Positions 1-64,000 of a stretch of 64,000 nucleotides of DNA are shown piece by piece. The stretch is from Longispora albida DSM 44784 (lineage in GTDB: Bacteria > Actinomycetota > Actinomycetes > Mycobacteriales > Micromonosporaceae): positions 124,599-188,598 of the forward strand of contig NZ_KB903836.1 of NCBI RefSeq assembly GCF_000379825.1, read 5' to 3'. The notes beneath the pieces were generated by a model. It was given only the letters and a program-made list of their open reading frames with translations, was not told the origin of the DNA and made no database searches. The stretch's first letter is position 1. Each line of letters opens with the position of its first letter. A program made the position numbers and the translations under genes.

Positions 1-1737
1 GGTACCGGACGTCACCGGGTTGTCCTCGAACCGGGTGCCGTTCCAGCGCCGCACCTCGAACTTGACCTGCATCGTGTCCTTGTCCGGGTCAGTGACCTTG
101 GCACTCAGGGTCGGAGTGGCCGTGGCGACCACCGGACGGCCACTACCGGTCACGCAGCCCCTGCCGTCCACCTTGAGGTCCTGCGGCGGGTCGGCCGGGT
201 TGTTGAAGTCGACCGCGAGGACCGGGGACGTGGCGTTGAACCGCTTCCACTGGTTCGTGGTGCCCTCGTTGTCGGCCCGCAGGCCCAGGACGACATTCGT
301 CCAGCCCCGGTCCTGCACGCCGTGCTGGAGGATCTTCGTCACGTCGAACTCGACGTCACCGCTGCCCGAGCAGCCGAACCTCTTGTCGGCACGGTGGTTG
401 CCCGGCGCCACGGCGGTCAGGGAACTGTCCCAGTTCGGCTGGTGCTCCCAGGTGGTGTCCCGCGAGATCGGGCCGGTCAGCCAGACCTTCGCGTTGGTAC
501 CGCCACTGCCGCAGGTCCACGCCCACTGCTGCTGGATACGGAAGGAGGCACCCGTGATCCGCTTGCCCGCGATCTTCTTCGTGTCCATCTGGAACAGCGA
601 GCGGACCGTGTACTTCTGGGTCGCGCAGGTCGCGTCGGAGTAGATGTGGTCGCAGGTCAGGCCGGCCGGAGCCCCGCCCTTCACCTTGGCCTGCTCCGCG
701 GCGGTGCCGTTGCGCCAGAACGAGGTGTTGCGCAGGTCGGGACGGCTCCACACCGTCGTCCACGCGTTGTCCTGGATCTTCCCGGTGAAGCCCGGGTCGA
801 TGTACAGCGGGTACTGCGTGTCCGGGCTGCTCACGATCTCCGGGTCCGGGGTGATGGACACCTCGCCGCCCTCGACGGTGGCGGGCATGGCGGCCCGGCT
901 CGGCTCGACCGGTACCGGAACGTCCTGGCCCTCGCCCGCCGTGCCGTCCTTCGGCGGGATCGGCGGGTTCACGTCAGCCGAGTCCCACATCATCGGAGTC
1001 GGCGAGTCGAAGACCGCGTTGCCTTCCGCGTCCACCGCCGTCATGCCACCGGCGGCAGTCTTCGACGTGGTCACACCGGCCGAGCTCAGGCCGAACTTGA
1101 TGTTCTTCACGGCCGGGTTCTCCGCAGCCGCCCGGTTCTTCACGACCAGCACCTCGGAAAAACCGAGCGTGGTGGCGGTGACGCGCAGGTCGACCCCCGG
1201 CAGTACTTCTGGATAGGTCGCACTGTCCCCGGCCAGCGACGGCGCGGGCAGCGGCCCGTTCGGCCAGGAGATGGCGATCTCCCTGCCGTTGTCATTCAGC
1301 CGGGCCAGCGGCCCGGTCCCGCCGCCGGAGAACTCCACCCCGAGCACCGAGGCGACCGGGGCGACCTTCCCGCCCGGCAGTACCCGCAGCGTGGTGTCCA
1401 CCGGCTTCCACGACAGCCCGTCCCTCGTCCAGCGCGGGTCCAGCGACTTCTCCGAGGTGAAGCCGCCGTCCGGCCGGGCGAAGACCTGCTCGACCTCCGA
1501 CCGCAGGCCGGTGACCTCGACCCGGCTGCCGCAGGCTGCGGCCATCGCGAGCGCCGCAGGTTCATCGGGCTGGCTGCCGGAACACACCGGCTCGGCAGCC
1601 GTATCCGCCGCAGCCGGGGCCGCCGCGAGCCCGATCGGGCTGAGCACGCCAGCGAGGATCGACAGTGCCGCGAACACGGCTCCCCGGTGACGGGCCCCCC
1701 GAGGGGCGAAAGACAGGGACACTTGCCGCAAAGACAT
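1..1737 (-). CDS. Secreted LamG/DNRLRE-type large protein, N-terminal 579 codons only
   Basis: The reading frame starts at ATG 1737 and stays open to base 1, so the C-terminus lies outside the window. The N-terminus has basic residues and a hydrophobic segment ending near AAAPAAADTA, which looks like a signal peptide. The body contains a segment reading SGGGTGPLARLNDNGREI and later a beta-rich part with paired cysteines (SDATCATQKYTVRSLFQMDT). This layout is known from very large actinomycete secreted proteins with DNRLRE, LamG or RHS-like C-termini; that assignment is inference, because only the N-terminal part is visible. A truncated paralogue of residues 40-150 lies at 6558. The + strand reading frames over this interval are shadows. 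The gene is divergent from the LuxR-type gene at 1893. Confidence 0.75.
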   Translation of the reverse strand, partial: MSLRQVSLSFAPRGARHRGAVFAALSILAGVLSPIGLAAAPAAADTAAEPVCSGSQPDEPAALAMAAACGSRVEVTGLRSEVEQVFARPDGGFTSEKSLDPRWTRDGLSWKPVDTTLRVLPGGKVAPVASVLGVEFSGGGTGPLARLNDNGREIAISWPNGPLPAPSLAGDSATYPEVLPGVDLRVTATTLGFSEVLVVKNRAAAENPAVKNIKFGLSSAGVTTSKTAAGGMTAVDAEGNAVFDSPTPMMWDSADVNPPIPPKDGTAGEGQDVPVPVEPSRAAMPATVEGGEVSITPDPEIVSSPDTQYPLYIDPGFTGKIQDNAWTTVWSRPDLRNTSFWRNGTAAEQAKVKGGAPAGLTCDHIYSDATCATQKYTVRSLFQMDTKKIAGKRITGASFRIQQQWAWTCGSGGTNAKVWLTGPISRDTTWEHQPNWDSSLTAVAPGNHRADKRFGCSGSGDVEFDVTKILQHGVQDRGWTNVVLGLRADNEGTTNQWKRFNATSPVLAVDFNNPADPPQDLKVDGRGCVTGSGRPVVATATPTLSAKVTDPDKDTMQVKFEVRRWNGTRFEDNPVTSGT

Positions 1738-1892
1738 GACCACACGCTCCAGGACGGTGCGGGTTGAGGGGAACGCGCTCAGCCTGTGGCAGATCCGGGC
1801 CCGGCGGCAGGGCGGTTGCGAGTTTCCGCAATCGCCGTTGACCAGGCACGGCAGCCGGATCCCCGAAACTTCCTCGCGGTACGCTCAGCCCC

Positions 1893-2897
1893 ATGATCAC
1901 GGGGGCTGAGCTGGCGGAACCCGTCGTCGTACCCTCGCTGGCCCGCTGGGGCCTGAGCCCCGACGCCGACCTGGTCTACCGGGCACTGCACTCCCTCGGC
2001 GCCCAGCCGGCCGGCCTGCTGCACAGTTCCCTCGGCCTGACCATGGCCCGCGCGCTGTCCGCCTGTGACGAACTGCACGCCGCAGGACTGGCCCGCCCGG
2101 TCAGCAACGGCTGGCACGTGCTCGCCCCCGACCAGGCGGTCACCCGGCTCCGCCGCAGCCGCACCCGCGCCCGCCCCGGCGTACCAGCCCCGGCCGGGCA
2201 CACCGAAGCCCTGGTCATGGCCGGGATCGACCCGGCGGCCGGCCAGGCGGGCATGGAGGAGCTGCGCGGCCTTGACGCCGTACGCGACCGGATCGGGGAA
2301 CTCGCCGCCGCCGAGCGCTTCGAGCACCTCGCCATGAACCCCGAAGCCGTCGCCGAAGCCGCGACCGTCGCCGTGGCCGCGCCCCTCGACCTGGCCCTGC
2401 TGGCCCGCAACGTCCGGCTCCGCACCATCAGCCGCCCGCCGGCCGACGGCGACGCGACCGCCAACCACGCCGACAAGCTCGGCAAGCTCGGCGCGGAGCA
2501 GCGCACCACCGTCCACGTACCGGCCAAGCTGCTGATCTACGATCGCAGGGTCGCGCTGATGCCGATCGACCCCGCCGACCTGACCAGGGGAGCCGTGCAG
2601 GTCAACGCCCCGATCGTCGTCGATGCGCTGGTGGCGTTGTTCGCCCGGTGCTGGGCCTCGGCCACCGACCCGCGCACCGCAGGCGTGTCCGACGTGGAGT
2701 TGACGGAACGCGAACGAGCCCTCATAGTCCTTCTCGGACGAGGGCACACCGACGACACCGCTGCGCGGCAGCTCGGCGTGAGCCCCCGTACCGTCTCCTC
2801 CACCCTGCGCGGGCTCATGGACCGGATCGGTGTCGACAGCCGATTCGCCCTGGGACTAGCCCTTGGCCGAAGCGGCGCGCGGGTACCCCCTCTGTAA
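1893..2897 (+). CDS. LuxR-type HTH regulator with N-terminal winged-helix-like region
   Basis: The protein has 334 residues. The last 65 or so form a LuxR/NarL helix-turn-helix (LTERERALIVLLGRGHTDD, then AARQLGVSPRTVSSTLRGLM). Residues 15-75 look like a TrmB-type winged helix (LVYRALHSLGAQPAGLLHSS). The middle part (residues 140-245) resembles the phospholipase-D-like sensing region of this actinomycete family. There is no receiver domain, so it is not a classical response regulator. It ends 15 bases before a small secreted peptide gene that has its own strong ribosome binding site, so the two are probably co-transcribed. The family is known to include regulators encoded beside short peptides; the ligand here is unknown. 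Confidence 0.85.
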   Translation: MITGAELAEPVVVPSLARWGLSPDADLVYRALHSLGAQPAGLLHSSLGLTMARALSACDELHAAGLARPVSNGWHVLAPDQAVTRLRRSRTRARPGVPAPAGHTEALVMAGIDPAAGQAGMEELRGLDAVRDRIGELAAAERFEHLAMNPEAVAEAATVAVAAPLDLALLARNVRLRTISRPPADGDATANHADKLGKLGAEQRTTVHVPAKLLIYDRRVALMPIDPADLTRGAVQVNAPIVVDALVALFARCWASATDPRTAGVSDVELTERERALIVLLGRGHTDDTAARQLGVSPRTVSSTLRGLMDRIGVDSRFALGLALGRSGARVPPL

Positions 2898-2912
2898 ACC
2901 AGGAGTTCCCCC

Positions 2913-3068
2913 ATGCGCAAGATCCGTATCGCCGTTTTCGCCCTGCTCGCCGTCGCGGCCCTCGGTACCCTCACCGCCGCGGCCACCGCTGGCCCGGCCA
3001 GCCACGAGGCTGGCAGCATCCCCCGCCAGTGCGGCAACTGCTGGGGCAACGGCGACAGGGAACTCTGA
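2913..3068 (+). CDS. 51-residue secreted peptide next to LuxR regulator
   Basis: This short gene starts at ATG 2913 with AGGAG at 2901-2905, seven bases upstream. Residues 1-26 form a clear signal peptide: positive MRKIR, a hydrophobic core, then a cleavage site near AAATA-GP. The predicted mature part is about 25 residues and carries a CGNCWGN motif near its C-terminus, with two cysteines two residues apart. It directly follows the LuxR-type regulator and is followed by a perfect terminator, so the pair forms one transcription unit. I infer a secreted signal or a processed peptide ligand for the regulator. A simple secreted protein of unknown role is the alternative. Confidence 0.7.
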   Translation: MRKIRIAVFALLAVAALGTLTAAATAGPASHEAGSIPRQCGNCWGNGDREL

Positions 3069-3072
3069 CCCG

Positions 3073-3122
3073 CACGGCGAAGCCCGCCGGACGTCACGCA
3101 ACGTCCGGCGGGCTTCGCCGTG
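3073..3122 (+). terminator. Perfect 22-bp hairpin after the regulator-peptide unit
   Basis: Bases 3073-3094 and 3101-3122 are exact reverse complements around a six-base loop (CACGCA). It begins four bases after the peptide stop codon. No long T-run follows, which is common for GC-rich actinomycete terminators. Confidence 0.85.
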
Positions 3123-3400
3123 TTCACTTGTGATATCCGTGCGGACCAGTCCGGGATTGTGCTGTGCGCGGGTTCAGCGGGTGAAACTGACCGGATCGGC
3201 GCTGGCCCAGCCGCGGATCGTCGACGCTTCGTCGTCGAAGCGGGCCGTGGCGATGCCGTTCACGCCCGGTACGAACCGGCAGGTCTGGTGGAGGACCGCT
3301 TCTGCGTGGGAGAATCGGCCGAGCTGGCAGGAAGCCGACGAAGCGCCCGATGTCCGGCTGTCCGAGGGCGGGGAGCCCGGAGGGATGGAGTTGATCCACA

Positions 3401-5710
3401 GTGGAGCAACGCAGATCGGTCGCGACGCACTGGGGCAGTTTCATCGCGGTCGTCGACTCGGGCCGGCTGGTGCGGATCGAGCCGAAGGCCGATGACCCCG
3501 CACCGTCGCCGATCGGCCCGGGAATGGTGACAGCCCACGAGGATCGCGCCCGGGTGCTGCGCCCGGCGATACGCAAGGGCTGGCTGGACGGCCTGCCGCG
3601 AACCCGCGACACGGCCAGGGGCGCCGATGCCTTCGTGGAAGTGAGCTGGGACGACGCGATCACGATCGTCGGCGACGAGCTCCGCCGGGTGCGCTCGCGG
3701 TACGGGGACAGCGCGGTGTTCGGCGGATCGTACGGCTGGGCGAGTGCCGGCGCGTTCCACAACGCGCAGGGCCAGCTCCACCGGTTCCTCGCGCTGGGCG
3801 GCGGATACACCGATTCCCGTAACACGTACAGCACCGCCGCGCTGGAGGTCATCCTCCCTCACGTGATCGGCGGGCATCCGTGGAGCTACCAGTCCCGGAT
3901 GCCGATGTGGGACGAGATCGCGGGCAACTGTGAGCTCGTGGTGGCATTCGGCGGCCTGGCACTGAAGAACAGCCAGATCAACCCTGGCGGGCTGGCCAGG
4001 CACCAGACGCAGGATCTCCAGCGCCGGTGCCGTGAGGCCGGGGTGCGGTTCGTGAACATCAGTCCCATCCGCAGCGACACCGCCGGTTTCCTCGACGCGG
4101 AGTGGCTGCCTGTCGTCCCGAACACCGACACCGCCGCGATGCTCGGCATCGCGCACACCATGCTGGTCAACGGGTGGCACGACGAGGACTTCCTCCGCCG
4201 GTGCTGCGTCGGCTTCGACCGCTTCGCCTCCTACCTGACTGGCGAGCACGACGGCGTCGCCAAGGACGCCGCCTGGGCGGCGGGTATCACGGGCATCAGC
4301 GCCGCCACGATCACCGATCTCGCCCGCCGCCTCACCACACAGCGTTCCCTCATCATGGTCAACTACGCGGTCCAGCGGGCGGATCACGGCGAGCAGCCGA
4401 TCTGGATGTCCGTGGTGCTGGCCGCCATGGCGGGTTCCATGGGCCGGGCAGGCTGCGGCTGGGGCGCGGGCTACGCGACGATGGACGCGACCGGCGTCGC
4501 CAGGGGCCGCCCCTTCGTGGCGGCGATCCCGCGGGTTCCGAACCCCGTCGCGGACTTCATCCCCGTCGCGCGCATCGCCGACACGCTGCTGCGCCCGGGC
4601 GAGACCATCGACTACGACGGCCAGCGCGTCACGCTGCCCGAGCTTCGCCTCATCTACTGGTGCGGAGGGAACCCGTTCCACCACCACCAGGATCTCCATC
4701 AGCTGACCCGGGCCTGGCAGGCCCCGGACACGGTGATCGTCCACGAGGCCTGGTGGAACACCTCGGCCAAGTTCGCCGACATCGTCCTTCCCGTCGCCAC
4801 CAGCCTGGAGCGCGACGATTTCGCCGCCGGATTCTGCGACCCCCACCTCGTCGCCATGCCGAAGGTCCGCGAGCCGGCTGGCGCATCGCGTACCGACCAC
4901 GACATCTTCGCGGCTCTGGCTGCCCGGCTCGGATTCGGCCAGGAGTTCACGGAGTCGCGTTCTGAGATCGGGTGGGTCCGGTACCTCTACGAGCAGACCA
5001 GCGCCGCGCTCGGGGACGATGCCACCCTGCCCAGCTTCGACGACTTCTGGCGGGACGCCACCGCCGAGCTTCCGGCGCTGACCGGGCCGGTCGCGGGCAG
5101 CTTCGAGGCGCTCCGCTCGGATCCGCAGCGTTTCCCGGTGCCGACGCCGTCGGGCCGGATCGAGATCTTCTCCGAGGAGATCGACTCGTTCGGCTACGAC
5201 GACTGCGCCGGGCATCCGATGTGGTTCGAGCCGGTGGAATGGCTGGGTGCCGAGCTGTCGAGCCGGTTCCCGCTGCACCTGATCTCGAACCAGCCCGCCT
5301 CGCGCCTGCACAGCCAGTACGACAATGGCGGTCACAGCCTCGGCTCGAAGATCCGCGGCCGTGAGCCAGTGACGATCAACAGGCAGGACGCCGCAGCACG
5401 GGGCATCGGGGACGGCACGGTCGTCCGCGTCTTCAACGACCGGGGCAGCTGCCTGGCGGGCGCGATCCTCTCGGACGACCTCATGCCCGGCGTCGTGCAG
5501 CTGTCCACCGGGGCGTGGTGGGATCCCGCCCAGCCAGGCCTCAGCGGGACACTGGACCGGCACGGCAACCCGAACGTCCTCACCGCCGATCGGCCGTGCT
5601 CACGCCTGTCCCAGGGGCCGAGTGCCCTCAGCGCGCTGGTCGACGTCGAGCCGTACGACGGGCCGCTTCCCGAAGTGCTCGCCTTCACGCCACCGGACCT
5701 CGGGCACTGA
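3401..5710 (+). CDS. Molybdopterin oxidoreductase, biotin sulfoxide/TMAO reductase family
   Basis: The 769-residue protein fits the BisC/DMSO-reductase family in length and motifs. There is no N-terminal cysteine cluster for a 4Fe-4S centre. The expected serine molybdenum ligand is Ser110 in FGGSYGWASAG. Further bis-MGD binding segments are visible (YWCGGNPFHHHQDLHQL, DIVLPVATSLERDD, and LISNQPASRLHSQYDNGG near the C-terminal domain). The family reduces S- or N-oxides such as biotin sulfoxide, methionine sulfoxide or TMAO. No Tat signal is seen, which favours a cytoplasmic BisC-like enzyme. The GTG start at 3401 is the first plausible one; an upstream ATG at 3385 is out of frame. No dedicated electron-transfer partner is adjacent. 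Confidence 0.9.
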   Translation: MEQRRSVATHWGSFIAVVDSGRLVRIEPKADDPAPSPIGPGMVTAHEDRARVLRPAIRKGWLDGLPRTRDTARGADAFVEVSWDDAITIVGDELRRVRSRYGDSAVFGGSYGWASAGAFHNAQGQLHRFLALGGGYTDSRNTYSTAALEVILPHVIGGHPWSYQSRMPMWDEIAGNCELVVAFGGLALKNSQINPGGLARHQTQDLQRRCREAGVRFVNISPIRSDTAGFLDAEWLPVVPNTDTAAMLGIAHTMLVNGWHDEDFLRRCCVGFDRFASYLTGEHDGVAKDAAWAAGITGISAATITDLARRLTTQRSLIMVNYAVQRADHGEQPIWMSVVLAAMAGSMGRAGCGWGAGYATMDATGVARGRPFVAAIPRVPNPVADFIPVARIADTLLRPGETIDYDGQRVTLPELRLIYWCGGNPFHHHQDLHQLTRAWQAPDTVIVHEAWWNTSAKFADIVLPVATSLERDDFAAGFCDPHLVAMPKVREPAGASRTDHDIFAALAARLGFGQEFTESRSEIGWVRYLYEQTSAALGDDATLPSFDDFWRDATAELPALTGPVAGSFEALRSDPQRFPVPTPSGRIEIFSEEIDSFGYDDCAGHPMWFEPVEWLGAELSSRFPLHLISNQPASRLHSQYDNGGHSLGSKIRGREPVTINRQDAAARGIGDGTVVRVFNDRGSCLAGAILSDDLMPGVVQLSTGAWWDPAQPGLSGTLDRHGNPNVLTADRPCSRLSQGPSALSALVDVEPYDGPLPEVLAFTPPDLGH

Positions 5711-5771
5711 CGTCCGCAAGCCAGGTGCGCGGCCGTCAGATTGCGCCTGCGTAACGCCATGGTTACTGTAT

Positions 5772-6329
5772 GTGAACGTGACGACACTTCAAGACCTCAA
5801 GTACGGCCAGTGGTTCCGGGGCGCGGACGTCGACGGCGACGGGTTCATCACCCAGGACGACGTCCGGATGATGAGCGAGCGCTACATCGCCGCCCGCGGC
5901 ACCGCGCCGGGCTCCTCGACCGCCCGCCAGCTCACCGACGGCATGGACGGGTTCTGGGCGAACGTGATCGCCCCGATGGACCAGGACGGCGACGGGAAGG
6001 TCGACGTCCGGGAGATGACCGAAGGGTTCCGGCGGGTCCTCACCGACCGCGCCATGTACCCGGAGCAGATCGCGCCGGTGACCAACTGCTTCTTCGACCT
6101 CGTCGACCTCAACGGGGACGGCACGATCAGCATGGCCGAGTTCCAGCAGATGTTCGACTCGGTGGCCGGCGTTTCCAGCGAGGACTGCGCCGCGGTCTTC
6201 ACCGCCCTGGACCACGACGGCTCCGGTGCGCTGTCCCGCGCCGAGTTCCACCAGGCGGTCACGGAGTTCTTCTACGGCAACGACCCGGACGCTCCCGCCA
6301 ACCACCTGTTCGGCAAGGTCACCGGCTGA
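5772..6329 (+). CDS. EF-hand calcium-binding protein (four EF-hands)
   Basis: About 185 residues from GTG 5772 (GTG 5778 is an equally possible start). Four canonical 12-residue calcium loops are visible: DVDGDGFITQDD, DQDGDGKVDVRE, DLNGDGTISMAE and DHDGSGALSRAE. All have acidic residues at positions 1, 3, 5 and 12 or close substitutes. This matches the calerythrin-like calcium-binding proteins of actinomycetes, which are cytoplasmic calcium sensors or buffers. No signal peptide is present. It follows the molybdoenzyme gene by about 60 bases and could be co-transcribed, although no functional link is obvious. Confidence 0.92.
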   Translation: MNVTTLQDLKYGQWFRGADVDGDGFITQDDVRMMSERYIAARGTAPGSSTARQLTDGMDGFWANVIAPMDQDGDGKVDVREMTEGFRRVLTDRAMYPEQIAPVTNCFFDLVDLNGDGTISMAEFQQMFDSVAGVSSEDCAAVFTALDHDGSGALSRAEFHQAVTEFFYGNDPDAPANHLFGKVTG

Positions 6330-6557
6330 CAGCAGCGGACCCGCGCGCCCGCGTCACTGCCGGCGCGGGCGCACGGCCAGCAGGACATACGTCCGGTGCG
6401 TGCTTCCACAGTGGGCGGAGTAACCCGCCTGACCAGGGCAACGAGCGCGGCCAGCGGCGGATAGAGAGGGGGGACAGAGCTACTACAGCAGCGATACAGC
6501 GGCCGAACCTAGGTTCGCGGGGTTGCACAGCCCCTCACGACGCCTGGAGTCGCGTTC

Positions 6558-7286
6558 ATGTCCTCTCGTGCGCGACGGACCCGAAGCTGGTCCCGCGGCA
6601 TGATTGCCCTGCTCGGAGCCACCCTGCTGCCACCGCTGGCAGCCATGTCCCCAGCCGCCGCTGCGGTACCGGCCACCTGCCTCGACAGCCAGGCCAGCGC
6701 GGCGGCGGCCAGCGCGATGGCCAGGGCCTGCGCGAAGCGGGTCGAGGTGGCCGGGCTCCGCTCGGAGACCACGCAGACCTTCGCCAAGCCCGGCGGCGGG
6801 TACAGCACCGAGAGCTCGGCTGAGCCCCGGTGGGCCCGTAAGCCGGACGGCTCGTGGGCCGCCATCGACACGGCACTGCGGGCCCAGGCCGACGGCACGG
6901 TGTCCCCGGCTGCGGCTGTGCTGCCCGTGAGCTTCTCCGGTGGCGGTACCGGCCCGCTGGCCCGCCTGCGCGACGGCGACCGGGAGATCTCGGTGTCCTG
7001 GCCGCTCGGCGCGCTGCCGAAGCCCGCCCCGATGCTGTTCGGGGTCTCGGCCACTGCGGCGCATCGGATCATCGATCGGCTCGCACCTCTACTGGACATC
7101 GAGCCGGCCCGGCCGGCGGTCGGCGATCACATCGCCGCCCCGCCGCCGCACCACGCGGACCAGCCGCCTGAACTGACGAGGACTCAACCCCGTGAACGGA
7201 TAGATCAACTCTGGCCGTCGCGACGAGGTGACCTGCACACCATCCCCAACCGCCCAGCCCCCAAGGCGTTACGGAACAACCTTTAG
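6558..7286 (+). pseudogene. Truncated paralogue of the LamG-type protein fused to transposase remnant
   Basis: The first ~155 residues match the protein at 1-1737: signal-like N-terminus, then RVEVAGLRSETTQTFAKPGG and SGGGTGPLARLRDGDREISV in the same order. The similarity stops abruptly near base 7035. The frame then continues into MLFGVSATAAHRIIDRLAPL, which resembles the middle of IS5-type actinomycete transposases rather than the parent gene. The 242-codon frame therefore appears to be a chimera of a gene remnant and insertion-sequence debris. Expression as a short secreted protein cannot be excluded. Confidence 0.7.
7089..7238 (-). pseudogene. Transposase N-terminal remnant, opposite strand
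   Basis: The minus-strand frame from GTG 7238 reads RRPELIYPFTGLSPRQFRRL and then VRRRGGDVIADRRPGR before a stop at 7089. That resembles the N-terminus of IS5-family actinomycete transposases. The segment that should follow in an intact transposase (LFGVS...HRIIDRLAPLL) instead lies on the opposite strand at 7036-7100, overlapping this piece. The two fragments are inverted relative to each other, indicating a rearranged insertion sequence. No intact DDE catalytic part is seen. Confidence 0.6.
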
Positions 7287-7289
7287 CGG

Positions 7290-7991
7290 CGACCTGAACC
7301 CGGGCTGACTGTGCATCCATCGCAGTCAGGCCGGGCGCCGGCTCTTGCGTGTTAAGACGGCACAGGTGGCCCCGTTTCCTCCATGTAGCCCGTGCGGCAA
7401 CACCAGCACGCAGAAAGCGCTACCAGTGCAGGCCAGGATCGGGTTATGTGCCCATGACGCGGGCTAAACGCCGAGTGCCAGCCCTGCCTCCTGGGGGCTC
7501 CGGAAGGGGCTGAACAGGGGTCAGCAACCCTGATCCATTTCCCTCGCCTCCGCTGCGCCATCGCTCGCCGGGTCCCAGAGGCTCAGAGGCAACGCAGGAG
7601 GCATCGCCACCCCCGTGCAAAGCCTCCAGCCGCAGCTTGAGACCCTTCACAATCTCGGCGTACTCGTCAGGCCGGACAGCCCCAGCGATCGCGTGGGTTC
7701 CGCTGCTGAAGCTGGGCACGCACCTCAGCGGCCTCCTCGCCAGCATGAAACGCATCATGATCATCCAGCTGCTCCATCCTGATCGGCGTGCACCTGCCAG
7801 CCTTGCATCGTCCTGTATGTAGCCGCCCGCTCCACCGCCAGAGGCCCTCCTGTCACCTTTGCCGATACCCAGCGGAGTTCCGCCTCCCCGGGACCCGGTC
7901 CATCATGGACCGGGAAAGTTGCCTGCGGACTTGAACCTTCTGGTGCCTGGCGAGGGTATTACCCGCGAGACCAGGAACGAGGAGGCGGGCG
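7290..7991. other. Degenerate stretch with no convincing gene
   Basis: About 700 bases of visibly lower GC content than the surroundings (one 60-base line counts to 63%). On the minus strand, one frame (about 7680-7793) reads MEQLDDHDAFHAGEEAAEVR and stops. A second, overlapping frame continues with RPDEYAEIVKGLKLRLEALHGG downstream, as if a frameshift separated two halves of an old gene. I do not recognise the family. The sigma-factor promoter must lie in the last 100-150 bases. Confidence 0.4.
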
Positions 7992-8480
7992 ATGACCGAC
8001 TGGGAAGAGGACTTCTCGGAGTACTTCCGGGGTTCTGCTGCCCGGCTGCGCCGGATGGCGTACGCGCTGTGCGGTGACTGGCACGCCGCCGAAGACCTGG
8101 TCCAGGCCACGTTCGTCCGGCTATACCGGCGGTGGCACCGGCTGCACAGCGAAACCCTGGACGCGTACACCTACAGGGTGCTGGTGAACCTGTTCCTGTC
8201 CGGGCGGCGGCTCGCCGGGCGGGAACAGGTCGTTGCCGAGCCACCGGACCGGGCAGCCGCTGGTGGTGATCCCGCTGACCGGGTCGACCTGGCCCGGGCG
8301 CTGGCGGCCCTGCCGCGTCAGCAGCGCGCGATCGTCGTGCTCCGCCACCTCGCTGACCTGCCGGTCGCCGACGTGGCCGAGCTGCTCGGCGTCGCTGAGG
8401 GCACCGTCAAGAGCCAGACGTCACGTGGAGTCCAAACCCTGCGGGCCGCGCTCGGGGCGCGCGCCCTCCCGAGAGGATGA
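7992..8480 (+). CDS. SigE-family ECF RNA polymerase sigma factor
   Basis: A 162-residue protein with GGAGG at 7981-7985 six bases before ATG 7992. Region 2 lies at about residues 10-75 (YALCGDWHAAEDLVQATFVR, with the -10-binding acidic/aromatic pattern). Region 4 lies at about residues 100-155 (LPRQQRAIVVLRHLADLPVA then LLGVAEGTVKSQTSRG). The length and motifs match the SigE (sigma-70, small) family of actinomycetes. The stop overlaps the start region of the next gene, which encodes a membrane protein likely acting as its anti-sigma partner. Confidence 0.92.
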   Translation: MTDWEEDFSEYFRGSAARLRRMAYALCGDWHAAEDLVQATFVRLYRRWHRLHSETLDAYTYRVLVNLFLSGRRLAGREQVVAEPPDRAAAGGDPADRVDLARALAALPRQQRAIVVLRHLADLPVADVAELLGVAEGTVKSQTSRGVQTLRAALGARALPRG

Positions 8481-8482
8481 TC

Positions 8483-9238
8483 ATGGAAGACGAACAGGTA
8501 CGTGCGCTGCTCAGCGGGCACGTGACCGAGAATGAGCCGCCGTTCGGGCTGACGGCCGGCACGGTGATCACGGCCGGCCGCCGGGCCCGCCGCGTCCAGC
8601 ACGGGCTCGCGCTCGCCGTGGCGGTACTGGCCACTGTGGTCTCCGTGCCCGTCGCGGTCTCGCTGGCCGGCGGTGCCGGTACCGGCCAGGCGCCGCAGGT
8701 ACCCGCGCAGTTCGCCGCTCCCTCCACCGCCCAGGCCCCGGAAGGCCCGGTGGTCGGCGCGACCGGCGCGCTGATCGATCAGCGGGTCCGCGCGGACCTG
8801 CCGGCCGGCAAGCACCCGGTGACCGTGACGGTGTACCCGAGCGACTGGACGACCAGCAAGCCCATCCCGGACGACCGGGCCGCCTACGCCACCGACTGGC
8901 ATGGCCAGTGGAAGTACACCGGGAAGAAGCTCCGGGTGTCGCTGATGTACCTGTGGCCCGGCGCGCGGGTACAGGGCTGCGCGGCACCGGCGAAGGACTG
9001 CACCGACGTCCAGCTCCCGGACGGCAGCCGCCTGATCACCTACACGGCCAGCATGGGCTCGGCCGTGCCGATGCGCTGGGTACGCCACCACCGCTCGGAC
9101 ACCTACGAGGTGCTGGCCGGCTTCGAGATCGGCCAGGGCAACGGCAACGGGCTGTCCGACGAGGAGCTGGCCCGGATCGCCACCGATCCGCAGCTGGTCT
9201 TCCCGGCCCCGCCGGTCTGGCCGTCCCCGCCCTCCTGA
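8483..9238 (+). CDS. Membrane-anchored probable anti-sigma partner
   Basis: Translation most likely starts at ATG 8483, because GAGAGGA at 8471-8477 is well placed for it and not for the in-frame ATG 8477 that overlaps the sigma stop. The N-terminal ~40 residues are cytosolic and acidic (EDEQVRALLSGHVTENEPPF). One membrane segment follows (residues ~40-65). The remainder of ~185 residues would be outside the membrane and carries two cysteines in a short hydrophilic stretch. This layout is typical of proteins translationally coupled to SigE-type sigma factors. No zinc-binding anti-sigma motif (HxxxCxxC) is present, so the anti-sigma role is inferred from context. Confidence 0.7.
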   Translation: MEDEQVRALLSGHVTENEPPFGLTAGTVITAGRRARRVQHGLALAVAVLATVVSVPVAVSLAGGAGTGQAPQVPAQFAAPSTAQAPEGPVVGATGALIDQRVRADLPAGKHPVTVTVYPSDWTTSKPIPDDRAAYATDWHGQWKYTGKKLRVSLMYLWPGARVQGCAAPAKDCTDVQLPDGSRLITYTASMGSAVPMRWVRHHRSDTYEVLAGFEIGQGNGNGLSDEELARIATDPQLVFPAPPVWPSPPS

Positions 9239-9262
9239 CAGCGGGCAGGGACACGGGGGAAC

Positions 9263-9303
9263 GGAGCCAGCTCCGGCGAGACACTCTCGCCGGGGCTGGC
9301 TCC
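9263..9303 (+). terminator. 19-bp hairpin after sigma/anti-sigma unit
   Basis: Bases 9263-9281 pair with 9285-9303 with one T-G pair, around a three-base loop. It lies 25 bases after the stop of the membrane protein and before the next gene. No T-run follows. Confidence 0.75.
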
Positions 9304-9432
9304 GCATGCCGTGAACGCCCGCTACCTCCTCTGCCGGGTCACCGCGCCAGCCCGTAAGCCAGGTGCAAGTGCTGGTGTAGCGGGACCGCCGAGACTGCTG
9401 TCCTGCGTCGGGTCGGGACACGGGGAGGCGTG

Positions 9433-10347
9433 ATGGGGGACGGATCGGCAGGCCGGCCGGTGGCGGCCCGCTGGCCGGGGTGGCTGCTCAGCGCGGCCGC
9501 TGTGCTGATGATCGGCGCGGAGCCGGTGGCAGCGGAACCGGTGGTGCTGCGGGAGATCACCGCCGGCGAGCGGGACCTGCTGTTCCTGGCCGAGGACGTG
9601 CTCATGTCCCGTTGCATGGCGGAGCACGGCCTGCGGTACGAACCGCAGCGGCCAGACCCGGCCCTGCGCGGCTGGGAAGCACCCCATGTGATCGACAGCG
9701 TCGAGTGGGCCCGCGTGCACGGGCTCGGCCTGTCGCTTCCCGCCCGGGCCAGCGCCGCCCGCCGGGACAACCCGAACAACCGGTACCTGCTGGGGCTGCC
9801 CGAGGACCAGCAGCGGTCCTACATGGCCCGGCTGTACGGCCCCGCGCCGACCGGCATGTCGGTGACGCTGCCGTCCGGCGGGGTCCTGTCGCAGAACCCG
9901 GACAGCTGCCAGTCCCGCGCGCAGGACAGGCTCTACGGCGATGTCCGGGTGTGGTTCCACGCCCGCTCGACAGCCGAGAGCCTGCTGGGTACCTACGCCC
10001 GTGGCATCACCACCGACCCCCGCTACGTCGCCGCCCAGCGGGACTGGGCCGGGTGCATGAGCAGGGCGGGCCACCCGGCCAGCACGCCGGCGGAGTTGCG
10101 TGCGCAACTCGGGCGCGGCGGCAAGCAGGCAACCCAGCCACAGCCGGAAGAACTCGCCGCCGCTGTCGCCGAGGCGACATGCGCCCAGGAGACGGGCTTC
10201 GGAGCGGTTTCCCGGATGGTGTACCGCGAGCGCCGTGCCGCCGCTGTGCGCCCGCACCAGCAGGCCGTCGACACCCATCTCCGGCTCCAGCTGGCCGCGC
10301 TGCGCCGGGCGGACCTATTGACCAGGGGCTTCGCCCCGCGCGTGTGA
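9433..10347 (+). CDS. Secreted protein of unknown function
   Basis: About 304 residues. GGGGAGG at 9422-9428 supports ATG 9433 (or the adjacent GTG 9430). Residues 10-32 form a hydrophobic signal segment ending near PVAAEP. The mature part has scattered cysteines (MSRCMAEHG, DSCQSRAQD, GCMSRAGHP, TCAQETGFG), which would allow two disulfides. The pattern, short conserved cysteine motifs in a helical alpha-rich protein, recurs in secreted actinomycete proteins of unknown role; I cannot name the family. It precedes an I36-type inhibitor gene by about 65 bases. Confidence 0.65.
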   Translation: MGDGSAGRPVAARWPGWLLSAAAVLMIGAEPVAAEPVVLREITAGERDLLFLAEDVLMSRCMAEHGLRYEPQRPDPALRGWEAPHVIDSVEWARVHGLGLSLPARASAARRDNPNNRYLLGLPEDQQRSYMARLYGPAPTGMSVTLPSGGVLSQNPDSCQSRAQDRLYGDVRVWFHARSTAESLLGTYARGITTDPRYVAAQRDWAGCMSRAGHPASTPAELRAQLGRGGKQATQPQPEELAAAVAEATCAQETGFGAVSRMVYRERRAAAVRPHQQAVDTHLRLQLAALRRADLLTRGFAPRV

Positions 10348-10413
10348 CCAGGCAGGCGGCAGCGGGCGGCCACCCGGCCGTCCAGCCCGCCCGCCACGTA
10401 CGAAAGGAATCTC

Positions 10414-10845
10414 GTGATGAGGAAGAAGACGATCGCGGCTCTGGCTCTGGCCGCCGCGCTGGGCGGGACCATCGGGGCCGCTCCGGCTCAGGCGGGCTAC
10501 GTGACGAGGCCGCCGGCCGACTGTGGCCCTGGCCTGCTCTGCGCCTACCAGCACAGGGACTGGGGTGGTGCGAGGTGGAAGTGGTACGGCGACGACACCA
10601 ACTGGAACAACGACTGGAACAACGGGGTCGTGGCGGCCAACCACGCGACCTCCCTGTTCAACAACGGCACGCCGTGCGCCGGTTGTGACACGGTCGTCTT
10701 CTTCGACGAGCCGCTGAGCGCCCCGTCCGCGGGTTACCTCGGGTGCCTGCACCCCGGCACCGGGTACACGAATCTGGTTGTGGACTGGCGGTCCGCGGAG
10801 AACAACATCGAGTCGCACGAATGGATCGGCAAATGTATCGGATGA
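10414..10845 (+). CDS. Secreted peptidase inhibitor family I36 protein
   Basis: The 143-residue protein starts at GTG 10414 or ATG 10417 behind GAAAGGA. A signal peptide ends near GAAPAQA. The mature part has the beta/gamma-crystallin-like signature of I36 (SMPI-type) inhibitors: GLLCAYQHRDWGGARWKWYG, a run of N/W residues, and VVFFDEPLSAPSAGYLGCL. Six cysteines remain in the mature part. Such proteins inhibit secreted metalloproteases or bind calcium; the target is unknown. The stop lies 13 bases before repeat copy A. Confidence 0.85.
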   Translation: MMRKKTIAALALAAALGGTIGAAPAQAGYVTRPPADCGPGLLCAYQHRDWGGARWKWYGDDTNWNNDWNNGVVAANHATSLFNNGTPCAGCDTVVFFDEPLSAPSAGYLGCLHPGTGYTNLVVDWRSAENNIESHEWIGKCIG

Positions 10846-10858
10846 CGAAGCGGGGCTG

Positions 10859-11023
10859 AGAGGTCCTAACTCCATGACTGGCGGCGCTCTGGCGGCCCCA
10901 GAAGACGACCGGACTGCGCAGAATTCCAGGCCGGATACAACACCGGTATCCGCCCTGGAATTCTGCTTGCCGGCCGCCTCCTGGACCTCGCCATAGCACC
11001 ACCGCCATGGAGCTAGGACCTCT
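10859..11023. repeat. Palindromic element, copy A (invariant AACACCG loop)
   Basis: Outer arms 10859-10876 and 11006-11023 are complementary at 17 of 18 positions. Inside, 10918-10930 pairs perfectly with 10954-10966. Separated by one unpaired base on each side, 10932-10938 then pairs with 10946-10952 around the loop AACACCG. Two other elements in the window (43.6 and 48.3 kb) have the same loop and ATAC/GTAT closing stem but different stem bases. It lies just downstream of the I36 gene. Confidence 0.8.
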
Positions 11024-11134
11024 AACGGACCCCCGCCGGCGGTGTAAGCGAACCGCAACCGCGGGTCTAGTGAGGACGGCCAGATTGGAGGCAGCCCAGC
11101 GGTCACGGGGACCCTGGACTGAACGGGAGTGATC

Positions 11135-11500
11135 ATGAAACTCATCAGAACAGCAGGCAAGTACGCGGTGGCGGCCGGTGTGGCCGCAGCAGTGTTCGCC
11201 GGCTTCGCGGGCCCGGCCAGCGCGGCGAACTGGACCCGCTCGGCCACGGGTGCCTATGCGTCCGGTGTCACCAACGCGGCCTGCGACGGTTCGTTCACGC
11301 TCAAGGACACTCTCAGGGACGGCAGGGCGGCTGTTCTCCACATGTGGTGGAACGACGGCCAGGACCACGACCAGTACTACCGCACCAGCGTGGACGGCCC
11401 GTCCATCACCGCGTCCTTCAACAAGCACGACCTGGCTGCCGTGAGTGTGCGGGTAGCACGGGACGGCGGCACCTACAGCCCGTGGCTGACCATCTGCTAG
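11135..11500 (+). CDS. Small secreted protein of unknown function
   Basis: ATG 11135 is preceded by GGGAG at 11125-11129. The first ~30 residues are a signal peptide (KLIRTAGKYAVAAGVAAAVF, cleavage near GPASA-AN). The mature part of about 90 residues contains two cysteines (AACDGSFTL near the middle and the C-terminal TIC) that could form one disulfide, and it is rich in W, D and H (HMWWNDGQDHDQYY). It resembles small beta-sandwich secreted actinomycete proteins, but I do not recognise the family. The gene is convergent with the AfsR-type gene, with only three bases between the stops. Confidence 0.7.
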   Translation: MKLIRTAGKYAVAAGVAAAVFAGFAGPASAANWTRSATGAYASGVTNAACDGSFTLKDTLRDGRAAVLHMWWNDGQDHDQYYRTSVDGPSITASFNKHDLAAVSVRVARDGGTYSPWLTIC

Positions 11501-11503
11501 CTG

Positions 11504-14500
11504 CTAGCCACGGGGGCGGCGGTCCGGGATCCGATCCAGGAGCTCCCGGGCTTCCGCCTCGTGCAGCCGCTGCCCGGTCGCCTGGAACGCCTCGGCCGCC
11601 GCACGGGCGGCTCGCCGGGCGGCCTCGGTCTCGCCCTGCGCTAGCTGCGCCTCGCCCAGCGCGAGAAGAGCCGAGCCTTCGCGGAGGCGGATGCCGCTGG
11701 TCCGGACCAGGCTCACCGCCTGTTCAGCGTGGCTGAGGGCGCCGGGCAAGGCTGCGGCGGCCTCTGCCCGGGCCAGGCCGATCAGGGCTTCGATCCGGCC
11801 AGAGGTGTAGTCGTGTTCGACCCCGATGGCCAGCGCCCGGCGGTGCAGGTCTGCCGCGAGAGCCGGGTCTCCGGCCCGGCGCCGGGCGCTGGCCAGCAGG
11901 TTCAGGGCGTCGAGGGTGGACATGGGATGGCTGATCCGTTCCGCGAGGTCCAGCATGGCCTCGGCTCCAGCGATGGCCTCGCCGAATCGCCCGGCGTGCA
12001 GGTGCGCTTCGGCGATGGCGTGCAGTGCGTGGGCCTCACCGCGCTGGTTACCCAGTGTGCGGTGGAGTTCGTGCGTCTGCTGCGCGAGGGCCATCGCGGC
12101 GTCGATCCTGCCCTGGAACATCACCGCGTACGTCAGGCCGCCGGTGGCGCTGGCCTCCCGTTCCCGTGCGCCGGACTCCCGGGTCAGCGGGATGGCTTCG
12201 GTGTAGAGCTCTTCGGCCTCGGCCAGCTGGCCACGGGCGACCTGGAGCATCGCCAGCCCGATCAGCGCCTTGGACAGCTTGTCCCGGGCGCCCTGTTCCC
12301 GCCACAGGGCGAGCGCGAGCCGGCAGTGCCCGGTCGCGCCGTCGAGATCGCCCTGCTGCATCCGGATGCCGGCCAGGTCGTTGTGGAAGTCGGGCAGGGC
12401 CTCTGACCAGCCGGCCCGGCCGGCCAGCGCGATGGCCCGCTCCAGATGCATCGCGCTGTTCGGCAGGTCAAGGAGCCACTTGCACGTCGCGCTGAGGCTC
12501 GACTCGAGGATGGCTTCGGCCCGGACGTCACCGCTTCGCCGGGCGGCCTCCCGCCCCGCCCTGGCGATCGTGAACGCGTCGGTGGTGTGACCCCGTAGCC
12601 AGGTGTACCCGCGCAGCTGCGCCGCCAGCTGGCACACGATCCGGTCACCAGCTGTGGCCGCCAGCAGCGCCCTGAGGTTGGCGTACTCGGCGTCGAGCCA
12701 GGCCATGGCGTCGTCCGCACTCGTGAACGAGGCTGGGACGATCCCCGTGGTGATCTGGCCGGGGCCGAGGTGGATCGCGCCCGGGAAGGCGTGCAGCACG
12801 GCGGCGTGGGTGCTGTGCAGGTACCACTCGGCCAGCCGGTTCCGGGCCGCCGCGTCCTCGTGGTCGTGCTCGCGGTCGTGCGCGTAGGCCCGGAGCAGGT
12901 CGTGGAACGTGTAACGGCCGGGCTGGTGCTCGTCGAGCAGGCAGGCGGCGGCCAGCTGGCCGAGCGTCTGCCGGGCCTCAGCCTCGGTGGCGCCGGTCAG
13001 TGCCGCGACGGCCGGCCCGGTGAAGTCCGGCCCGGGTACCAGGCCCAGGAACCGGAACGCCCGCCGGGCACCGGGGGCCAGTTCCCGGTAGGACAGGTCG
13101 ATGGCCCCGCGCACAGAGGACTCGGGGTCTCCGGGGATCGCCAGCCCCGCGATCCGGAGTTCGCGCAGCTCGGCGAGGTGATCGGTGATCCGGCGCCCGG
13201 TGTGGTCCGTGAGCTGGGCCGCCGTGACGCGCAGGGCCAGTGGCAGGCCGGCGCAGTACTCGGCCAGCTCGGCCGCCGCGTCCGGCTCTGCGGCCACCCG
13301 CTCCACGCCGGCCAGCTGGGACAGCAGGGCCAGCGACTCGGACTGGTGCAGTACCCGCAGGTCCAGGCGGCGGGCACCGTCGCGGGCCACCAGGCCGGTG
13401 AGCCGGTCCCGGCTGGTGACCAGGGCCAGGGAACCCGGGCCGGCCGGGAGGAGGGGCCTGACCTGCTCGACGGTCCGCGCGTTGTCGAGGACCACGAGGA
13501 ACCTCCGTTCGCTGAGCAGGCTGCGGTACAGCGCGGAGGCCTCCTCCAGCTCCGCCGGAACGTGCGGGGGCGTCACACCGAGGGCCCGCAGGAACCGGGC
13601 CAGCACCTCGATCGGCGGGACCGGCGGCGCCGTGGAGTAGCCGTGCAGGTTGGCGTAGAGCTGCCCGCCGGGGAAGGACGGCCGGGCCCGGTGCGCCCAG
13701 CGCACGGCGAGGGTGGTCTTACCGACCCCGCCGGAGCCGGAGACCACGATCGGCCCGGACTCCGGTACCAGCGCGTCCAGGGCTTGGAGCTGTGCGTCCC
13801 GGCCGGTGAAGTGCGGAACGTCCGGTGGTAGCTGCGATACCGGGGCGGGAAGCGCGGCGGCGGTAGCCGGGGACGGCGGGGTCAGCCCGGCCGGCTCCAG
13901 CGCTGGCTCCTCGGCGAGCATGGCCCGCTGAAGCTTCCTCAGCCTGGTACCCGGCTCCAGGCCGAGCTCGGTGACCAGCACGGCTCGGGTGTCCTGGTAG
14001 ACCCGCAGCGCCTCGCCGACCCGGCCGCAGCGGTAGAGGGCCAGCATCAGGACGGCCTGAAGTCCCTCACGGAGCCGGTGCCGGGCGGCCAGCGCGGACA
14101 GTTCCGGTACCAGGGCCGCGTGCCGGCCAGCGGCGAGTTCGCCTGCTGACCAGTCCTCGACCAGGGCCAGGCGCAGCTCGGCGAGGCGTTCAGCCTCGTC
14201 TCGGACCTCGGCGAGATCCTCGAAGCCGGCATAGGGCTCGCCCCGCCACAACGCCAGAGCCTGGTCGAGGGAACCGGCCCGGGCCAGCGCCTCCGCCTGC
14301 GCGGCGTCCAGCTCTCCGGGACCGGCGAGCAGCCGGTAGCCGGTCGGGTGGTGCTCGATCCGCTCCACGCCCAGGAGCCGCCGGAGCCGGTGCACGAAAA
14401 CCTGGAGGTTCGTCCGGGCGGATCTGGGCGGCTGCCGCGACCACAGCGCCTCGGACAGCCGGTCGACCGAGACTGTCTCATTCGCGTGCCGCAGCAGCAC

Positions 14501-14593
14501 CGCGAGCAGGATGCGCTGCTTCACCGACGCCAGCCCGACGCTCACCCCGGCATCGTCGCGGACCTCCAGCGGCCCCAGCACCCCGAACCACAT
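11504..14593 (-). CDS. AfsR/SARP-family regulator with BTAD, NB-ARC and TPR domains
   Basis: 1029 residues from ATG 14593, which begins MWFGVLGPLEV, the standard start of this family; upstream codons in frame are unlikely. Domains in order: OmpR-type winged-helix DNA-binding domain (residues ~1-92), BTAD (~95-235), NB-ARC/STAND ATPase with P-loop GSGGVGKTTLAVRWA near residue 290 and a FLVVLDNA Walker B, then TPR repeats to the C-terminus. Proteins of this layout activate secondary-metabolite or developmental genes in response to ATP and phosphorylation. The adjacent genes (an acetyltransferase upstream, a secreted protein downstream) do not reveal its target. Confidence 0.93.
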   Translation of the reverse strand: MWFGVLGPLEVRDDAGVSVGLASVKQRILLAVLLRHANETVSVDRLSEALWSRQPPRSARTNLQVFVHRLRRLLGVERIEHHPTGYRLLAGPGELDAAQAEALARAGSLDQALALWRGEPYAGFEDLAEVRDEAERLAELRLALVEDWSAGELAAGRHAALVPELSALAARHRLREGLQAVLMLALYRCGRVGEALRVYQDTRAVLVTELGLEPGTRLRKLQRAMLAEEPALEPAGLTPPSPATAAALPAPVSQLPPDVPHFTGRDAQLQALDALVPESGPIVVSGSGGVGKTTLAVRWAHRARPSFPGGQLYANLHGYSTAPPVPPIEVLARFLRALGVTPPHVPAELEEASALYRSLLSERRFLVVLDNARTVEQVRPLLPAGPGSLALVTSRDRLTGLVARDGARRLDLRVLHQSESLALLSQLAGVERVAAEPDAAAELAEYCAGLPLALRVTAAQLTDHTGRRITDHLAELRELRIAGLAIPGDPESSVRGAIDLSYRELAPGARRAFRFLGLVPGPDFTGPAVAALTGATEAEARQTLGQLAAACLLDEHQPGRYTFHDLLRAYAHDREHDHEDAAARNRLAEWYLHSTHAAVLHAFPGAIHLGPGQITTGIVPASFTSADDAMAWLDAEYANLRALLAATAGDRIVCQLAAQLRGYTWLRGHTTDAFTIARAGREAARRSGDVRAEAILESSLSATCKWLLDLPNSAMHLERAIALAGRAGWSEALPDFHNDLAGIRMQQGDLDGATGHCRLALALWREQGARDKLSKALIGLAMLQVARGQLAEAEELYTEAIPLTRESGAREREASATGGLTYAVMFQGRIDAAMALAQQTHELHRTLGNQRGEAHALHAIAEAHLHAGRFGEAIAGAEAMLDLAERISHPMSTLDALNLLASARRRAGDPALAADLHRRALAIGVEHDYTSGRIEALIGLARAEAAAALPGALSHAEQAVSLVRTSGIRLREGSALLALGEAQLAQGETEAARRAARAAAEAFQATGQRLHEAEARELLDRIPDRRPRG

Positions 14594-14764
14594 CTCAACC
14601 CCCGCTATCCCATCGATGGGCACGATCGTAGGTCCGATGGCAGGTACGGGGCGGCTCAGGACGACATCGGCTCGGTCACAAGCCCATGCCGGGAACGGGT
14701 GACCAGGCGCGCCCGTGGACAAAGGACCGGAGGCCGCCAGGAGACCAGCAGCCGCAGTACCAGG

Positions 14765-15268
14765 TCACCGGGCCGGGCGGAGGAAGATCAGCTCCAGGCC
14801 GTCCTCCTCGTCGATGTGCTCGCCGGCCTGCTCGAAGCCCGTGCCCGCCAGGGTGGCCAGGGAACCGGCGTTGTCCGGGCTGATCGTGGCCCGCACCGTC
14901 GTCACCCCGGGCTCGGCGGCGGCCCGGTCCAGCAGGTACCGCAGCATCGCCTTCGCGTAGCCGCGCCGGCGGCAGTCCGGGTCCACCGCGTAGGCCACCT
15001 CCACGACGCCCTCGTCATCAGGCCTGCCGTGGAAGCCGGACCACCCGACGACCTCGCCCCCGGCCGTGACCACCGCCCCCTGTACCCAGGGACCGTCGGC
15101 AGGTTCGGCGGTCACCTGGCCGGCGCGCCGGCGCCAGGTGCGCAGGCCGCGCTCGCCGACGAAGTACTCCGTCAGGGGCAGGCCGGAGGACTCACGAGCC
15201 CCGGCCAGGTCACCGGCCGCGAGCATGGACATGACAGGGACGCTGAGCTGCACGATCGAAATCTTCAT
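14765..15268 (-). CDS. GNAT-family N-acetyltransferase
   Basis: About 167 residues from ATG 15268 (an in-frame ATG lies 18 bases upstream). The acetyl-CoA binding motif A is clear: VAYAVDPDCRRRGYAKAML, followed by TTVRATISPDNAGSLATLAG. The substrate is unknown; the enzyme would acetylate an amine on a small molecule or protein. It is divergent from the MmcQ/YjbR-type gene at 15360. Confidence 0.88.
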   Translation of the reverse strand: MKISIVQLSVPVMSMLAAGDLAGARESSGLPLTEYFVGERGLRTWRRRAGQVTAEPADGPWVQGAVVTAGGEVVGWSGFHGRPDDEGVVEVAYAVDPDCRRRGYAKAMLRYLLDRAAAEPGVTTVRATISPDNAGSLATLAGTGFEQAGEHIDEEDGLELIFLRPAR

Positions 15269-15359
15269 CGGCCGGGATCCTGCCATGGTCCGGTGCGCGC
15301 CGCAGGTGGTTATCGGCGGTCAGGTCGTTCTGTCGTACCCCGGTGGCAGGATCGGGCGC

Positions 15360-15725
15360 ATGCCGGTGACCGTTGACCAGATCCGGGCGATCGCGAGCGC
15401 CCTGCCCCGCACGTCAGAGCACCTGATCCGGGACCGGATCAAGTTCCGGGTGAAGAGCATCGTGTACCTGGCGTTGTCCCGGGACGAGACCGTGATGGGC
15501 TTCGGGTACCCGAAGGACGAGCGGGCGGCGCTGGTCGCCGCCGAGCCGGAGAAGTTCATGCTGCCCGGCGAGTCCGACATGCGCTACCACTGGGTGCACG
15601 CCCGGCTCGCGGCCCTTGAGGAGCCCGAGCTGCGCGAGCTGATCGTCGAGGCGTGGCGGATGTGCGTGCCGAAGAAGGTGCAGGCGGAGTACGACCGGCT
15701 GGCGGCCGGGGGCGGCGCACCGTGA
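15360..15725 (+). CDS. MmcQ/YjbR family protein
   Basis: 121 residues from ATG 15360. The pattern (VTVDQIRAIASALPRTSEHL, FRVKSIVYLALSRDE, then LPGESDMRYHWVHARL and an AWRMCVPKKV end) matches the YjbR-like double-wing DNA-binding-fold proteins common in actinomycetes. The function is not established. Convergent with the BNR-repeat gene that follows. Confidence 0.85.
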   Translation: MPVTVDQIRAIASALPRTSEHLIRDRIKFRVKSIVYLALSRDETVMGFGYPKDERAALVAAEPEKFMLPGESDMRYHWVHARLAALEEPELRELIVEAWRMCVPKKVQAEYDRLAAGGGAP

Positions 15726-15797
15726 CCTGGTCGCCGGCAGGCGAGGAGGTCCCGCGCCACCCCGGCAGGGATGACGCGGGACTCAGCTGTGGTGCCC

Positions 15798-16970
15798 TCA
15801 GCCGTGCGAGGGTTCCTTGGCCAGGCCCAGGTACAGGGTGCTGGGGAAGGCCGGGTTGAAGGCGATCGCGGTGATCTCGTGCTCGTTGTTGTGCTGCTTG
15901 GTGACCTGGCCGGTGGCGGCGGAGTACTTGTACAGGTCCGTGCCCCAGCCCTGGAAGTTGGAGCCGAACTCGAAGTACAGCTCGGCGGCGTTCACCGGGC
16001 TCGGGTAGAGGCTGGGGCCGTTGACCAGGGTGACGTCGGCGTTCTGGTCGATGACCGCCGTGAAGGTCAGACCGCCGTCGGTGGAGCGGTAGACGTGACG
16101 GCCCTGGCTCGGGTGCCCGGCGTCGGACTGGTCGGTGTCGAGGCCCTGGACGTAGACGACGTTGCTGTCCACCGGGGACACCGCGGCGCTGAAGGCGTTG
16201 ACGCCGAGCGGGCCGGCCGGGGTGAGGTCGAGGCCGGTGGCCGCCGTCCAGGTCTGGCCGCCGTTGAAGGTCACGAAGGCGCCGTTGCTCATGGTGCCCA
16301 CGATGGCGTGGTTCAGGTTGGCCGGGTCGATCGCGACGTCGTAGGCCCACAGGCCGGACCCGGGCGTCGTGCCCTTGGCCGTCCAGGTGACGCCGCCGTC
16401 GGCCGACTCGTGCAGCTGGCCGTTGTAGTCGCCGATCACGAGGTGCAGGCCGTTGGCCGGGTCGACGTTCAGGCCGGTGATGCCGGACGGGGTCGGGTCG
16501 GTGACCTTGACGATCGTGGTACCGGTCAGCCGGAAGATGCCCGACTCGCCGGAGTCCGACCACAGGTAGGCCCGGCCGCCCTTCGCGGCGGTCGCCTTGA
16601 TCACCCAGCCGGAGTTCAGCGAGCCGATCTGGGTCCAGTTGCAGCCGGCGTTGGTGGACCGGTAGACGCGGCGCGTGGTGTTGTACGTGACCGTGTCGGT
16701 CACCTCCTGCACCGCGACCAGGGTGTTGGCGGTGTCGAGGGCTGCCAGGCCGTGGGTGTACGTGATCGGCGTGGTGGTCTTGTTCGTCGCCGTCAGCGTC
16801 GCGCCGTCGTTGTTCGTGTATGTGATGCCGCCGGGGCCGACGACGGTGCTGCACGCGGGGTTGGCCGTCCAGGTGGTCGCGGCGGTGGCCGTGCCGCCCT
16901 GGGCGAGGACTGCGGCGGTCGCGGTGGCGGCCACGGCGAAGCCCTTCACAAACTTGCGCATTACTCTCAT
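15798..16970 (-). CDS. Secreted BNR/sialidase-repeat beta-propeller protein
   Basis: About 390 residues. The start is either ATG 16970 or ATG 16961; the ribosome binding site does not decide. A signal peptide (KFVKGFAVAATATAAVLAQ) ends near TATAA. At least four Asp-box-like repeats are visible (SADGGVTWTA, NGGQTWTAA, STDGGLTFTA, STNAGCNWTQ), spaced as in six- or seven-bladed propellers. Such proteins bind or hydrolyse glycans or act as surface adhesins. The conserved sialidase arginine triad is not evident, so a binding role is more likely than sialidase activity. Confidence 0.85.
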   Translation of the reverse strand: MRVMRKFVKGFAVAATATAAVLAQGGTATAATTWTANPACSTVVGPGGITYTNNDGATLTATNKTTTPITYTHGLAALDTANTLVAVQEVTDTVTYNTTRRVYRSTNAGCNWTQIGSLNSGWVIKATAAKGGRAYLWSDSGESGIFRLTGTTIVKVTDPTPSGITGLNVDPANGLHLVIGDYNGQLHESADGGVTWTAKGTTPGSGLWAYDVAIDPANLNHAIVGTMSNGAFVTFNGGQTWTAATGLDLTPAGPLGVNAFSAAVSPVDSNVVYVQGLDTDQSDAGHPSQGRHVYRSTDGGLTFTAVIDQNADVTLVNGPSLYPSPVNAAELYFEFGSNFQGWGTDLYKYSAATGQVTKQHNNEHEITAIAFNPAFPSTLYLGLAKEPSHG

Positions 16971-17130
16971 ACCCCCAGATTGGGTGGCGGATGACGTCAT
17001 CATTCTGGTGGCCACTGTGGACAGTGCATAGTGGACAGAAATGTGAACGATCTCAACCCGGGCAGCGGAACCTGGAAGGCACATAGAGGGCGGCCGATGA
17101 TGCGCCGCGAATCACTGGCAGTATGGGTGG

Positions 17131-17622
17131 ATGTCTCTCTACGTCACGCGGTATACGGCCCGCGCGGTGATCATCCATGACGGGGCGGTGCTGTTCACGG
17201 TCGGTGGCCGGGCGGGGGCCGGGCGGTACCACCTCCCGGGTGGCGGGCAGGACCCCGGCGAGGGGCTCCGTGACACGGTGGCCAGGGAGGTACTGGAGGA
17301 GACCGGCCTCGCCGTGGCTCCAGGTGAGCTGTTGTGGGTGCGCGAGACGACGTATCCGCTCCGGGAGGGCGGCGGGTACCGGCACCGCGTCGACGTCGTC
17401 TTCGCCGCCACCGTGCTGGGCGATCCGGCGGCGGCCCGGCTCGGCCACGACGCCGGCAGCACCCGCGCGGTCGTCTGGGTCCCGCTGGGCGACCTCGGTA
17501 CGGTCGACCTCCAGCCGCCCGGCCTCGCCACCCTGCTCCCGGAGGTCGCGGCGGGACGGCCGGTCCCGCGGTACTCCGACGAGCGCCCGGCAGTGGCGGG
17601 GCGTGACGCACGCCTGGGCTGA
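17131..17622 (+). CDS. NUDIX hydrolase
   Basis: 163 residues from ATG 17131. A full Nudix box is present from about residue 37: GGGQDPGEGLRDTVA followed by REVLEETGL, which keeps the GX5EX7REUXEEXGU pattern with its metal-binding glutamates. Nudix enzymes cleave nucleoside diphosphates linked to another moiety; the substrate cannot be told from the sequence. It stands alone between a divergent secreted protein and the operator-controlled MBOAT gene. Confidence 0.93.
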   Translation: MSLYVTRYTARAVIIHDGAVLFTVGGRAGAGRYHLPGGGQDPGEGLRDTVAREVLEETGLAVAPGELLWVRETTYPLREGGGYRHRVDVVFAATVLGDPAAARLGHDAGSTRAVVWVPLGDLGTVDLQPPGLATLLPEVAAGRPVPRYSDERPAVAGRDARLG

Positions 17623-17660
17623 CGCGCCGCGGCGGCGGTGAGCGCAAGCCGGAAGGCCAA

Positions 17661-17708
17661 TTGAACATGTTCAACTAGGGTGTTAGGTTCACCCTTGAAC
17701 GTGTTCAA
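17661..17708. promoter_or_regulatory. Two TTGAAC-N2-GTTCAA palindromes
   Basis: TTGAACATGTTCAA (17661-17674) and TTGAACGTGTTCAA (17695-17708) are both full 14-base palindromes, 34 bases apart (about three helical turns), just upstream of the MBOAT-type gene. They look like binding sites of a TetR- or MarR-type repressor dimer. No such regulator is encoded next door. Confidence 0.75.
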
Positions 17709-17722
17709 TGGGGAGGTCGGCT

Positions 17723-18490
17723 GTGCAGCCGTGGCAGGTCCTGGTTCTCGTGATCGTAGCGGTGTACTTCCCGCTCAAGATCCTCACCCTGCTCCGGTAC
17801 CGGGGCCACCGCCCGGCCGGCGCGCGGCTCGTCCTCTACGTCCTCGGCTGGCCGGGCTTCGACCCGAAACCGTTCGGCCCAGGCGAGAGGAAGACGACGG
17901 GCGCTGGGATCGGCTGGCGTGGCGCGGCCGTCATGGCGGCCGGCCTGCTGACCTGGGCTGCCGTCGGATACTCAGACGTCGCCGAGCCCGCCCGGAGCTG
18001 GATCGGGATCGGGGCGATCCTGCTGACCGTGCACTTCGGATTCGCCGACGTGCTGGCCGGGGTGCTGCGGGCGCGGGGGATGGGCGTGCGGCGGCTGTTC
18101 CCGGAGCCGGTGCTGAGCGTCTCGCTCCGGGACTTCTGGAGCCGGCGGTGGAACATGGCCTACGTCGAGATGACGCAGCTGCTGTTCATGCCGGTACTGC
18201 GGCGGAAGCTCGGGAACTGGGCGTTCCTGGCGGCGTTCGCGATCTCGGGAGTGCTGCACGAGCTGGCGATCAGCGTGCCGGTGAACGCCGGGTACGGCGG
18301 GCCGATGGCGTACTTCCTGCTGCACGGCGGGGTCACGGTCGCCGAGGGACGGCTGGGCGTGCGGCGCTGGCCACGGGCCATCGGCCGGCTGTGGGCGGCG
18401 GCCTGGGTACTCGTCCCGCTGCCGCTGCTCTTCCACGGGCCGTTCCGGGCGGCGATGATCGAGCCGCTGTTCTCCTGGGGTACCCGGTGA
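17723..18490 (+). CDS. Membrane-bound O-acyltransferase (wax-synthase-like)
   Basis: 255 residues from GTG 17723, chosen because GGGGAGG at 17710-17716 sits six bases upstream; the in-frame ATG 17708 lies inside the operator. At least six hydrophobic segments are seen. The motif SLRDFWSRRWN and the membrane histidine in SGVLHELAISVP match the MBOAT_2/wax-synthase family, which transfers acyl groups to alcohols in the membrane. The substrate is unknown. The paired palindromes upstream suggest tight repression. Confidence 0.8.
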   Translation: MQPWQVLVLVIVAVYFPLKILTLLRYRGHRPAGARLVLYVLGWPGFDPKPFGPGERKTTGAGIGWRGAAVMAAGLLTWAAVGYSDVAEPARSWIGIGAILLTVHFGFADVLAGVLRARGMGVRRLFPEPVLSVSLRDFWSRRWNMAYVEMTQLLFMPVLRRKLGNWAFLAAFAISGVLHELAISVPVNAGYGGPMAYFLLHGGVTVAEGRLGVRRWPRAIGRLWAAAWVLVPLPLLFHGPFRAAMIEPLFSWGTR

Positions 18491-18574
18491 AAGAGGTCGC
18501 AGCTGTGGACCTCGGGCTGGTCATCTGGCATATGTGGCATATCTAGCAGTCGCCGGCAGCTAGATTGGACAGTC

Positions 18575-19654
18575 ATGGAGCTGCTGGACCGGGCCCGACA
18601 GGCCGCCGCCGACGCCGGTTTCGACGTCCTGCTCGTCTCGCCGGGCCCCGACCTGCGTTACCTGACCGGATACCAGGCCCTGCCGCTCGAACGGCTGACC
18701 TGCCTGGTGCTGCCCGCCCGGGGTGAGGCGTTCATGGTCGTGCCGCTCCTGGAGGAGCCGGCCGCCCAGGCTGCGCTCGGGGGCGGGCTGGAACTGGTGA
18801 CCTGGGGCGAGACCGACGACCCGTACGCGAAGATCGCGGCCAGGCTCGGCTCACCGGCCCTCGCGGGGCTCGACAACCACATGCACGCCGAGAAGGTGCT
18901 GCGGTTCCGGGCGGCGCTGCCCGGTACGGAACAGGGGCTCGCCGGGGACGTGCTGCGCGAGCTGCGGATGCGCAAGACCCCGGCAGAGGTGGCCTCGCTG
19001 CGGGCGGCCGGGGCGGCGATCGACCGGGTACACCGGCGGATGGCCGAGTGGCTGCGCCCGGGCCGGACCGAGCACGACGTCGCCCGCGACATCGCCGACG
19101 CGATCCTCGCCGAGGGGCACGCCACAGTGGACTTCGTCATCGTCGCCTCCGGCCCCAACGGGGCCAGCCCGCACCACGAGGTCTCCGGGCGCGTCATCGA
19201 GGCGGGGGAGCCGGTCGTGGTGGACATCGGCGGGACGATGCCCGATGGGTACTGCTCGGACTCGACCCGCACCTACAGCCTCGGCGAGCCGCACTCCGAC
19301 TTCGTGGACCTCTACACCGTCCTGCTCCGGGCGCAGGTCGCGCAGACCGAGACCGTCCGGCCGGGCATCACGGCGCAGGAGCTGGACGGGGTGGGGCGGG
19401 GTGTCATCGCCGCCGCCGGGTACGGCGAGTACTTCGTCCACCGCACCGGGCACGGCATCGGGCTGTCCACACACGAGGAGCCGTACATCGTGGCCGGCTC
19501 GCCGCTGCCGCTGGAAGCCGGCATGGCCTTCTCGATCGAGCCGGGGATATACATCCCCGGCCGGTTCGGCGCGCGGATCGAGGACATCTGCGTCTGCACG
19601 CCGGACGGCGGGGAGCGCCTCAACCTGACCAGCCGGGAACTCGTCGTGCTGTGA
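18575..19654 (+). CDS. M24 family Xaa-Pro dipeptidase/aminopeptidase
   Basis: 359 residues. The N-terminal creatinase-like domain (residues 1-130) precedes a pita-bread peptidase domain. The five metal ligands are all present: Asp217 (VVVDIGG), Asp229 (YCSDSTRT), His293 (TGHGIG), Glu322 (SIEPGIY) and Glu336 (RIEDI). It hydrolyses dipeptides with a C-terminal proline or N-terminal Xaa-Pro bonds in the cytoplasm. The stop overlaps the GTG start of the antiporter gene by three bases, so the two are translationally coupled. Confidence 0.93.
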   Translation: MELLDRARQAAADAGFDVLLVSPGPDLRYLTGYQALPLERLTCLVLPARGEAFMVVPLLEEPAAQAALGGGLELVTWGETDDPYAKIAARLGSPALAGLDNHMHAEKVLRFRAALPGTEQGLAGDVLRELRMRKTPAEVASLRAAGAAIDRVHRRMAEWLRPGRTEHDVARDIADAILAEGHATVDFVIVASGPNGASPHHEVSGRVIEAGEPVVVDIGGTMPDGYCSDSTRTYSLGEPHSDFVDLYTVLLRAQVAQTETVRPGITAQELDGVGRGVIAAAGYGEYFVHRTGHGIGLSTHEEPYIVAGSPLPLEAGMAFSIEPGIYIPGRFGARIEDICVCTPDGGERLNLTSRELVVL

Positions 19655-21222
19655 GCCAGCTCAGTGTGCTGTTCGCGCTGCTGGTCGGCGGGGTGCTCCT
19701 GGTGCCCGTCGCCGACCGGCTGCGCGTGCCGGCCCCCGTGCTGTGCACGTTCCTCGGGCTCGTCCTCGCGGCCGTGCCGGGCATCCCCAGCGTGGACTTC
19801 CCGCCGGAACTCATCCTCCCGCTGCTGCTCCCCCCGCTGCTCTACGCCGCGGCCCAGCGGTCGTCGTGGCGGCAGTTCGCCGCGAACGCCCGGCCGATCC
19901 TGCTGCTCGCGGTCGGCCTGGTCTTCGTCACCGCCGGAGCGGTCGCCGTCGCAGCCTCGATGGTCAGCCCGGTCCTGCCCGTCGGCGCGGCCGTCGTGCT
20001 CGGCGCGATCGTCGCGCCACCGGACGCTGCCGCCGTCACCGCCATCGCCGGGCGCCTGGGCCTGCCACGCAGGCTGGTCACGCTGCTGGAAGGCGAGGGA
20101 CTGTTCAACGACGTCACAGCCCTGACCTTGTACCAGGCAGCGGTGGCCGGCACCCTGGCCGGCTCCACCTCGGTCCTCGGCGGGATCGGCCTGTTCGGCT
20201 GGGCCGTGGTGTGCGCCGTGGCCGTCGGCCTCGTCGTGGGGTTCCTCGCCCGGCTGCTGCTCGACTGGCTGCCCGCCGCGAGCCTGCGCACGGCGCTCAG
20301 CCTGCTCGTCCCGTACGCGGCCTACGTGCCGGCCGACGAGCTGCGCGGCTCCGGCGTGCTCGCCGTCCTCGTCGCGGCCCTGTACCTGGGCTCGCAGGGC
20401 GCCGACCCCGACGACGTGGAGGGCAGGCTGGCCGGGCGGTCCTTCTGGGACGTGGTGGAGCTGATGGTCACCGGCGTGACCTTCGGAGTCGTCGGCCTGG
20501 AGCTCGTCGGGATCCTCGGGGCGGCCCGGGACGATCCCTGGGCGCTGGCCTGGAAGTCCGCGCTGGTCATCGCGGTGGTGATCCTGGTGAGAGCCGCGTG
20601 GCTCGTCCCGCTGTCGGCACTGGCCCGCCGCTGGGAACTCCGGCACAACCCGCAGGCCGAGGTGCCCCGCGACTGGCGGGGGAGCGTCCTGCTGTCCTGG
20701 GCCGGGATGCGCGGCGTGGTGACCGTGGTGACCGCGCTGGCCCTGCCGGTGGAGTTCCCCGGCCGCGACCAGATCCTCGTCCTCGCGATGGCCGTGGTGA
20801 TCGTGACCCTGCTCGTCCAGGGGCTCACGCTGCCCGCGGTGGTGGGCTGGCTGGGCCTGCGCGCCGACGGCGACCGCGAGGCCGCCGACCTGAACCGGAT
20901 CCGGATCGTGGCCGGAGAGGCCGCCGCCACCCGGCTCCGCGAGCTCCAGGCCCAGGGGCTGTGCCCGGACTGGCTCGCCGACCGGCTCGACGGCTGGTAC
21001 CGCAGCGTCATCTCCAGCGCCACCGACGAGGACGCCGACGCCGCCGCCGAGCGCGAACGGCGCAAGGAGACCCGGGTCGCGCTCCGGGTCATCGAGGCCG
21101 AGATGCTGGCGGCCGCGCGGGCCGCCGTCCTCGACCTGCGCCGCTCCGGTGCCGACCCGGTACTCGCCGACCGGGTCCTGACGAGGCTCGACCAGCGGAG
21201 CGTGCTCGCACGTAAGCCCTGA
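19651..21222 (+). CDS. CPA1-type Na+/H+ antiporter
   Basis: 523 residues from GTG 19651, which overlaps the preceding stop. About 12 membrane segments span residues 1-400. The family hallmarks are present: the ion-binding region GAIVAPPDAAAVTAIAGRLG, LLEGEGLFNDVTAL, and SWAGMRGVVTVVTALALP. A C-terminal cytosolic helical tail of ~110 residues follows (with RETR-type charged repeats), as in actinomycete NhaP-like proteins. It exchanges sodium or potassium for protons at the cytoplasmic membrane. Confidence 0.93.
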   Translation: MSQLSVLFALLVGGVLLVPVADRLRVPAPVLCTFLGLVLAAVPGIPSVDFPPELILPLLLPPLLYAAAQRSSWRQFAANARPILLLAVGLVFVTAGAVAVAASMVSPVLPVGAAVVLGAIVAPPDAAAVTAIAGRLGLPRRLVTLLEGEGLFNDVTALTLYQAAVAGTLAGSTSVLGGIGLFGWAVVCAVAVGLVVGFLARLLLDWLPAASLRTALSLLVPYAAYVPADELRGSGVLAVLVAALYLGSQGADPDDVEGRLAGRSFWDVVELMVTGVTFGVVGLELVGILGAARDDPWALAWKSALVIAVVILVRAAWLVPLSALARRWELRHNPQAEVPRDWRGSVLLSWAGMRGVVTVVTALALPVEFPGRDQILVLAMAVVIVTLLVQGLTLPAVVGWLGLRADGDREAADLNRIRIVAGEAAATRLRELQAQGLCPDWLADRLDGWYRSVISSATDEDADAAAERERRKETRVALRVIEAEMLAAARAAVLDLRRSGADPVLADRVLTRLDQRSVLARKP

Positions 21223-21320
21223 TCCACTATGGCGTTTCGGGAGAATCGGCTACATGGGGGCAATTGTCCTGAGAGCATGACGTCAACCGCAGTGGCGAAC
21301 GTGTGTGGGGGTGGCTTTCC

Positions 21321-21545
21321 GTGGCAGGTAAGTTCGAGGTCTACGAGGACAAGTCTGGCAAGTACCGTTTCCGGCTCAAGGCGGGCAACGGGGAGATCAT
21401 CGCGGTCGGCGAGGCGTACGACAACAAGGCCAGCGCGCTGAAGGGCATCGAGTCCATCAAGAACAACGCGATGGAGGCCCGGGTCGTCGACATGACGGCA
21501 GCGAAGGACGTGAACGCCGCCGCGCAGCCGGCCGCGAAGGTGTGA
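21321..21545 (+). CDS. DUF1508/YegP-like small protein
   Basis: 74 residues from GTG 21321, whose product begins MAGKFEVYEDKSGKYRFRLK, the usual beginning of this family. A second in-frame start at 21303 would add WGWLS and is less likely. The protein forms one DUF1508 repeat (RLKAGNGEIIAVGEAYDNKA, then SIKNNA) and an Ala-rich tail. The biochemical role of the family is unknown. The stop overlaps the next GTG start by four bases. Confidence 0.9.
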   Translation: MAGKFEVYEDKSGKYRFRLKAGNGEIIAVGEAYDNKASALKGIESIKNNAMEARVVDMTAAKDVNAAAQPAAKV

Positions 21546-23782
21546 CCAGGCAGGACGGACCCCGCCCCGGCGCGGGGTCCGTTCCCTGCGGGCGGCGGGC
21601 CTTCCTCGGCGGCGCGCTGGCCGCAGGGATCGTGACGGCGGCGCCGCGCGGCTGGCTCGACCCGGCCAGCGCGGCTCCGGCCGTGAAGTACGACGCCGAG
21701 CAGTACTGGATCAGGATGTTCGGCGGCGGCAACGGCATCATCTACACCGTCCGCGCCGACGGGGTCCTGTTCTGGTGGCGGCACGCCGGCTGGTTCAGCG
21801 GGGCCTTCGACTGGCTGAACTGCGGCGGGGGCCGGGCCATCGGCACCGGCTGGCAGAACACCATGTGGATCGGCGCGGCGGCCGACGGCTCCATCTTCGC
21901 GCTGCGCGGCAACGGCGAGCTGTGGCGGTACCAGTACGTCACCACCGACCTCAACGAGGGCTTCGGCTTCTGGGCCGACGGCGGCACGCTGCTGGCCACC
22001 GGCTGGGACCAGTTCGACCGGGTCTTCGGCGGGCCCGACGGCATCCTCTACGCGATCGACCACGACGGCATCCTGTTCCGTACCCAGTTCACCGGCGGGG
22101 CGCTCCCGCCGTTGCAGCCGATCGGCAACGGCTGGAACTTCTCCGGCTGGGTCGCGGCCGACTCCGGTGGCGTGATCTACGCGGAGATGCTGGTCGGGCT
22201 CGCCTGGTTCCGGTACAGCGGGGGAGCGTGGGCCAACAACGCCCAGAAGATCATCATCGACGAACGGCCCGGCGGGGTCGGCTACAGCCTGCCGACGCCG
22301 AACATCGAGCTGTTCACCGGGATGGGCGGCACCTTCTACGGCATCCAGCCCGACTTCCAGCACGTCCCGCAGTACGACAACACGCTCAAGTGGTTCCGGC
22401 TGGCCAACCCGCTGACGGTCGCCTCCGACGGCGGTCCGAACTGGGCTGGGTACGACGTCACGGTCGGCACCGGCTGGACGGTGCAGCGGTTCAGCGCGCT
22501 CCAGGGCTACGCGACGCCGCTGAGTGTCGGGAAGGGACAGGTCGCCAGGTTCGCGGTGTCGACAACGTTCGACTCCTTCACGGCGACCGTGCTGCGCTTC
22601 GGCGACTCCTCCGGCGAGGTGCCGGCGGTGTGGGGGCCGCAGACCTTCCCCGGCCAGTTCCAGTTCCTCCAGCCCGGCTACCGGATCGAGGGCTGCGGCT
22701 GGACGGAGAACCTGTCGGTGCCGGTCCCTGTGACCTGGCGCTCCGGCGTGTACGCCGTCGAGGTGACCGGCAAGCACGGGATCAGCCAGCTGCTGCCGTT
22801 CATCGTGAAGCCCGGCAGCCCGCAGGGCCAGTTCATGGTGCTGCTGCCGACGAACACCTACCACGCGTACAACGAGTGGGGCGGGCACGGCCAGTACAGC
22901 GCCGACCTGCTCAAGCAGCGGGTGCTGTCCATGAACCGCCCGATGCCGCTGGGCTTCTTCAACGCCGACCTGTACCTGCTGATGTGGATGGACCGCGAGG
23001 GCCTGACCTTCGACGTCTACGCCGACGCCGACCTCGACGCGAACCCGAGCCTGCCGCAGAGCTACACCGGCCTCGTCCTCGGCTCGCACCCCGAGTACTA
23101 CAGCCCGGCCATGCGGCAGGCCCTGATCACGTACCAGGACTCCGGCGGCAAGATCATCTACTGTGGAGGCAACGGCATCTTCGAGCGGGTCTCCTACAGC
23201 GCCGACCGCAGCCAGGTGATCTTCCGCAGGGCCGACGGCGCCCGTGACCTGTGGGACGACTACGGGCTGCCGGCCTCACAGATCGTCGGCACCAACTACA
23301 ACGCCTGCTCCGACTACACCTGGGGGCCGTACAAGGTCACGCAGCAGCACCCGCTGCTCACCGGTACCGGGCTGAACGTCGGCGACACCTTCGGCGCCTT
23401 CGGCTACAACGGCCCGGCCAGCGGGCTGGAGACCGACAACCTGCTGGGTGGCGACGGCGAGGCGTTCCCCGAAGAGATCTTCGCGGTCGGCGCGCACGGC
23501 TGCGCCTCGGGCGGGGCCGTGATGTGCCTGGTGCAGAAGGGCAACGGCTGGGCCTTCTCCGCCTCGTCGATGTCGTTCACGGGCGCGCTGCTGACCGACA
23601 CGAAGATGTCGACGATCCTCCGCAATGTCTTCGACCTCGCGCTCAACGAGAGCACGGCCCTGCCGCCGAGCCCGGCGCTCGTGCCAGCCCGGCCGGCGAA
23701 ACCCGTCCAGCCCCCGGCCGCGCGCGAAGAGAACGCTCGCTTGTGGCTGGTCAGGAAGCACATTCGCGCGCGTAGGCGCTGA
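21542..23782 (+). CDS. Tat-exported tachylectin-like / N,N-dimethylformamidase beta-like protein
   Basis: 746 residues. The N-terminus has a Tat motif (GRRAFLGGALAAG) and cleaves near PASAAPA. Residues ~50-290 are a tachylectin-2-like beta-propeller with W/G-rich blade repeats (TVRADGVLFWWRHAGW, GNGELWRYQY, AIDHDGILFRTQF). Residues ~320-700 resemble the large (beta) subunit domain of N,N-dimethylformamidase (LLPTNTYHAYNEWGGHGQYS, LVLGSHPEYYSPAMRQAL). I infer a carbohydrate-binding module joined to a hydrolase-like or structural domain; catalysis is unproven. The last 32 bases overlap the 3' end of the convergent LAL gene. Confidence 0.8.
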   Translation: MTRQDGPRPGAGSVPCGRRAFLGGALAAGIVTAAPRGWLDPASAAPAVKYDAEQYWIRMFGGGNGIIYTVRADGVLFWWRHAGWFSGAFDWLNCGGGRAIGTGWQNTMWIGAAADGSIFALRGNGELWRYQYVTTDLNEGFGFWADGGTLLATGWDQFDRVFGGPDGILYAIDHDGILFRTQFTGGALPPLQPIGNGWNFSGWVAADSGGVIYAEMLVGLAWFRYSGGAWANNAQKIIIDERPGGVGYSLPTPNIELFTGMGGTFYGIQPDFQHVPQYDNTLKWFRLANPLTVASDGGPNWAGYDVTVGTGWTVQRFSALQGYATPLSVGKGQVARFAVSTTFDSFTATVLRFGDSSGEVPAVWGPQTFPGQFQFLQPGYRIEGCGWTENLSVPVPVTWRSGVYAVEVTGKHGISQLLPFIVKPGSPQGQFMVLLPTNTYHAYNEWGGHGQYSADLLKQRVLSMNRPMPLGFFNADLYLLMWMDREGLTFDVYADADLDANPSLPQSYTGLVLGSHPEYYSPAMRQALITYQDSGGKIIYCGGNGIFERVSYSADRSQVIFRRADGARDLWDDYGLPASQIVGTNYNACSDYTWGPYKVTQQHPLLTGTGLNVGDTFGAFGYNGPASGLETDNLLGGDGEAFPEEIFAVGAHGCASGGAVMCLVQKGNGWAFSASSMSFTGALLTDTKMSTILRNVFDLALNESTALPPSPALVPARPAKPVQPPAAREENARLWLVRKHIRARRR

Positions 23783-26651
23783 GCGCCGCACGGTCGGCCA
23801 GGCCGGTCTTGGCGAGCAGCGAGGCGACGTGCTTCTCCACCGTGCGCGGGGAGATGAACAGCAGCTGCGCGATGCTCTTGTTACCGGAGTAGTCGGGCAG
23901 CAGCTCGAACACATCGAACTCGCGGACCGTGACGCCCCGGTCGCGCAGGGCGGCCGGGATCTGGTCGTGCCCGGTACGCCGCTGCCCGGCGCTCGCCCCG
24001 GCCTGCCGCAGCAGGACCCGGCAGGCGTTGGCGGCCGCCGGGATACCGAGCCGGTGGAAGTACTCCTCGGCCGGCCGCAGCCACAGCGCAGGCGACCCCC
24101 AGCCACCGGCGATGGCCGCCTCCGCCACGATCCGGCGGCCCAGGTGGGCGGCCAGCGGGAACGGCTCGGCGGCCGCGATCGCCGCCTCGAACGCCGCTTC
24201 GGCCTCGGCCGGCTTGCCCGACCGGCCCAGCAGGATCGCCTCGGCGAACAGGACGAACTGCTGGTTCCACCGGAGCCGGGCCGCGGGGGTGGCCGCGATG
24301 GCCTCGTGCTCTGGCCAGCCTGCCGCTCCGGCGTGCACCTCGGCCAGCAGGCGGAGGCCGTACTGGCCGGCCAGGTAGTACACAGTGGGGTTCTCCCGCT
24401 CCCACGCGAGCGCCTCGTCGAGATCACGCCTGGCCTGCGGCAGGTCCTCCTCCAGCAGAGCGCACACCGCCCGGCACAGCCCGAGGACCAGCGCGCCCGG
24501 CTGCGCCTGCTCCCCGCCGAGCTTGTGCAGGGTCGCCAGCTCGGCCTCCATCGCCTGCCTGCGGCCCTGGTGCGCGGCGACGGTCGCCTTGACGAACAGC
24601 GCCACCTGGTGGTCGGCGGCGTTCTGGAGCCTGGCCCCGGCGTCCTCCCACCGGGTCGTCGCCTCCAGCGCCGCCGGATAGTCGCCGCGCAGCAGCGAGT
24701 GCAGGCTGAGGCTCACGTCGATCGACGCGCCGAGGACGATCGAGCCGAGCTGCTGCGCCGCCTGCATGGCCTGGTGCAGCCGGGTCGACTCGCCGGTGCG
24801 CATGAACTCGTTCGCGCCCAGCCGCAGCAGCGCGTCGACCCGCCAGGCGTGCAGGCCGTGCCGCTCGGCCATCGCCAGCATCTTCTCCAGGTACGCGTCG
24901 GCCTCCTCGTACCCGTGCCGCCGGGCCAGCCCGGCCAGCACCTGCCAGGCCTGGCACGCGACCTCCGGCAGGGGCACCCGCTCCGCGACCCCGGCGGCCT
25001 GGCTGGCCAGCCGCTCGGCGGTCGCCATCCGCTCCTCGCGCTGCCCGGCGCCCATGAACGCCAGGCGGGCCTCCACGACGTCCACCGCGGCCTCGTGCTC
25101 GGGGCTGCACTCCGGCTCGCTCAGCCGCAGCAGGTCCCGCGCGATCCTGACCTGCGCCTCGGCGTCCTCAGGCCGGCCGGACGACACCAGCGCCCAGCCG
25201 AGCCGGCTGTGCAGCAGGACCCGCTGGCCGATCGCCTCCGGCCCCGACACCAGGCCGAGCGTGCTGGTCAGCTCGATCGCCCGGTCGTACTGCCCGGCGT
25301 CGGCCAGCGCGTGCAGCAGGCTGTCCACAGTGGCCGGATCCTCGCGCAGCTGGTACGCCTGCTCCAGCAGCGCCAGCGCCGACGTGCTCGCCCCGGTCGC
25401 CAGCACCCGCCGGCCGGCGTCGGCCAGCAGCGCGGCGGCCTCGGCTGTCTGCCCGGCCGTCAGGCGCAGCCGCGCTGCCCGCTGGCACCAGTCGCCTTCG
25501 AGGCCCGGGTGGGCCTTCTCGATCGCGTCGGCAGCCTGCCGGGCGTACGCGGCCCGTTCGGCGGGCATCAGCCCGGCCAGCAGCGCCTCGGCGGTCAGGG
25601 CGTGCCGGAAGGCGTACCAGTCGGCCCGCGTCTCGTCCGGTGCGATCAGCCGCGCCTCGGTGGCAGCCCGCAGGTGGGCGAGCAGCGCCCGGTCCGGCAG
25701 GCCCGTGATGGCCTGGAGCACCGGGAGCGCGAACCGCTGGCCGAGCACCGCGCCGGCCCGCAGCAGGTCGTGCGCCTGCTGGCCGAGCCGCCCGGCCCGG
25801 TCGGCGATGCTGGTGACCACAGAGCCGGGCAGGGCGGGTTCCAGCTCGCCCCGCAGCTCCCAGCCCGAGGTACCGGGGGAGAGCACCCCCGAGCCGACCA
25901 TGCTCGCCAGCAGCTCCTCGGCGACGAACGGGTTGCCGCCCGAGTCGCGGGCCAGCAGGCGGACCACGCCGGAGGGCACGGAGCCGGGCGCAACGCCCAG
26001 GCAGCTCGCCGCGAGCAGCCCGACCTGGGTGAGGCTCAGCGGGCGCGGCTCGGCGACCTCGGCCGCGCGGCGCTGGGCCGCCGACCGGGCCAGGGTCAGC
26101 GCCGGGCAGTTCTCGGGGCGGAGCGTGCCGAGGAGGAGCACCGGCAGGCCGGCCAGGTTGTCGACCAGGTACTCGATGACCGCCAGGCTCTCGGCGTCCG
26201 CGTCGTGCAGGTCCTCCAGGATCAGCAGGCACCCGGTACCGGAGCCGACGGCACCGAACAGCCGCAGCAGCGCCTCCGCCAGCTCGGCCAGGCTCGCCGC
26301 CGGGCCGGTCTCCGACCGCCACTCGGGGATCAGCCTGGCCAGCGCGGGCCGGAAGGGCACCAGCTCGGGATGCTGTGGTGGCCCGCTGGCCCGGACCAGC
26401 GAGGACATCGCCTCGGCCAGCGGGCGGAACGGCATGGTGGCCGAGGACGCCGTGGCCCGGCCGCGCAGCACCGGCACGCCGACGGCGAACGCCCGCCCCG
26501 CGGCCTCGGCGGTCAGCCGGGACTTGCCGATGCCAGCCTCGCCGAGCAGGAACACGGCCCGGCCCTCACCGCGGGCGGCCGCCCGCAGCGCACTGTCGAG
26601 GGCCGCGAGCTCGGCCTGGCGGCCGATGATCGCTGGCGAGCTGATCTGCAT
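23751..26651 (-). CDS. LuxR-family large ATP-binding (LAL) regulator
   Basis: 966 residues from ATG 26651. The start precedes IIGRQAELAALDSALRAAA and a P-loop (LLGEAGIGKSRLTAEAAG). A Walker B with LLILEDLHDAD is present. TPR-like helices fill residues ~350-880. The last ~60 residues form a LuxR HTH (NKSIAQLLFISPRTVEKHVA). Regulators of this kind (MalT-like) activate catabolic or antibiotic genes upon inducer and ATP binding. Neighbours on both sides are unrelated. Confidence 0.93.
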   Translation of the reverse strand: MQISSPAIIGRQAELAALDSALRAAARGEGRAVFLLGEAGIGKSRLTAEAAGRAFAVGVPVLRGRATASSATMPFRPLAEAMSSLVRASGPPQHPELVPFRPALARLIPEWRSETGPAASLAELAEALLRLFGAVGSGTGCLLILEDLHDADAESLAVIEYLVDNLAGLPVLLLGTLRPENCPALTLARSAAQRRAAEVAEPRPLSLTQVGLLAASCLGVAPGSVPSGVVRLLARDSGGNPFVAEELLASMVGSGVLSPGTSGWELRGELEPALPGSVVTSIADRAGRLGQQAHDLLRAGAVLGQRFALPVLQAITGLPDRALLAHLRAATEARLIAPDETRADWYAFRHALTAEALLAGLMPAERAAYARQAADAIEKAHPGLEGDWCQRAARLRLTAGQTAEAAALLADAGRRVLATGASTSALALLEQAYQLREDPATVDSLLHALADAGQYDRAIELTSTLGLVSGPEAIGQRVLLHSRLGWALVSSGRPEDAEAQVRIARDLLRLSEPECSPEHEAAVDVVEARLAFMGAGQREERMATAERLASQAAGVAERVPLPEVACQAWQVLAGLARRHGYEEADAYLEKMLAMAERHGLHAWRVDALLRLGANEFMRTGESTRLHQAMQAAQQLGSIVLGASIDVSLSLHSLLRGDYPAALEATTRWEDAGARLQNAADHQVALFVKATVAAHQGRRQAMEAELATLHKLGGEQAQPGALVLGLCRAVCALLEEDLPQARRDLDEALAWERENPTVYYLAGQYGLRLLAEVHAGAAGWPEHEAIAATPAARLRWNQQFVLFAEAILLGRSGKPAEAEAAFEAAIAAAEPFPLAAHLGRRIVAEAAIAGGWGSPALWLRPAEEYFHRLGIPAAANACRVLLRQAGASAGQRRTGHDQIPAALRDRGVTVREFDVFELLPDYSGNKSIAQLLFISPRTVEKHVASLLAKTGLADRAALSAYARECAS

Positions 26652-26840
26652 GGGCGCGAGGTTACCCAGTCGGCCCGGCATCCTGCCGCAAGGCCGATGA
26701 CACGACAAGGGCCGGGCCGGGGGGCTGTGCCCGCCTCCGGCCCGGCCGTTCACGCTGTTCACCAGGCCCGACCGGCCCCGTGGCCCCCCGCTGGCCGCCG
26801 CTGGGCAGAATCGGATACCCGACAGTCCGCGCCCGGACTG

Positions 26841-27089
26841 TTACCAGACCCACCAGTCGTCGTCGGCCGTGTCCGGGTTGCACGGGCACCGGTCGAAGGT
26901 GATCGAGTGAGTGGAAGGCCCGTAGTGACCGGTCTCGCCGATCTTGCCTGCCAGCACCCGGGACCGCGCGCCGGGCGAGGGCTCGGCCTGGACCAGGATG
27001 TCGCCTGCCGGGTGCGCGCCCAGGCCCGCAGGGCCCGCCGGGCGGAGCTGCGGGTCCTTCCAGGACCTGATCAGCTCGTCAGTGTGCAT
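26841..27089 (-). CDS. Orphan lanthipeptide-like precursor (mersacidin/lichenicidin-type leader)
   Basis: 82 residues from ATG 27089, with a strong AAGGAGG seven to thirteen bases upstream. The leader begins MHTDELIRSWKDPQLR and contains HPAGDI. This resembles the leader pattern (IIRAWKDPEYR ... NPAG) of the mersacidin/lichenicidin-type precursors. The C-terminal part has Ser, Thr and Cys residues (HYGPSTHSITFDRCPCNPDT) suited to lanthionine rings, then an acidic/Trp tail. No LanM, protease or exporter gene is found in the window, so the peptide is an orphan or is modified in trans. A non-RiPP small protein remains possible. Confidence 0.55.
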   Translation of the reverse strand: MHTDELIRSWKDPQLRPAGPAGLGAHPAGDILVQAEPSPGARSRVLAGKIGETGHYGPSTHSITFDRCPCNPDTADDDWWVW

Positions 27090-27125
27090 TGTGTCCTCCT
27101 TGAGCGGGGTGTAGCGGAAATGACC

Positions 27126-27137
27126 GTAACGCGTTAC
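27126..27137. promoter_or_regulatory. GTAACGCGTTAC palindrome upstream of the lanthipeptide-like gene
   Basis: A perfect 12-base palindrome about 36 bases upstream of the peptide start, just past the stop of the FhuF-like gene. It could be an operator for the peptide gene. Confidence 0.4.
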
Positions 27138-27859
27138 TAGCCACTTCGTACAGTCCGCAGGACACAATCCCCGCACGTACCGCCACTGTTAGGAACGCGG
27201 TAGTAAAGGCAGCAGCTCCGGCGGCGGAATCCCGCCGTGACCGGCAGCCCGGTCGTCGTGCCGGCCAGGAGTCCCGTGCCGAGTACCTGCGCGACGATAG
27301 CAGCCGGTGAATGTCCGGAGCGGGCCAGCATCCCCGCCGCGCCGTGGAGGGCCGAGGCGGCGTTGCCCCACAGCACCTTGCCGCTCACGGGGACGGTGGC
27401 CTGGACGGCCTCGGCCAGCGGCACGAGATGATCGGCCACGACAGCCGAGTACAGCCCGGCGGCGTCCGGCTCCCCGGCGCTCACCTCCGCGGCCAGCAGG
27501 CTCACCGGCTCACCGGTCCGGTACCGCCACGACAGCCCGCCCGGGCCGAGCCGGGGGAGTACCCCGCCGGTCACCACGCACGCCAGCAGCGGTGACCACA
27601 GCTTGGCCGCGTAACCCTGGAACATCAGGGAGGCCGCGATCCGCCGGTCCGGCTCGCCGGGCGCCCGGGGCATCCGGCCGGGGAGCGGATCCCAGAGGCG
27701 TTCGCCGACGGCCGCGATCAGCTCGCCGGTCAGCTCCCCGGAGTACAGGCCGCTGACCGGCCGCCAGTCACCGGGATCGCCGTCGAGGAGAACCTCGAAG
27801 TACTGGCTGAACCGGGCAGCTTCCCTCAGCGCACCACGGTGGGCGTCCAGCGCATCCAT
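27137..27859 (-). CDS. FhuF-like (2Fe-2S) ferric siderophore reductase
   Basis: 240 residues. The C-terminus has the FhuF-type cysteine motif CCLYYRVPNSGGTCGDC, whose four cysteines bind a 2Fe-2S cluster. Residues 60-200 match the ferric iron reductase domain (AASLMFQGYAAKLWSPLLAC, LWGNAASALHGAAGML). It likely releases iron from ferric siderophores in the cytoplasm. Its start overlaps the 3' end of the DUF2332 gene by 34 bases, so the true start may be slightly downstream. It is co-directional with DUF2332 and a CDF transporter, which fits a metal-handling unit. Confidence 0.85.
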   Translation of the reverse strand: MDALDAHRGALREAARFSQYFEVLLDGDPGDWRPVSGLYSGELTGELIAAVGERLWDPLPGRMPRAPGEPDRRIAASLMFQGYAAKLWSPLLACVVTGGVLPRLGPGGLSWRYRTGEPVSLLAAEVSAGEPDAAGLYSAVVADHLVPLAEAVQATVPVSGKVLWGNAASALHGAAGMLARSGHSPAAIVAQVLGTGLLAGTTTGLPVTAGFRRRSCCLYYRVPNSGGTCGDCVLRTVRSG

Positions 27860-28866
27860 CGACCAAATCCGTCCACTTCGGCCAGCACCTGTACCTGTTC
27901 CAGCTCGCCCGCCCGGAATGTCACGGCGGTCACCAGCCCGTGGGCCTCGGCGAACTCCCCGAGATCATCCCCGGTGAACAGGCCGAGCACGTACTTGGGC
28001 ATGTCCTTGCTGACCCAGACCAGGTCACGCCCTGCCGCGGCGAGCAGGCCGGGCAGCTCGGCCCGCTGTTCCAGGCAGCACATCACGTTGGCCTCGTAGA
28101 CGACCGGCACCCGGCAATCCGGGATGCCCGCGAGCACACCTGGCAGCTCCGCCATGAAGTCCCCGGCGACGAGTTCGGGGCTGGCCTCCTCCGCCTCGGC
28201 CAGCGCCTGGTCGATCCGGGTGCGCTGCCCCGGCAGGTCGTGGGAGCAGGCCCGCAGCCAGGCGATCTCGTCGGCGTCCGCGATGCCGATCGGGTCGAGG
28301 TCGATGCCGATCCGCTGGCCGATCCGCAGCGGCTCGCCGAGGTAGCTCACGGACTCGCCACGGACCTCGATGTCCAGCACGAGCGGCCGGCCGGTGTCGA
28401 GCCCCGCCTCGCCGTAGCGGTAGCCGAACCGGTCGAGCATCAGCGTCAGCCCGGCCGCCGCGCCCAGCTCCACCAGCGCCAGCTCCCGGTCGCCAGCCCA
28501 GTGCTGCGCGAAGCCGATGCCCGGCCGGAGCATCGCCGCGACCAGCGGATCGTTGGCACGCGCCTTCCGGCTGGCACAGATCAAGGACAGTTCTTTCTCG
28601 TACCGGGCCACGAAGTCCCGGAAGTTCCCCCGCACGTCACCGTCCCACGTGGACAGCGGGTGCCCGGGATTCTTCGCCAGCAGGTACTCGACGGCGGAGA
28701 ACAGCCGGTTGGGCTTGTCCCAGGTCCCGTGCTCGGCGACCGGCGCGGCGAGGCCCGGTTCGGAGACGATCAGCTCGCACAGGTCCGCGAGGTGCGGGAC
28801 CCGCTCCTTGTACTGCTCGGTACGGTTCTGGAAGGACTCGATCAGAGTTGGGATCTTCTTCTGCAC
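27826..28866 (-). CDS. DUF2332 domain protein
   Basis: 346 residues from GTG 28866 (VQKKIPTLIESFQNRTEQYK). The family signature is seen: IGFAQHWAGDRELALVELGA near the middle and a C-terminal VVYEANVMCCLEQRAEL. DUF2332 proteins look like degenerate class-I methyltransferases, but their reaction is unknown. The gene sits 13 bases downstream of the CDF transporter gene and overlaps the FhuF-like gene, so these three appear to form one operon. Confidence 0.85.
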   Translation of the reverse strand: MQKKIPTLIESFQNRTEQYKERVPHLADLCELIVSEPGLAAPVAEHGTWDKPNRLFSAVEYLLAKNPGHPLSTWDGDVRGNFRDFVARYEKELSLICASRKARANDPLVAAMLRPGIGFAQHWAGDRELALVELGAAAGLTLMLDRFGYRYGEAGLDTGRPLVLDIEVRGESVSYLGEPLRIGQRIGIDLDPIGIADADEIAWLRACSHDLPGQRTRIDQALAEAEEASPELVAGDFMAELPGVLAGIPDCRVPVVYEANVMCCLEQRAELPGLLAAAGRDLVWVSKDMPKYVLGLFTGDDLGEFAEAHGLVTAVTFRAGELEQVQVLAEVDGFGRWMRWTPTVVR

Positions 28867-28879
28867 CGCGCAAGGGTAC

Positions 28880-29764
28880 TCATCGATGCCCGGGGCTGGG
28901 GTCCGAGAATCCGGCCGGTTCGAGCTGGAACGTGCTGTGCCCGATGTCGTAGCCGGAGCCCAGCGCCGCGTGCAGTCCGCTGAGGACGGCTTCCTGGTCG
29001 GCGCCCGGCTCGACCGTGATGTGCGCGGAGGCCGTGCGCACGCCCGACGTGATCGTCCACGCGTGCAGGTCGTGTACCCCGGCCACGCCGGGCACGGCGA
29101 GCAGGCTGGCCCGCAGGGCACCGAGGTCGACGTCCCTCGGCGTGCCCTCCATCAGCACGTGCACCGCCTCCCGGCCGAGCACGTACGCCCTCGGGATGAT
29201 CATGACGCCGATCAGCATGGCGGCGATGGCGTCGGCCCGCTGGAAGCCCGTGAAGATCATGACCAGGGCCGCGACCACCGTCGCCGCGGCGGCCAGCATG
29301 TCCGACAGCACCTCGAGGAACGCGCCCCGCACGTTCAGCGACTCGCCCTGCCCCTTCATCAGGAGCAGTACCGAGACCGCGTTGCCAGCCGTCGCCACCA
29401 GGGCGAACCAGAGCATCGAGCCCGAGGCGACCTCCGGCGGCTCCAGCAGGCCCCGGATCGCGGTGACCAGGATGTACAGCCCGACGGCCGTCACCAGTAC
29501 CGCGTTGAACAGGGCGATGATCATCTCGGCGCGCTGGAGGCCGAAGGTGCGCTGGGGCGTCGGCGGCCGGGCCGCGAGCGTGACCGCGACCAGAGCCATG
29601 AGCACGCCGAACGAGTCGACCGCCAGGTGGGTCGCGTCGGCCAGCAGCGCCAGGGACTTCGTGAACAGCCAGCCGATCACCTCGATCACGATCACGGTCA
29701 CCGAGATGCAGAGCGCGATGGCCAGTGCCCGCCGATGGCGCATTCCCGCCGTTTCCGCCGTCAT
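28880..29764 (-). CDS. Cation diffusion facilitator transporter
   Basis: 294 residues; ATG 29764 is preferred over an in-frame TTG six bases upstream. Six membrane segments in residues 10-200. Metal-site residues lie in TM2 (ATHLAVDSFG) and TM5 (FLEVLSDMLAAA), which keep the HxxxD and D positions of zinc-type CDF proteins. A cytosolic C-terminal domain follows (VHDLHAWTITSG). It likely exports Zn2+ or a related metal against protons. Confidence 0.9.
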   Translation of the reverse strand: MTAETAGMRHRRALAIALCISVTVIVIEVIGWLFTKSLALLADATHLAVDSFGVLMALVAVTLAARPPTPQRTFGLQRAEMIIALFNAVLVTAVGLYILVTAIRGLLEPPEVASGSMLWFALVATAGNAVSVLLLMKGQGESLNVRGAFLEVLSDMLAAAATVVAALVMIFTGFQRADAIAAMLIGVMIIPRAYVLGREAVHVLMEGTPRDVDLGALRASLLAVPGVAGVHDLHAWTITSGVRTASAHITVEPGADQEAVLSGLHAALGSGYDIGHSTFQLEPAGFSDPSPGHR

Positions 29765-29853
29765 GGTCAAAGTTTGCCCCGTATGTTGGTGCTACGCGCC
29801 GCATATCGCGAAGGCCGCACACCGTGAGGCCGCAGACGTGTGAGGAGATGGCC

Positions 29854-30171
29854 GTGGAAGCCGCCCAGCTCAGCGACCCGGTCGTCCGGACCGTCGTCAC
29901 CGCGATGAACAACAAGGACAGTGACTCGTTCTTCTCGGCGTTCGCCCCCGAGGCGGAGCTGACCGACGACGGCACGGCCCACGAGTTCACGACGTGGGCC
30001 GAGCGGGAGATCTTCCGGGGCGAGGGCACCCTCGACGTCCAGTCCGAAGGCGAGGGCGGGCTCTACCTGACCGGCGCCTTCACGTCGGCCCAGTGGGGGA
30101 CGTTCAGCACGTTCTGGCAGTTCACCGTGGCTGACGGCCAGGTGACCCGCCTCGACGTCGGCGCACTCTGA
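29854..30171 (+). CDS. NTF2-like (SnoaL-type) protein
   Basis: 105 residues. GTG 29854 is preferred because GAGGAG at 29842-29847 is six bases upstream; ATG 29848 would have no room for it. The sequence VVRTVVTAMNNKDSDSFFSA, FAPEAELTDDG and a C-terminal WQFTVADGQVTRLDV match the cone-shaped NTF2-like fold. The ligand or reaction is unknown. Convergent with the AAA/TPR gene, one base between them. Confidence 0.85.
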   Translation: MEAAQLSDPVVRTVVTAMNNKDSDSFFSAFAPEAELTDDGTAHEFTTWAEREIFRGEGTLDVQSEGEGGLYLTGAFTSAQWGTFSTFWQFTVADGQVTRLDVGAL

Positions 30172-30172
30172 C

Positions 30173-32548
30173 CTAGCTTCGCTCGGCCCAGATACGGGCC
30201 AGCCGCACCATCGGGTACTCGGCGGCCGTCGCCCGCGCCGCCGCGACGAGTTTCTCGGCCTCGGCCTCGTCGCCGTCACCGGCCCGGCGGGTCAGTGCTG
30301 TCGCGAGGTCGGCCTGGCTGGCTGCCCGGTACGCGACGGCACCGAGCCGCTCGTTGGCCGCGACCGCCGCGCGCAGGTACCCGGCGGCACCCTCCACATC
30401 CCCAGCCGTCAGCGCGCACAACCCCAGGTACCGGTCGGCCGACCCGAGGCACGCACTGGCATCGGCCGCCACGACGGCCCGGCCTGCACTGGGGAGCAGC
30501 AGCCGGTACGCCTCGGCGGCCACCACGGCGTCGGAAGCCATGAACGCCATCTCGGCCAGCAGCGCCCAGCCGAACGGCCCAGCCGTCCCGAATCCCTCGT
30601 GGAACTCGCCGAGCATCGACCGGACCGCGTCGATGTTCCCGCCGAGCCACTCCACCAGCGGCGCACCCAGCGGCGCCCCCGGCCCCGGCGCGAACTCGAC
30701 CGAATAACGCCCACCCGCAGCCCACGTCAGCGGCAGCATCTGCGTCGCGAACACATCCTCCACACCAGGCGAGCGGAACGCGACGGCGTGCTCCCGGGCC
30801 GCACGCGCGGCGATGCCCGCGTCCCGGAACCGCCCGGCCAGCGCCAGCATCATGCTCCGCGCCGACCCGGCCCGAGACAGGAACCCGGGATGCCCCGTCC
30901 GTTCCGCCAGCGCCTCGTACGTGGCCAGCTCCCGCCCGGCTTGCGCTGCCTGGCAGCTTTCGAGCAGAGCCGTCAGCCGCCACAGCCGCCCGTCCAGCTC
31001 GCGGCTGACCAGCCCGTGCCGGACGGCCAGCTCGACGATCTCCGTAGCGCGGGACAGCCGGTCCTCCAGCGGCTCCAGTGCCCAGAGGACCGAGAGCCGG
31101 GCATGCAGCAGCCCGGCGAGCAGTGGCCCGTCGTCGAGCCGCCGCGCTGTGCCGGCTGCCTCGCCGAAGAGTGCCCGCTGCTCCGCCGGGACGGGTACGG
31201 CGCTGGCCAGCCAGGCCAGCAGCCTTGCCCGCAGCCCGGGAGCCTGGCTGCCCAGCAGCCCAAGCACCTGGCGCACGACAGGTGAGAGCTCCGGGGTGTG
31301 CGGCAGGGCCAGGGCCGCTTCAGCCGCCAGTACCGGATTATCTGCTCTGTGGCTGATGGCGATGGCCTCGGTGAGATCCTCGATGCCGCGTCCTGGATCG
31401 CCAGCCGCGACCCAGGCCTCGCCCCGGACGGCGAGCAGCCGGGCACGCAGCTGTGGCAGCCCCTCGTAACGTCCGATGGCCGCCAGGCCAGCGTCGCACT
31501 GCCCGATCGCGTTCTCCGGCGCCAGCAGCGGCAGCGCCGCCCGGGCGGCCAGCACAGTGAACTCGGTGGCCCGTGCGGGATCACCCTCCGGCAGAGCTTT
31601 CCGGAGGTGATGCGCAACCTCCGCATGGCTGCCACCGGCCACGACGAGCACCTCAGCCGCCCTGTGGTGCAAGGCCAGGCGCTCGGTGCGGGGGACTGCC
31701 GCATAGACCTCCTCGCCGGGCAACCCCGCCTCCGCAGCCCGCGCACACGCCATCGTGAACCTGCCCGGTGGCAGTCCGGTCATGACGGCGAGCACCCGCG
31801 CCGCTGGCTGCTGACCCAGCACAGCTCCTGCGGCCACGACACTCCGCGTGTCGGCGTCCAGCGTGGACAGCCGGGCCGTCATGGGCCTGCCCGCTTGTTC
31901 TGGCCGGCTGAGCAGCTCGGTCGTGCGGTACGCGTTGCCCAGGGCCGCCCGGTACACAGCCCAGGCTTCCAGCTCCGGCCGGTGCCCGGCGACCAGCTCG
32001 GCGACCTCGGCCACGAGCAGCGGCGGGATCGCCATGACCGTGCCGTGCTGGTTGACCTCCGCCATCCGGCCGGCGGGCCGCTGCGTCGTCACCACCATGA
32101 CGCGGCAGTCATCCAGGCTGTTCCCGAGCGCGCCCACCAGCGTCAGCGAGACCGGATCAGCCTCGTGGAGGTCGTCGAGCACCACCAGCAGCGGGCTTGC
32201 GGAGGCAGCCGCACGCACGTACCCGGCGAAAGAGTGCAGCAGGGCGGCCTTCGCCTGGGCGGCCGGCACGTCCGGAGCCGGGCTGCCGCCCAGCCAGGGC
32301 AGCGGCTCGCCGAGCACGGCGGCTACCTGCGCCCACAACGCGTACGGCGGCGCGGGGTCCGTGCCCCGCGCCCGGCCCCACACGACCCGGAACCCCTGCT
32401 CGGCCGCCCGTACCGCGATCTTCTCGGCCACAGCGGTCTTACCCACCCCGGCGGCCCCGGTCACGTGCAGCATCCGGAACGCGCCACCGGCAGCCTCACC
32501 GAGCAGGTCGGCAGCGGTGGCCAGCTCGTGTCTCCGCCCAGCGAACAT
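30173..32548 (-). CDS. Large AAA/STAND ATPase with TPR-like repeats, no C-terminal HTH
   Basis: 791 residues from ATG 32548 (an in-frame ATG 30 bases upstream is possible). The N-terminus has MFAGRRHELATAADLLGEAA and a P-loop (VTGAAGVGKTAVAEKIAV), plus LLVVLDDLHEAD as Walker B. The rest is helical TPR-like. The LAL family normally ends in a LuxR HTH; this protein stops after AEYPMVRLARIWAERS without one. It is therefore a LAL-like ATPase lacking its DNA-binding domain, either a truncated regulator or one acting through a partner. Confidence 0.8.
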   Translation of the reverse strand: MFAGRRHELATAADLLGEAAGGAFRMLHVTGAAGVGKTAVAEKIAVRAAEQGFRVVWGRARGTDPAPPYALWAQVAAVLGEPLPWLGGSPAPDVPAAQAKAALLHSFAGYVRAAASASPLLVVLDDLHEADPVSLTLVGALGNSLDDCRVMVVTTQRPAGRMAEVNQHGTVMAIPPLLVAEVAELVAGHRPELEAWAVYRAALGNAYRTTELLSRPEQAGRPMTARLSTLDADTRSVVAAGAVLGQQPAARVLAVMTGLPPGRFTMACARAAEAGLPGEEVYAAVPRTERLALHHRAAEVLVVAGGSHAEVAHHLRKALPEGDPARATEFTVLAARAALPLLAPENAIGQCDAGLAAIGRYEGLPQLRARLLAVRGEAWVAAGDPGRGIEDLTEAIAISHRADNPVLAAEAALALPHTPELSPVVRQVLGLLGSQAPGLRARLLAWLASAVPVPAEQRALFGEAAGTARRLDDGPLLAGLLHARLSVLWALEPLEDRLSRATEIVELAVRHGLVSRELDGRLWRLTALLESCQAAQAGRELATYEALAERTGHPGFLSRAGSARSMMLALAGRFRDAGIAARAAREHAVAFRSPGVEDVFATQMLPLTWAAGGRYSVEFAPGPGAPLGAPLVEWLGGNIDAVRSMLGEFHEGFGTAGPFGWALLAEMAFMASDAVVAAEAYRLLLPSAGRAVVAADASACLGSADRYLGLCALTAGDVEGAAGYLRAAVAANERLGAVAYRAASQADLATALTRRAGDGDEAEAEKLVAAARATAAEYPMVRLARIWAERS

Positions 32549-32650
32549 GCCGGAAATCCTACCGTTCCGGCTGTCCATACAGGCCGGACGCGACCAGCGC
32601 CAGCACGCTGACCAGGCGGGGGAGCGGCACCACGGCCGCCCCCCGCACGG

Positions 32651-33085
32651 CTACAGCGTGATGGCGTACCTGACGAACGGGGTGAGGTCGCCGACCTTGT
32701 CGTACAGCACCCGGGCGGTGGCGTTGTGCTCCTGCGTGTGCCAGTACAACCGGGAGCAGCCCCGGGCCGCCGACCAGTCGCGGACAGCCTCGATCAGTGC
32801 CCGGCCGACGCCCTTGCCGCGCACGTCCGGGTCGGTGAACAGGTCCTGGAGGTAGCACAGGTCCGGGCCAGAGGTGCTGGGGTGGATGAAGAAGTGGGTG
32901 ATCCCGGCGAGCTCGCCGTCCACGTAGGCCCCGAGGGCGTGTACCCGGGTGCCGTCCTGGAAGTCGTTCCAGGCCTTCTCGTACATCTCGTCGGGCTCGG
33001 TGCGCTCGTAGAAGGCGATGTAGCCGCGGAACATCCGTTCCCAGGCCGGCCGGTCCTCAGGCCGCAGCGTGGCGATAGTGATCAT
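32651..33085 (-). CDS. GNAT-family N-acetyltransferase
   Basis: 144 residues. Motif A is present as LQDLFTDPDVRGKGVGRALI and motif B as LYWHTQEHNATARVLYDKVG. These are typical of small-molecule or protein acetyltransferases. It is co-directional with the flavoprotein gene upstream, with about 30 bases between them. The substrate is unknown. Confidence 0.92.
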   Translation of the reverse strand: MITIATLRPEDRPAWERMFRGYIAFYERTEPDEMYEKAWNDFQDGTRVHALGAYVDGELAGITHFFIHPSTSGPDLCYLQDLFTDPDVRGKGVGRALIEAVRDWSAARGCSRLYWHTQEHNATARVLYDKVGDLTPFVRYAITL

Positions 33086-33115
33086 GAAGCCACTGTACCC
33101 ACGGGCCGGTGACGC

Positions 33116-33667
33116 TCAGCCGGCGAAGAACGTCTTGGCCGCGGCGAGCGCCTCGGCGTCGTCGAGCACGTGGCCCGGCCGGGTGCCGTTGCCGAGGAGC
33201 AGCCCGCCCCAGCGCATGCCCATGTACCCGGCCGTCAGCTTCATCGTTCCCGCCAGCGGTTCGGCCATCGGAGCAGCCCCGCTCAGCGCGGTGATCGTCC
33301 ACAGTGTCCGCCCGGCCATGTTCGCCCGGAAGTCCGCACCCGGCACGCGCAGCCACGCCGACCAGTAGTCGAGGTAGACCTTGACCGGCGCGGACATCGT
33401 GTACCAGTACAGCGGGGTCGCGATCACCAGGTCCGTCGCGCCGAGCGTCGCGTCGAACAGGGTCTTCTCGTGGCCCTCCGGCTGCGGGTAGGTGCCGTCG
33501 CCGGTGTGGCGGAGGTCCTGGAACGGCGGCAGGTGCAGGTCGGTGAGCCGCAGCCAGGTCTGGGGCGTGCCCTCGGGGAGGTGGCTGGCCGCCTCCCTGG
33601 CGAGCAGTTCGGTGTTGCCGTCCTGCCGGGCGCTGCCGAGCAGGAAGGTGAAGGAGCGAGGGGCCAC
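33116..33667 (-). CDS. NAD(P)H-dependent flavodoxin-like oxidoreductase
   Basis: 183 residues from GTG 33667; the in-frame ATG 33700 lies inside an AT-rich stretch that looks like the promoter. The FMN-binding loop reads LLGSARQDGNTELLA, and the flavodoxin-fold motif ATPLYWYTMSAPVKVYLDYW follows. Such enzymes reduce quinones or nitro compounds with NAD(P)H. A LysR regulator gene lies directly upstream on the same strand. Confidence 0.85.
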   Translation of the reverse strand: MAPRSFTFLLGSARQDGNTELLAREAASHLPEGTPQTWLRLTDLHLPPFQDLRHTGDGTYPQPEGHEKTLFDATLGATDLVIATPLYWYTMSAPVKVYLDYWSAWLRVPGADFRANMAGRTLWTITALSGAAPMAEPLAGTMKLTAGYMGMRWGGLLLGNGTRPGHVLDDAEALAAAKTFFAG

Positions 33668-33781
33668 GGGTTCATCTCCGGAAGTTATATGCGTGTGCAT
33701 TTATTGCAACGGCAAGATCGTGCCACCTGCCCCCGCCAGCCGTCAAGCCCCCGGCCCGCCCGCCTCCAGCGGTCCCCTCCG

Positions 33782-34702
33782 TCAGGCCGCCCGCGCCTCC
33801 CGCACCTCCTGGACCCCCGTGTACTCCGTGACCCGCCGCGTCATCAGCGCGACCGCCGGCCACGACTGCCGGCCTGGCCTGGTCACGGCGAACATCCGGC
33901 GGCGCGCGTCCACGCCGGGCATCGGGAGCAGGCTGACGTCCTCACGCGGCGCGACGAACCCCGGCACCACCGAGACGCCGAGCCCCGCGCCGACCAGGTC
34001 GAGCACCAGCCCGAGACTGTCGGCGCGGTGCGCGATCCGGGGCGCGAAGCCCGCCAGCGCGCAGATCCGGCTGGCCAGCTCCGCGTCGTCCTCCCCGCGC
34101 GAGTTGACCACCCACGGCCAGCCGGCCAGGACGGAGAGCTGCGCGGGGGAGTCGATGGCAGACAGCGGGATCCGCCCGGCCGGTACGGCGAGCACGAGAG
34201 GCGTCGCGCAGGTCTCGACCACGGTGTCCCCGTTGTGCTGGAGCTTGGGGACGAGGCAGTAGTCGTACACGAACCCGAGGTCCACCCGCCCGGTGGCCAG
34301 CAGCTCCGTCACCTCGACCGGCTCGCGTTCCTGGAGTTCGACGCGCAGGTCCGGATGGCTCACGGCCAGCTCGCGGACGACGGGCAGGATGCTGCCGGAC
34401 AGGGCGCTGGCGAACGCGGCGACCCGCAGCAGCCCCGAGGGCTCGGCGTTCGCCCGGACGGCGGCCCTGGCGGCCTCGACGGCCGACAGGATGCCCTTCG
34501 CGTGCTCGGCGAGAGTACGCCCGGCCGGGGTGAACTGCACGCCCCGGCCGCTGCGTTCGAGCAGCTCAGCGCCCACTTCCTTCTCAAGGGCCGCGAGCTG
34601 GAGCGAGATGGCGGACGTGCCGTAGCCAGTCGCCTCCGCCACCGCGCGCATCGTGCCCAGGCAGTCGAGTTCGACCAGAGTCTTCAGTAACCGGGTGTCC
34701 AT
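33782..34702 (-). CDS. LysR-family transcriptional regulator
   Basis: 306 residues. The N-terminal HTH (ELDCLGTMRAVAEATGYGTS, AISLQLAALEKEVGAELL) and the effector domain starting near residue 92 (GLLRVAAFASALSGSILPVV) are complete. It is divergent from the EamA transporter gene at 34779, with about 75 bases between them, and probably controls it. Confidence 0.92.
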   Translation of the reverse strand: MDTRLLKTLVELDCLGTMRAVAEATGYGTSAISLQLAALEKEVGAELLERSGRGVQFTPAGRTLAEHAKGILSAVEAARAAVRANAEPSGLLRVAAFASALSGSILPVVRELAVSHPDLRVELQEREPVEVTELLATGRVDLGFVYDYCLVPKLQHNGDTVVETCATPLVLAVPAGRIPLSAIDSPAQLSVLAGWPWVVNSRGEDDAELASRICALAGFAPRIAHRADSLGLVLDLVGAGLGVSVVPGFVAPREDVSLLPMPGVDARRRMFAVTRPGRQSWPAVALMTRRVTEYTGVQEVREARAA

Positions 34703-34778
34703 GCCCTCGATTGTTCACGAATGCTGGACTGTCCATCCACAACTAGCCGGTAGACGTGAATGATCATTCCGGGTTCCC

Positions 34779-35657
34779 ATGGAGGGCATGACCGCACCCT
34801 CCGCCACGGCAGCCCGGGTCAACCCCGGAGCGCTGCTGGCCATCGCCTCGATGAGCCTCGTACAGCTCGGCGCAGCCCTGTCCACCGGCATGTTCGCCAC
34901 GATCGGCCCGGTGGCCACCGCGTGGCTCCGGCTCGCCTGGGCCGGCGTGATCTTCCTGGTGATCGCCCGGCCACGGCTCCGCAGCCTCCGCCGTGCCGAC
35001 CTGTCGGCCGCCGCGATGCTCGGCGTGACCAGCGGCGCGCTGACCGTCCTGTTCTTCGCGGCGATCGAGCGCATCCCGCTGGCGACGGCTGTCGCGATCG
35101 AGTTCCTCGGGCCGCTCGCTGTCGGCCTGTTCAGCAGCTCTGGGCGCGGCCGCAACCGGTGGGGAGCGCTGTGGCCGGTGCTGGCCTTCGGCGGCGTGCT
35201 GCTGGTGACCCAGCCGTGGCAGGGCGGGGCTGACCTGCTCGGGTTCGCCTACGCGGCGGGGGCCGGCACCTGCTGGGCCGTCTACATCCTGCTGACCCAG
35301 CGCGTCGGCGACAACCTGGGTGGCCTGCAGGGGCTGGCCATCTCGATGCCGGTGGCGGCGCTGGCGACCCTGCCGTTCGGGCTGGGCGCGACCGTCGCGC
35401 ACCTGAGCCCCGGCCTGCTGCTGGAGGGCCTCTTCCTCGCGCTGCTGCTGCCCGTCGTCCCGTACGCGCTCGAACTGCTCGCCCTGCGCCGCCTCGACGC
35501 CGCGTCCTTCGGCACTCTCATGAGCCTGGAACCGGCCCTGGCGCTGGTGATCGGGGCCGTCGTGCTCAGCCAGCTCCCGCAGCCGGTCCAGATCGGGGGG
35601 ATCGCGCTCGTGACCGTGGCCGCGATCGCTGTGGCCCGATCCGGACCGCGCGAGTAG
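34779..35657 (+). CDS. EamA-family (DMT superfamily) transporter
   Basis: 292 residues with ten hydrophobic segments and two EamA repeats (SGALTVLFFAAIERIPLATA in the first, PVVPYALELLALRRLDAASF in the second). Family members export amino acids, metabolites or drugs. Start could also be ATG 34788. It is divergent from the LysR gene. It ends seven bases before the convergent ATP-grasp gene, so it might export the product of the neighbouring cluster, but this is speculative. Confidence 0.9.
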   Translation: MEGMTAPSATAARVNPGALLAIASMSLVQLGAALSTGMFATIGPVATAWLRLAWAGVIFLVIARPRLRSLRRADLSAAAMLGVTSGALTVLFFAAIERIPLATAVAIEFLGPLAVGLFSSSGRGRNRWGALWPVLAFGGVLLVTQPWQGGADLLGFAYAAGAGTCWAVYILLTQRVGDNLGGLQGLAISMPVAALATLPFGLGATVAHLSPGLLLEGLFLALLLPVVPYALELLALRRLDAASFGTLMSLEPALALVIGAVVLSQLPQPVQIGGIALVTVAAIAVARSGPRE

Positions 35658-35664
35658 CGAGGAG

Positions 35665-36876
35665 CTACTTGTTGATCAGGAGGGCGGCCTCGGCGGAGTC
35701 GAGCGCCGCCTGGCACTCCTCCGCCGAGCCGGCGACCGCGACCGCGTAGCCGATCCGGCCGTGGCCGCTGCCGTCCGGCGGCGAGACCACCGAGCCGGGG
35801 CGGGCGTAGAGGAACGTGGACACGACGGCCGGGTCCAGTGCCGCCTCGTCGAACCGGATCGACTCGACCACCGTGCCCGGCTGCTCCGGGTGCAGGAACC
35901 GGATGCCGGCCACCCGGCCCAGCCCGCCGCCCAGCACCGGCCGCACTCCGCACGCCGTGTCGCAGGCCGCCAGGCCGATGTCGACGCCGATCGCCTCGAG
36001 CGCCAGGTACGGGATCAGCCCGGAGCCGAGCCGCCCGTTGATCTCGATGATCTTCGGGCCCTCGGCCGTCAGCATGATCTCGGTGTGCGTGACCCCGCTG
36101 GAGTACCCGACGGCCTGGTGCGCCGCCTGGAGGAAGGCGTGCAGTTCGGCGTCGGCCAGCAGCGGGTCGCGGCTGTCGACCATGTGCTGGACCTCGGCGA
36201 AGTACGGCGGGTACCCGGTGGTCTTCCGCGCGACGCACAGCACGGTCAGCTCGCCCTCGAACAGGACACTGTCCACGCTGATCTCTTCGCCGGTGACGCA
36301 CTCCTCGACCAGCGGCCGGAACACGTAGTCGGGCAGCCCGCCCACCTTGTACCCGGTCAGCTGCGTGTACGCCGCCCGGAGCTCCTCCTCGTCGGCGGCC
36401 CTGATCACGCCCATGCTGGCCAGCAGGTCGTTCGGCTTGATCACGACCGGGTACCCGATCGTGGCGGCCGCGGCCACGGCCTGGTCCGCGCCGGACACCG
36501 AGACGGAGCGCGGCTGGGGTACTCCGGCCGCGTCGAGCGCACGCCGGGTCAGGTTCTTCTCGCGGCACCACTGGGCCGCCTGCTGGCCGGCCCCGGGCAG
36601 CCGCAGCCCGTCGGCGATGTGCGCGACCTGGGTGACACGGGCCTCGTCCCACGTGAGGACGCCGCTGACGCCTTCGATGCCGGCCGCGACGGCGAGCGCC
36701 TGGGCGGGGTCACGGGAGTCGTGAATAGTCCACCCGTCGAGATACTCCCGCTCCCAGGAGGGGTCGAGGCTCGACACCAGATGAAGCCGGTACCGGGTGG
36801 ACATCGAGCGGAGGAGGTATTCCCTGGCGTCCTGGGTGCCGGTACGCAGCACCAGTACCAGCGGGCGGTGATCCAT
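35665..36876 (-). CDS. ATP-grasp ligase beside EPQxKD peptide genes
   Basis: 403 residues from ATG 36876, with GAGGT six bases upstream. The N-terminal domain (LVLVLRTGTQDAREYLL) is a preATP-grasp fold. The ATP-grasp domain has PVVIKPNDLLASMGVI as nucleotide-binding loop and TEIMLTAEGPKIIEINGRLG with the metal-binding Glu and Asn. The enzyme class joins a carboxylate to an amine (or hydroxyl) through an acyl phosphate. It resembles the L-amino-acid-ligase/CPS-like branch rather than RimK-like graspetide ligases. Directly upstream on the same strand lie two tiny genes for repeat peptides. I infer that it ligates something to those peptides or cyclises them. Confidence 0.85.
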   Translation of the reverse strand: MDHRPLVLVLRTGTQDAREYLLRSMSTRYRLHLVSSLDPSWEREYLDGWTIHDSRDPAQALAVAAGIEGVSGVLTWDEARVTQVAHIADGLRLPGAGQQAAQWCREKNLTRRALDAAGVPQPRSVSVSGADQAVAAAATIGYPVVIKPNDLLASMGVIRAADEEELRAAYTQLTGYKVGGLPDYVFRPLVEECVTGEEISVDSVLFEGELTVLCVARKTTGYPPYFAEVQHMVDSRDPLLADAELHAFLQAAHQAVGYSSGVTHTEIMLTAEGPKIIEINGRLGSGLIPYLALEAIGVDIGLAACDTACGVRPVLGGGLGRVAGIRFLHPEQPGTVVESIRFDEAALDPAVVSTFLYARPGSVVSPPDGSGHGRIGYAVAVAGSAEECQAALDSAEAALLINK

Positions 36877-36913
36877 GTGTGACCTCTGTGGAGCCGGGTA
36901 CGAAAAAGGGACG

Positions 36914-36943
36914 AAAAAAGCAGGCCCCCTTTCGGGGGCCTGC
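36914..36943 (-). terminator. Rho-independent terminator of the first EPQxKD peptide gene
   Basis: On the minus strand, GCAGGCCCCC pairs perfectly with GGGGGCCTGC (36920-36943) around a GAAA loop, followed by six Ts (36919-36914). It starts 13 bases after the peptide stop and separates the peptide transcript from the ATP-grasp gene. Confidence 0.9.
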
Positions 36944-36956
36944 CCTACTGCTTTAT

Positions 36957-37079
36957 TTAGCGCGCCTCGGGAAGCGGGGCGTCCTTAAGCTGCGGCTCCA
37001 TCTCAAAACCGAGGTCCTTGACCTGCGGCTCAACCTCGCGGAAACCGAGGTCCTTGATCTGAGGCTCAACCTCACGCAT
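36957..37079 (-). CDS. 40-residue EPQxKD repeat peptide A (candidate precursor)
   Basis: Starts at ATG 37079; GAAGGG lies nine bases upstream, whereas an in-frame ATG three codons earlier has none. The peptide reads MREVEPQIKDLGF, then REVEPQVKDLGF, then EMEPQLKD and the tail APLPEAR. It therefore carries three EPQ(I/V/L)KD units, about 11-12 residues apart. No signal peptide, Cys, Ser or Thr is present; the chemistry available is Lys amines with Glu/Asp carboxylates and the C-terminus. It lies between a dedicated promoter and terminator, next to an ATP-grasp gene. I infer a modified or carrier peptide. Confidence 0.8.
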   Translation of the reverse strand: MREVEPQIKDLGFREVEPQVKDLGFEMEPQLKDAPLPEAR

Positions 37080-37109
37080 AACGATCATCCCTTCTATGAT
37101 CGAGCTTTT

Positions 37110-37151
37110 CCTTACCCCGTAAGGATTAGGCTCGGCCCCGCCTCGTGTCAA
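37110..37151 (-). promoter_or_regulatory. Promoter and dyad for peptide A
   Basis: On the minus strand TTGACA (37151-37146), a 17-base spacer and TAATCC (37128-37123) form a -35/-10 pair. The dyad CCTTAC-N3-GTAAGG (37110-37124) overlaps the -10 end and the expected start point. The same arrangement precedes peptide B. Confidence 0.75.
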
Positions 37152-37364
37152 GCGCCGGCTGTGAAGAGATTTCGCGGCGGTGGCGAACTGTCCTTTTTAG
37201 ACTTGTGATGCGCCGATCGCCACGCGCGCAGCCGTTTCTTGACGACTTTCCTGGTACCGGTAGTGGCACCTTTACCGCCAACTCGGCCCCATCCGGGCCA
37301 GCGGGGAGCCGCGCGCCCGGCTGGCCAGGGCGGAAGGGGGCGGATACGGCGGGAATGGGGGACG

Positions 37365-37396
37365 AAAAAGGCAGGCCCTCCATCGGGAGAGCCTGC
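37365..37396 (-). terminator. Rho-independent terminator of peptide B gene
   Basis: On the minus strand GCAGGC pairs with GCCTGC plus three inner base pairs (37371-37396), followed by CTTTTT-type T-run (37369-37365). Sequence and position copy the terminator of peptide A. Confidence 0.85.
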
Positions 37397-37409
37397 CCTG
37401 CTGCTTTAT

Positions 37410-37508
37410 TTAGCGCGCTTCGGGAAGCGGGGCGTCCTTGATCTGCGGCTCCGCCTCGAAGCGGAGCTGGGCGACCTGGTCCTTGATCTGGGGCTCGACC
37501 TCACGCAT
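37410..37508 (-). CDS. 32-residue EPQIKD repeat peptide B (candidate precursor)
   Basis: Starts at ATG 37508 behind GAAGGG and encodes MREVEPQIKDQVAQLRFEAE, then PQIKDAPLPEAR. It shares its first ten residues and the C-terminal EPQ-KDAPLPEAR block with peptide A but has two rather than three EPQxKD units. Leader, promoter, terminator and coding ends are near-identical to those of peptide A, so the whole transcription unit was duplicated. It is located between peptide A and the acyl-adenylating ligase gene. Confidence 0.8.
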   Translation of the reverse strand: MREVEPQIKDQVAQLRFEAEPQIKDAPLPEAR

Positions 37509-37536
37509 GGCGATCATCCCTTCTATGATCGGAATT

Positions 37537-37578
37537 CCTTACCTGGTAAGGATTAAGCCGGAGCCATCCTCCTGTCAA
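37537..37578 (-). promoter_or_regulatory. Promoter and dyad for peptide B
   Basis: Minus-strand TTGACA (37578-37573), a 17-base spacer and TAATCC (37555-37550), then the dyad CCTTAC-CAG-GTAAGG (37537-37551). Spacing and sequence equal those of peptide A's promoter. Confidence 0.75.
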
Positions 37579-37597
37579 GCGTCGACGCCAGTCGATT

Positions 37598-39112
37598 TCA
37601 CGCGGCCGGAGTGCTGTCCTTTCCGGCTTCCTGGCTCGCCGCCCGCCAGGCGCGCAGCTGCTTCTTGTCGACCTTCCCGGTACCGGTCAGCGGCAGCTCG
37701 GCGACGAACTCCACCTCCCGGGGCGCCCACGTCCCGTTGAGCCTGCCCGCCACGAACTCGCGCAGCTCCTCTGGCGTCGCCGAAGCCCCGGCCGCCGGGA
37801 CGACGTAGGCGTGCACCACCTCGCCGAACTCGGCACTCGGCACCCCGACGACCGCGGCGGCGTGCACGGCCGGGTGGGCGGCCAGCGCGTCCTCGACCGG
37901 CCGGGCGTACACGTTCGTCGAGCCCCAGCCGGTGAGGATCATGTCCTTGACCCGGTCGAGCAGGAAGAGATTGCCGTCCGGTGCCACGTACCCGAAGTCA
38001 CCCGTCCGCAGCCAGCCGTCCACGATGGTCTCGGCGGTCAGCTCCGGCTGCCCCCAGTACCCCGACATCATCACGCCGCCGCGCAGCCACACCTCGCCCG
38101 GCTCGCCGGCCGGCAGCTGCTGGCCCTCCGGCGAGCGGACCTCCAGCTGGAGGTCGCCGTACGGCTGGCCGACGGAGCCGAGGACGACCGGGTCGGCGGG
38201 GATGCCGGGGTAGGCGGCGATGATCGGGGCCTCGCTCATCCCGTACGCGGGCCGCATGACCGGGCCGAAGCGCTCGATCGCCTGCTGGAGCCTGCTCGCG
38301 GCCACCGGCGCGCCGCCGACGTTGACCCGCCTGAGGCTGGTGCAGTCGGCTTCGGCGGTCAGCGGGTGGTCGAGCAGGAAGTACAGCAGGGGCGGGGTGA
38401 GGAGCGTGTCGGTGATGCGCTCCTTCGCGATGAGGCCGAAGAACTCGGCCGTCACGAACTTGCTGACGGTGTAGTACGTCCCGCCGGTCAGCATGGCCAT
38501 GTGCGCGGGCATCTGGGTGCTCATCACCCAGTACCCGGCGAGCGACAGGTGTTTCATCGCGTGCTCGCCGGAGGCCTTGTAGTGCCGGGCGAAGGCGAGC
38601 GCGGTGTTGAAGAACTTCTCACCGTGCAGCACGAGTTTCGGATCGCCGGTCGTGCCGCTCGTCTGGTACAGCGCCTGCGGCTCGGTCGTCACGCCCTCCG
38701 GCAGCCCGGCAGGAGCGTGCGCGGCCAGCTCGTGCAGCCTGTAGGTCGGCAGGCCACTGGCTCCGGCCATCTCGGAACCGAGTGCGCCAGCCGCGTGCTC
38801 GTCGTAGACGAATACGTCCGCACCGGCCCGTACGAGAAAACTGTCCTGAAAGGATCGGGGGGCGTTGGGTGCGATCCAGGCGATCCGGCCACCCAGCAAA
38901 TGCACCGCGAATTGCAGCATCACGGCCTCTGGCGCGGTGCTCGCCAGCACACCGACTGCGACTCCCGGGTTGAACTGGCTGGCTATGCCAAGAATGCCAT
39001 CGTGCAGCTCCCGGAAGGTGACCCGCCGGTCATCCGCGACGATCGCCTCGGCGTCACCGTATCCGGCGAACAGCTCCAGCACGTGCCGGACGTAATTCTC
39101 GCGCTCCATCAT
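37598..39112 (-). CDS. Class I adenylate-forming ligase (acyl-CoA synthetase-like)
   Basis: 504 residues. Adenylation motifs occur in order: YQTSGTTGDPKLVLHG (A3), YGMSEAP (A5), WLRTGDFGYVAPDG (A7), DRVKDMILTGWGSTNVYARP (A8) and PLTGTGKVDKKQLR (A10 with catalytic Lys). It activates a carboxylic acid as an acyl-AMP for transfer to CoA or an amine. A position beside the two EPQxKD peptide genes and the ATP-grasp gene suggests that it supplies an acyl group to the same pathway; this is inference. Start could be ATG 39112 or 39109. It ends 19 bases before the peptide B promoter. Confidence 0.88.
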   Translation of the reverse strand: MMERENYVRHVLELFAGYGDAEAIVADDRRVTFRELHDGILGIASQFNPGVAVGVLASTAPEAVMLQFAVHLLGGRIAWIAPNAPRSFQDSFLVRAGADVFVYDEHAAGALGSEMAGASGLPTYRLHELAAHAPAGLPEGVTTEPQALYQTSGTTGDPKLVLHGEKFFNTALAFARHYKASGEHAMKHLSLAGYWVMSTQMPAHMAMLTGGTYYTVSKFVTAEFFGLIAKERITDTLLTPPLLYFLLDHPLTAEADCTSLRRVNVGGAPVAASRLQQAIERFGPVMRPAYGMSEAPIIAAYPGIPADPVVLGSVGQPYGDLQLEVRSPEGQQLPAGEPGEVWLRGGVMMSGYWGQPELTAETIVDGWLRTGDFGYVAPDGNLFLLDRVKDMILTGWGSTNVYARPVEDALAAHPAVHAAAVVGVPSAEFGEVVHAYVVPAAGASATPEELREFVAGRLNGTWAPREVEFVAELPLTGTGKVDKKQLRAWRAASQEAGKDSTPAA

Positions 39113-39130
39113 GGACGTAGAGGGTAGACC

Positions 39131-40060
39131 TCAACCCGGGGACTTGGCATCAGGCGATGGATCGAGGAATATGTACTCGATTCCCGGGAATTTCGCCCGC
39201 AATTGGAACTCGGCCTCCTCACACGCCGCCTCGATCCGCGCACCCGTCGCGTCGTCCCGGAAATTGATTTTCGCCGCGATCAGCCCGGTACGCGGCCCGA
39301 GCTGCATGGTGAGCAGCGTGCCCACGGCCTCCACGGTGGGCAGATCCTCCAGGACCGCCCGGATCTCCTCGCGCAGCGGGCCCGGCAGTGCCCGCCCGAC
39401 CAGCAGCGAGCCGTTCGCCCGGGCCAGCACCAGCGCCACGGCCACCAGCAGCAGCCCGATCGCCACCGAGGCCAGCCCGTCCCACACCGGCGAGCCGGTG
39501 ACCTCGGTCAGGCCGAGCCCCGCGGCGGCCAGCACCAGGCCGATCAGGGCCGCGGTGTCCTCCAGCGTCACGGCCTTCACCGCGGTGTCCGGGGTGTGCC
39601 GCAGATACCGCAGCGGCGGGACGCGCCAGCGCTGAGCCTCGCGCCGCACCTGCCGCGCCGCCCGCCCGAACGACACTGCCTCGATCACGAACGAGATGCC
39701 CAGCACCAGGTAGGAGAGCGTGAAGTCCCCAGGTTCCTCGCCGTGGCTGATCGTGTGCAGGCCGTGCGTGATCGAGAAGCCTGCCCCGGCGACGAGCGTC
39801 GCCACCGCGGCCAGGAAGGCCCAGAAGAAGTTCGCTTTCCCGTACCCGAAGGGGTGCCGCGCGTCCGCCGGCCGGACCCCGGCGCGCAGCGCGGTGAACA
39901 GCAGCACCTCGGTGACCGTGTCGGCGACCGAGTGCGCGGCCTCCGACAGCATCGCCGCCGAGCCCCCGAGCACCCCGGCGGCAGCCTTCGCCGCGGCGAT
40001 CGCCAGGTTGGCGACCCCGGCGATGATCACCGTACCGGCTGTTTCCTCGCCAGCTCCCAC
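39131..40060 (-). CDS. Cation diffusion facilitator transporter (second)
   Basis: 309 residues with six membrane segments. Metal-site regions are MLSEAAHSVADTVTEVLLF (TM2) and TLEDTAALIGLVLAAAG (TM5). A characteristic RHPFGYGKANFFWAFLAA loop is present. It lies 18 bases upstream of the adenylate-forming ligase on the same strand, so it may share its transcript. It would export a divalent metal; a direct role in the peptide pathway is not evident. Confidence 0.9.
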   Translation of the reverse strand: MGAGEETAGTVIIAGVANLAIAAAKAAAGVLGGSAAMLSEAAHSVADTVTEVLLFTALRAGVRPADARHPFGYGKANFFWAFLAAVATLVAGAGFSITHGLHTISHGEEPGDFTLSYLVLGISFVIEAVSFGRAARQVRREAQRWRVPPLRYLRHTPDTAVKAVTLEDTAALIGLVLAAAGLGLTEVTGSPVWDGLASVAIGLLLVAVALVLARANGSLLVGRALPGPLREEIRAVLEDLPTVEAVGTLLTMQLGPRTGLIAAKINFRDDATGARIEAACEEAEFQLRAKFPGIEYIFLDPSPDAKSPG

Positions 40061-40252
40061 ATAAGCAGGCTAGATCCCCCTACCCCCGTGAACCGGGCAA
40101 ACGCACCGGTACCGGGGTACGGGAAACGGCCACCGCTAGGTGCTGTGAGCCTGGGGAGGTTCTCGAGCCCAGCGATGGCCGCGCCGCCATTCTAGGAGAG
40201 TTCACTGGAGTTGGGTAGGCCCGCGCCTGCCGGGCTGCCCGCCCAACCCCAG

Positions 40253-41869
40253 TTACTCGAGCTGGCTCCTGGCCGCCATGATGGCCTTCGATGTCCCGCT
40301 GAACAGCCGGCCGGCCTCCCGCAGCCGGTCGAGCACGCCCAGCGCGGTCAGCGCCCGGTGGTGCTCCGGCCGGATGCCGGACATGTAGACGCTGATCCCG
40401 CCCTGTTCGAGCTGGCGGATCGCGTCGCGGAGCGCGAGCGCGCCGGTCGCGTCGATTGTGGACACCCGCGACATCCGCAGGATCACGACGCGCACGTCGG
40501 CCACCCGCGACAGTTCCGTGACGAAGCGCTCGGCCGCCGCGAAGAACAGCGGCCCGTCGATCCGGTACGCGACGATGTGCTCCTCAGCGCGCAGCGGGTC
40601 GACCCGCACCGTCCGGGTGATCGTCCGCAGGGCCAGCGCCCCGGCGGCGAGCACGCCGACCATCACGGCCATCACGAGGTCCAGCGCGAGGGTCGCGGCG
40701 GCGGTCAGCCCGAGGACGAAGGCGTCCGACCGGCCGGCCTTGGCCAGCGACCGCACCGTGCGGACCTGCACCATCCGGATCGCCGTGGCGAGCAGTACCC
40801 CGGCCAGCGCGGCCAGCGGCACCTCCGCGACCAGCGGGGCGGCGGCGAGCATGATCAGGGCGAGTGTGAGGGCGTGTGCGAGGGCCGACAGCCGCGTGGT
40901 CGCCCCTGAACGGACGTTCACCGCGGTCCGCGCCACGGCGGCGGCGGCCGGGAGCCCGCCGAACAGCGGTGCCGCCAGGTTGGCGAGGCTCTGCCCGAAG
41001 AGCTCGCGGTCGGGGTCGTGCCGGGTGTTCGTGCCGGACATGTTGTCCGCGACCGTCGCCGACAGCAGGCTCTCCAGCGCGGCGAGTACCGCGATCGCCA
41101 GGGCGGACGGCAGGAGCTCGATGGCCAGTACCGGGTCGAGGAACCCGAGTGACGGCGCCGGGGGAGTGGCGGGCAGCTGGCCGATGTGCGCGACCGGCAG
41201 CCCGAGTACCTTCGCCGCGACCGTCGCCGCCGTCACGGCCACCAGCGAGAACGGGATGGCCGGCCACCACCGGGCCCCGGTGAGCATCGTGACGGCCACG
41301 GCACCGGCCAGCAGGATCTCCGGCCAGCGGGGGTGGGCCGCGAAGTCCAGTACGGCGTTGGCGGCCAGCACGAGCACCCTCGGGCTGCCGCTGGACGCGA
41401 CGCCTAACGCGGCCGGGAGCTGCTGGAGGAAGATCACGCCGGCCAGGCCGAGCGTGAAGCCCTCCATCACGGGGGCCGGCACGTAGCGCGCGTACCGGCC
41501 AGCCCGCGCGATCGCCAGGCCCAGGAGGACCAGCCCGGCGAGCAGCCCGACCGTGAGGACGCCCGGCGGGCCGTGGCTCGCCGCGATCGGCGCGAGCACC
41601 ACGGTCATCGCCCCGGTCGGCCCGGTCACCGAGAGGTGTGAGCCCCCGGCGACGGCCGCCACCGCTCCGGCGACGATCGCCGTGGCCAGCCCGGCGGCGG
41701 CACCGAGCCCGGAGGCCATGCCGAAGCCGAGTGCCAGCGGGAGCGCCACGACGGCGACGGTGACCCCGGAAACCAGGTTCCGGCCCGGCTGGCGGGCCAT
41801 GCTGGCCAGGTCAGGGCCGGCGGGCAGCAGCCCGGCGGCGGCCCGGCGGCACGCGCCAGTAACCCCCAT
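40253..41869 (-). CDS. SulP-family anion transporter with STAS domain
   Basis: 538 residues from ATG 41869, preceded by GGGGAGG; an in-frame ATG 41890 has no such site. About 11-13 membrane segments (residues ~25-410) include VTGPTGAMTVVLAPIAAS, the conserved substrate motif. A C-terminal STAS domain follows (VRVVILRMSRVSTIDATGAL). It probably takes up sulfate or bicarbonate with sodium or protons. The start codon is inside a perfect 10-bp inverted repeat. Confidence 0.92.
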   Translation of the reverse strand: MGVTGACRRAAAGLLPAGPDLASMARQPGRNLVSGVTVAVVALPLALGFGMASGLGAAAGLATAIVAGAVAAVAGGSHLSVTGPTGAMTVVLAPIAASHGPPGVLTVGLLAGLVLLGLAIARAGRYARYVPAPVMEGFTLGLAGVIFLQQLPAALGVASSGSPRVLVLAANAVLDFAAHPRWPEILLAGAVAVTMLTGARWWPAIPFSLVAVTAATVAAKVLGLPVAHIGQLPATPPAPSLGFLDPVLAIELLPSALAIAVLAALESLLSATVADNMSGTNTRHDPDRELFGQSLANLAAPLFGGLPAAAAVARTAVNVRSGATTRLSALAHALTLALIMLAAAPLVAEVPLAALAGVLLATAIRMVQVRTVRSLAKAGRSDAFVLGLTAAATLALDLVMAVMVGVLAAGALALRTITRTVRVDPLRAEEHIVAYRIDGPLFFAAAERFVTELSRVADVRVVILRMSRVSTIDATGALALRDAIRQLEQGGISVYMSGIRPEHHRALTALGVLDRLREAGRLFSGTSKAIMAARSQLE

Positions 41870-41897
41870 AAATGCCTCCCCAGATGACATTTATGGG
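41865..41897 (-). promoter_or_regulatory. Hairpin around the SulP ribosome binding site and start codon
   Basis: CCCATAAATG (41865-41874) and CATTTATGGG (41888-41897) are perfect inverted repeats. In the mRNA, the GGGGAGG site lies in the 13-base loop and the AUG in the 3' arm. This could be an operator or an RNA switch that hides the start codon. Confidence 0.6.
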
Positions 41898-41985
41898 AAT
41901 TATCGTCAATTGATCCCGGGGAATGATCACAGGGTGCCCCGGCCTGGCACCCTGCCGCTATGCTCGCGGCAGCCAGGGTTCCACT

Positions 41986-42000
41986 TCGGAACAGTTCCGA
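41986..42000. promoter_or_regulatory. Palindrome TCGGAACAGTTCCGA upstream of XRE gene
   Basis: A perfect 15-base palindrome centred on A, 26 bases before the XRE regulator start. Its core GGAACAGTTCC recurs at 43416-43426. Confidence 0.7.
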
Positions 42001-42025
42001 TCTTGGAAAATGGAGGCCGGAAGCT

Positions 42026-42895
42026 GTGACCAGCCCATACGTCCGTCGGCTGCGACTGGGCAACGAGCTGCGGGAGCTGCGCAAGCAGGCTGGGCTCACG
42101 TCGGAGGGCCTGGCGCAGAAGTTCGCCGGCGGCACCCGGCTCAAGGTGTCCAGACTGGAGACTGCCGCCCGCAAGCCCGACCTCGGCGACGTGATGAAAG
42201 TGCTGGAGGCGCTGGGCGTGGAGACCGGCTCCGGCCGGTGGCTCTCCCTGGTCCAGGTCGCCAGGGACGGCGCGGAGCGCGGCTGGTGGGAGAAGCCAGC
42301 GTACAGCGGGATGGGAGCCAGGCAGGCACTCTGGGCCGACCTGGAGGCCGGCGCGACCTACATCCGGATGTACGAACCGGCCACAGTGCCCGGTGTCCTC
42401 CAGACCTCCGAGTTCATCCATGCTCGCAATGAGACAGTCGCCGCCACCTACGCCGGGGCGTTCGACGCGGTGGCGACCGCCAGTGGCAGGCTGCGCAGGC
42501 AGGAGGAGGTGTTCCGGCCCGGCGGCCCGATGCTCGACGTGATCCTGGAGGAGCAGGCCCTGCGCCGGCTCGCGGTGCCCCCGGCCATCATGCGCGCCCA
42601 GCTCGAGCACCTGGTCGCGCTGTGCGAGCACGAGCAGGTCACGCTGCGGGTCCTGCCGATCGAGATCGATGTGGTGAGCGTGTACCTGCCACGCGGCCCC
42701 TACAATCTTTTCTCCTTTTCGGACCCCAATGACCCTGTTGTCCTTTTAGCCGATAACCTGACGGCGGACGTGGTGTCGGGGGATGCTGATGAGGTGGCCC
42801 CGTACGCCCAGCTGTTTGATCGGCTCGCCGAGGGGGCACTGCCCCCGGCGGAGAGCGCGGCCCACATCGCCAAGCTGGCGAAGGCTGGCTGGTAG
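42026..42895 (+). CDS. XRE-family regulator with DUF5753 domain
   Basis: 289 residues from GTG 42026 with GGAGG upstream. The N-terminal HTH (NELRELRKQAGLTSEGLAQK, RLKVSRLETAARKPD) and a C-terminal DUF5753 domain (EPATVPGVLQTSEFIHARNE, LRVLPIEIDV) are complete. This type is found as BldB/WhiJ-like pairs with DUF397 proteins in actinomycetes and controls development. A DUF397 gene follows after 45 bases. Confidence 0.92.
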   Translation: MTSPYVRRLRLGNELRELRKQAGLTSEGLAQKFAGGTRLKVSRLETAARKPDLGDVMKVLEALGVETGSGRWLSLVQVARDGAERGWWEKPAYSGMGARQALWADLEAGATYIRMYEPATVPGVLQTSEFIHARNETVAATYAGAFDAVATASGRLRRQEEVFRPGGPMLDVILEEQALRRLAVPPAIMRAQLEHLVALCEHEQVTLRVLPIEIDVVSVYLPRGPYNLFSFSDPNDPVVLLADNLTADVVSGDADEVAPYAQLFDRLAEGALPPAESAAHIAKLAKAGW

Positions 42896-42940
42896 AGGCC
42901 GGCCTAGCGGGGCCGCCCGAGGAGAAAAGGGCACGCGGTC

Positions 42941-43129
42941 GTGATCGAGAAGTACGGCAACTGGCGTAAGTCAACCCACAGTGGCAGTGCCACGCCCGAC
43001 TGTGTCGAGGTGGCCTTCGCCCCCGGCGGCGAGGTCGCGGTCCGGGACACCAAGGACCGGCAGGGTGCGGTCCTGGAGTTCTCGGCAGCCGACTGGGCCG
43101 CCTTCGTGGAGGGGGTGCGTGGCTCCTGA
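42941..43129 (+). CDS. DUF397 (WhiJ/BldB-associated) small protein
   Basis: 62 residues from GTG 42941. It matches the DUF397 pattern: WRKSTHSGSATPDCVEVAFA and VRDTKDRQGAVLEFSAADW. Such proteins are antitoxin-like or co-regulator partners of the XRE-DUF5753 protein upstream. It is probably in the same operon. Confidence 0.95.
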   Translation: MIEKYGNWRKSTHSGSATPDCVEVAFAPGGEVAVRDTKDRQGAVLEFSAADWAAFVEGVRGS

Positions 43130-43186
43130 TCGGACCCGGCGGGGACGGGCTGGGCTGACAGTCCCAGGCGGCTCGATCCTCCACAC

Positions 43187-43219
43187 AAGACCGGCGCGCG
43201 ACGGTGCGCCGGTCTTTTT
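43187..43219 (+). terminator. Rho-independent terminator after the DUF397 gene
   Basis: AAGACCGGCGC (43187-43197) pairs with GCGCCGGTCTT (43206-43216) around an 8-base loop and runs into five Ts. It ends the XRE/DUF397 transcript. Confidence 0.9.
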
Positions 43220-43415
43220 CCTTTCCCCGCCCAGAATTTGTACCCACAGGCCAGCGGCCCGATCACATCGATGTGACTGAGACTGTGACTGGCCTGGCTG
43301 GACGGACACGCAGCGTTCCCTGGCATTCCACTGGACATTGTGCCAACTTTCATGATCGCTCCACGTGAGTGCGGCGCTGCTACTTGTGACCTTGGTTTGC
43401 GCGGGTGCATGCTCG

Positions 43416-43426
43416 GGAACAGTTCC
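43416..43426. promoter_or_regulatory. Second GGAACAGTTCC palindrome
   Basis: The core of the palindrome upstream of the XRE gene recurs here, upstream of a GTG start at 43473. It suggests that one regulator, perhaps the XRE protein itself, binds both sites. Confidence 0.6.
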
Positions 43427-43472
43427 AAATCGCGAAAGCATCCACGGGGACATGCAGCCTGGAGGATCAGCT

Positions 43473-43829
43473 GTGATCAAGGTCGATCAAGATCAGAGGC
43501 CGGCCGCCCCTGCCGGCCTCACCCAGGCTCCGTCCCCGCTGCCCGCCTCCGCCCCGGGCCGGGCAGCACGCGCGCGGATCGGCGCGCCGGATGAAGGCGG
43601 CCCAGAGTTCCCCCCAACCCTGGGCCGTTTGGACCCGCTGAGGGCGACGATGCGCGCGTTGTCGGGAACCCGGCATACAACACCGGTATGCCGGAACCCC
43701 TCCGCGCCGCACCGGAGGTGCGCTAGCAAGCTCAGTGCCTCGGCGCCCTCAGCGGGCCACTTCGCGTCAGATCAAAAACAGAAGAGCACATGTGAGGGAG
43801 CGGGTTATGGGGGGCTGGGATGTTGCTGA
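43473..43829 (+). CDS. Possible 118-residue protein overlapped by repeat copy B
   Basis: GTG 43473 is preceded by CTGGAGG, and an operator-like palindrome lies about 50 bases upstream. Only the first ~55 residues (KVDQDQRPAAPAGLTQAPSP and following Pro/Ala-rich part) look unique. From base 43634 the frame runs through the palindromic repeat element. I suspect a short gene whose 3' end was replaced by the repeat. Not recognised as a known family. Confidence 0.35.
   Translation: MIKVDQDQRPAAPAGLTQAPSPLPASAPGRAARARIGAPDEGGPEFPPTLGRLDPLRATMRALSGTRHTTPVCRNPSAPHRRCASKLSASAPSAGHFASDQKQKSTCEGAGYGGLGCC
43634..43785. repeat. Palindromic element, copy B (invariant AACACCG loop)
   Basis: The 13-base outer arms 43634-43646 and 43744-43756 pair perfectly. 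The inner arms CCGGCATAC (43670-43678) and GTATGCCGG (43686-43694) enclose AACACCG. Much of the sequence outside the inner stem, including a tail reading GTCAGATCAA beyond the outer arm, is shared with copy C at 48250. Confidence 0.85.
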
Positions 43830-44134
43830 CGACCACTGCGCTGGATGAGTGGACGCTGCGCGGGATTGTCTACTGTGGCGGGTGCGGGGACCTGATGGAC
43901 GGGCTGACCCGTGGCGGCACGCGCACCAGGGTGTATGCGTGCCTGCGAGGCTGCTGCCGTGGCGGCACGGTCGCCAGCGTGCTGGAGCTGATGGTGCTCA
44001 CCGACGCGCGCCGCCATTCGCCGGAGCTGATCGAGGGCGTGCCGGAGCGCTGCCACAGCCAGGTGTTCGCCGACCTGTACCGGGCGATCGTCATCCATGC
44101 CGGGCATCGCGGGGTCGACATCCTGCCGCGCTGA
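43820..44134 (+). CDS. Small protein with recombinase-type zinc ribbon
   Basis: 104 residues from ATG 43820. The segment LRGIVYCGGCGDLMDG followed by RVYACLRGCCRGG has the cysteine spacing and flanking sequence of the zinc-ribbon domain of large serine recombinases. No catalytic serine-recombinase domain is present here. It is a free-standing domain or a fragment of a mobile-element integrase; the short C-terminal tail is not recognised. Confidence 0.55.
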   Translation: MLLTTTALDEWTLRGIVYCGGCGDLMDGLTRGGTRTRVYACLRGCCRGGTVASVLELMVLTDARRHSPELIEGVPERCHSQVFADLYRAIVIHAGHRGVDILPR

Positions 44135-44250
44135 GTCGCCATCTTTCCGGGTACAAGGGATAGATCGCCGGGCAATCGTGCAAGATCCATCGGTACAGTG
44201 AGCAGAAACGCGCAGTCAAGGCGCAGCGGACGCGTGCTGCTGCCCGTACG

Positions 44251-45051
44251 ATGATCTTCATGACTGAACGGAAGCAGATCGGCTGCTGGCTGACCGACAT
44301 GGACGGGGTGCTGGTCCGCGAGGGCAGCATGATCCCCGGAGCCGACGAGTTCATCAGCGCGCTGCGCGACTCCGGCCGCCCCTTCCTGGTGCTCACCAAC
44401 AACAGCATCTACACCCCGCGTGACCTGCGGGCCAAGCTGCTGGCCACCGGCATCGACCTGCCGGAGGAGTCGATCTGGACCTCGGCGCTGGCCACGGCGC
44501 AGTTCCTCGACGCCCAGCGGCCGGAGGGTTCCGCGTACGTGATCGGCGAGGCCGGCCTGACGACGGCCCTGCACGAGGCCGGGTACGTGCTGACGGAGAC
44601 CAGCCCCGACTACGTGGTCCTCGGCGAGACGCGCAACTACTCGTTCGAGGCGATCACCCGGGCGATCCGCCTGATCAACGACGGCTCGCGGTTCATCGCG
44701 ACCAACCCGGACGTGACCGGCCCGGCCCCGGAGGGCGCGCTGCCGGCCTGCGGCTCCGTCGCGGCCCTGATCACGAAGGCGACGGGCGTCGAGCCGTACT
44801 TCGTCGGCAAGCCCAACCCGCTGATGATGCGCGAGGCTCTGAACAAGATAGAGGCGCACTCGGAGGTCACGGCGATGATCGGTGACCGGATGGACACCGA
44901 CGTGCTGTGCGGGATCGAGGCAGGCCTGCGGACGTTCCTGGTCCTCACCGGCGTGACCCAGCCCGACGAGATCGACCGTTTCCCGTACCGGCCCTCGCGG
45001 GTGGTCAACTCGATCGCCGACCTGGTCAGCGAGGTCCGCGCCAAGAGCTGA
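44251..45051 (+). CDS. HAD-IIA family hydrolase (NagD-like)
   Basis: 266 residues; ATG 44260 is an alternative start. The nucleophile motif [19 protein letters not shown] (Asp near residue 16), [10 protein letters not shown] (motif II) and [18 protein letters not shown] (motif IV) are all present, with an internal IIA cap. It dephosphorylates small phosphorylated metabolites such as sugar or nucleotide phosphates. Confidence 0.93.
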
Positions 45052-45104
45052 GCCATCACGGGCCTCACGGGAACTGGGCGGGGCCGGGGCGCGACTATTA
45101 CTGC

Positions 45105-45671
45105 GTGATCAGGAAACTTCTCGCCGTACCGGTTCTCGCGCTGGCCCTGGTGGCCGTGCTGGCCTCGCCGGCCGCCGCGCACAACACGCTCAAGTCCAGC
45201 AACCCGGCGAACGGATCGACAGTGGCGGCTCCGCCGGAGGCCGTCACGCTGACGTTCACCGAGCAGGTCGACGCGCCGAGTACCACGGTGACGGTGACCG
45301 GGCCGGATGGCGCTTCGGTGTCGGAGGCTCCGCAGGTCGCTGGGGCCGTGGTGACGGTCAGGCTGAAGGCTGGCCCGGCCGGGGCGTACTCGATCGTGTA
45401 CCAGATCACCGGCCATGACGGCGATGTCACCAAGGAGACGCTGAAGTTCACGGCGACGGCTGGCAACCTGCCGGCCGCGGTACCTGCCACCGCGTCTCCC
45501 TCGCCCAGCCAGGTACCTTCGCCGGCCCCGGTCGTGATCGCCACCGCTCCCCAGGCTGGCGAGGTCACGAAGGAAAGCTCCTCGCTGTGGGTGTGGGCGG
45601 TGCTCGGCGGGGCCGTGGTGCTCGTCCTGGCCGGCGTCGCCCTCGTGCGGTCGCGGCGCGGCCCGGCCTGA
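45105..45671 (+). CDS. CopC-domain secreted protein with C-terminal membrane anchor
   Basis: 188 residues from GTG 45105. A signal peptide is cleaved after PAAA, leaving His as the likely first residue (HNTLKSSNPANGSTVAAPPE), which is the usual copper-binding N-terminal His of CopC. The domain ends with TGHDGDVTKETLKFTA. A Pro/Ser/Ala linker and a C-terminal membrane helix with RSRRG tail anchor it outside. It likely binds copper at the cell surface; no CopD is adjacent. Confidence 0.9.
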   Translation: MIRKLLAVPVLALALVAVLASPAAAHNTLKSSNPANGSTVAAPPEAVTLTFTEQVDAPSTTVTVTGPDGASVSEAPQVAGAVVTVRLKAGPAGAYSIVYQITGHDGDVTKETLKFTATAGNLPAAVPATASPSPSQVPSPAPVVIATAPQAGEVTKESSSLWVWAVLGGAVVLVLAGVALVRSRRGPA

Positions 45672-45727
45672 TCCGCAGTTTCATGTGGAGTGGACAGCGC
45701 ACCCGCCGCGTACGCCATGATGGGGCC

Positions 45728-46162
45728 GTGGAAGATCGACTACAGGTGACCGCCCGGGTCGCCATCCCGCGTGCCGAGCTGCACTGGCGGTTCAGCCGCT
45801 CGGGCGGGCCCGGCGGGCAGGGCGTGAACACGGCGGACTCGAAGGCGGAGCTGCGCTTCGACCTGGAGGGCTCGCCGTCCGTCCCCGGGCATCTGAAGGC
45901 CAGGGCCGCCGAGCGGCTCGCTGGCCGCCTCGTCGACGGCTCGCTCGTCATCGTGTCCTCCGAGCACCGCGCCCAGCTCGCCAACCGGAAAGCCGCCGAG
46001 GCCCGGCTGGTCGCGCTGCTCGCCGACGCCTTCGCGCCGCCAGCGGCCCCGCGCCGTCCGACGAAGGTGTCGAGGGGCAGGCTCGAAGCCCGGATGAAGG
46101 AACGCAAGGCGCGGTCGGAGACGAAGCGGCTGCGGCGTGACCAGGGAGACTGGAAGGCATGA
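45728..46162 (+). CDS. arfB: Peptidyl-tRNA hydrolase ArfB (ribosome rescue)
   Basis: 144 residues from GTG 45728. The catalytic GGQ lies in RSGGPGGQGVNTADSKAEL near residue 25, and a basic tail (EARMKERKARSETKRLRRDQ) is present for ribosome binding. ArfB releases peptides from stalled ribosomes without a stop codon. Length and organisation match the family. Its stop overlaps the start of the DUF402 gene (ATGA). Confidence 0.93.
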   Translation: MEDRLQVTARVAIPRAELHWRFSRSGGPGGQGVNTADSKAELRFDLEGSPSVPGHLKARAAERLAGRLVDGSLVIVSSEHRAQLANRKAAEARLVALLADAFAPPAAPRRPTKVSRGRLEARMKERKARSETKRLRRDQGDWKA

Positions 46163-46671
46163 GCGTGCTAGCACCAGGCAGTACTGTCACCGTCCGCCTT
46201 CTCAAGGCCCCCCGGCCGGACGTCACCTATCCGGCCACTGTGCTCGGCGACGACGGTGTGCGCGTGGTCGTGCGGGCTGACTGGGCGGGGCCGCCGGTGT
46301 CGGACTTCGGCGCGTTCCGGTTCGAGACCGGCGACGTGTTCACGGAGTACTACTGGCGCGACCGGTGGTACTCCATCAAGGAGGTCCGGTCGGCCAGCGG
46401 CACGCTGAAGGGCTGGTACTGCGACGTGGCCCGCCCCGCACAGGTCACCGCCGCCGAGGTCTCCACAGCGGACCTCGACCTGGACCTGTGGCTGTCGGGC
46501 GACGGCTCGCTGGTCCTCCGGCTGGACGAGGACGAGTTCGCCGAGTCGGGGCTCGCCGATACGGACCCGGACGCGGCAGCCGAGGCCATCCGTACCCTCG
46601 ACGAGCTGGAGACGCTGGCCCGGCGCGGCTTCCCCGGGCTGCTCACGCTGCCAGGTTCACCGCTTCACTGA
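46159..46671 (+). CDS. DUF402 domain protein
   Basis: 170 residues. The central FRFETGDVFTEYYWRDRWYS and YCDVARPAQVT match DUF402, a fold seen in nucleoside-diphosphate/triphosphate phosphatases and in the Ntdp family. A predicted acidic C-terminal part (LDLDLWLSGDGSLVLRLDED) is present. It is translationally coupled to arfB, suggesting an RNA- or nucleotide-related role. It overlaps the 3' end of the convergent Gfo/Idh gene by seven bases. Confidence 0.88.
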   Translation: MSVLAPGSTVTVRLLKAPRPDVTYPATVLGDDGVRVVVRADWAGPPVSDFGAFRFETGDVFTEYYWRDRWYSIKEVRSASGTLKGWYCDVARPAQVTAAEVSTADLDLDLWLSGDGSLVLRLDEDEFAESGLADTDPDAAAEAIRTLDELETLARRGFPGLLTLPGSPLH

Positions 46672-47537
46672 GCTGTTGCGGCTGCGGCCGACAGGATTCT
46701 GACGACCTCGGCTCCGAAGGCCACGTCACACGGGTGAGCCGTCCGGCCACCCCGCACGTTGGCGATCAGATCACTGATCGCGACCCCGAACGCCGTGCCG
46801 GAGCCTTCCGTCCGGCCGTCTGGGAGCGCGAGCTTGCCGGACTCGCCGTAGAAGGCGACCTCCTTCACCGGGTGCGGCGCGTCGATGCTGAGCGCGAGCG
46901 AGCTGACCGCGCCGCCGGCGTGCCGGAGCAGGAGATGGCTGGTCCGGTGCGCCCCGGTCATGGCCTTGATCTCCTCGACCGGCCCGAGTACGGGCAGGGC
47001 CAGGCTCAGCGCGTGCGGCCCGAGATCCCAGAGCCCGCCGTGCTCCTGCCGCCAGACCGAATCGGCGTAGGGGCTGCCCGGCGTGAGTACCGGATAGAGC
47101 ATCTGGATCCTGGCCAGTGTCCAGCCCGGACGGGCGGCAGCCTCGCTGAGGAACGCGGCGGTGGCCGGCTGGAAGCGGTTGGTGAAGAACACGACGGTGG
47201 CCAGCCCGCGATCAGCCGCCTCGGCGGCGATCGCGTCAGCCACGGCCGGGTCGAGCGCGACCGGCTTGTCGAGGATCAGGTGCTTGCCGGCCCGCGCCGC
47301 ACGCAGCGCCAGCTCGCCCTGCACGGCGGGCGGGAGGGAGAAGGACAGCGCGTCGCAGCCGGCGATCAGCTTGTCCACGTCGGAGTACGCGGCCGTGCCC
47401 AGCTGCCCGGCCAGCGCCTCGGCCTTCGCCGGGTCGCGGCCCCACACGCCGGCCAGCTCGGCCTCCGGGTGGGCGGCGAGCGCCGGCCCCTGTGTCTTCT
47501 GTGCCCAGTGCCCGGTGCCGAGCAGCCCGATCCTCAT
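46665..47537 (-). CDS. Gfo/Idh/MocA-family oxidoreductase
   Basis: 290 residues from ATG 47537 (MRIGLLGTGHWAQ). The Rossmann motif GLLGTGHWAQKTQGPALAAH and the EKP-like ILDKPVALD segment match the family. The C-terminal domain resembles the Gfo/Idh alpha/beta domain. The reaction is NAD(P)-dependent oxidation or reduction of a sugar-like substrate, which cannot be specified. Confidence 0.9.
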   Translation of the reverse strand: MRIGLLGTGHWAQKTQGPALAAHPEAELAGVWGRDPAKAEALAGQLGTAAYSDVDKLIAGCDALSFSLPPAVQGELALRAARAGKHLILDKPVALDPAVADAIAAEAADRGLATVVFFTNRFQPATAAFLSEAAARPGWTLARIQMLYPVLTPGSPYADSVWRQEHGGLWDLGPHALSLALPVLGPVEEIKAMTGAHRTSHLLLRHAGGAVSSLALSIDAPHPVKEVAFYGESGKLALPDGRTEGSGTAFGVAISDLIANVRGGRTAHPCDVAFGAEVVRILSAAAATAQ

Positions 47538-47763
47538 GCGGCCGAGCGTAGCCGCCGGCCGGGTCACGGTGCGGAAAGCGGATCAGCGTTCCCGGACTCT
47601 GAGCAGAATCAGGCGGGCTCCGAACAGAAACGCGCGGCTAATTGCCCGGATTAGCGGGCTTGGCCCGGATGTTTCCTGCACGATCGACAGGGGCGGCACG
47701 GCCGGGAGCCGAGCTAAAGTTGATCAAGAAAACCGGACACCATCCGCGCAGGGGGAACACACT

Positions 47764-48243
47764 ATGGCAAACGTCAGGATCAGCACGGCACTCAGCGAGG
47801 ACGCCCGGAAGATCGCCGGTGAGGCACTCCAGGGCGCGCTGGCCGACCTGGTTGACCTGTCGCTGGTCGCCAAGCAGGCACACTGGAACGTCGTCGGCCG
47901 CAGCTTCCGCTCGGTCCACCTCCAGCTCGACGAGGTCGTCGACTCGGCACGGCTGTTCTCCGACCAGGTCGCGGAGCGCGCCGCTGCGATCGGCATCAAC
48001 CCCGACGGCCGCGCGTCCACCGTCGCCAAGACCAGCGGCGTCCCCGAGATCGCCCTCGGCTGGCTGCCCGACACCGAGGTCGTCGGCGCCTTCGTCGCCA
48101 GCTACACGGCCGTCGTCCAGCGCATGCGGCAGCGGATCGACGCCACGGCGGACGCTGACCCGGTAACGCAGGACATCTTCATCGGCATCACGGCCGAGCT
48201 GGAGAAGCAGGCCTGGATGTTCCAGGCCGAACACGCGGGGTAG
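47764..48243 (+). CDS. Dps-like DNA-binding/ferritin protein
   Basis: 159 residues from ATG 47764. The ferroxidase-centre region KQAHWNVVGRSFRSVHLQLD with EV shortly after keeps the His, Asp and Glu ligands of Dps. Such proteins form 12-mers that store iron and protect DNA during oxidative stress or starvation. The stop is seven bases before palindromic element copy C. Confidence 0.92.
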   Translation: MANVRISTALSEDARKIAGEALQGALADLVDLSLVAKQAHWNVVGRSFRSVHLQLDEVVDSARLFSDQVAERAAAIGINPDGRASTVAKTSGVPEIALGWLPDTEVVGAFVASYTAVVQRMRQRIDATADADPVTQDIFIGITAELEKQAWMFQAEHAG

Positions 48244-48249
48244 TGCCGA

Positions 48250-48374
48250 CCCGCTGAGAGCGACGATGCGCGCGTTGTCGGGAACCCCGCATACAACACC
48301 GGTATGCGGGAACCCCTCCGCCTTCGCATCCTCGCTCTCAGCGGGCCACCTCGTGTCAGATCAAGAGCAGAAGA
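48250..48374. repeat. Palindromic element, copy C (invariant AACACCG loop)
   Basis: Outer arms 48250-48270 and 48325-48345 pair at 20 of 21 positions. The inner arms CCCGCATAC (48286-48294) and GTATGCGGG (48302-48310) close on AACACCG. The sequence through GTCAGATCAA and AGCAGAAG beyond the outer arm is shared with copy B. It directly follows the Dps-like gene and may act as a terminator. Confidence 0.85.
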
Positions 48375-48405
48375 TCAAAATCTGATTCTTGTACTGCGGG
48401 GAGCC

Positions 48406-48438
48406 AGCCGCCGGGTCGCCATCCTCGGCCCGGCGGCT
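48406..48438. terminator. 10-bp GC hairpin between convergent genes
   Basis: AGCCGCCGGG (48406-48415) pairs perfectly with CCCGGCGGCT (48429-48438). It lies downstream of both the Dps-like gene and the DUF3037 gene and could end either transcript. Confidence 0.6.
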
Positions 48439-48451
48439 TCACCGTGGCTGG

Positions 48452-48817
48452 TCAGATCTCGACGAGGCGGGTGACGAGGCGGGCCAGGTCGGCCGCCGGG
48501 TCGGCTGTCAGTCCGGTGTGGACGGGGCCGGTCCGCAGGATCGTGCTGCGGGGCGCGGTCAGCCAGCCGAAACGTTTCCCGAGGTCCAGCTCGGCGGACG
48601 GGCCGCTCGTGCAGCCGGACCGGTACGCGTCCAGCGCCCCGCGTACCCCGTCGATGTCGACCGCCGGGTCGAGCGCGAGCAGCCGGGCCTCGTCGACGTG
48701 CAGGCCGACGTCGAGGAAATCGAGGGCCTGGCAGTACAGGATCACGCCGACGTTGACGCACTCGTCCCGCTCGATCCGGGGCACGAGCTTGACCAGGGCG
48801 TAGGAGAAGGACTTCAC
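48452..48817 (-). CDS. DUF3037 protein paired with HipA-like kinase
   Basis: 121 residues starting MKSFSYALVKLVPRIERDEC, the family's standard beginning, followed by NVGVILYC. DUF3037 proteins have no known activity. Its ATG overlaps the stop of the HipA-like kinase gene by four bases. A bicistronic pair of this kind is often found in actinomycetes and proteobacteria. Confidence 0.9.
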   Translation of the reverse strand: MKSFSYALVKLVPRIERDECVNVGVILYCQALDFLDVGLHVDEARLLALDPAVDIDGVRGALDAYRSGCTSGPSAELDLGKRFGWLTAPRSTILRTGPVHTGLTADPAADLARLVTRLVEI

Positions 48818-49572
48818 GAGCGGCCCTCCGGCAGCCAGGAGTCAGCGGCGGCCAGGCGGGCGCCGAGGTGACTGACGTAGGCGGCCCGGACCTCGTCCGG
48901 TGAGCCGAAACCGGGCTCGTCCGCCAGCCACTCGTCGGGGATCAGCGCCGTCACCTCGCGCAGCAGGTCCGGGGTGACCTGCGGGGCCAGGGCCGCGTGC
49001 GTGCCGGCCATGTCCCGGGCGAAGGGCGCGAGCACGTGGTCGTCCCACTTGTAGGACCGGCCGACGTAGCTGGCGGCGCGGGGCCAGTTGTGGTGGAAGT
49101 ACAGCGAGGCGCCGTGGTCGATCAGCCACAGCTCCTTGTGCCAGACCAGCATGTTGGGGTTGCGCCAGCTGCGGTCGACGTTCTCGATCAGCGCGTCGAA
49201 CCACAGGACCCTGGCCGCCAGGGCCGGGTCGGGGCTGAATCCGGCCGGGTCGAAGCCGAGGGCGCCGGGCAGGAAGTCCATGCCCAGGTTGTCGCCGGGG
49301 CTGGCCTTGAGCAGGTGCTGGATCTCGGGGTCGGGCTCGCCGGGCGCGATGGCCGGGTCGAGCTCCGCGAGGACCAGGTCCGGGACGCGCAGTCCCAGCC
49401 GCCGGGCCAGCTCGCCGCCGATGATCTCGGCGGCGAGGGCCTTGGGGCCCTGACCGGCCCCGCGGAACTTCACGACATAGGTGCCGAGGTCGTCGGCTTC
49501 CAGCAGGCCGGGTAGTGAGCCGCCCTCGCGGAGCGGCGTCACGTACCGGATGGCAGTCACTTTGGGGAGCAC
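48814..49572 (-). CDS. HipA-like kinase-fold protein
   Basis: 252 residues, about half the length of E. coli HipA. The N-terminal VVKFRGAGQGPKALAAEII holds the ATP lysine. The catalytic-loop region DALIENVDRSWRNPNML and the metal-binding LIDHGASL (DHG in place of DFG) are present. Such short HipA-like proteins lack the N-subdomain 1 and the HipB partner. The coupled DUF3037 protein may be its partner or substrate. Confidence 0.85.
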   Translation of the reverse strand: MLPKVTAIRYVTPLREGGSLPGLLEADDLGTYVVKFRGAGQGPKALAAEIIGGELARRLGLRVPDLVLAELDPAIAPGEPDPEIQHLLKASPGDNLGMDFLPGALGFDPAGFSPDPALAARVLWFDALIENVDRSWRNPNMLVWHKELWLIDHGASLYFHHNWPRAASYVGRSYKWDDHVLAPFARDMAGTHAALAPQVTPDLLREVTALIPDEWLADEPGFGSPDEVRAAYVSHLGARLAAADSWLPEGRS

Positions 49573-49611
49573 GGAGTCGAGCCTAGATGACCCGGCAACG
49601 TGAATAGCTGG

Positions 49612-49989
49612 CTACTGCGCCCACGGCGGGGAGATGGTCCTGTCGCCCAGCATGCCGATGATGCCGGCCGAGGTGACCACAAGGCCGGTCACCTCCTCGG
49701 TGTCGCTGCCGTTGCGGATCTGGAACTTGGTGGCCGGCGGCACCATGATGACGTCACCGGGACCGGCGGCGTGGTCGACGCCGGCGATGGTGATGGTGAG
49801 CCGCCCGCTGCGGACCAGGAACAGCTCCTCCCGGGTGACGGAGTGCTCGAGGCTGGCGCCTCCGCCGGGCAGGGTCAGCTCCCACATGGCCAGCTCGCGG
49901 GAGCCACGGGACGGTGCGGCGAGGGTGCGGATCACGAAGCCCTCGGGGGTGTTGAACTCGGTTGCTGCGGCCAGGGTGGCGACGGTCAA
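49612..49989 (-). CDS. Cupin-domain protein
   Basis: 125 residues from a TTG start at 49989, chosen because GAGGAG lies five bases upstream and the cupin core starts soon after. Cupin motif 1 is GGGASLEHSVTREELFLVRSG and motif 2 is AAGPGDVIMVPPATKFQIRN (His in motif 1, no His in motif 2). Metal binding is therefore uncertain. The function is unknown. It is divergent from the MarR gene and probably repressed by it. Confidence 0.8.
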   Translation of the reverse strand: MTVATLAAATEFNTPEGFVIRTLAAPSRGSRELAMWELTLPGGGASLEHSVTREELFLVRSGRLTITIAGVDHAAGPGDVIMVPPATKFQIRNGSDTEEVTGLVVTSAGIIGMLGDRTISPPWAQ

Positions 49990-50007
49990 GTGAACTCCTC
50001 TAGGATG

Positions 50008-50058
50008 GTCAACGTGGTTGACGATATGAAGGTAAACCGGGTTGACCAAATCCGTCAA
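50008..50058. promoter_or_regulatory. Operator dyads between cupin and MarR genes
   Basis: GTCAACGTGGTTGAC (50008-50022) is a 6-bp dyad with a three-base centre. TTGAC (50042-50046) and GTCAA (50054-50058) form a second dyad. On the minus strand TTGACG (50058-50053), 17 bases and TTACCT resemble a promoter for the cupin gene that both dyads overlap. The MarR protein probably binds here and autoregulates. Confidence 0.65.
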
Positions 50059-50535
50059 GGGGAAAGCGCGCCCGGAACGGAGAACCTGCGCGAGATCCCG
50101 ATGCTCCTGCACCGGGTGACGCGGGCGATGGTCGACCGGTTCCACGACCGGCTCGAAGCGGAGGACTGCCCGCCGCTGCGGCCCGCCCACGGGTACACCT
50201 TCAGGTTTGTGGCGGGGCAGGACCTGGTGACCACTGTGGACCTGGGGACGCACCTGGGTGTGACCAAGCAGGCGGCGGCGAAGATAGTCGCCGAGCTGGA
50301 AGGCTGGGGTTACCTCGCGCGGGCGGCACACCCGACCGACGGCCGCGCGCAGGTGCTCCGCCTGACCCAGCAGGGCTGGGACTACCTGGCCTACGCCGAC
50401 CGCGTGTGGGGGGAGATCGCCGCGGAGTGGGGCGGAGTCATCGGCGGCGAACGGCTCACGGCGCTGCGCGCCGACCTCCAGTCCTACCTGGACACCTTCG
50501 CCTCCGGCCGGAACAATCTCCGGCCGGTCTGGTGA
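50026..50535 (+). CDS. MarR-family transcriptional regulator
   Basis: About 169 residues if started at ATG 50026; ATG 50005 and ATG 50101 are alternatives and none has a clear ribosome binding site. The winged helix reads LVTTVDLGTHLGVTKQAAAK, then LEGWGYLARAAHPTDGRAQV and LRLTQQGWDYL. These are the MarR recognition helix and wing. It is divergent from the cupin gene and likely represses both. Confidence 0.85.
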   Translation: MKVNRVDQIRQGESAPGTENLREIPMLLHRVTRAMVDRFHDRLEAEDCPPLRPAHGYTFRFVAGQDLVTTVDLGTHLGVTKQAAAKIVAELEGWGYLARAAHPTDGRAQVLRLTQQGWDYLAYADRVWGEIAAEWGGVIGGERLTALRADLQSYLDTFASGRNNLRPVW

Positions 50536-50553
50536 CGGGCGGCGGTGCCTTGC

Positions 50554-50645
50554 TGGCGGAGAGGGCAGGATTCGAACCTGCGGAGGTCTTGCGACCCCTC
50601 CGGGACGGATCCCGGATCCCGATCGGCCACTACGGGGACCTCTCC
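50554..50645 (-). tRNA. Serine-tRNA-like gene with abnormal anticodon arm (possible pseudo-tRNA)
   Basis: On the minus strand the acceptor arms GGAGAGG (50645-50639) and CCTCTCC (50564-50558) pair fully and CCA follows as GCCA. The T arm GCAGGTTCGAATCCTGC and the long variable arm region with GGGGTCGCAAGACCTCC equal a class II serine tRNA, and the total of 88 bases fits. The D arm (CCCG...CGGG) is possible. The anticodon region TCCGGGATCCGTCCCGGA does not give a 5-bp stem with a 7-base loop: a symmetric stem leaves 8 or 6 loop bases. It is therefore probably a non-functional or unusual serine tRNA. Confidence 0.6.
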
Positions 50646-50765
50646 ATGTTTCCCGCTGTTTCCCGTTGCTGGTACCAAGTCTGGCAGCCGGCCCTGATCC
50701 GGCTCTGACCCCGGGCTGACGGCCACGGGGCAGCGAGCTGGCCGCAGGCCTGGGATGCTCGGCCG

Positions 50766-51173
50766 ATGACTGATCTCGAAGTGCGCGAATCCGTCGACGA
50801 GGAACTGCTCCCGCAGCTGATGGCCCTCTACGCCGGCGAATGGTGGAGCAGCAAGCGCCCAGTGGAGCAGGTCCGGGCACTGCTGGCGGGCTCGGACCGG
50901 ATACTGGCGCTGCTCGACCAGGGCGAGCTGGTCGCGTTCTGCCGGGCCATCACCGACGGCGTCATCCTCGCGGTGGTCCTGGACGTGATCGTCGCCCCCA
51001 GCCGGCGCGGAGCCGGGCTCGGCGACCACCTGATCCGCGAACTCCTGAATCTGATGCCAGAGGTGCGCAACTTCGAGCTGGTCTGCCGCCCGGACCTGGT
51101 CCCCTTCTATGCCCGGCACGGCTTCGCCGCCCCACCCGGCGGCTCCCAGGTCCTCCGCTTCAGCCGCACGTGA
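50766..51173 (+). CDS. GNAT-family N-acetyltransferase
   Basis: 135 residues. Motif A is LDVIVAPSRRGAGLGDHLIR, and the C-terminus has ELVCRPDLVPFYARHGFAAP as motif B. The short single-domain form fits small-molecule acetyltransferases. The substrate is unknown. It is preceded by the tRNA-like gene and followed by a small tandem repeat. Confidence 0.9.
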   Translation: MTDLEVRESVDEELLPQLMALYAGEWWSSKRPVEQVRALLAGSDRILALLDQGELVAFCRAITDGVILAVVLDVIVAPSRRGAGLGDHLIRELLNLMPEVRNFELVCRPDLVPFYARHGFAAPPGGSQVLRFSRT

Positions 51174-51210
51174 AGAGGTGACGACCCCGCGCGCGGGAAT
51201 CGGCTAGGCG

Positions 51211-51313
51211 GGCTGCGGGTGCTGGCTGGGGATGTCCTTGCGGACGTGAGCGCTGTGATCGGTGGCTGGGGTCTGCGGGCGCGGGTTGGGGATGTCCTTG
51301 CGGGCGTGCGCGC
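51211..51313. repeat. Two degenerate tandem copies, 60-base period
   Basis: The segment TGCGGGTGCTGGCTGGGGAT (from 51213) and GTCCTTGCGGACGTG repeat at 51273 onward with six or so changes and exactly 60 bases displacement. The region lies between two genes and encodes nothing I recognise. Confidence 0.6.
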
Positions 51314-51412
51314 CGGATAGGCGGTGGTTGATGCCGATCGGGCGGCCTCCGGGTACAGGAGCCCAAACGTTCGTTAAGCTGAGCGCGACACCGCCAGAGC
51401 CCGGGAGACAAC

Positions 51413-52555
51413 GTGACCGTCGAGCGCATCCTGCCCACCGAAGAAGCCGCAGCGCTGCTGGAGCTGACCACGGAGCTGGCCGACGCCGAGCTGGCGCCGC
51501 GGGCCGCCGCCTTCGAGGAGCGGGGCGAGTTCCCGCGTGAGGTGCTGCGCACGCTCGGCCGGGCCGGGCTGCTCGGCCTGCCGTACGAGGAGAAGTACGG
51601 CGGCGCCGCCCAGCCGTACGAGGTGTATCTCCAGGTGCTCGAGATCCTCGCCTCCCGCTGGCTGACGGTCGCCGAGGCGGTCAGCGTCCACACGCTCGCC
51701 TGCTACCCGGTCGCCATGTACGGCTCGGAGGAGCTCAAGGCGCGTTTCCTCCCCGACGCGGTCGGCGGTGAGCTGCTCGGCGCGTACTGCCTGTCCGAGC
51801 CGGCCGGTGGCTCCGACGCCGCGAACCTGACGACGAAGGCCGTCCTCGACGGTGACGAGTACGTCGTCAACGGCACGAAGGCGTGGATCACGCACGCCGG
51901 TGAGGCCGACTTCTACAACGTGTTCTGCCGTACGGGCGGCCCCGGCCCGAAGGGCATCTCCTGCCTGTTCGCCGACGCGTCGACGCCGGGGCTCAACCCG
52001 CAGAAGCGTGAGCGGACGATGGGCCTGACCGGCTCGCCCGTCGCGCAGGTCGCCCTCGACGACGCCCGGGTCCCCGCCGACCGGCTCGTCGGCGGGGAGG
52101 GCATCGGCTTCACGATCGCGATGAGCGCCCTGGACGCCGGCCGGCTCGGTATCGCGGCCTGCGCCGTCGGCCTGGCGCAGGCGGCGCTGGACTACGCCGT
52201 GGAGTACGCGAAGGGCCGTGAGCAGTTCAACACGCGGATCATCGACTTCCAGGGCCTCGGGTTCATGCTCGCCGACATGGCGACCCAGGTGTCGGCGGCC
52301 CGGGCGATGGTCCTGGCGACCGCGCGGCTGCGGGACAACGGCCGCCCGTTCAGCGTGGAGGCCGCGAAGGCCAAGCTGTTCGCGACGGACATGGCCATGA
52401 AGGTCACGACGGACGCCGTGCAGGTGCTCGGCGGCTACGGCTACGTGCACGACCACCCGGTCGAGCGGTACATGCGTGAGGCCAAGCTGCTCCAGATCGT
52501 CGAGGGCACGAACCAGATCCAGCGCCTGGTCATCTCGCGTTCACTGGCCAAGTAG
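51413..52555 (+). CDS. Acyl-CoA dehydrogenase
   Basis: 380 residues from GTG 51413. The FAD/substrate motifs CLSEPAGGSDAANLTTKAVL and VVNGTKAWITHAGEAD are present. The catalytic Glu is in QIVEGTNQIQRLVISRSL at the C-terminus, as in short/medium-chain acyl-CoA dehydrogenases. YGYVHDHPVERYMREAKLLQ is also conserved. It oxidises acyl-CoA to enoyl-CoA with FAD. Its 3' end overlaps the convergent DapA-like gene by 15 bases. Confidence 0.95.
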   Translation: MTVERILPTEEAAALLELTTELADAELAPRAAAFEERGEFPREVLRTLGRAGLLGLPYEEKYGGAAQPYEVYLQVLEILASRWLTVAEAVSVHTLACYPVAMYGSEELKARFLPDAVGGELLGAYCLSEPAGGSDAANLTTKAVLDGDEYVVNGTKAWITHAGEADFYNVFCRTGGPGPKGISCLFADASTPGLNPQKRERTMGLTGSPVAQVALDDARVPADRLVGGEGIGFTIAMSALDAGRLGIAACAVGLAQAALDYAVEYAKGREQFNTRIIDFQGLGFMLADMATQVSAARAMVLATARLRDNGRPFSVEAAKAKLFATDMAMKVTTDAVQVLGGYGYVHDHPVERYMREAKLLQIVEGTNQIQRLVISRSLAK

Positions 52556-53377
52556 GGCCAGCGCGGCGTCGACAGCTGCCTGCGGGGCCGGTACGAGGGG
52601 GAGGCGTACGTCCGGGGCCGGGATGCGGCCCTGGGCGTGGAGTACTCCCTTGATGACGGTCGGGTTGGGCGCGGCGAACAGCGCCGCTGACAGCCTCGCG
52701 AGCCGGGCGCCACGTTCCCGGTCCGGCTCGGCGATCTGCGCGGCGAAGTGGGCCGTCTCGATGTGCGCCGAGGCGAGGACGCCGCCGTGCGCGCCGAGCG
52801 CGAGCATGGGGGAGAGGAACACGTCGTCCCCAGCCAGCACGGAGAACCCGGCCGGCGGGTCGGCGAGCAGGTCCACCGTGTCGGCGTCGATCCCGCCCAC
52901 CGCGTACTTGACGGCGGCCACGCCCGGGATGGCGGCGATCCGGCGGAGCGCGCCAGCGCTGAGAGCCTGCCCCGTGCGGTACGGGATGTGATAGACGACG
53001 AGCGGCACGGGGCTGGCGGCGGCGAGCGCGGTGAAGTGGGCGACGACGCCGTCCTCGCCGGGGCGGAGGAACGGCGGCACGAGCGTGAGCGCCGCGTCCG
53101 TCCACTCTGGATCGATCGCGCGGAAGGCCTCCGGCGTGTTCGCGCCGATGATGAGCTTCGCGCCGTGCGCGTGGCAGGCCGCGGCGGCCACGGTGATCAC
53201 CGTTTCCTGTTCGGCGGGGCTCAGCGAACCTGGCTCGCCGGTCGTGCCGAGCGCGACAAGGCCGGCCGCTCCGGCGGTGAGCGCGTCGCCGGCGAGCTTC
53301 GCCAGGGCGTCGGCGGCCAGGGAGCCGTCGGTGTCGAAGGGCGTGATCAGGGGGACGAAGAGCCCGGTCAGTGTCAT
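52541..53377 (-). CDS. DapA-family (dihydrodipicolinate synthase-like) lyase
   Basis: 278 residues from ATG 53377. The barrel motifs LGTTGEPGSLSPAEQETVI and VVYHIPYRTGQ carry the catalytic Tyr, and Schiff-base Lys lies in VAAVKYAVGGID. Being close in size to DapA but with a divergent motif set, it could also be an N-acetylneuraminate lyase or keto-acid aldolase. The substrate is not defined. A LysR regulator lies upstream in divergent orientation. Confidence 0.9.
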   Translation of the reverse strand: MTLTGLFVPLITPFDTDGSLAADALAKLAGDALTAGAAGLVALGTTGEPGSLSPAEQETVITVAAAACHAHGAKLIIGANTPEAFRAIDPEWTDAALTLVPPFLRPGEDGVVAHFTALAAASPVPLVVYHIPYRTGQALSAGALRRIAAIPGVAAVKYAVGGIDADTVDLLADPPAGFSVLAGDDVFLSPMLALGAHGGVLASAHIETAHFAAQIAEPDRERGARLARLSAALFAAPNPTVIKGVLHAQGRIPAPDVRLPLVPAPQAAVDAALALLGQ

Positions 53378-53448
53378 GATCCCAGCCTGCGGCCTGATGA
53401 TGGTGAAGGTCCAGTTCACTTTTCTGTACCTGACCGTAAGCTGAGCTT

Positions 53449-54354
53449 ATGCTCGACGTCCGCCGCCTCCACCTGCTCCGCGACCTGGCCCGCCTCGGGA
53501 CCATCGCCGCCGTCGCCGGGATGCACCGGTACACGCCGTCGGCCGTGTCGCAGCAGCTCGCGACCCTCGAACGCGAAGCCGGCACGCCGCTGCTCGAACG
53601 GACCGGGCGCCGGGTCACCCTGACCCCGGCCGGGCGCGTGCTGGCCGAGCACGCCGAGGCCGTCCTCGCCGCGCTGGAGGAAGCCGGGTCGGCGGTCGCG
53701 GCCGTGGCCAGGGGGCTGAGCGGGCCGCTGAGGATCGGCGCGTACCCGACGGCCGTCCGCGCCCTGCTTCCCGCCACACTCGCCGCGCTCGGCCGCCGCC
53801 ATCCCGGGCTGGAGCTGCGCGTCGACGAACTCGACCCGGCCCTCGTCCCGGCCGCCCTCCGCGAACGCCGGCTCGACGTCGGGCTGCTCCACGACTACGA
53901 CGCCGTCCCCGTGCGGCCCGACCCGGCGCTCGACACGACACCCCTGCTCGACGAGACCGTGTACCTGGCTGTGCCCGCAGCGGACGGCCCGCCGCCCGGC
54001 GAGGACCCCGTCCGGGCATCCCGGGACCGGCCCTGGATTCTCGGCAGCCCCGGCACGCTGTGCCACACGGTCGCGGTGGAGCTGGGAAGGCGGGCCGGGT
54101 ACGCCCCGCGCGCCCGCCACCACGCCGACGACTTCGCGACCGTGGTGGCTCTGGTCGCCGCGGGGCTGGGCGTCGCCATCGTCCCCGAGCTGGCCATCGA
54201 GCACCCGCCGGCCGGTGCCCGGCTGCTCCCGCTGCCGACCAGGAGACGGACGCGGATCGCGTACCGGAAGGGCGCGGCAGACCATCCGGCTGTCGCCGCG
54301 TTCACGGCCGAGATCAGGACGGCAGTGGCGGCCCGGCCCGCGCCATTGCACTAG
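53449..54354 (+). CDS. LysR-family transcriptional regulator
   Basis: 301 residues. HTH: LGTIAAVAGMHRYTPSAVSQ and QLATLEREAGTPLLERTGR. An effector domain follows from residue ~90. It is divergent from the DapA-like lyase with about 70 bases between, and is probably its regulator. Confidence 0.93.
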   Translation: MLDVRRLHLLRDLARLGTIAAVAGMHRYTPSAVSQQLATLEREAGTPLLERTGRRVTLTPAGRVLAEHAEAVLAALEEAGSAVAAVARGLSGPLRIGAYPTAVRALLPATLAALGRRHPGLELRVDELDPALVPAALRERRLDVGLLHDYDAVPVRPDPALDTTPLLDETVYLAVPAADGPPPGEDPVRASRDRPWILGSPGTLCHTVAVELGRRAGYAPRARHHADDFATVVALVAAGLGVAIVPELAIEHPPAGARLLPLPTRRRTRIAYRKGAADHPAVAAFTAEIRTAVAARPAPLH

Positions 54355-54366
54355 TCTCCTAGGACG
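54351..54366. repeat. CTAG-N4-CTAG box, first copy
   Basis: CTAGTCTCCTAGGACG overlaps the end of the LysR gene, before the hypothetical protein gene. A 14/16 match recurs at 55915-55930. CTAG is rare in such genomes, so two copies of CTAG-N4-CTAG stand out. Confidence 0.45.
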
Positions 54367-54403
54367 CTTTAACGGGTTGTGACGCCCCCTACGCTTGGCG
54401 AAC

Positions 54404-55030
54404 GTGAGCTTCTCCAACTTCGTCCGCAGAGCCCGCGACCCCGGCCGCCCGCACCTGGCCCGGGTCGCCAGCCTCTGCTCGGCAGTGCAGGTCTACCGGC
54501 CGCTCGGGCACCGCGCGACGCTGAGCTACCTGACGCGGATCTCCGGCCCGTACGAGAAGGACGAAGCGGCTCTGCTGCGCGCGGTGGAGCTGCTGACCGC
54601 GAGCCGGGGGATCGCAGTACAGGAACGGGCGGCCTACGGGGCCCGGCGGGGCACCGAGAAGGCAGCCGGCCGGCGCAGGCCCGCACCCGGCGACTACCCG
54701 GACCAGCAGATCTGGCACCTCGACCCGCGCGACGGCGCGATGCACGCGCTCTGGTTCTGGCTACGGGACACGCGGCGGGCGGGACACCGGGACCCCGGGC
54801 TCGTGCGGCTGGCCCGCGAATGCCTGGTAACCGGAAGCCTCAGCCCAGCCGATCAGGAAGCCCTGGCTGAGGTGCACAGCGTGAGCCAGGCAGTCGTGCG
54901 CATGCCCTGGACAGGAGCCCCGGGTGGTGACTCGCGATGGCATACTGCCCGGCAGCGGCTGAGGATCGTCCACCATCTGCGGACCGCCGCCAGGCTCTAC
55001 ACGCCGAGGGACAGCAGCCAGTCCACGTAG
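54404..55030 (+). CDS. Hypothetical basic protein
   Basis: 208 residues from GTG 54404 (an in-frame TTG 54395 is also possible; no ribosome binding site decides). It is rich in Arg and Ala and predicted helical. Stretches such as YRPLGHRATLSYLTRI, then WHLDPRDGAMHALWFWLRDT are visible but not tied to a family I recognise. The 3' end overlaps the convergent phosphotransferase gene by 34 bases. Confidence 0.6.
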   Translation: MSFSNFVRRARDPGRPHLARVASLCSAVQVYRPLGHRATLSYLTRISGPYEKDEAALLRAVELLTASRGIAVQERAAYGARRGTEKAAGRRRPAPGDYPDQQIWHLDPRDGAMHALWFWLRDTRRAGHRDPGLVRLARECLVTGSLSPADQEALAEVHSVSQAVVRMPWTGAPGGDSRWHTARQRLRIVHHLRTAARLYTPRDSSQST

Positions 55031-55884
55031 CCGGCGGGCGGCTGCATGTCCTGGCTGAGCATCCAGTGCACTCTGGACACGCCGGTGAGCTGGGCCGTGA
55101 TCTCGTACCCGAGCCGGACGTCCTCCGCCTGGCCGGTCCAGCCGGCCGCCGACAGCCCGGCGAGGTACGCGTCGAGGAGCCCGCCGGGCGATGGGGCCGA
55201 CAGGGCCAGGTGCGCGAGGTCGGCGCCGTACGGGCTCAGGCCCATGCAGCCCCAGTCGATCGCGACGACCTCGCCGTCCGGGCCGGTGAACAGGTTGCCG
55301 AGGTGGTAGTCGCCGTGGCTGGGGACGAAGGGGAGCTCGTCGAGGATGCCGAGCAGCCGGTACCGGTCGGCCCACGCTCCGGCGAGGCGGCGGCGTACCG
55401 GGCCGTCCACTGGGAGGACGGAGAAGTCGAGCCCGCCCTTGGCGCCGGTCGCGTCGATCCGCTGGGCGAGCTGGTGCCCGGCGAGCCAGGCCGGGCGGTC
55501 GGGGGACGGGCTGCCCTGCCACGTACCGAGGGCGGTGGCTGCGGCGTGCGGGGTGGCGGGGGAGGGCGGGGTGATGGCTTCCCAGTACACGATGAGGGTG
55601 TCGGGGGTTTCTTCCACGCCGTGGCAGTGAGGTGCACGCAGGCCGTGCTGGGGCAGGATGCCGCTGGTGGCGGCGAGGGCTTCGCGGCGCCAGTAGGCGA
55701 AGTGCCGGGGGTCCTCGCTGCCGGTGGCGGGGGAGAGGTGCTTTTCGATGACGGTGAAGGGCTGCTCGTGCCCGTCCACTCTGGCCAGCCCGCTGACCTG
55801 CCAGACTCCGGCGGTCGCGCGGCCGGAACTGCCGGTCAGGGGCTTGCGGTCGCTGTGCAGGATGTCCCCCGGGAAGTGCTTCAC
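54997..55884 (-). CDS. APH-type phosphotransferase
   Basis: 295 residues. The catalytic loop VPSHGDYHLGNLFTG (Asp) and metal-binding VAIDWGCMG are conserved. The N-terminus lacks a clear Gly loop, as in other aminoglycoside/choline-kinase-like proteins. The substrate cannot be inferred; antibiotic resistance is only one option. Confidence 0.9.
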   Translation of the reverse strand: MKHFPGDILHSDRKPLTGSSGRATAGVWQVSGLARVDGHEQPFTVIEKHLSPATGSEDPRHFAYWRREALAATSGILPQHGLRAPHCHGVEETPDTLIVYWEAITPPSPATPHAAATALGTWQGSPSPDRPAWLAGHQLAQRIDATGAKGGLDFSVLPVDGPVRRRLAGAWADRYRLLGILDELPFVPSHGDYHLGNLFTGPDGEVVAIDWGCMGLSPYGADLAHLALSAPSPGGLLDAYLAGLSAAGWTGQAEDVRLGYEITAQLTGVSRVHWMLSQDMQPPAGYVDWLLSLGV

Positions 55885-55914
55885 GCCAGGAAGTATCCCG
55901 TATGAGGTCTCTGG

Positions 55915-55930
55915 CTAGTTTCCTAGGATG
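55915..55930. repeat. CTAG-N4-CTAG box, second copy
   Basis: CTAGTTTCCTAGGATG lies between the divergent phosphotransferase and Lrp genes. It matches the copy at 54351. It may be a binding site controlling these genes, or a direct repeat bounding the 54.4-55.9 kb block. Confidence 0.45.
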
Positions 55931-55978
55931 CACAAGCCACAGTGACGTGCCCCGCAAACCTCGGTAACGTCAGCAAGC

Positions 55979-56422
55979 ATGGAAGACACCGACCGGGCGA
56001 TCGTCGCCGCCCTGCGCGCTGACGGCAGGCTGTCCTACACGGAGCTGGCGGACAGGGTTGGGCTGTCGGTGTCTGCCGTGCACCAGCGGGTGCGGCGCCT
56101 GGAGCAGCGGGGTGTGCTGCTCGGGTACTCGGCGCGGATCGACTACGAGGCGATGGGGCTGCCGCTGACGGCGTTCGTGGCGATCCGGCCGTTCGACGCC
56201 GCGCAGCCTGACGACGCGCCTGACCGGCTGTCGCACCTGCCGGAGGTCGAGTCGTGCTATTCCGTGGCCGGGGAGGACTTCTACCTGCTGAAGGTGCGGG
56301 TTTCCAGCCCGGCCGACCTGGAGCGGCTGCTCCAGGAGATCCGGACCCTGGCGAACGTGACGACGCGGACGACGGTGGTGCTGTCCACTCCGTACGAGGG
56401 GCGTCCGGGGCGGATCTCCTGA
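55979..56422 (+). CDS. Lrp/AsnC-family transcriptional regulator
   Basis: 147 residues. The HTH is DRAIVAALRADGRLSYTELA and GLSVSAVHQRVRRLEQRG. The AsnC/RAM effector domain follows (VESCYSVAGEDFYLLKVRVS). It responds to an amino acid. It is followed by the MauE/TlpA operon. Confidence 0.92.
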   Translation: MEDTDRAIVAALRADGRLSYTELADRVGLSVSAVHQRVRRLEQRGVLLGYSARIDYEAMGLPLTAFVAIRPFDAAQPDDAPDRLSHLPEVESCYSVAGEDFYLLKVRVSSPADLERLLQEIRTLANVTTRTTVVLSTPYEGRPGRIS

Positions 56423-56544
56423 CTCCCGCCTGGGTCTCTTGATCAGTTTGTTGCCGACGGTCCACTGAGGAATCTTGCGGACCCCGGTCCGGCGTGCTCG
56501 AATACATCGAGCTTCGCCATTGGACCTGGGAGGTGTCTGCCCCG

Positions 56545-57099
56545 GTGGAGTACGTCTCTGTGGGCCTGCGCGTGGTTGTCGCGGTCGTGTTCTGTGTTTC
56601 CGCCGCCAGCAAGCTGCGCGGGGTTTCCGCGTTCCGTGAGTTCCGGGCTGCCGTCGCTCAGCTGGCTCCGCCGCTGAAGGGTGTGCGGGGGCCGGTGGCC
56701 GTCGTGGTGATCGCGGCTGAGGTCGTGGCGGCCGTGTTGATGCTCCTGGCGCCGCTGGCCGGGTTCGTGCTGGCTTTCGTGCTGCTCGCGGCGTTCACTG
56801 CCGGGCTGGCTGGTGTGCTGCGGCGGGGTGTGTCCGCGTCGTGCCGGTGTTTCGGCGGTGGTGCAGCTCCGGTGCGGGGCCGTCACGTGTGGCGGAACGC
56901 CGTGCTGCTGGTGGTCGCTGGCGCGGGCGTCGCCGTGCCGGCTGGCGGGGTTCTTGCCGCGCCTGGGGTGATGGTGGCGGTCGCCGCGGGTGCGGTGGCC
57001 GCTGTGCTTGTTGTCCGCTGGGATGACCTGGCTGAGGTGCTGGTGCCGGGTCCGGCTTCTGCGCGGGTGTCCGCGAGGTCTTCGGGGAAGGGCGAGTGA
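56545..57099 (+). CDS. MauE/DoxX-like redox-associated membrane protein
   Basis: About 184 residues from GTG 56545 (GTG 56533 and ATG 56494 are upstream alternatives). Four membrane segments. It has SAASKLRGVSAFREFRAAVA and the cysteine motif SASCRCFGGGAAPVRG of MauE. MauE proteins pair with a MauD/TlpA-like thiol-oxidoreductase to make disulfides. Its stop overlaps the next gene's start, so it is the first gene of a four-gene operon. Confidence 0.8.
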   Translation: MEYVSVGLRVVVAVVFCVSAASKLRGVSAFREFRAAVAQLAPPLKGVRGPVAVVVIAAEVVAAVLMLLAPLAGFVLAFVLLAAFTAGLAGVLRRGVSASCRCFGGGAAPVRGRHVWRNAVLLVVAGAGVAVPAGGVLAAPGVMVAVAAGAVAAVLVVRWDDLAEVLVPGPASARVSARSSGKGE

Positions 57100-57101
57100 C
57101 G

Positions 57102-57611
57102 ATGGCGTACCTGACTGCTGCGGTTGTCCTGGTTGGCGGGTTGTGTGTGCTGAACCTGCTGCTGACGCTGGGGGTGATCCGGCGGTTGCGTGAGCACACG
57201 GAGCTGCTGTCGAGGCGGGGGTCTGTGGCTGATGACCGTACGCCGCAGCCGGGTCAGGTGATCGGGGAGTTCTCGTCCGGCGGGCTGGTGACAGCGGATC
57301 TGGGGGAGCGGACGCTGGTGGGGTTCTTCTCGCCGTCGTGCGCGCCGTGCAAGGAGATGCTGCCGTCCTTCGTGGAGCTGGCGAAGGGGTACGCGGGGCC
57401 GGTGGTGGCTGTGGTCGTGGCGGCTGGTGACGAGGACGCTCCGGGGAGTGTGGCGGCGCTGGAGCCGGTGGCCCGGGTGGTGGTCGAGGCTCCTGGTGGT
57501 GCGGCGGGGAAGGCGTTCGGGGTGTCGGCGTGGCCGACGTTCCTGGTGGTGTCGGGTGGCCGGGTCGAGGTGGCCGGGCACGATGTGGATTCGGTGGCGG
57601 CGCGGGCATGA
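57102..57611 (+). CDS. TlpA/MauD-like membrane-anchored thioredoxin
   Basis: 169 residues. One N-terminal membrane helix (YLTAAVVLVGGLCVLNLLLT) is followed by a redoxin domain with CAPC (Cys80 and Cys83) in FFSPSCAPCKEMLPSFVEL, and a cis-Pro segment near AWPTFLVVSGG. It probably works with the MauE-like protein on disulfides outside the membrane. The stop overlaps the ABC transporter start (ATGA). Confidence 0.85.
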   Translation: MAYLTAAVVLVGGLCVLNLLLTLGVIRRLREHTELLSRRGSVADDRTPQPGQVIGEFSSGGLVTADLGERTLVGFFSPSCAPCKEMLPSFVELAKGYAGPVVAVVVAAGDEDAPGSVAALEPVARVVVEAPGGAAGKAFGVSAWPTFLVVSGGRVEVAGHDVDSVAARA

Positions 57612-59443
57612 GTGGTGACATGGGGGCTGGGGATCCGTCGCGCCGTGAGCTGGTGCGGGCTGGGCGGCTGGCTTCGGGGCTGGTGTGGCGGGCTGACCGG
57701 GGGACGGTCGGCTGGTATGTGCTGCTGACGGTGGTGATGGCCGGGGTGCCGGTGGCCGCGGCGTGGCTGACGAAGTTGTTGTTCGACGCGCTGACGGGCG
57801 GGGCTGGGCTGCGCGGGGTGCTGTGGCTGGCTGGCGGGGTGGCGGCGACGGGGGCTGCGGCTGCTGTGGTGCCGCAGGTGGTGCAGTACGTGCGGTCGGA
57901 GCTGGACAGGTCGGCTGGGCTGGCGGCGAGTGACGGGTTGTTCCGGGCGGTGGAGGGGTTCGCTGGCCTGGCGCGGTTTGAGGATCCGGCGTTCCTGGAC
58001 CGGCTGCGGCTTGCTCAGCAGGGTGCTCAGGCTCCGGGTGGGCTGGTGGATTCGGGGCTGGGGGTGGTGCGCAGTGTGCTGACGCTGGGCGGTTTGCTGG
58101 GTTCGCTGTTCGTGCTGAGCCCGGTGATCACGGTGGTGGTGCTGCTGGCCGGGGTGCCGATGTTCGTGGCGGAGCTGGCGTTGTCGCGGCGGCGGGCGCG
58201 GATGATGTGGACGATCGGGCCGGTGGAGCGGCGGGAGTTCTTCTATTCGCAGCTGCTGGGGACGGTGGACGCTGCGAAGGAGATCCGGTTGTTCGGGATC
58301 GGGTCGTGGTTGCGGGGGCGGATGCTGGCGGAGCGGCGGACGGCTCTGGTGGCGCGGCGGGCTCAGGATCGGCGGGAGATGCTGGTTCAGGCTGGGCTGG
58401 GTGTGCTGGGGGCTGTGGTCGCTGGTGCCGGGATGGTGTGGGCTGTGGCGGGGGCGCGGGCCGGTTCGCTGAGTATTGGTGACATCTCGATGTTCGTGGC
58501 GGCGGTGGCATCTGTGCAGGGTGCTGTGCAGTCGCTGGTGACGGATGTGACGCATGGTCACCAGAGTCTGCTGGTGTTCTCGCATTACGCGGCGGTGGTG
58601 GACGCTGGGCCGGATCTGGCAGAGCCGGAGGTGCCTGCGGAGTTGCCGGTGCTGCGGCGGGGGATCGAGCTGCGGGATGTGTGGTTCCGGTACGCGGAGG
58701 ATCAGCCGTGGATTCTGCGGGGTGTGGATCTGGTGATCCCGCACGGGGCGGCGGTGGCGCTGGTGGGGTTGAACGGGGCTGGGAAGAGCACGCTGGTGAA
58801 GTTGCTGTGCCGGTTCTATGACCCGGTGCGGGGGGCGATTCTGTGGGACGGTGTGGATCTGCGGGATGTGCCGGTGGCTGAGCTGCGGCAGCGGATCGGG
58901 GCGGTGTTCCAGGACTACATGGAGTACGACCTGACGGCCGGGGAGAACATCGCGGTGGGTGATCTGTCGGCTGTGGACGATCGGGCCCGGCTGGAGCAGG
59001 CTGCGCGGTGGGCTGGGATTCACGAGCGGCTGGCTGCGCTGCCTTCTGGGTACGAGACGTTGCTGTCGCGGATCTTCGTGAGTGAGGCTGACAAGGAGGA
59101 TCCGCAGACGGGTGTGGTGTTGTCGGGCGGGCAGTGGCAGCGGCTGGCTCTGGCGCGGGCGTTCCTGCGGGAGGGGCGGGATCTGATGATCCTGGACGAG
59201 CCGAGTGCCGGGCTGGACGCTGAGGCGGAGCATGAGGTGCATGTGCAGCTGAAGCGGCATCGGGCTGGGCGTACGAGCTTGCTGATCTCGCATCGGCTGG
59301 GGGCTGTGCGGGACGCGGATCTGATTGTGACGCTGGAGGGTGGCCGGGTGGTGGAGCAGGGCGGGCATGCTGTGCTGTCGGCGGGGGATGGTCCGTACGC
59401 GCGGTTGTTCCGGTTGCAGGCCGCGGGGTATCAGGCGTCGTGA
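57608..59443 (+). CDS. ABC transporter, fused membrane and ATPase domains
   Basis: 612 residues from ATG 57608. Six membrane helices in residues 20-320 (exporter fold). The ATPase has Walker A LVGLNGAGKSTLVKLLC, Q-loop GAVFQDYMEYDLTAGENI, signature LSGGQWQRLALARAF and Walker B LMILDEPSAGLDAEAEHEV. It resembles type I exporters of peptides. No C39 peptidase domain is fused to the N-terminus. It is embedded between a thiol oxidoreductase and a signal peptidase gene, suggesting peptide export. Confidence 0.93.
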   Translation: MSGDMGAGDPSRRELVRAGRLASGLVWRADRGTVGWYVLLTVVMAGVPVAAAWLTKLLFDALTGGAGLRGVLWLAGGVAATGAAAAVVPQVVQYVRSELDRSAGLAASDGLFRAVEGFAGLARFEDPAFLDRLRLAQQGAQAPGGLVDSGLGVVRSVLTLGGLLGSLFVLSPVITVVVLLAGVPMFVAELALSRRRARMMWTIGPVERREFFYSQLLGTVDAAKEIRLFGIGSWLRGRMLAERRTALVARRAQDRREMLVQAGLGVLGAVVAGAGMVWAVAGARAGSLSIGDISMFVAAVASVQGAVQSLVTDVTHGHQSLLVFSHYAAVVDAGPDLAEPEVPAELPVLRRGIELRDVWFRYAEDQPWILRGVDLVIPHGAAVALVGLNGAGKSTLVKLLCRFYDPVRGAILWDGVDLRDVPVAELRQRIGAVFQDYMEYDLTAGENIAVGDLSAVDDRARLEQAARWAGIHERLAALPSGYETLLSRIFVSEADKEDPQTGVVLSGGQWQRLALARAFLREGRDLMILDEPSAGLDAEAEHEVHVQLKRHRAGRTSLLISHRLGAVRDADLIVTLEGGRVVEQGGHAVLSAGDGPYARLFRLQAAGYQAS

Positions 59444-59874
59444 TGTGGGTGTGGGTGGCGGCTGGGCTGGTGGTGCTGGCTGGGGTGGTGGTGTTTCTGC
59501 GGTTGCGGTTCGTGGCGGTGACTGTGGAGGGGCTGAGTATGGAGCCGACGTTCGCTGCTGGTGACCGGGTGCTGGTGCGGCGGGTGCGGGTGGGGGCTGT
59601 GCGGGCTGGGCAGGTGGTGGTGGCGCGTCCGCCGGAGGGGTTGCCGGGTGCTGGGTGGCTGATCAAGCGGGCTGTGGCTGTGCCGGGTGATGTGGTGCCG
59701 CGTGAGGCTGTGGCGGCGTTGCGGGATGTGCCGGAGGAGCGGGTTCCGGCGGGGGCGCTGGTGTTGCTGGGGGACAACGCGGCTGTGAGTTTCGATTCGC
59801 GGAAGTGTGGTTACTTCCTGGAGGGTCAGCTGCTGGGGGTCGCGGTGCGGCGGTTGCCGGCCGCGCGGGGGTAG
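59440..59874 (+). CDS. S26-family signal peptidase
   Basis: 144 residues. An N-terminal membrane helix is followed by VEGLSMEPTFAAGDRVLV (Ser33 nucleophile) and LIKRAVAVPGDVVPREAVA (Lys76 as general base). The C-terminal motif LLGDNAAVSFDSRKCGYF is present. Such short forms process leader peptides outside the cell. It is the last gene of the MauE-TlpA-ABC-S26 unit and overlaps the ABC gene by four bases. Confidence 0.93.
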   Translation: MMWVWVAAGLVVLAGVVVFLRLRFVAVTVEGLSMEPTFAAGDRVLVRRVRVGAVRAGQVVVARPPEGLPGAGWLIKRAVAVPGDVVPREAVAALRDVPEERVPAGALVLLGDNAAVSFDSRKCGYFLEGQLLGVAVRRLPAARG

Positions 59875-59881
59875 GCAGTTG

Positions 59882-60694
59882 TTACCGGGTGGCGTGGATG
59901 AGCCAGATGGCGTTGTAGGCGTCGCGGAGCCTGGGTGGTGGCTGGGGGAGCCAGGGGCAGGTGTGGAGGTGCTCGGGGAGGTAGGCCTCGGTGTGCCAGC
60001 CGTGGGGTGCGAGCCAGGCTGCGGGGTCTGCGGTGTGGCCGGTGAAGGGTGAGCCTCTGTCTCGCAGGTACGCGATGAAGGTCTGGTTGTGGGGCTGGGC
60101 TGGGTAGCTGGTGTCGGGGATGTCGGTGAGCAGGTGTGATCCGGGGGCCGCGAGGGGGCTGATGGTGGCCAGGAGCTGGTCTGCTTCGGTGGCGGTGAGG
60201 TAGTAGAAGAGTCCTTCGGCGATCCAGACGGCGGGTTGTGCTGGGTTGTAGCCGGCGGTGGTGAGCTGGTCTGGCCAGGTGTGGTGGCGCAGGTCGGTTT
60301 CGATGGTGTGGTAGCGGCATGGGGGTTCGCCGAGGGTGGTGTGCTTGGCGGTGAGCTGGCCGGGGAAGTCGGCTTCGTAGTAGTCGAGGTCTGGGGGCAG
60401 GTGGAGGCGCCAGGGGCGGGTGTCGGTGCCGGCGCCGAGGGAGACGATCTGGCGGATGCCTGCGGGGATGGCGGTGTGGAGGATCTCGTCGCCGAATCTG
60501 CCGCGGACGATGACGACGGCGATGGGGGAGCCGGCGGCGTGGTGTTCGGCCATGATGGCGTCGTGTTCGGGGGTGGCGAGCTGGGCGGCGTAGGGGTCGT
60601 GGAGGTAGGCGTCGTGGTGGGTGGTTTCCGCGGCGCGGATGGCTGACATCCAGTCGCTGGTGCTTTTGACTGCCTCGTCGTTGTTGTCCGCCAT
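59882..60694 (-). CDS. LCMT-type SAM-dependent methyltransferase
   Basis: 270 residues. The SAM site QIVSLGAGTDTRPWRL and VWIAEGLFYYLTATEADQLL match the LCMT/TIGR00027-like methyltransferases, of which several act on secondary metabolites in actinomycetes. It is convergent with the S26 gene and divergent from the lipase gene. Confidence 0.92.
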   Translation of the reverse strand: MADNNDEAVKSTSDWMSAIRAAETTHHDAYLHDPYAAQLATPEHDAIMAEHHAAGSPIAVVIVRGRFGDEILHTAIPAGIRQIVSLGAGTDTRPWRLHLPPDLDYYEADFPGQLTAKHTTLGEPPCRYHTIETDLRHHTWPDQLTTAGYNPAQPAVWIAEGLFYYLTATEADQLLATISPLAAPGSHLLTDIPDTSYPAQPHNQTFIAYLRDRGSPFTGHTADPAAWLAPHGWHTEAYLPEHLHTCPWLPQPPPRLRDAYNAIWLIHATR

Positions 60695-60806
60695 GGGGGT
60701 GACGGTACTGGAGGTGCCCGGCGGGTGTGCCAGAAAAGCGCCGGGCGGGTGGTGGCTGTGCTACTCCTAAGCAGACAGTCCAGACTGCATCCTTTCAGGA
60801 GGGCTC

Positions 60807-61913
60807 ATGACTGCACGACGCATCCTCGCGGCGGCGCTGGCCGCCGCGCTGCTGGTACCGGCGGGCGCCGCCACGCCAGCCGCAGGAGCAGTGACGACGG
60901 CGGCGGGGCCTGGGGCTCTGCTGAGCGCGGAGGAGTTCTGGGCGCCGGGGTTCGAGCTGGCGCGGGCGTGGCGGATCACGTACCGGTCGACCTCGGCCAC
61001 CGGTGCCGCGAACACGGTCAGTGGCACGGTCCTGGTCCCGAGGTTGCCGTATCCGGGGCCTCGGCCGGTGATCGGTTACGCGGTGGGGACGCATGGGCTG
61101 GGTGACCAGTGTGCGCCGTCGCGGCGGCTGGCTTCGGGTACGGAGGGGGAGGCGGCGATCATCGGGCAGTACACGGCGCGGGGGTGGGCTGTGGCTGTGA
61201 CGGACTACGAGGGGCTGGGTACGGCGGGGGACCACACGTACACGGCTGGCCGGTCGGCGGGGCACGCGCTGCTGGATGTGGTGCGGGCGGCGCAGCGGCT
61301 GACGGGGAGCCGGGGTCCGGCGGGGGTCACGGGGTATTCGCAGGGCGGGCAGGCTGCGGGGTGGGCTGCGCAGCTGCATGCCTCGTACGCGCCGGATATC
61401 GATCTGCGGGGCAGTGTTGTGGGGGCTCCGCCGGCGGATCTGGAGGGTGCGGCGCGGGCGAATGACGGGGGTCTGGGTTCGGGGCTGATCCTGGCCGCGG
61501 GGGCTGGGCTGGATGCGGCGTATCCGGAGCTGGGGCTGCCTGGGTATCTGAACGCGGCTGGGGTGTCGGCTGTGGCGGATGTGCGGGGGTCGTGTGTGGC
61601 GGAGTTCTCGGTGAGGTATGCGTTCCGGCGGCTGGCTGAGTTCACGACGGTGGATGTGCTGGCGTTGCCGGAGTGGCGGGTGCGGCTGGCTGAGCAGCGG
61701 CTGGGCGGGGTGACGCCGGATGCTCCGGTGCTGTTGTACCACTCGCCGGCTGATGAGCTGCTGCCGTTCGGGTTCAGCGAGAAGCTGAGCCGGGATTGGC
61801 GGGGTGGTGAGCTGACGTGGTGGGTGGCTCCGGCGGGTGGTCATGTGCCGACGCTGGTGGTGGTGAATCCGGCGGCGGTGCAGTGGCTGGCCTCCGCTAT
61901 TACCGCCGGGTAA
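60807..61913 (+). CDS. Secreted lipase-family alpha/beta-hydrolase
   Basis: 368 residues. The signal peptide ends near PAAGA. The nucleophile Ser178 is in VTGYSQGGQAAGW. The acid is likely in LYHSPADELLPF and the His in PAGGHVPTLVVV. The N-terminal pattern resembles the secretory lipase (LIP) family. It would hydrolyse lipids or esters outside the cell. It is followed after 10 bases by a thioesterase gene. Confidence 0.88.
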   Translation: MTARRILAAALAAALLVPAGAATPAAGAVTTAAGPGALLSAEEFWAPGFELARAWRITYRSTSATGAANTVSGTVLVPRLPYPGPRPVIGYAVGTHGLGDQCAPSRRLASGTEGEAAIIGQYTARGWAVAVTDYEGLGTAGDHTYTAGRSAGHALLDVVRAAQRLTGSRGPAGVTGYSQGGQAAGWAAQLHASYAPDIDLRGSVVGAPPADLEGAARANDGGLGSGLILAAGAGLDAAYPELGLPGYLNAAGVSAVADVRGSCVAEFSVRYAFRRLAEFTTVDVLALPEWRVRLAEQRLGGVTPDAPVLLYHSPADELLPFGFSEKLSRDWRGGELTWWVAPAGGHVPTLVVVNPAAVQWLASAITAG

Positions 61914-61923
61914 CATCGTCGGC

Positions 61924-62376
61924 ATGCTGACTTCCGACGCCATCGCCGCCAGCCTGCGCGACGCCGTGCCGTTCGTGCGGACCCTCGGGCTGGAGTACCT
62001 GGAGCTCGAGCCGGGCCGGGCGCTCCTGCGGCTGCCCGACGACGCCGCTCATCACAACCATGTGGCCGGGCCGCACGCCGGGGCCATGTTCACGCTCGCC
62101 GAGTCGGCGTCCGGTGCCATCGTGATCGGCAGTTTCGCGCATCTGCTGGACCGGGCGACGCCGCTGGCCGCGCGGGCGGAGATCCGGTACCAGAAGCTGG
62201 CGATGGGGCCGGTGCTGGCGGAGGCGACGCTGGGGCGTGACGCCGCGGAGGTCGAGGCGGAGCTGCTGGCGGGCGGGAAGCCGGAGTTCGGCGTGCACGT
62301 GGTGCTGCGGACCGAGGACGGGACGCAGACCGGTGAGATGACGATTTTCTGGGCGCTGAAGCCGCACAAGCGCTGA
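61924..62376 (+). CDS. DUF4442 / hotdog-fold thioesterase
   Basis: 150 residues. The central helix HNHVAGPHAGAMFTLAESAS and beta segment ARAEIRYQKLAMGPVLAEA match the PaaI-like DUF4442 hotdog proteins. They hydrolyse acyl-CoA or acyl carrier thioesters. Substrate unknown. Confidence 0.88.
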   Translation: MLTSDAIAASLRDAVPFVRTLGLEYLELEPGRALLRLPDDAAHHNHVAGPHAGAMFTLAESASGAIVIGSFAHLLDRATPLAARAEIRYQKLAMGPVLAEATLGRDAAEVEAELLAGGKPEFGVHVVLRTEDGTQTGEMTIFWALKPHKR

Positions 62377-62572
62377 TATCAGGTATTTCCCTGGGGCCCG
62401 CACTGGCGACGGTGCGGGCCTCAGCCGTTCCTGCGGTGACAACTTTTTCCGACAGGCTTCACCAGAACGCTACATTGGACTAGACGTTTACGCCGATGTC
62501 CCGGTGATGCCGGGTGGTGTTCACGCGCGTCCCCTGAGCTTGACGGCACGTCCCCCCGACAAGGAGACCACC

Positions 62573-64000
62573 GTGAAAGCACTGACCCGCGGCCTCGTGG
62601 CCGCATCCCTCCTCGCCGCGGCCCTCACCGCGGCACCCGCCGGCGCCGCCCCGGCAGCCGTGACCGCGAAGACCCCCAAGGTCCTGGTCGTCGGCATGGA
62701 CGGCCTCAACTGGGCGAAGGTGGTCCAGGCGAACGCGCCGCGCCTGGACGCCCTGGCCGCTTCCGGCACGCTGGGCGAGAGCATGCTGTACTGCGGCCCG
62801 ATGGCCGCTTCGTCGTCTGGTCCTGGCTGGTCGACGATCGCGACGGGTGTGTGGCCGGACAAGCATGGCGTGAAGGACAACAGTTTCAGCGGGAAGCAGT
62901 ACGGCACGTACCCGGATTTCCTGACCCGGATCGAGCGGGCGAGCAGTGCTTTCGGCACGTTCTCGGTGCTGGACTGGGCGGTGCTGCACACGCAGGGCAC
63001 GTTCGGGACGGCGATCGACACGCGGATCACGTACGACGGTGACCGTGACGGGTATGTGGGCAGTGACGCGAAGGTGACGGCTGACGCGGTGCGTATCCTG
63101 CGGGACACGAACCCTGACGCCGGGTTCGTGTACCTGGGCAACACTGATGTGGTGGCGCACGCTTCTGGTACGGGCAGTGCTTACCTCGCGGCGATCGAGA
63201 AGCAGGACGCGCAGCTGGGCCAGCTGCTGGACACGATCACGGCCCGGCCGTCGTACGCGACGGAGGACTGGAAGGTCGTCGTCACGACCGATCACGGGCA
63301 TGTCAACCCGGGTGGCGGGCATGGTGGCTGCGGGATCGACGAGCGCCGGACGTTCGTGCTCACGAGCGCGGGCGGGGGGCTGCGGCCGGTCGACGTGAAG
63401 CTGGTGGATGTGGCGGCGACGGCGCTGGCGCATCTGGGCCTGTCCGCGCCGATCGACGGGAAGCCGGCGCACGTGCGGTCCGCTGACCCGTTCGACGGCC
63501 TGTACGGGAGCCTGCAGTCCCGGGTGGACGAGACGGGTATCCCGAGCGGCGTCAAGGGTTTCACGCACACCACGCCGCCGGGCTGGAGCATCACGCAGAA
63601 CATGCCTTCGGGCGGGGTCACGGAGTGGCGGGGCTGGTCGTTCACGACGGACGAGTTCTGGACGCGCACGCAGGCCAGCCAGTACCGGGAGCTGAACGTG
63701 CGGGCCCGGGGCGTGTTCGCTGTTGCGGATTCTGACGAGTTCGCCGACAAGGCGGGCGGCGCGTCGTATGACTCGACGCTGATCTCCCCGGCGTTCGCGG
63801 TCACGGGCGGCTCGCAGGCCACGCTGCGGTACGTCACCCACTACATGCAGGAGGGCAGCCAGACTGGTGACGTGTCGGTGTCGTTCAACGGCGGGGCGCC
63901 GCAGCTCGTCAAGCGGTACAGCGCCGACGCGGTCGCGAAGGACGAGACGGTCACCGTGAGCGTGCCGGCGGGTGCGACCAGTGTCAAGGTCCACTTCCGG
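62573..64000 (+). CDS. Secreted type I phosphodiesterase/alkaline-phosphatase-family protein, partial
   Basis: Starts at GTG 62573 with AAGGAG six bases upstream and stays open to the right edge, so at least 476 residues are seen. A signal peptide ends near PAGAAPA. Metal-binding residues are Asp43 (VVGMDGLNW), the nucleophile region SGPGWSTIATGVWPDKHGV, Asp in YLGNTDVVAHASG and TTDHGHVNPGGGHGG. The family cleaves phosphodiesters or pyrophosphates outside the cell. The downstream beta-sandwich part (ISPAFAVTGGSQATLRYVTH) looks like an additional carbohydrate-binding-like domain. Confidence 0.9.
   Translation, partial: MKALTRGLVAASLLAAALTAAPAGAAPAAVTAKTPKVLVVGMDGLNWAKVVQANAPRLDALAASGTLGESMLYCGPMAASSSGPGWSTIATGVWPDKHGVKDNSFSGKQYGTYPDFLTRIERASSAFGTFSVLDWAVLHTQGTFGTAIDTRITYDGDRDGYVGSDAKVTADAVRILRDTNPDAGFVYLGNTDVVAHASGTGSAYLAAIEKQDAQLGQLLDTITARPSYATEDWKVVVTTDHGHVNPGGGHGGCGIDERRTFVLTSAGGGLRPVDVKLVDVAATALAHLGLSAPIDGKPAHVRSADPFDGLYGSLQSRVDETGIPSGVKGFTHTTPPGWSITQNMPSGGVTEWRGWSFTTDEFWTRTQASQYRELNVRARGVFAVADSDEFADKAGGASYDSTLISPAFAVTGGSQATLRYVTHYMQEGSQTGDVSVSFNGGAPQLVKRYSADAVAKDETVTVSVPAGATSVKVHFR

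Follow-up and report, generated by a model that had tools for sequence, protein, structure and literature searches.

Between the genes for an ATP-grasp ligase and a class I adenylate-forming ligase of Longispora albida DSM 44784 lie two very short reading frames, which raise the question of whether they encode peptides and whether the ATP-grasp enzyme acts on them. A sequence-only reading of the 64,000-nucleotide stretch of DNA analysed here (the window) had placed two micro-genes between these enzyme genes, and both frames are present: gene A (37079-36957, 40 amino acids, MREVEPQIKDLGFREVEPQVKDLGFEMEPQLKDAPLPEAR) and gene B (37508-37410, 32 amino acids, MREVEPQIKDQVAQLRFEAEPQIKDAPLPEAR). They are flanked by the ATP-grasp gene (36876-35665, 403 amino acids) and the adenylate-forming gene (39112-37598, 504 amino acids, with AMP-binding and AMP-binding_C domains in Pfam/NCBIfam searches), and all four genes are on the minus strand. 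Peptide A consists of three units (REVEPQIKDLGF / REVEPQVKDLGF / EMEPQLKDAPLPEAR) and peptide B of two (REVEPQIKDQVAQLRF / EAEPQIKDAPLPEAR). Their last nine residues, KDAPLPEAR, are identical, and both translations bear out the earlier statement that Cys, Ser and Thr are absent.

The A and B cassettes are a diverged tandem duplication, approximately 430-450 bp apart, and the duplicated stretch runs from a relic of the 3' end of the adenylate-forming ligase gene (37168-37261, minus strand, 72% identical to 37594-37687) through the promoter region and the peptide gene to a hairpin. Two amino-acid changes are seen between the aligned parts of A and B where 6.0 are expected from the nucleotide changes (P = 0.0016), while a homologous peptide in the second genome of the genus (G001; E = 2e-5) differs from peptide A by 8 changes against 12.5 expected (P = 0.0045), both under a simple uniform-mutation model applied to hand-aligned segments. 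Chance frames can be ruled out because of the duplication, the conservation between species and the shortage of amino-acid changes; as judged by this codon test, selection acts on the amino acids of the micro-peptides.

Each micro-gene has a promoter-like pair, a palindrome, a Shine-Dalgarno site and a hairpin, all on the minus strand. The promoter-like pair TTGACA-17-TAATCC, which would be expected to drive transcription, was recognised by eye at 37123-37151 for A, where a consensus promoter scan reported none, and at 37550-37578 for B. Close to where transcription of A should begin lies the palindrome CCTTACGGGGTAAGG (37110-37124), which may be operator-like or form an RNA hairpin; its counterpart in B is CCTTACCAGGTAAGG (37537-37551), and an exact-match search of the 6.8-Mb assembly found the palindrome only at the two peptide cassettes. 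The Shine-Dalgarno sequence forms the loop of an inverted repeat, CGATCAT-AGAAGGG-ATGATCG, identical in both cassettes (37082-37102 and 37511-37531), which in RNA fold predictions folds in A and is absent from the minimum-energy fold of B. A terminator-like hairpin follows A, before the ATP-grasp gene (36914-36946; 13 pairs, T6 with three in the stem), in agreement with a terminator scan, and another follows B (37365-37399; 14 pairs, T5 with two in the stem), where the scan reported no hairpin.

Are these peptides associated with the ATP-grasp gene? The homologous peptide in G001 is encoded just upstream of a 62%-identical ATP-grasp gene, and paralogous ATP-grasp genes carry other micro-peptides built of units. 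In total, unit-built micro-peptides occur at seven loci in five genomes of one family, the window included, which upholds the suggested association of peptide and ATP-grasp. At all seven loci the peptide gene lies 180-260 nt before the ATP-grasp start on the same strand, and in an ATP-grasp tree the positive loci are confined to one 11-row clade (support 100/98). In one genome, G076, an 11-mer, MDYEEIAADKA, was tentatively noted between ligase and ATP-grasp genes. The unit-built peptide could instead be a separate signalling or regulatory peptide that is encoded in the same locus and on which the ATP-grasp does not act. The promoter-like and hairpin elements of each cassette, the palindrome unique to the two cassettes and a LysR gene near the window system would fit this explanation, as would the existence of ATP-grasp relatives without a peptide: same-clade close relatives (L017-L025, L022) have no unit peptide within 1.5 kb, so this type of ATP-grasp can work without one, which, on these comparisons, speaks against an obligate partnership. 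However, in seven of seven loci the peptide gene immediately precedes the ATP-grasp gene, even in G001, where the adenylate-forming ligase gene has moved, and near-identical cores repeated in tandem are a usual feature of precursors. We consider a separate role rather unlikely.

The nine cassettes of the seven loci share their anatomy: TTGAC upstream (9/9), a Shine-Dalgarno sequence, a micro-ORF and a strong hairpin. At all seven loci a strong hairpin thus stands between the short frame and the enzyme gene, an arrangement also expected of leader-peptide attenuation, in which the frame and its hairpin would regulate read-through into the ATP-grasp gene. In the window, however, the cassette of A follows B and its hairpin, so B cannot be such a leader; both B and the L012a peptide are separated from the ATP-grasp gene by additional cassettes, as suits a product better than a leader. 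Only in the window and at L010 is the hairpin followed by a clear T run. In the six of nine cassettes tested, pairing of the coding sequence with the hairpin's 5' arm was within 0.5 sd of that of shuffled sequence, or weaker, the arm having been cut out crudely in two of the six. As selection on the amino acids also argues against it, attenuation seems very improbable.

The distribution of the unit peptides is narrow in the genomes searched. A scan for at least three unit motifs in a frame of 18-80 amino acids with a Shine-Dalgarno site, using a motif derived from the positives, detected peptides at 6 of the 7 positive loci and at none of 137 other ATP-grasp loci (28 from the family, 80 from the genome_contigs set and 29 from the order, some of the latter two duplicating each other or belonging to the same family). 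The family sample comprised 35 loci (L009-L043) with 1.5-kb flanks. No further peptide was found at 80 ATP-grasp loci of at least 331 confirmed relatives in genome_contigs or, besides the paralogue of the window's own genome, at 29 ATP-grasp loci of 51 places listed among 397 genomes of the order. Searched against 354 family genomes, peptide A matched the two genes of the window, G001 and, weakly, two segments that lie within long reading frames (E = 0.03 and 0.04), and missed L011 in its own genome; the L012a peptide matched itself alone. Divergent peptides can thus be missed, since neither query matched the other subfamilies. The L029 peptide, a weak query whose own relative L028 scored E = 0.02, was found in 3 of 15 genomes, all already known. 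A narrow filter found no peptide at 11 loci around other copies of the adenylate-forming ligase gene; these include an overlapping pair (L004 and L135) and the G001 locus itself (L193), whose peptide falls just outside the stretch. No Pgm2-like peptide was recognised beside PGM1_C genes at 20 loci, where the 1.5-kb domain flanks mostly covered the gene itself. A literature search that lacked most subscription papers returned no description of this peptide family and no match to the peptide strings.

The EPQxKD units of the sequence-only reading are present in the window peptides, but they prove to be the part peculiar to the window within a broader unit plan, mostly (R/S/F)EV(D/E/N)P...F, with units of 8-16 residues and Phe at the unit boundaries. 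The plan and its boundaries were drawn after looking at the peptides, and so drawn, the six peptides that contain Phe have it at every one of their 13 internal boundaries. E or xE follows Phe at 14 of 16 Phe residues, against a shuffle mean of 4.4 and with none of 20,000 shuffles as high. One peptide, L012b, repeats identical units (SEVDPSGALTKF). The REVA-repeat peptides have neither Phe nor Pro and therefore fall outside the plan. A scaffold role, in which (amino) acids would be added to the precursor C-terminus, modified and cut off, could explain the nine terminal residues common to A and B, and an adenylate-forming ligase and an ATP-grasp could jointly extend a carboxylate. PEARL pathways (e.g., that of ammosamide) likewise combine a small peptide with dedicated ligases, as described in PMC12424672. 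Yet the end of attachment should be kept, whereas the C-termini vary across the family (PEAR, AAAA, VAL, AAL, LSL and VAR), and such a pathway would have no use for repeats within the peptide. No PEARL-type (LanB-like) gene was recognised among the neighbours scanned, which are part of each neighbourhood. We regard a scaffold role as quite improbable, although the carrier-peptide pathway suggested earlier is compatible with these observations.

What reaction might the enzyme perform? By domain content and predicted fold, the window ATP-grasp is of the L-amino-acid-ligase (LAL) type, and the earlier view that it is not a RimK-type graspetide ligase holds. Pfam matches were to ATP-grasp_4 (71.3 bits, cut-off 27) and LAL_C2 (50 bits, cut-off 29.4), while the rimK_fam model scored 32.6 bits, far below its cut-off of 143.4. 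For the AlphaFold model (pLDDT 94), Foldseek and VIA gave 3vot, the L-amino acid ligase BL00235, as the best fold (3vot_A: VIA Z 37.5, 387 residues aligned, rmsd 3.2), with BacD and RizA among the top rows. These three are among the best whole-chain matches both in sequence searches of the PDB and in fold (VIA Z 37.5, 34.6 and 31.6), at 16-22% identity to the window enzyme, and no ribosomal peptide partner of theirs appears in the literature searched. Residues E266, E278, N280 and R282, which we take to be catalytic, are invariant in 39 homologues. Members of the LAL family activate free amino acids and mostly make dipeptides.

The ATP-grasp might instead activate the Glu that is conserved in the units, or link it to Lys, giving cross-links or amino-acid conjugates as in graspetides. 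Glu is present in every unit drawn, the peptides are Glu-rich and those of the window are Lys-rich too, and graspetide ATP-grasp enzymes perform such reactions; graspetide precursors, moreover, are small, Glu/Asp/Lys-rich and encoded beside an ATP-grasp gene, and some have repeated cores (PMC8939145). In contrast to the microviridin-type systems that they resemble in this respect, the window has an ATP-grasp of another family, outside the RimK/MdnC type, and units that have Glu but no conserved Lys, Ser or Thr donor. No Lys is present in the L012a peptide, in the REVA peptides or in two of the three L011 units; the Lys/Asp lactams proposed earlier are thus unlikely as a general chemistry, Glu being conserved and Lys not. 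With an enzyme of LAL type by sequence and fold, side-chain chemistry of any kind is distinctly doubtful.

The closest parallel is the pheganomycin system ('guanidinotides'), in which PGM1 joins a nonproteinogenic acid of phenylglycine type to a small core peptide (PMC8939145) and the Pgm2 precursor contains two cores (PMC9484694); Pgm1 homologues are reported with biarylitide precursors in 47 clusters (PMC13417212). As in that system, with Pgm2 compared by description, a short frame that is multi-core by its sequence lies beside an ATP-grasp ligase gene. Phenylglycine-type genes are present at two paralogous loci: L011 has an HPPD-family dioxygenase, an FMN hydroxyacid oxidase-type gene and an aminotransferase as neighbours, and L012 is adjoined by the latter two types. 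The genes scanned around the window copy and at the G001 locus (L044) included none of hydroxyphenylglycine type. Unlike PGM1, the window ligase has LAL_C2 and lacks PGM1_C (none among Pfam hits at E up to 0.001), and PF18105 (PGM1_C) matched nowhere in the window genome. PGM1 is also absent from the sequence and fold matches listed, which is still compatible with a distant relation. The amidinotransferase and type III PKS of pheganomycin have no counterpart among the genes scanned here.

The reading that we favour, although at somewhat less than even confidence, is pheganomycin-like with a ligase of another family. A and B would be multi-core precursors of a new RiPP-like family, from which a protease coded elsewhere (none was found among 10 window genes scanned around the system) would release units at the Phe boundaries. 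The LAL-type ATP-grasp would activate a small amino acid by phosphorylating its carboxylate and couple this amino acid to the free N-terminus of each unit once released, so that ribosome and ligase would share the assembly; at L011 and L012, where pathway-type genes are near, the amino acid is plausibly (4-hydroxy)phenylglycine. Points against this reading are the close relatives without peptides, the narrow distribution, the REVA peptides outside the unit plan and the mostly dipeptide products of known LALs. The adjacent adenylate-forming ligase may activate an acid or add a cap; its homologues adjoin or lie within 20 kb in all five loci of the subclade of the window ATP-grasp (P0001) and L016, and its family is found in many places without peptides. 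An EamA/RhtA-like exporter gene (34779-35657, plus strand; Pfam/NCBIfam), convergent with the ATP-grasp gene and present in G001 too (L044:8440-9426), is possibly part of the system and would export the product. More speculatively, and with somewhat lower confidence, these loci may represent a new RiPP class of Micromonosporaceae-like actinobacteria, in which concatenated EV(D/E)P...F cores are cut at Phe, receive a free amino acid, at some loci hydroxyphenylglycine, as N-terminal cap from a LAL-type ATP-grasp recruited independently of PGM1, and are given a further acyl cap by the adenylate-forming partner.

The unit plan provides a search motif for micro-genes that are likely to be missed by routine annotation. 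As L-amino acid ligases are compact, amide-forming enzymes, a natural one that acts on peptides of 8-16 residues would, if our reading is true, be of practical use for adding noncanonical residues as caps to peptide N-termini. The gene pairing suggests a new route to modified peptides from gene-encoded pieces and, if true, would mean that peptide assembly by ribosome plus ligase, known from PGM1, arose in a second ATP-grasp family.

The sequence-only reading had placed two micro-genes between an ATP-grasp and an adenylate-forming ligase gene, and both the peptide sequences and this minus-strand arrangement were borne out: from 39112 to 35665 the order is the adenylate-forming ligase (504 aa), micro-gene B (32 aa), micro-gene A (40 aa) and, ending at 35665, the ATP-grasp ligase (P0001; 403 aa). 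The finding is real and is broader than that reading could show. Over their aligned parts, A and B show 8 nucleotide differences and 2 amino-acid changes, where 6.0 of the latter were expected (P = 0.0016). When peptide A was used as a query against 354 genomes of the family, one convincing place was found besides A and B themselves (E = 2e-5), in a second genome of the genus (G001), so that a homologue does occur beside an ATP-grasp gene in a related genome, as that reading had proposed to check. Where it aligns with A, this peptide differs at 18 nucleotide positions, with 8 amino-acid changes against 12.5 expected (P = 0.0045), and it sits just upstream of an ATP-grasp gene 62% identical to the window's. 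The adenylate-forming ligase there (66-68% identical) lies on the opposite strand, with an EamA gene also near, indicating that the association of peptide and ATP-grasp ligase has outlived rearrangement.

The A and B cassettes are a tandem duplication, spaced by ~430-450 bp, that also took in the ligase gene's 3' end. Both carry an AGAAGGG Shine-Dalgarno site before the frame and, read by eye, a TTGACA-17-TAATCC promoter-like pair; a consensus scan reported no promoter. The palindrome CCTTACnnGGTAAGG near the expected start has only these two sites in the window (0.30 matches expected), and exact matches in the whole 6.8-Mb assembly are limited to the same two. An inverted repeat with the Shine-Dalgarno site in its loop, beside the start codon, is identical in both cassettes (37082-37102 and 37511-37531); the predicted fold of A includes it and the minimum-energy fold of B does not. 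A hairpin follows each frame, with the T run partly within the stem, and the consensus scan reported that of A and not that of B.

Other ATP-grasp loci of the family have different micro-peptides in the same position: MTRREVDPSTSDAKFEVEVREVAFEVEVREVAL at L011 in the window's own genome, MARREVTPGSFELNFEVNPGTFDVNFEVSGSVALNFEVEPQAAL and MARFEVDPSGALTKFSEVDPSGALTKFSEVDPSGALTKFSEVSPGRTLSL from two micro-genes at L012 in G001, and the REVA peptides (MEVAQREVAREVAREV...) at L027, L028 and L029 in three genomes of another genus. One unit plan is common to the six peptides from the window's genus: after E comes V in most units and I, M, A, S or D in others, Pro and an acidic residue are usual, and Phe immediately precedes the next unit. 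E or xE comes after 14 of their 16 Phe residues, against a mean of 4.4 in shuffled sequences (14 reached in 0 of 20,000 shuffles); as the unit was defined after inspection of the peptides, this plan is descriptive and not an independent test. The REVA peptides share with L011 the REV element, which is repeated there, and have neither Phe nor Pro. A motif scan applied uniformly to all loci found peptides at 6 of the 7 positive loci, missing L010, which has fewer than the required three motif matches, and none at 28 other family loci, 80 loci from a genome-contig collection or 29 loci of the order, some of these 137 repeating one another. TTGAC lies upstream in all nine cassettes of the seven loci, and a strong hairpin follows every frame (-31 to -54 kcal/mol, RNA fold of 90 nt past the stop). 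A clear T run after the hairpin is seen at the window and L010; the hairpins of the other loci may act in another way.

The ATP-grasp protein had been judged unlike RimK-type graspetide ligases, and domain models agree: RimK-type models score far under their cut-off, while ATP-grasp_4 and LAL_C2 (Pfam) both exceed theirs. PGM1_C was found neither in P0001 nor in its genome by domain searches. Among solved structures, BL00235 and BacD, both L-amino acid ligases, are the closest by sequence, and the predicted structure (pLDDT 94) matches 3vot (Z 37.5), BacD (34.6) and RizA (31.6), with phosphoribosylglycinamide synthetase also among the top fold matches. A tree of 39 homologues places all peptide loci, together with L016, the locus of a tentative 11-mer, in one 11-row clade (support 100/98). 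The rest of this clade (L017, L019 and L022) has no peptide nearby, and none was found at L018-L025, grouped with these three in an earlier tree. Given peptide-less members inside the clade, the partnership was either ancestral and then lost there or gained repeatedly. The micro-peptides are a lineage-restricted, multi-unit family tied to one clade of LAL-type ligases. L037 and Winogradskya consettensis are separated by zero branch length, which makes Micromonosporaceae the probable family of these genomes. At L128:11058-11093 (genome G076), an 11-residue frame with a Shine-Dalgarno site, MDYEEIAADKA, lies between adenylate-forming and same-clade ATP-grasp genes and is perhaps, tentatively, a minimal version of the system. 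SGNH-hydrolase-like sequence precedes several of the peptide-less ATP-grasp genes named above (by eye), and at L129 a REVA peptide and its ATP-grasp gene are flanked by an SGNH hydrolase and a sulfotransferase-type gene. The latter adjoins the ATP-grasp gene (L129:8425-9288, Pfam); another lies beside an ATP-grasp gene without a micro-peptide (L132:11259-12107, recognised only through the similarity of its first residues).

Near the window copy, Pfam and NCBIfam identify the adenylate-forming ligase, an EamA exporter, a LysR regulator, an FMN reductase and a GNAT protein. Elsewhere in the window are a HipA-like kinase gene (Pfam HipA_2; 48814-49572) with an adjoining small frame (48452-48817), and a protein that has a tachylectin domain and, at its C-terminus, a dimethylformamidase-like domain (21542-23782). 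A homologue of the adenylate-forming ligase adjoins the ATP-grasp gene, or lies no more than 20 kb away, at all five loci of the P0001/L016 subclade: the window, its G001 counterpart L044, L045 (59%), G001 near 8.16 Mb (60%) and L128 (48-51%). Of 20 genomes searched, 14 have further members of this ligase family elsewhere, and many of these members have no peptide nearby. L011 is surrounded by an HPPD-family dioxygenase, an FMN-dependent dehydrogenase and an aminotransferase, and L012 lies beside the latter two; the three together are the gene set typical of 4-hydroxyphenylglycine biosynthesis, and the model that identified the dioxygenase does not tell hydroxymandelate synthase from HPPD. Further adenylate-forming enzymes and ketosynthases (scanned for in L127 only) occur at the L011 and L012 loci, and L046 has a phosphopantetheinyl transferase, along with two small proteins that match no Pfam family. 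L045 with L046 (G000:C13:575000-609000, in the window's genome) and L127 (G001:C1:8133000-8152999) are two related biosynthetic loci, which combine adenylate-forming enzymes, ketosynthases (L127), the phosphopantetheinyl transferase (L046), hydroxyphenylglycine-type genes, ATP-grasp ligases and multi-unit micro-peptides and look like hybrid clusters. An FxsB-family cyclophane-forming radical SAM peptide maturase (L127:1343-2539), at a distance of ~6.7 kb from the G001 locus's first micro-peptide, probably belongs to a separate RiPP system.

Lys side-chain chemistry, suggested by the sequence-only reading, is unlikely to be the general chemistry, since Lys is not a conserved residue of the peptides. 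Glu is conserved in the units, and activation of its side chain therefore stays as a rival to N-terminal ligation. L-amino acid ligases normally phosphorylate the carboxylate of one amino acid, which is then attacked by the amine of a second. The precursors resemble chains of cores, whose Phe boundaries point to cleavage by an endopeptidase (none was found among the window genes scanned). Under N-terminal ligation, a released core, serving as the amine, would gain one residue at its N-terminus through the LAL-type ligase. This residue may be hydroxyphenylglycine at L011 and L012; genes for making it were not found among those scanned at the window locus, where it could come from the other locus of the same genome. 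A further cap may be added from an acid activated by the adenylate-forming enzyme. Release, N-terminal ligation and capping are all proposed steps. Addition of a residue to the core N-terminus is the logic described for pheganomycin (PMC8939145, PMC9484694), and the same logic is proposed here for another ATP-grasp family. We rate the system as one of the ribosome-plus-ATP-grasp-ligase kind in a new form, and there is a fair chance that the micro-peptides and their LAL-type ligases constitute a class of their own.
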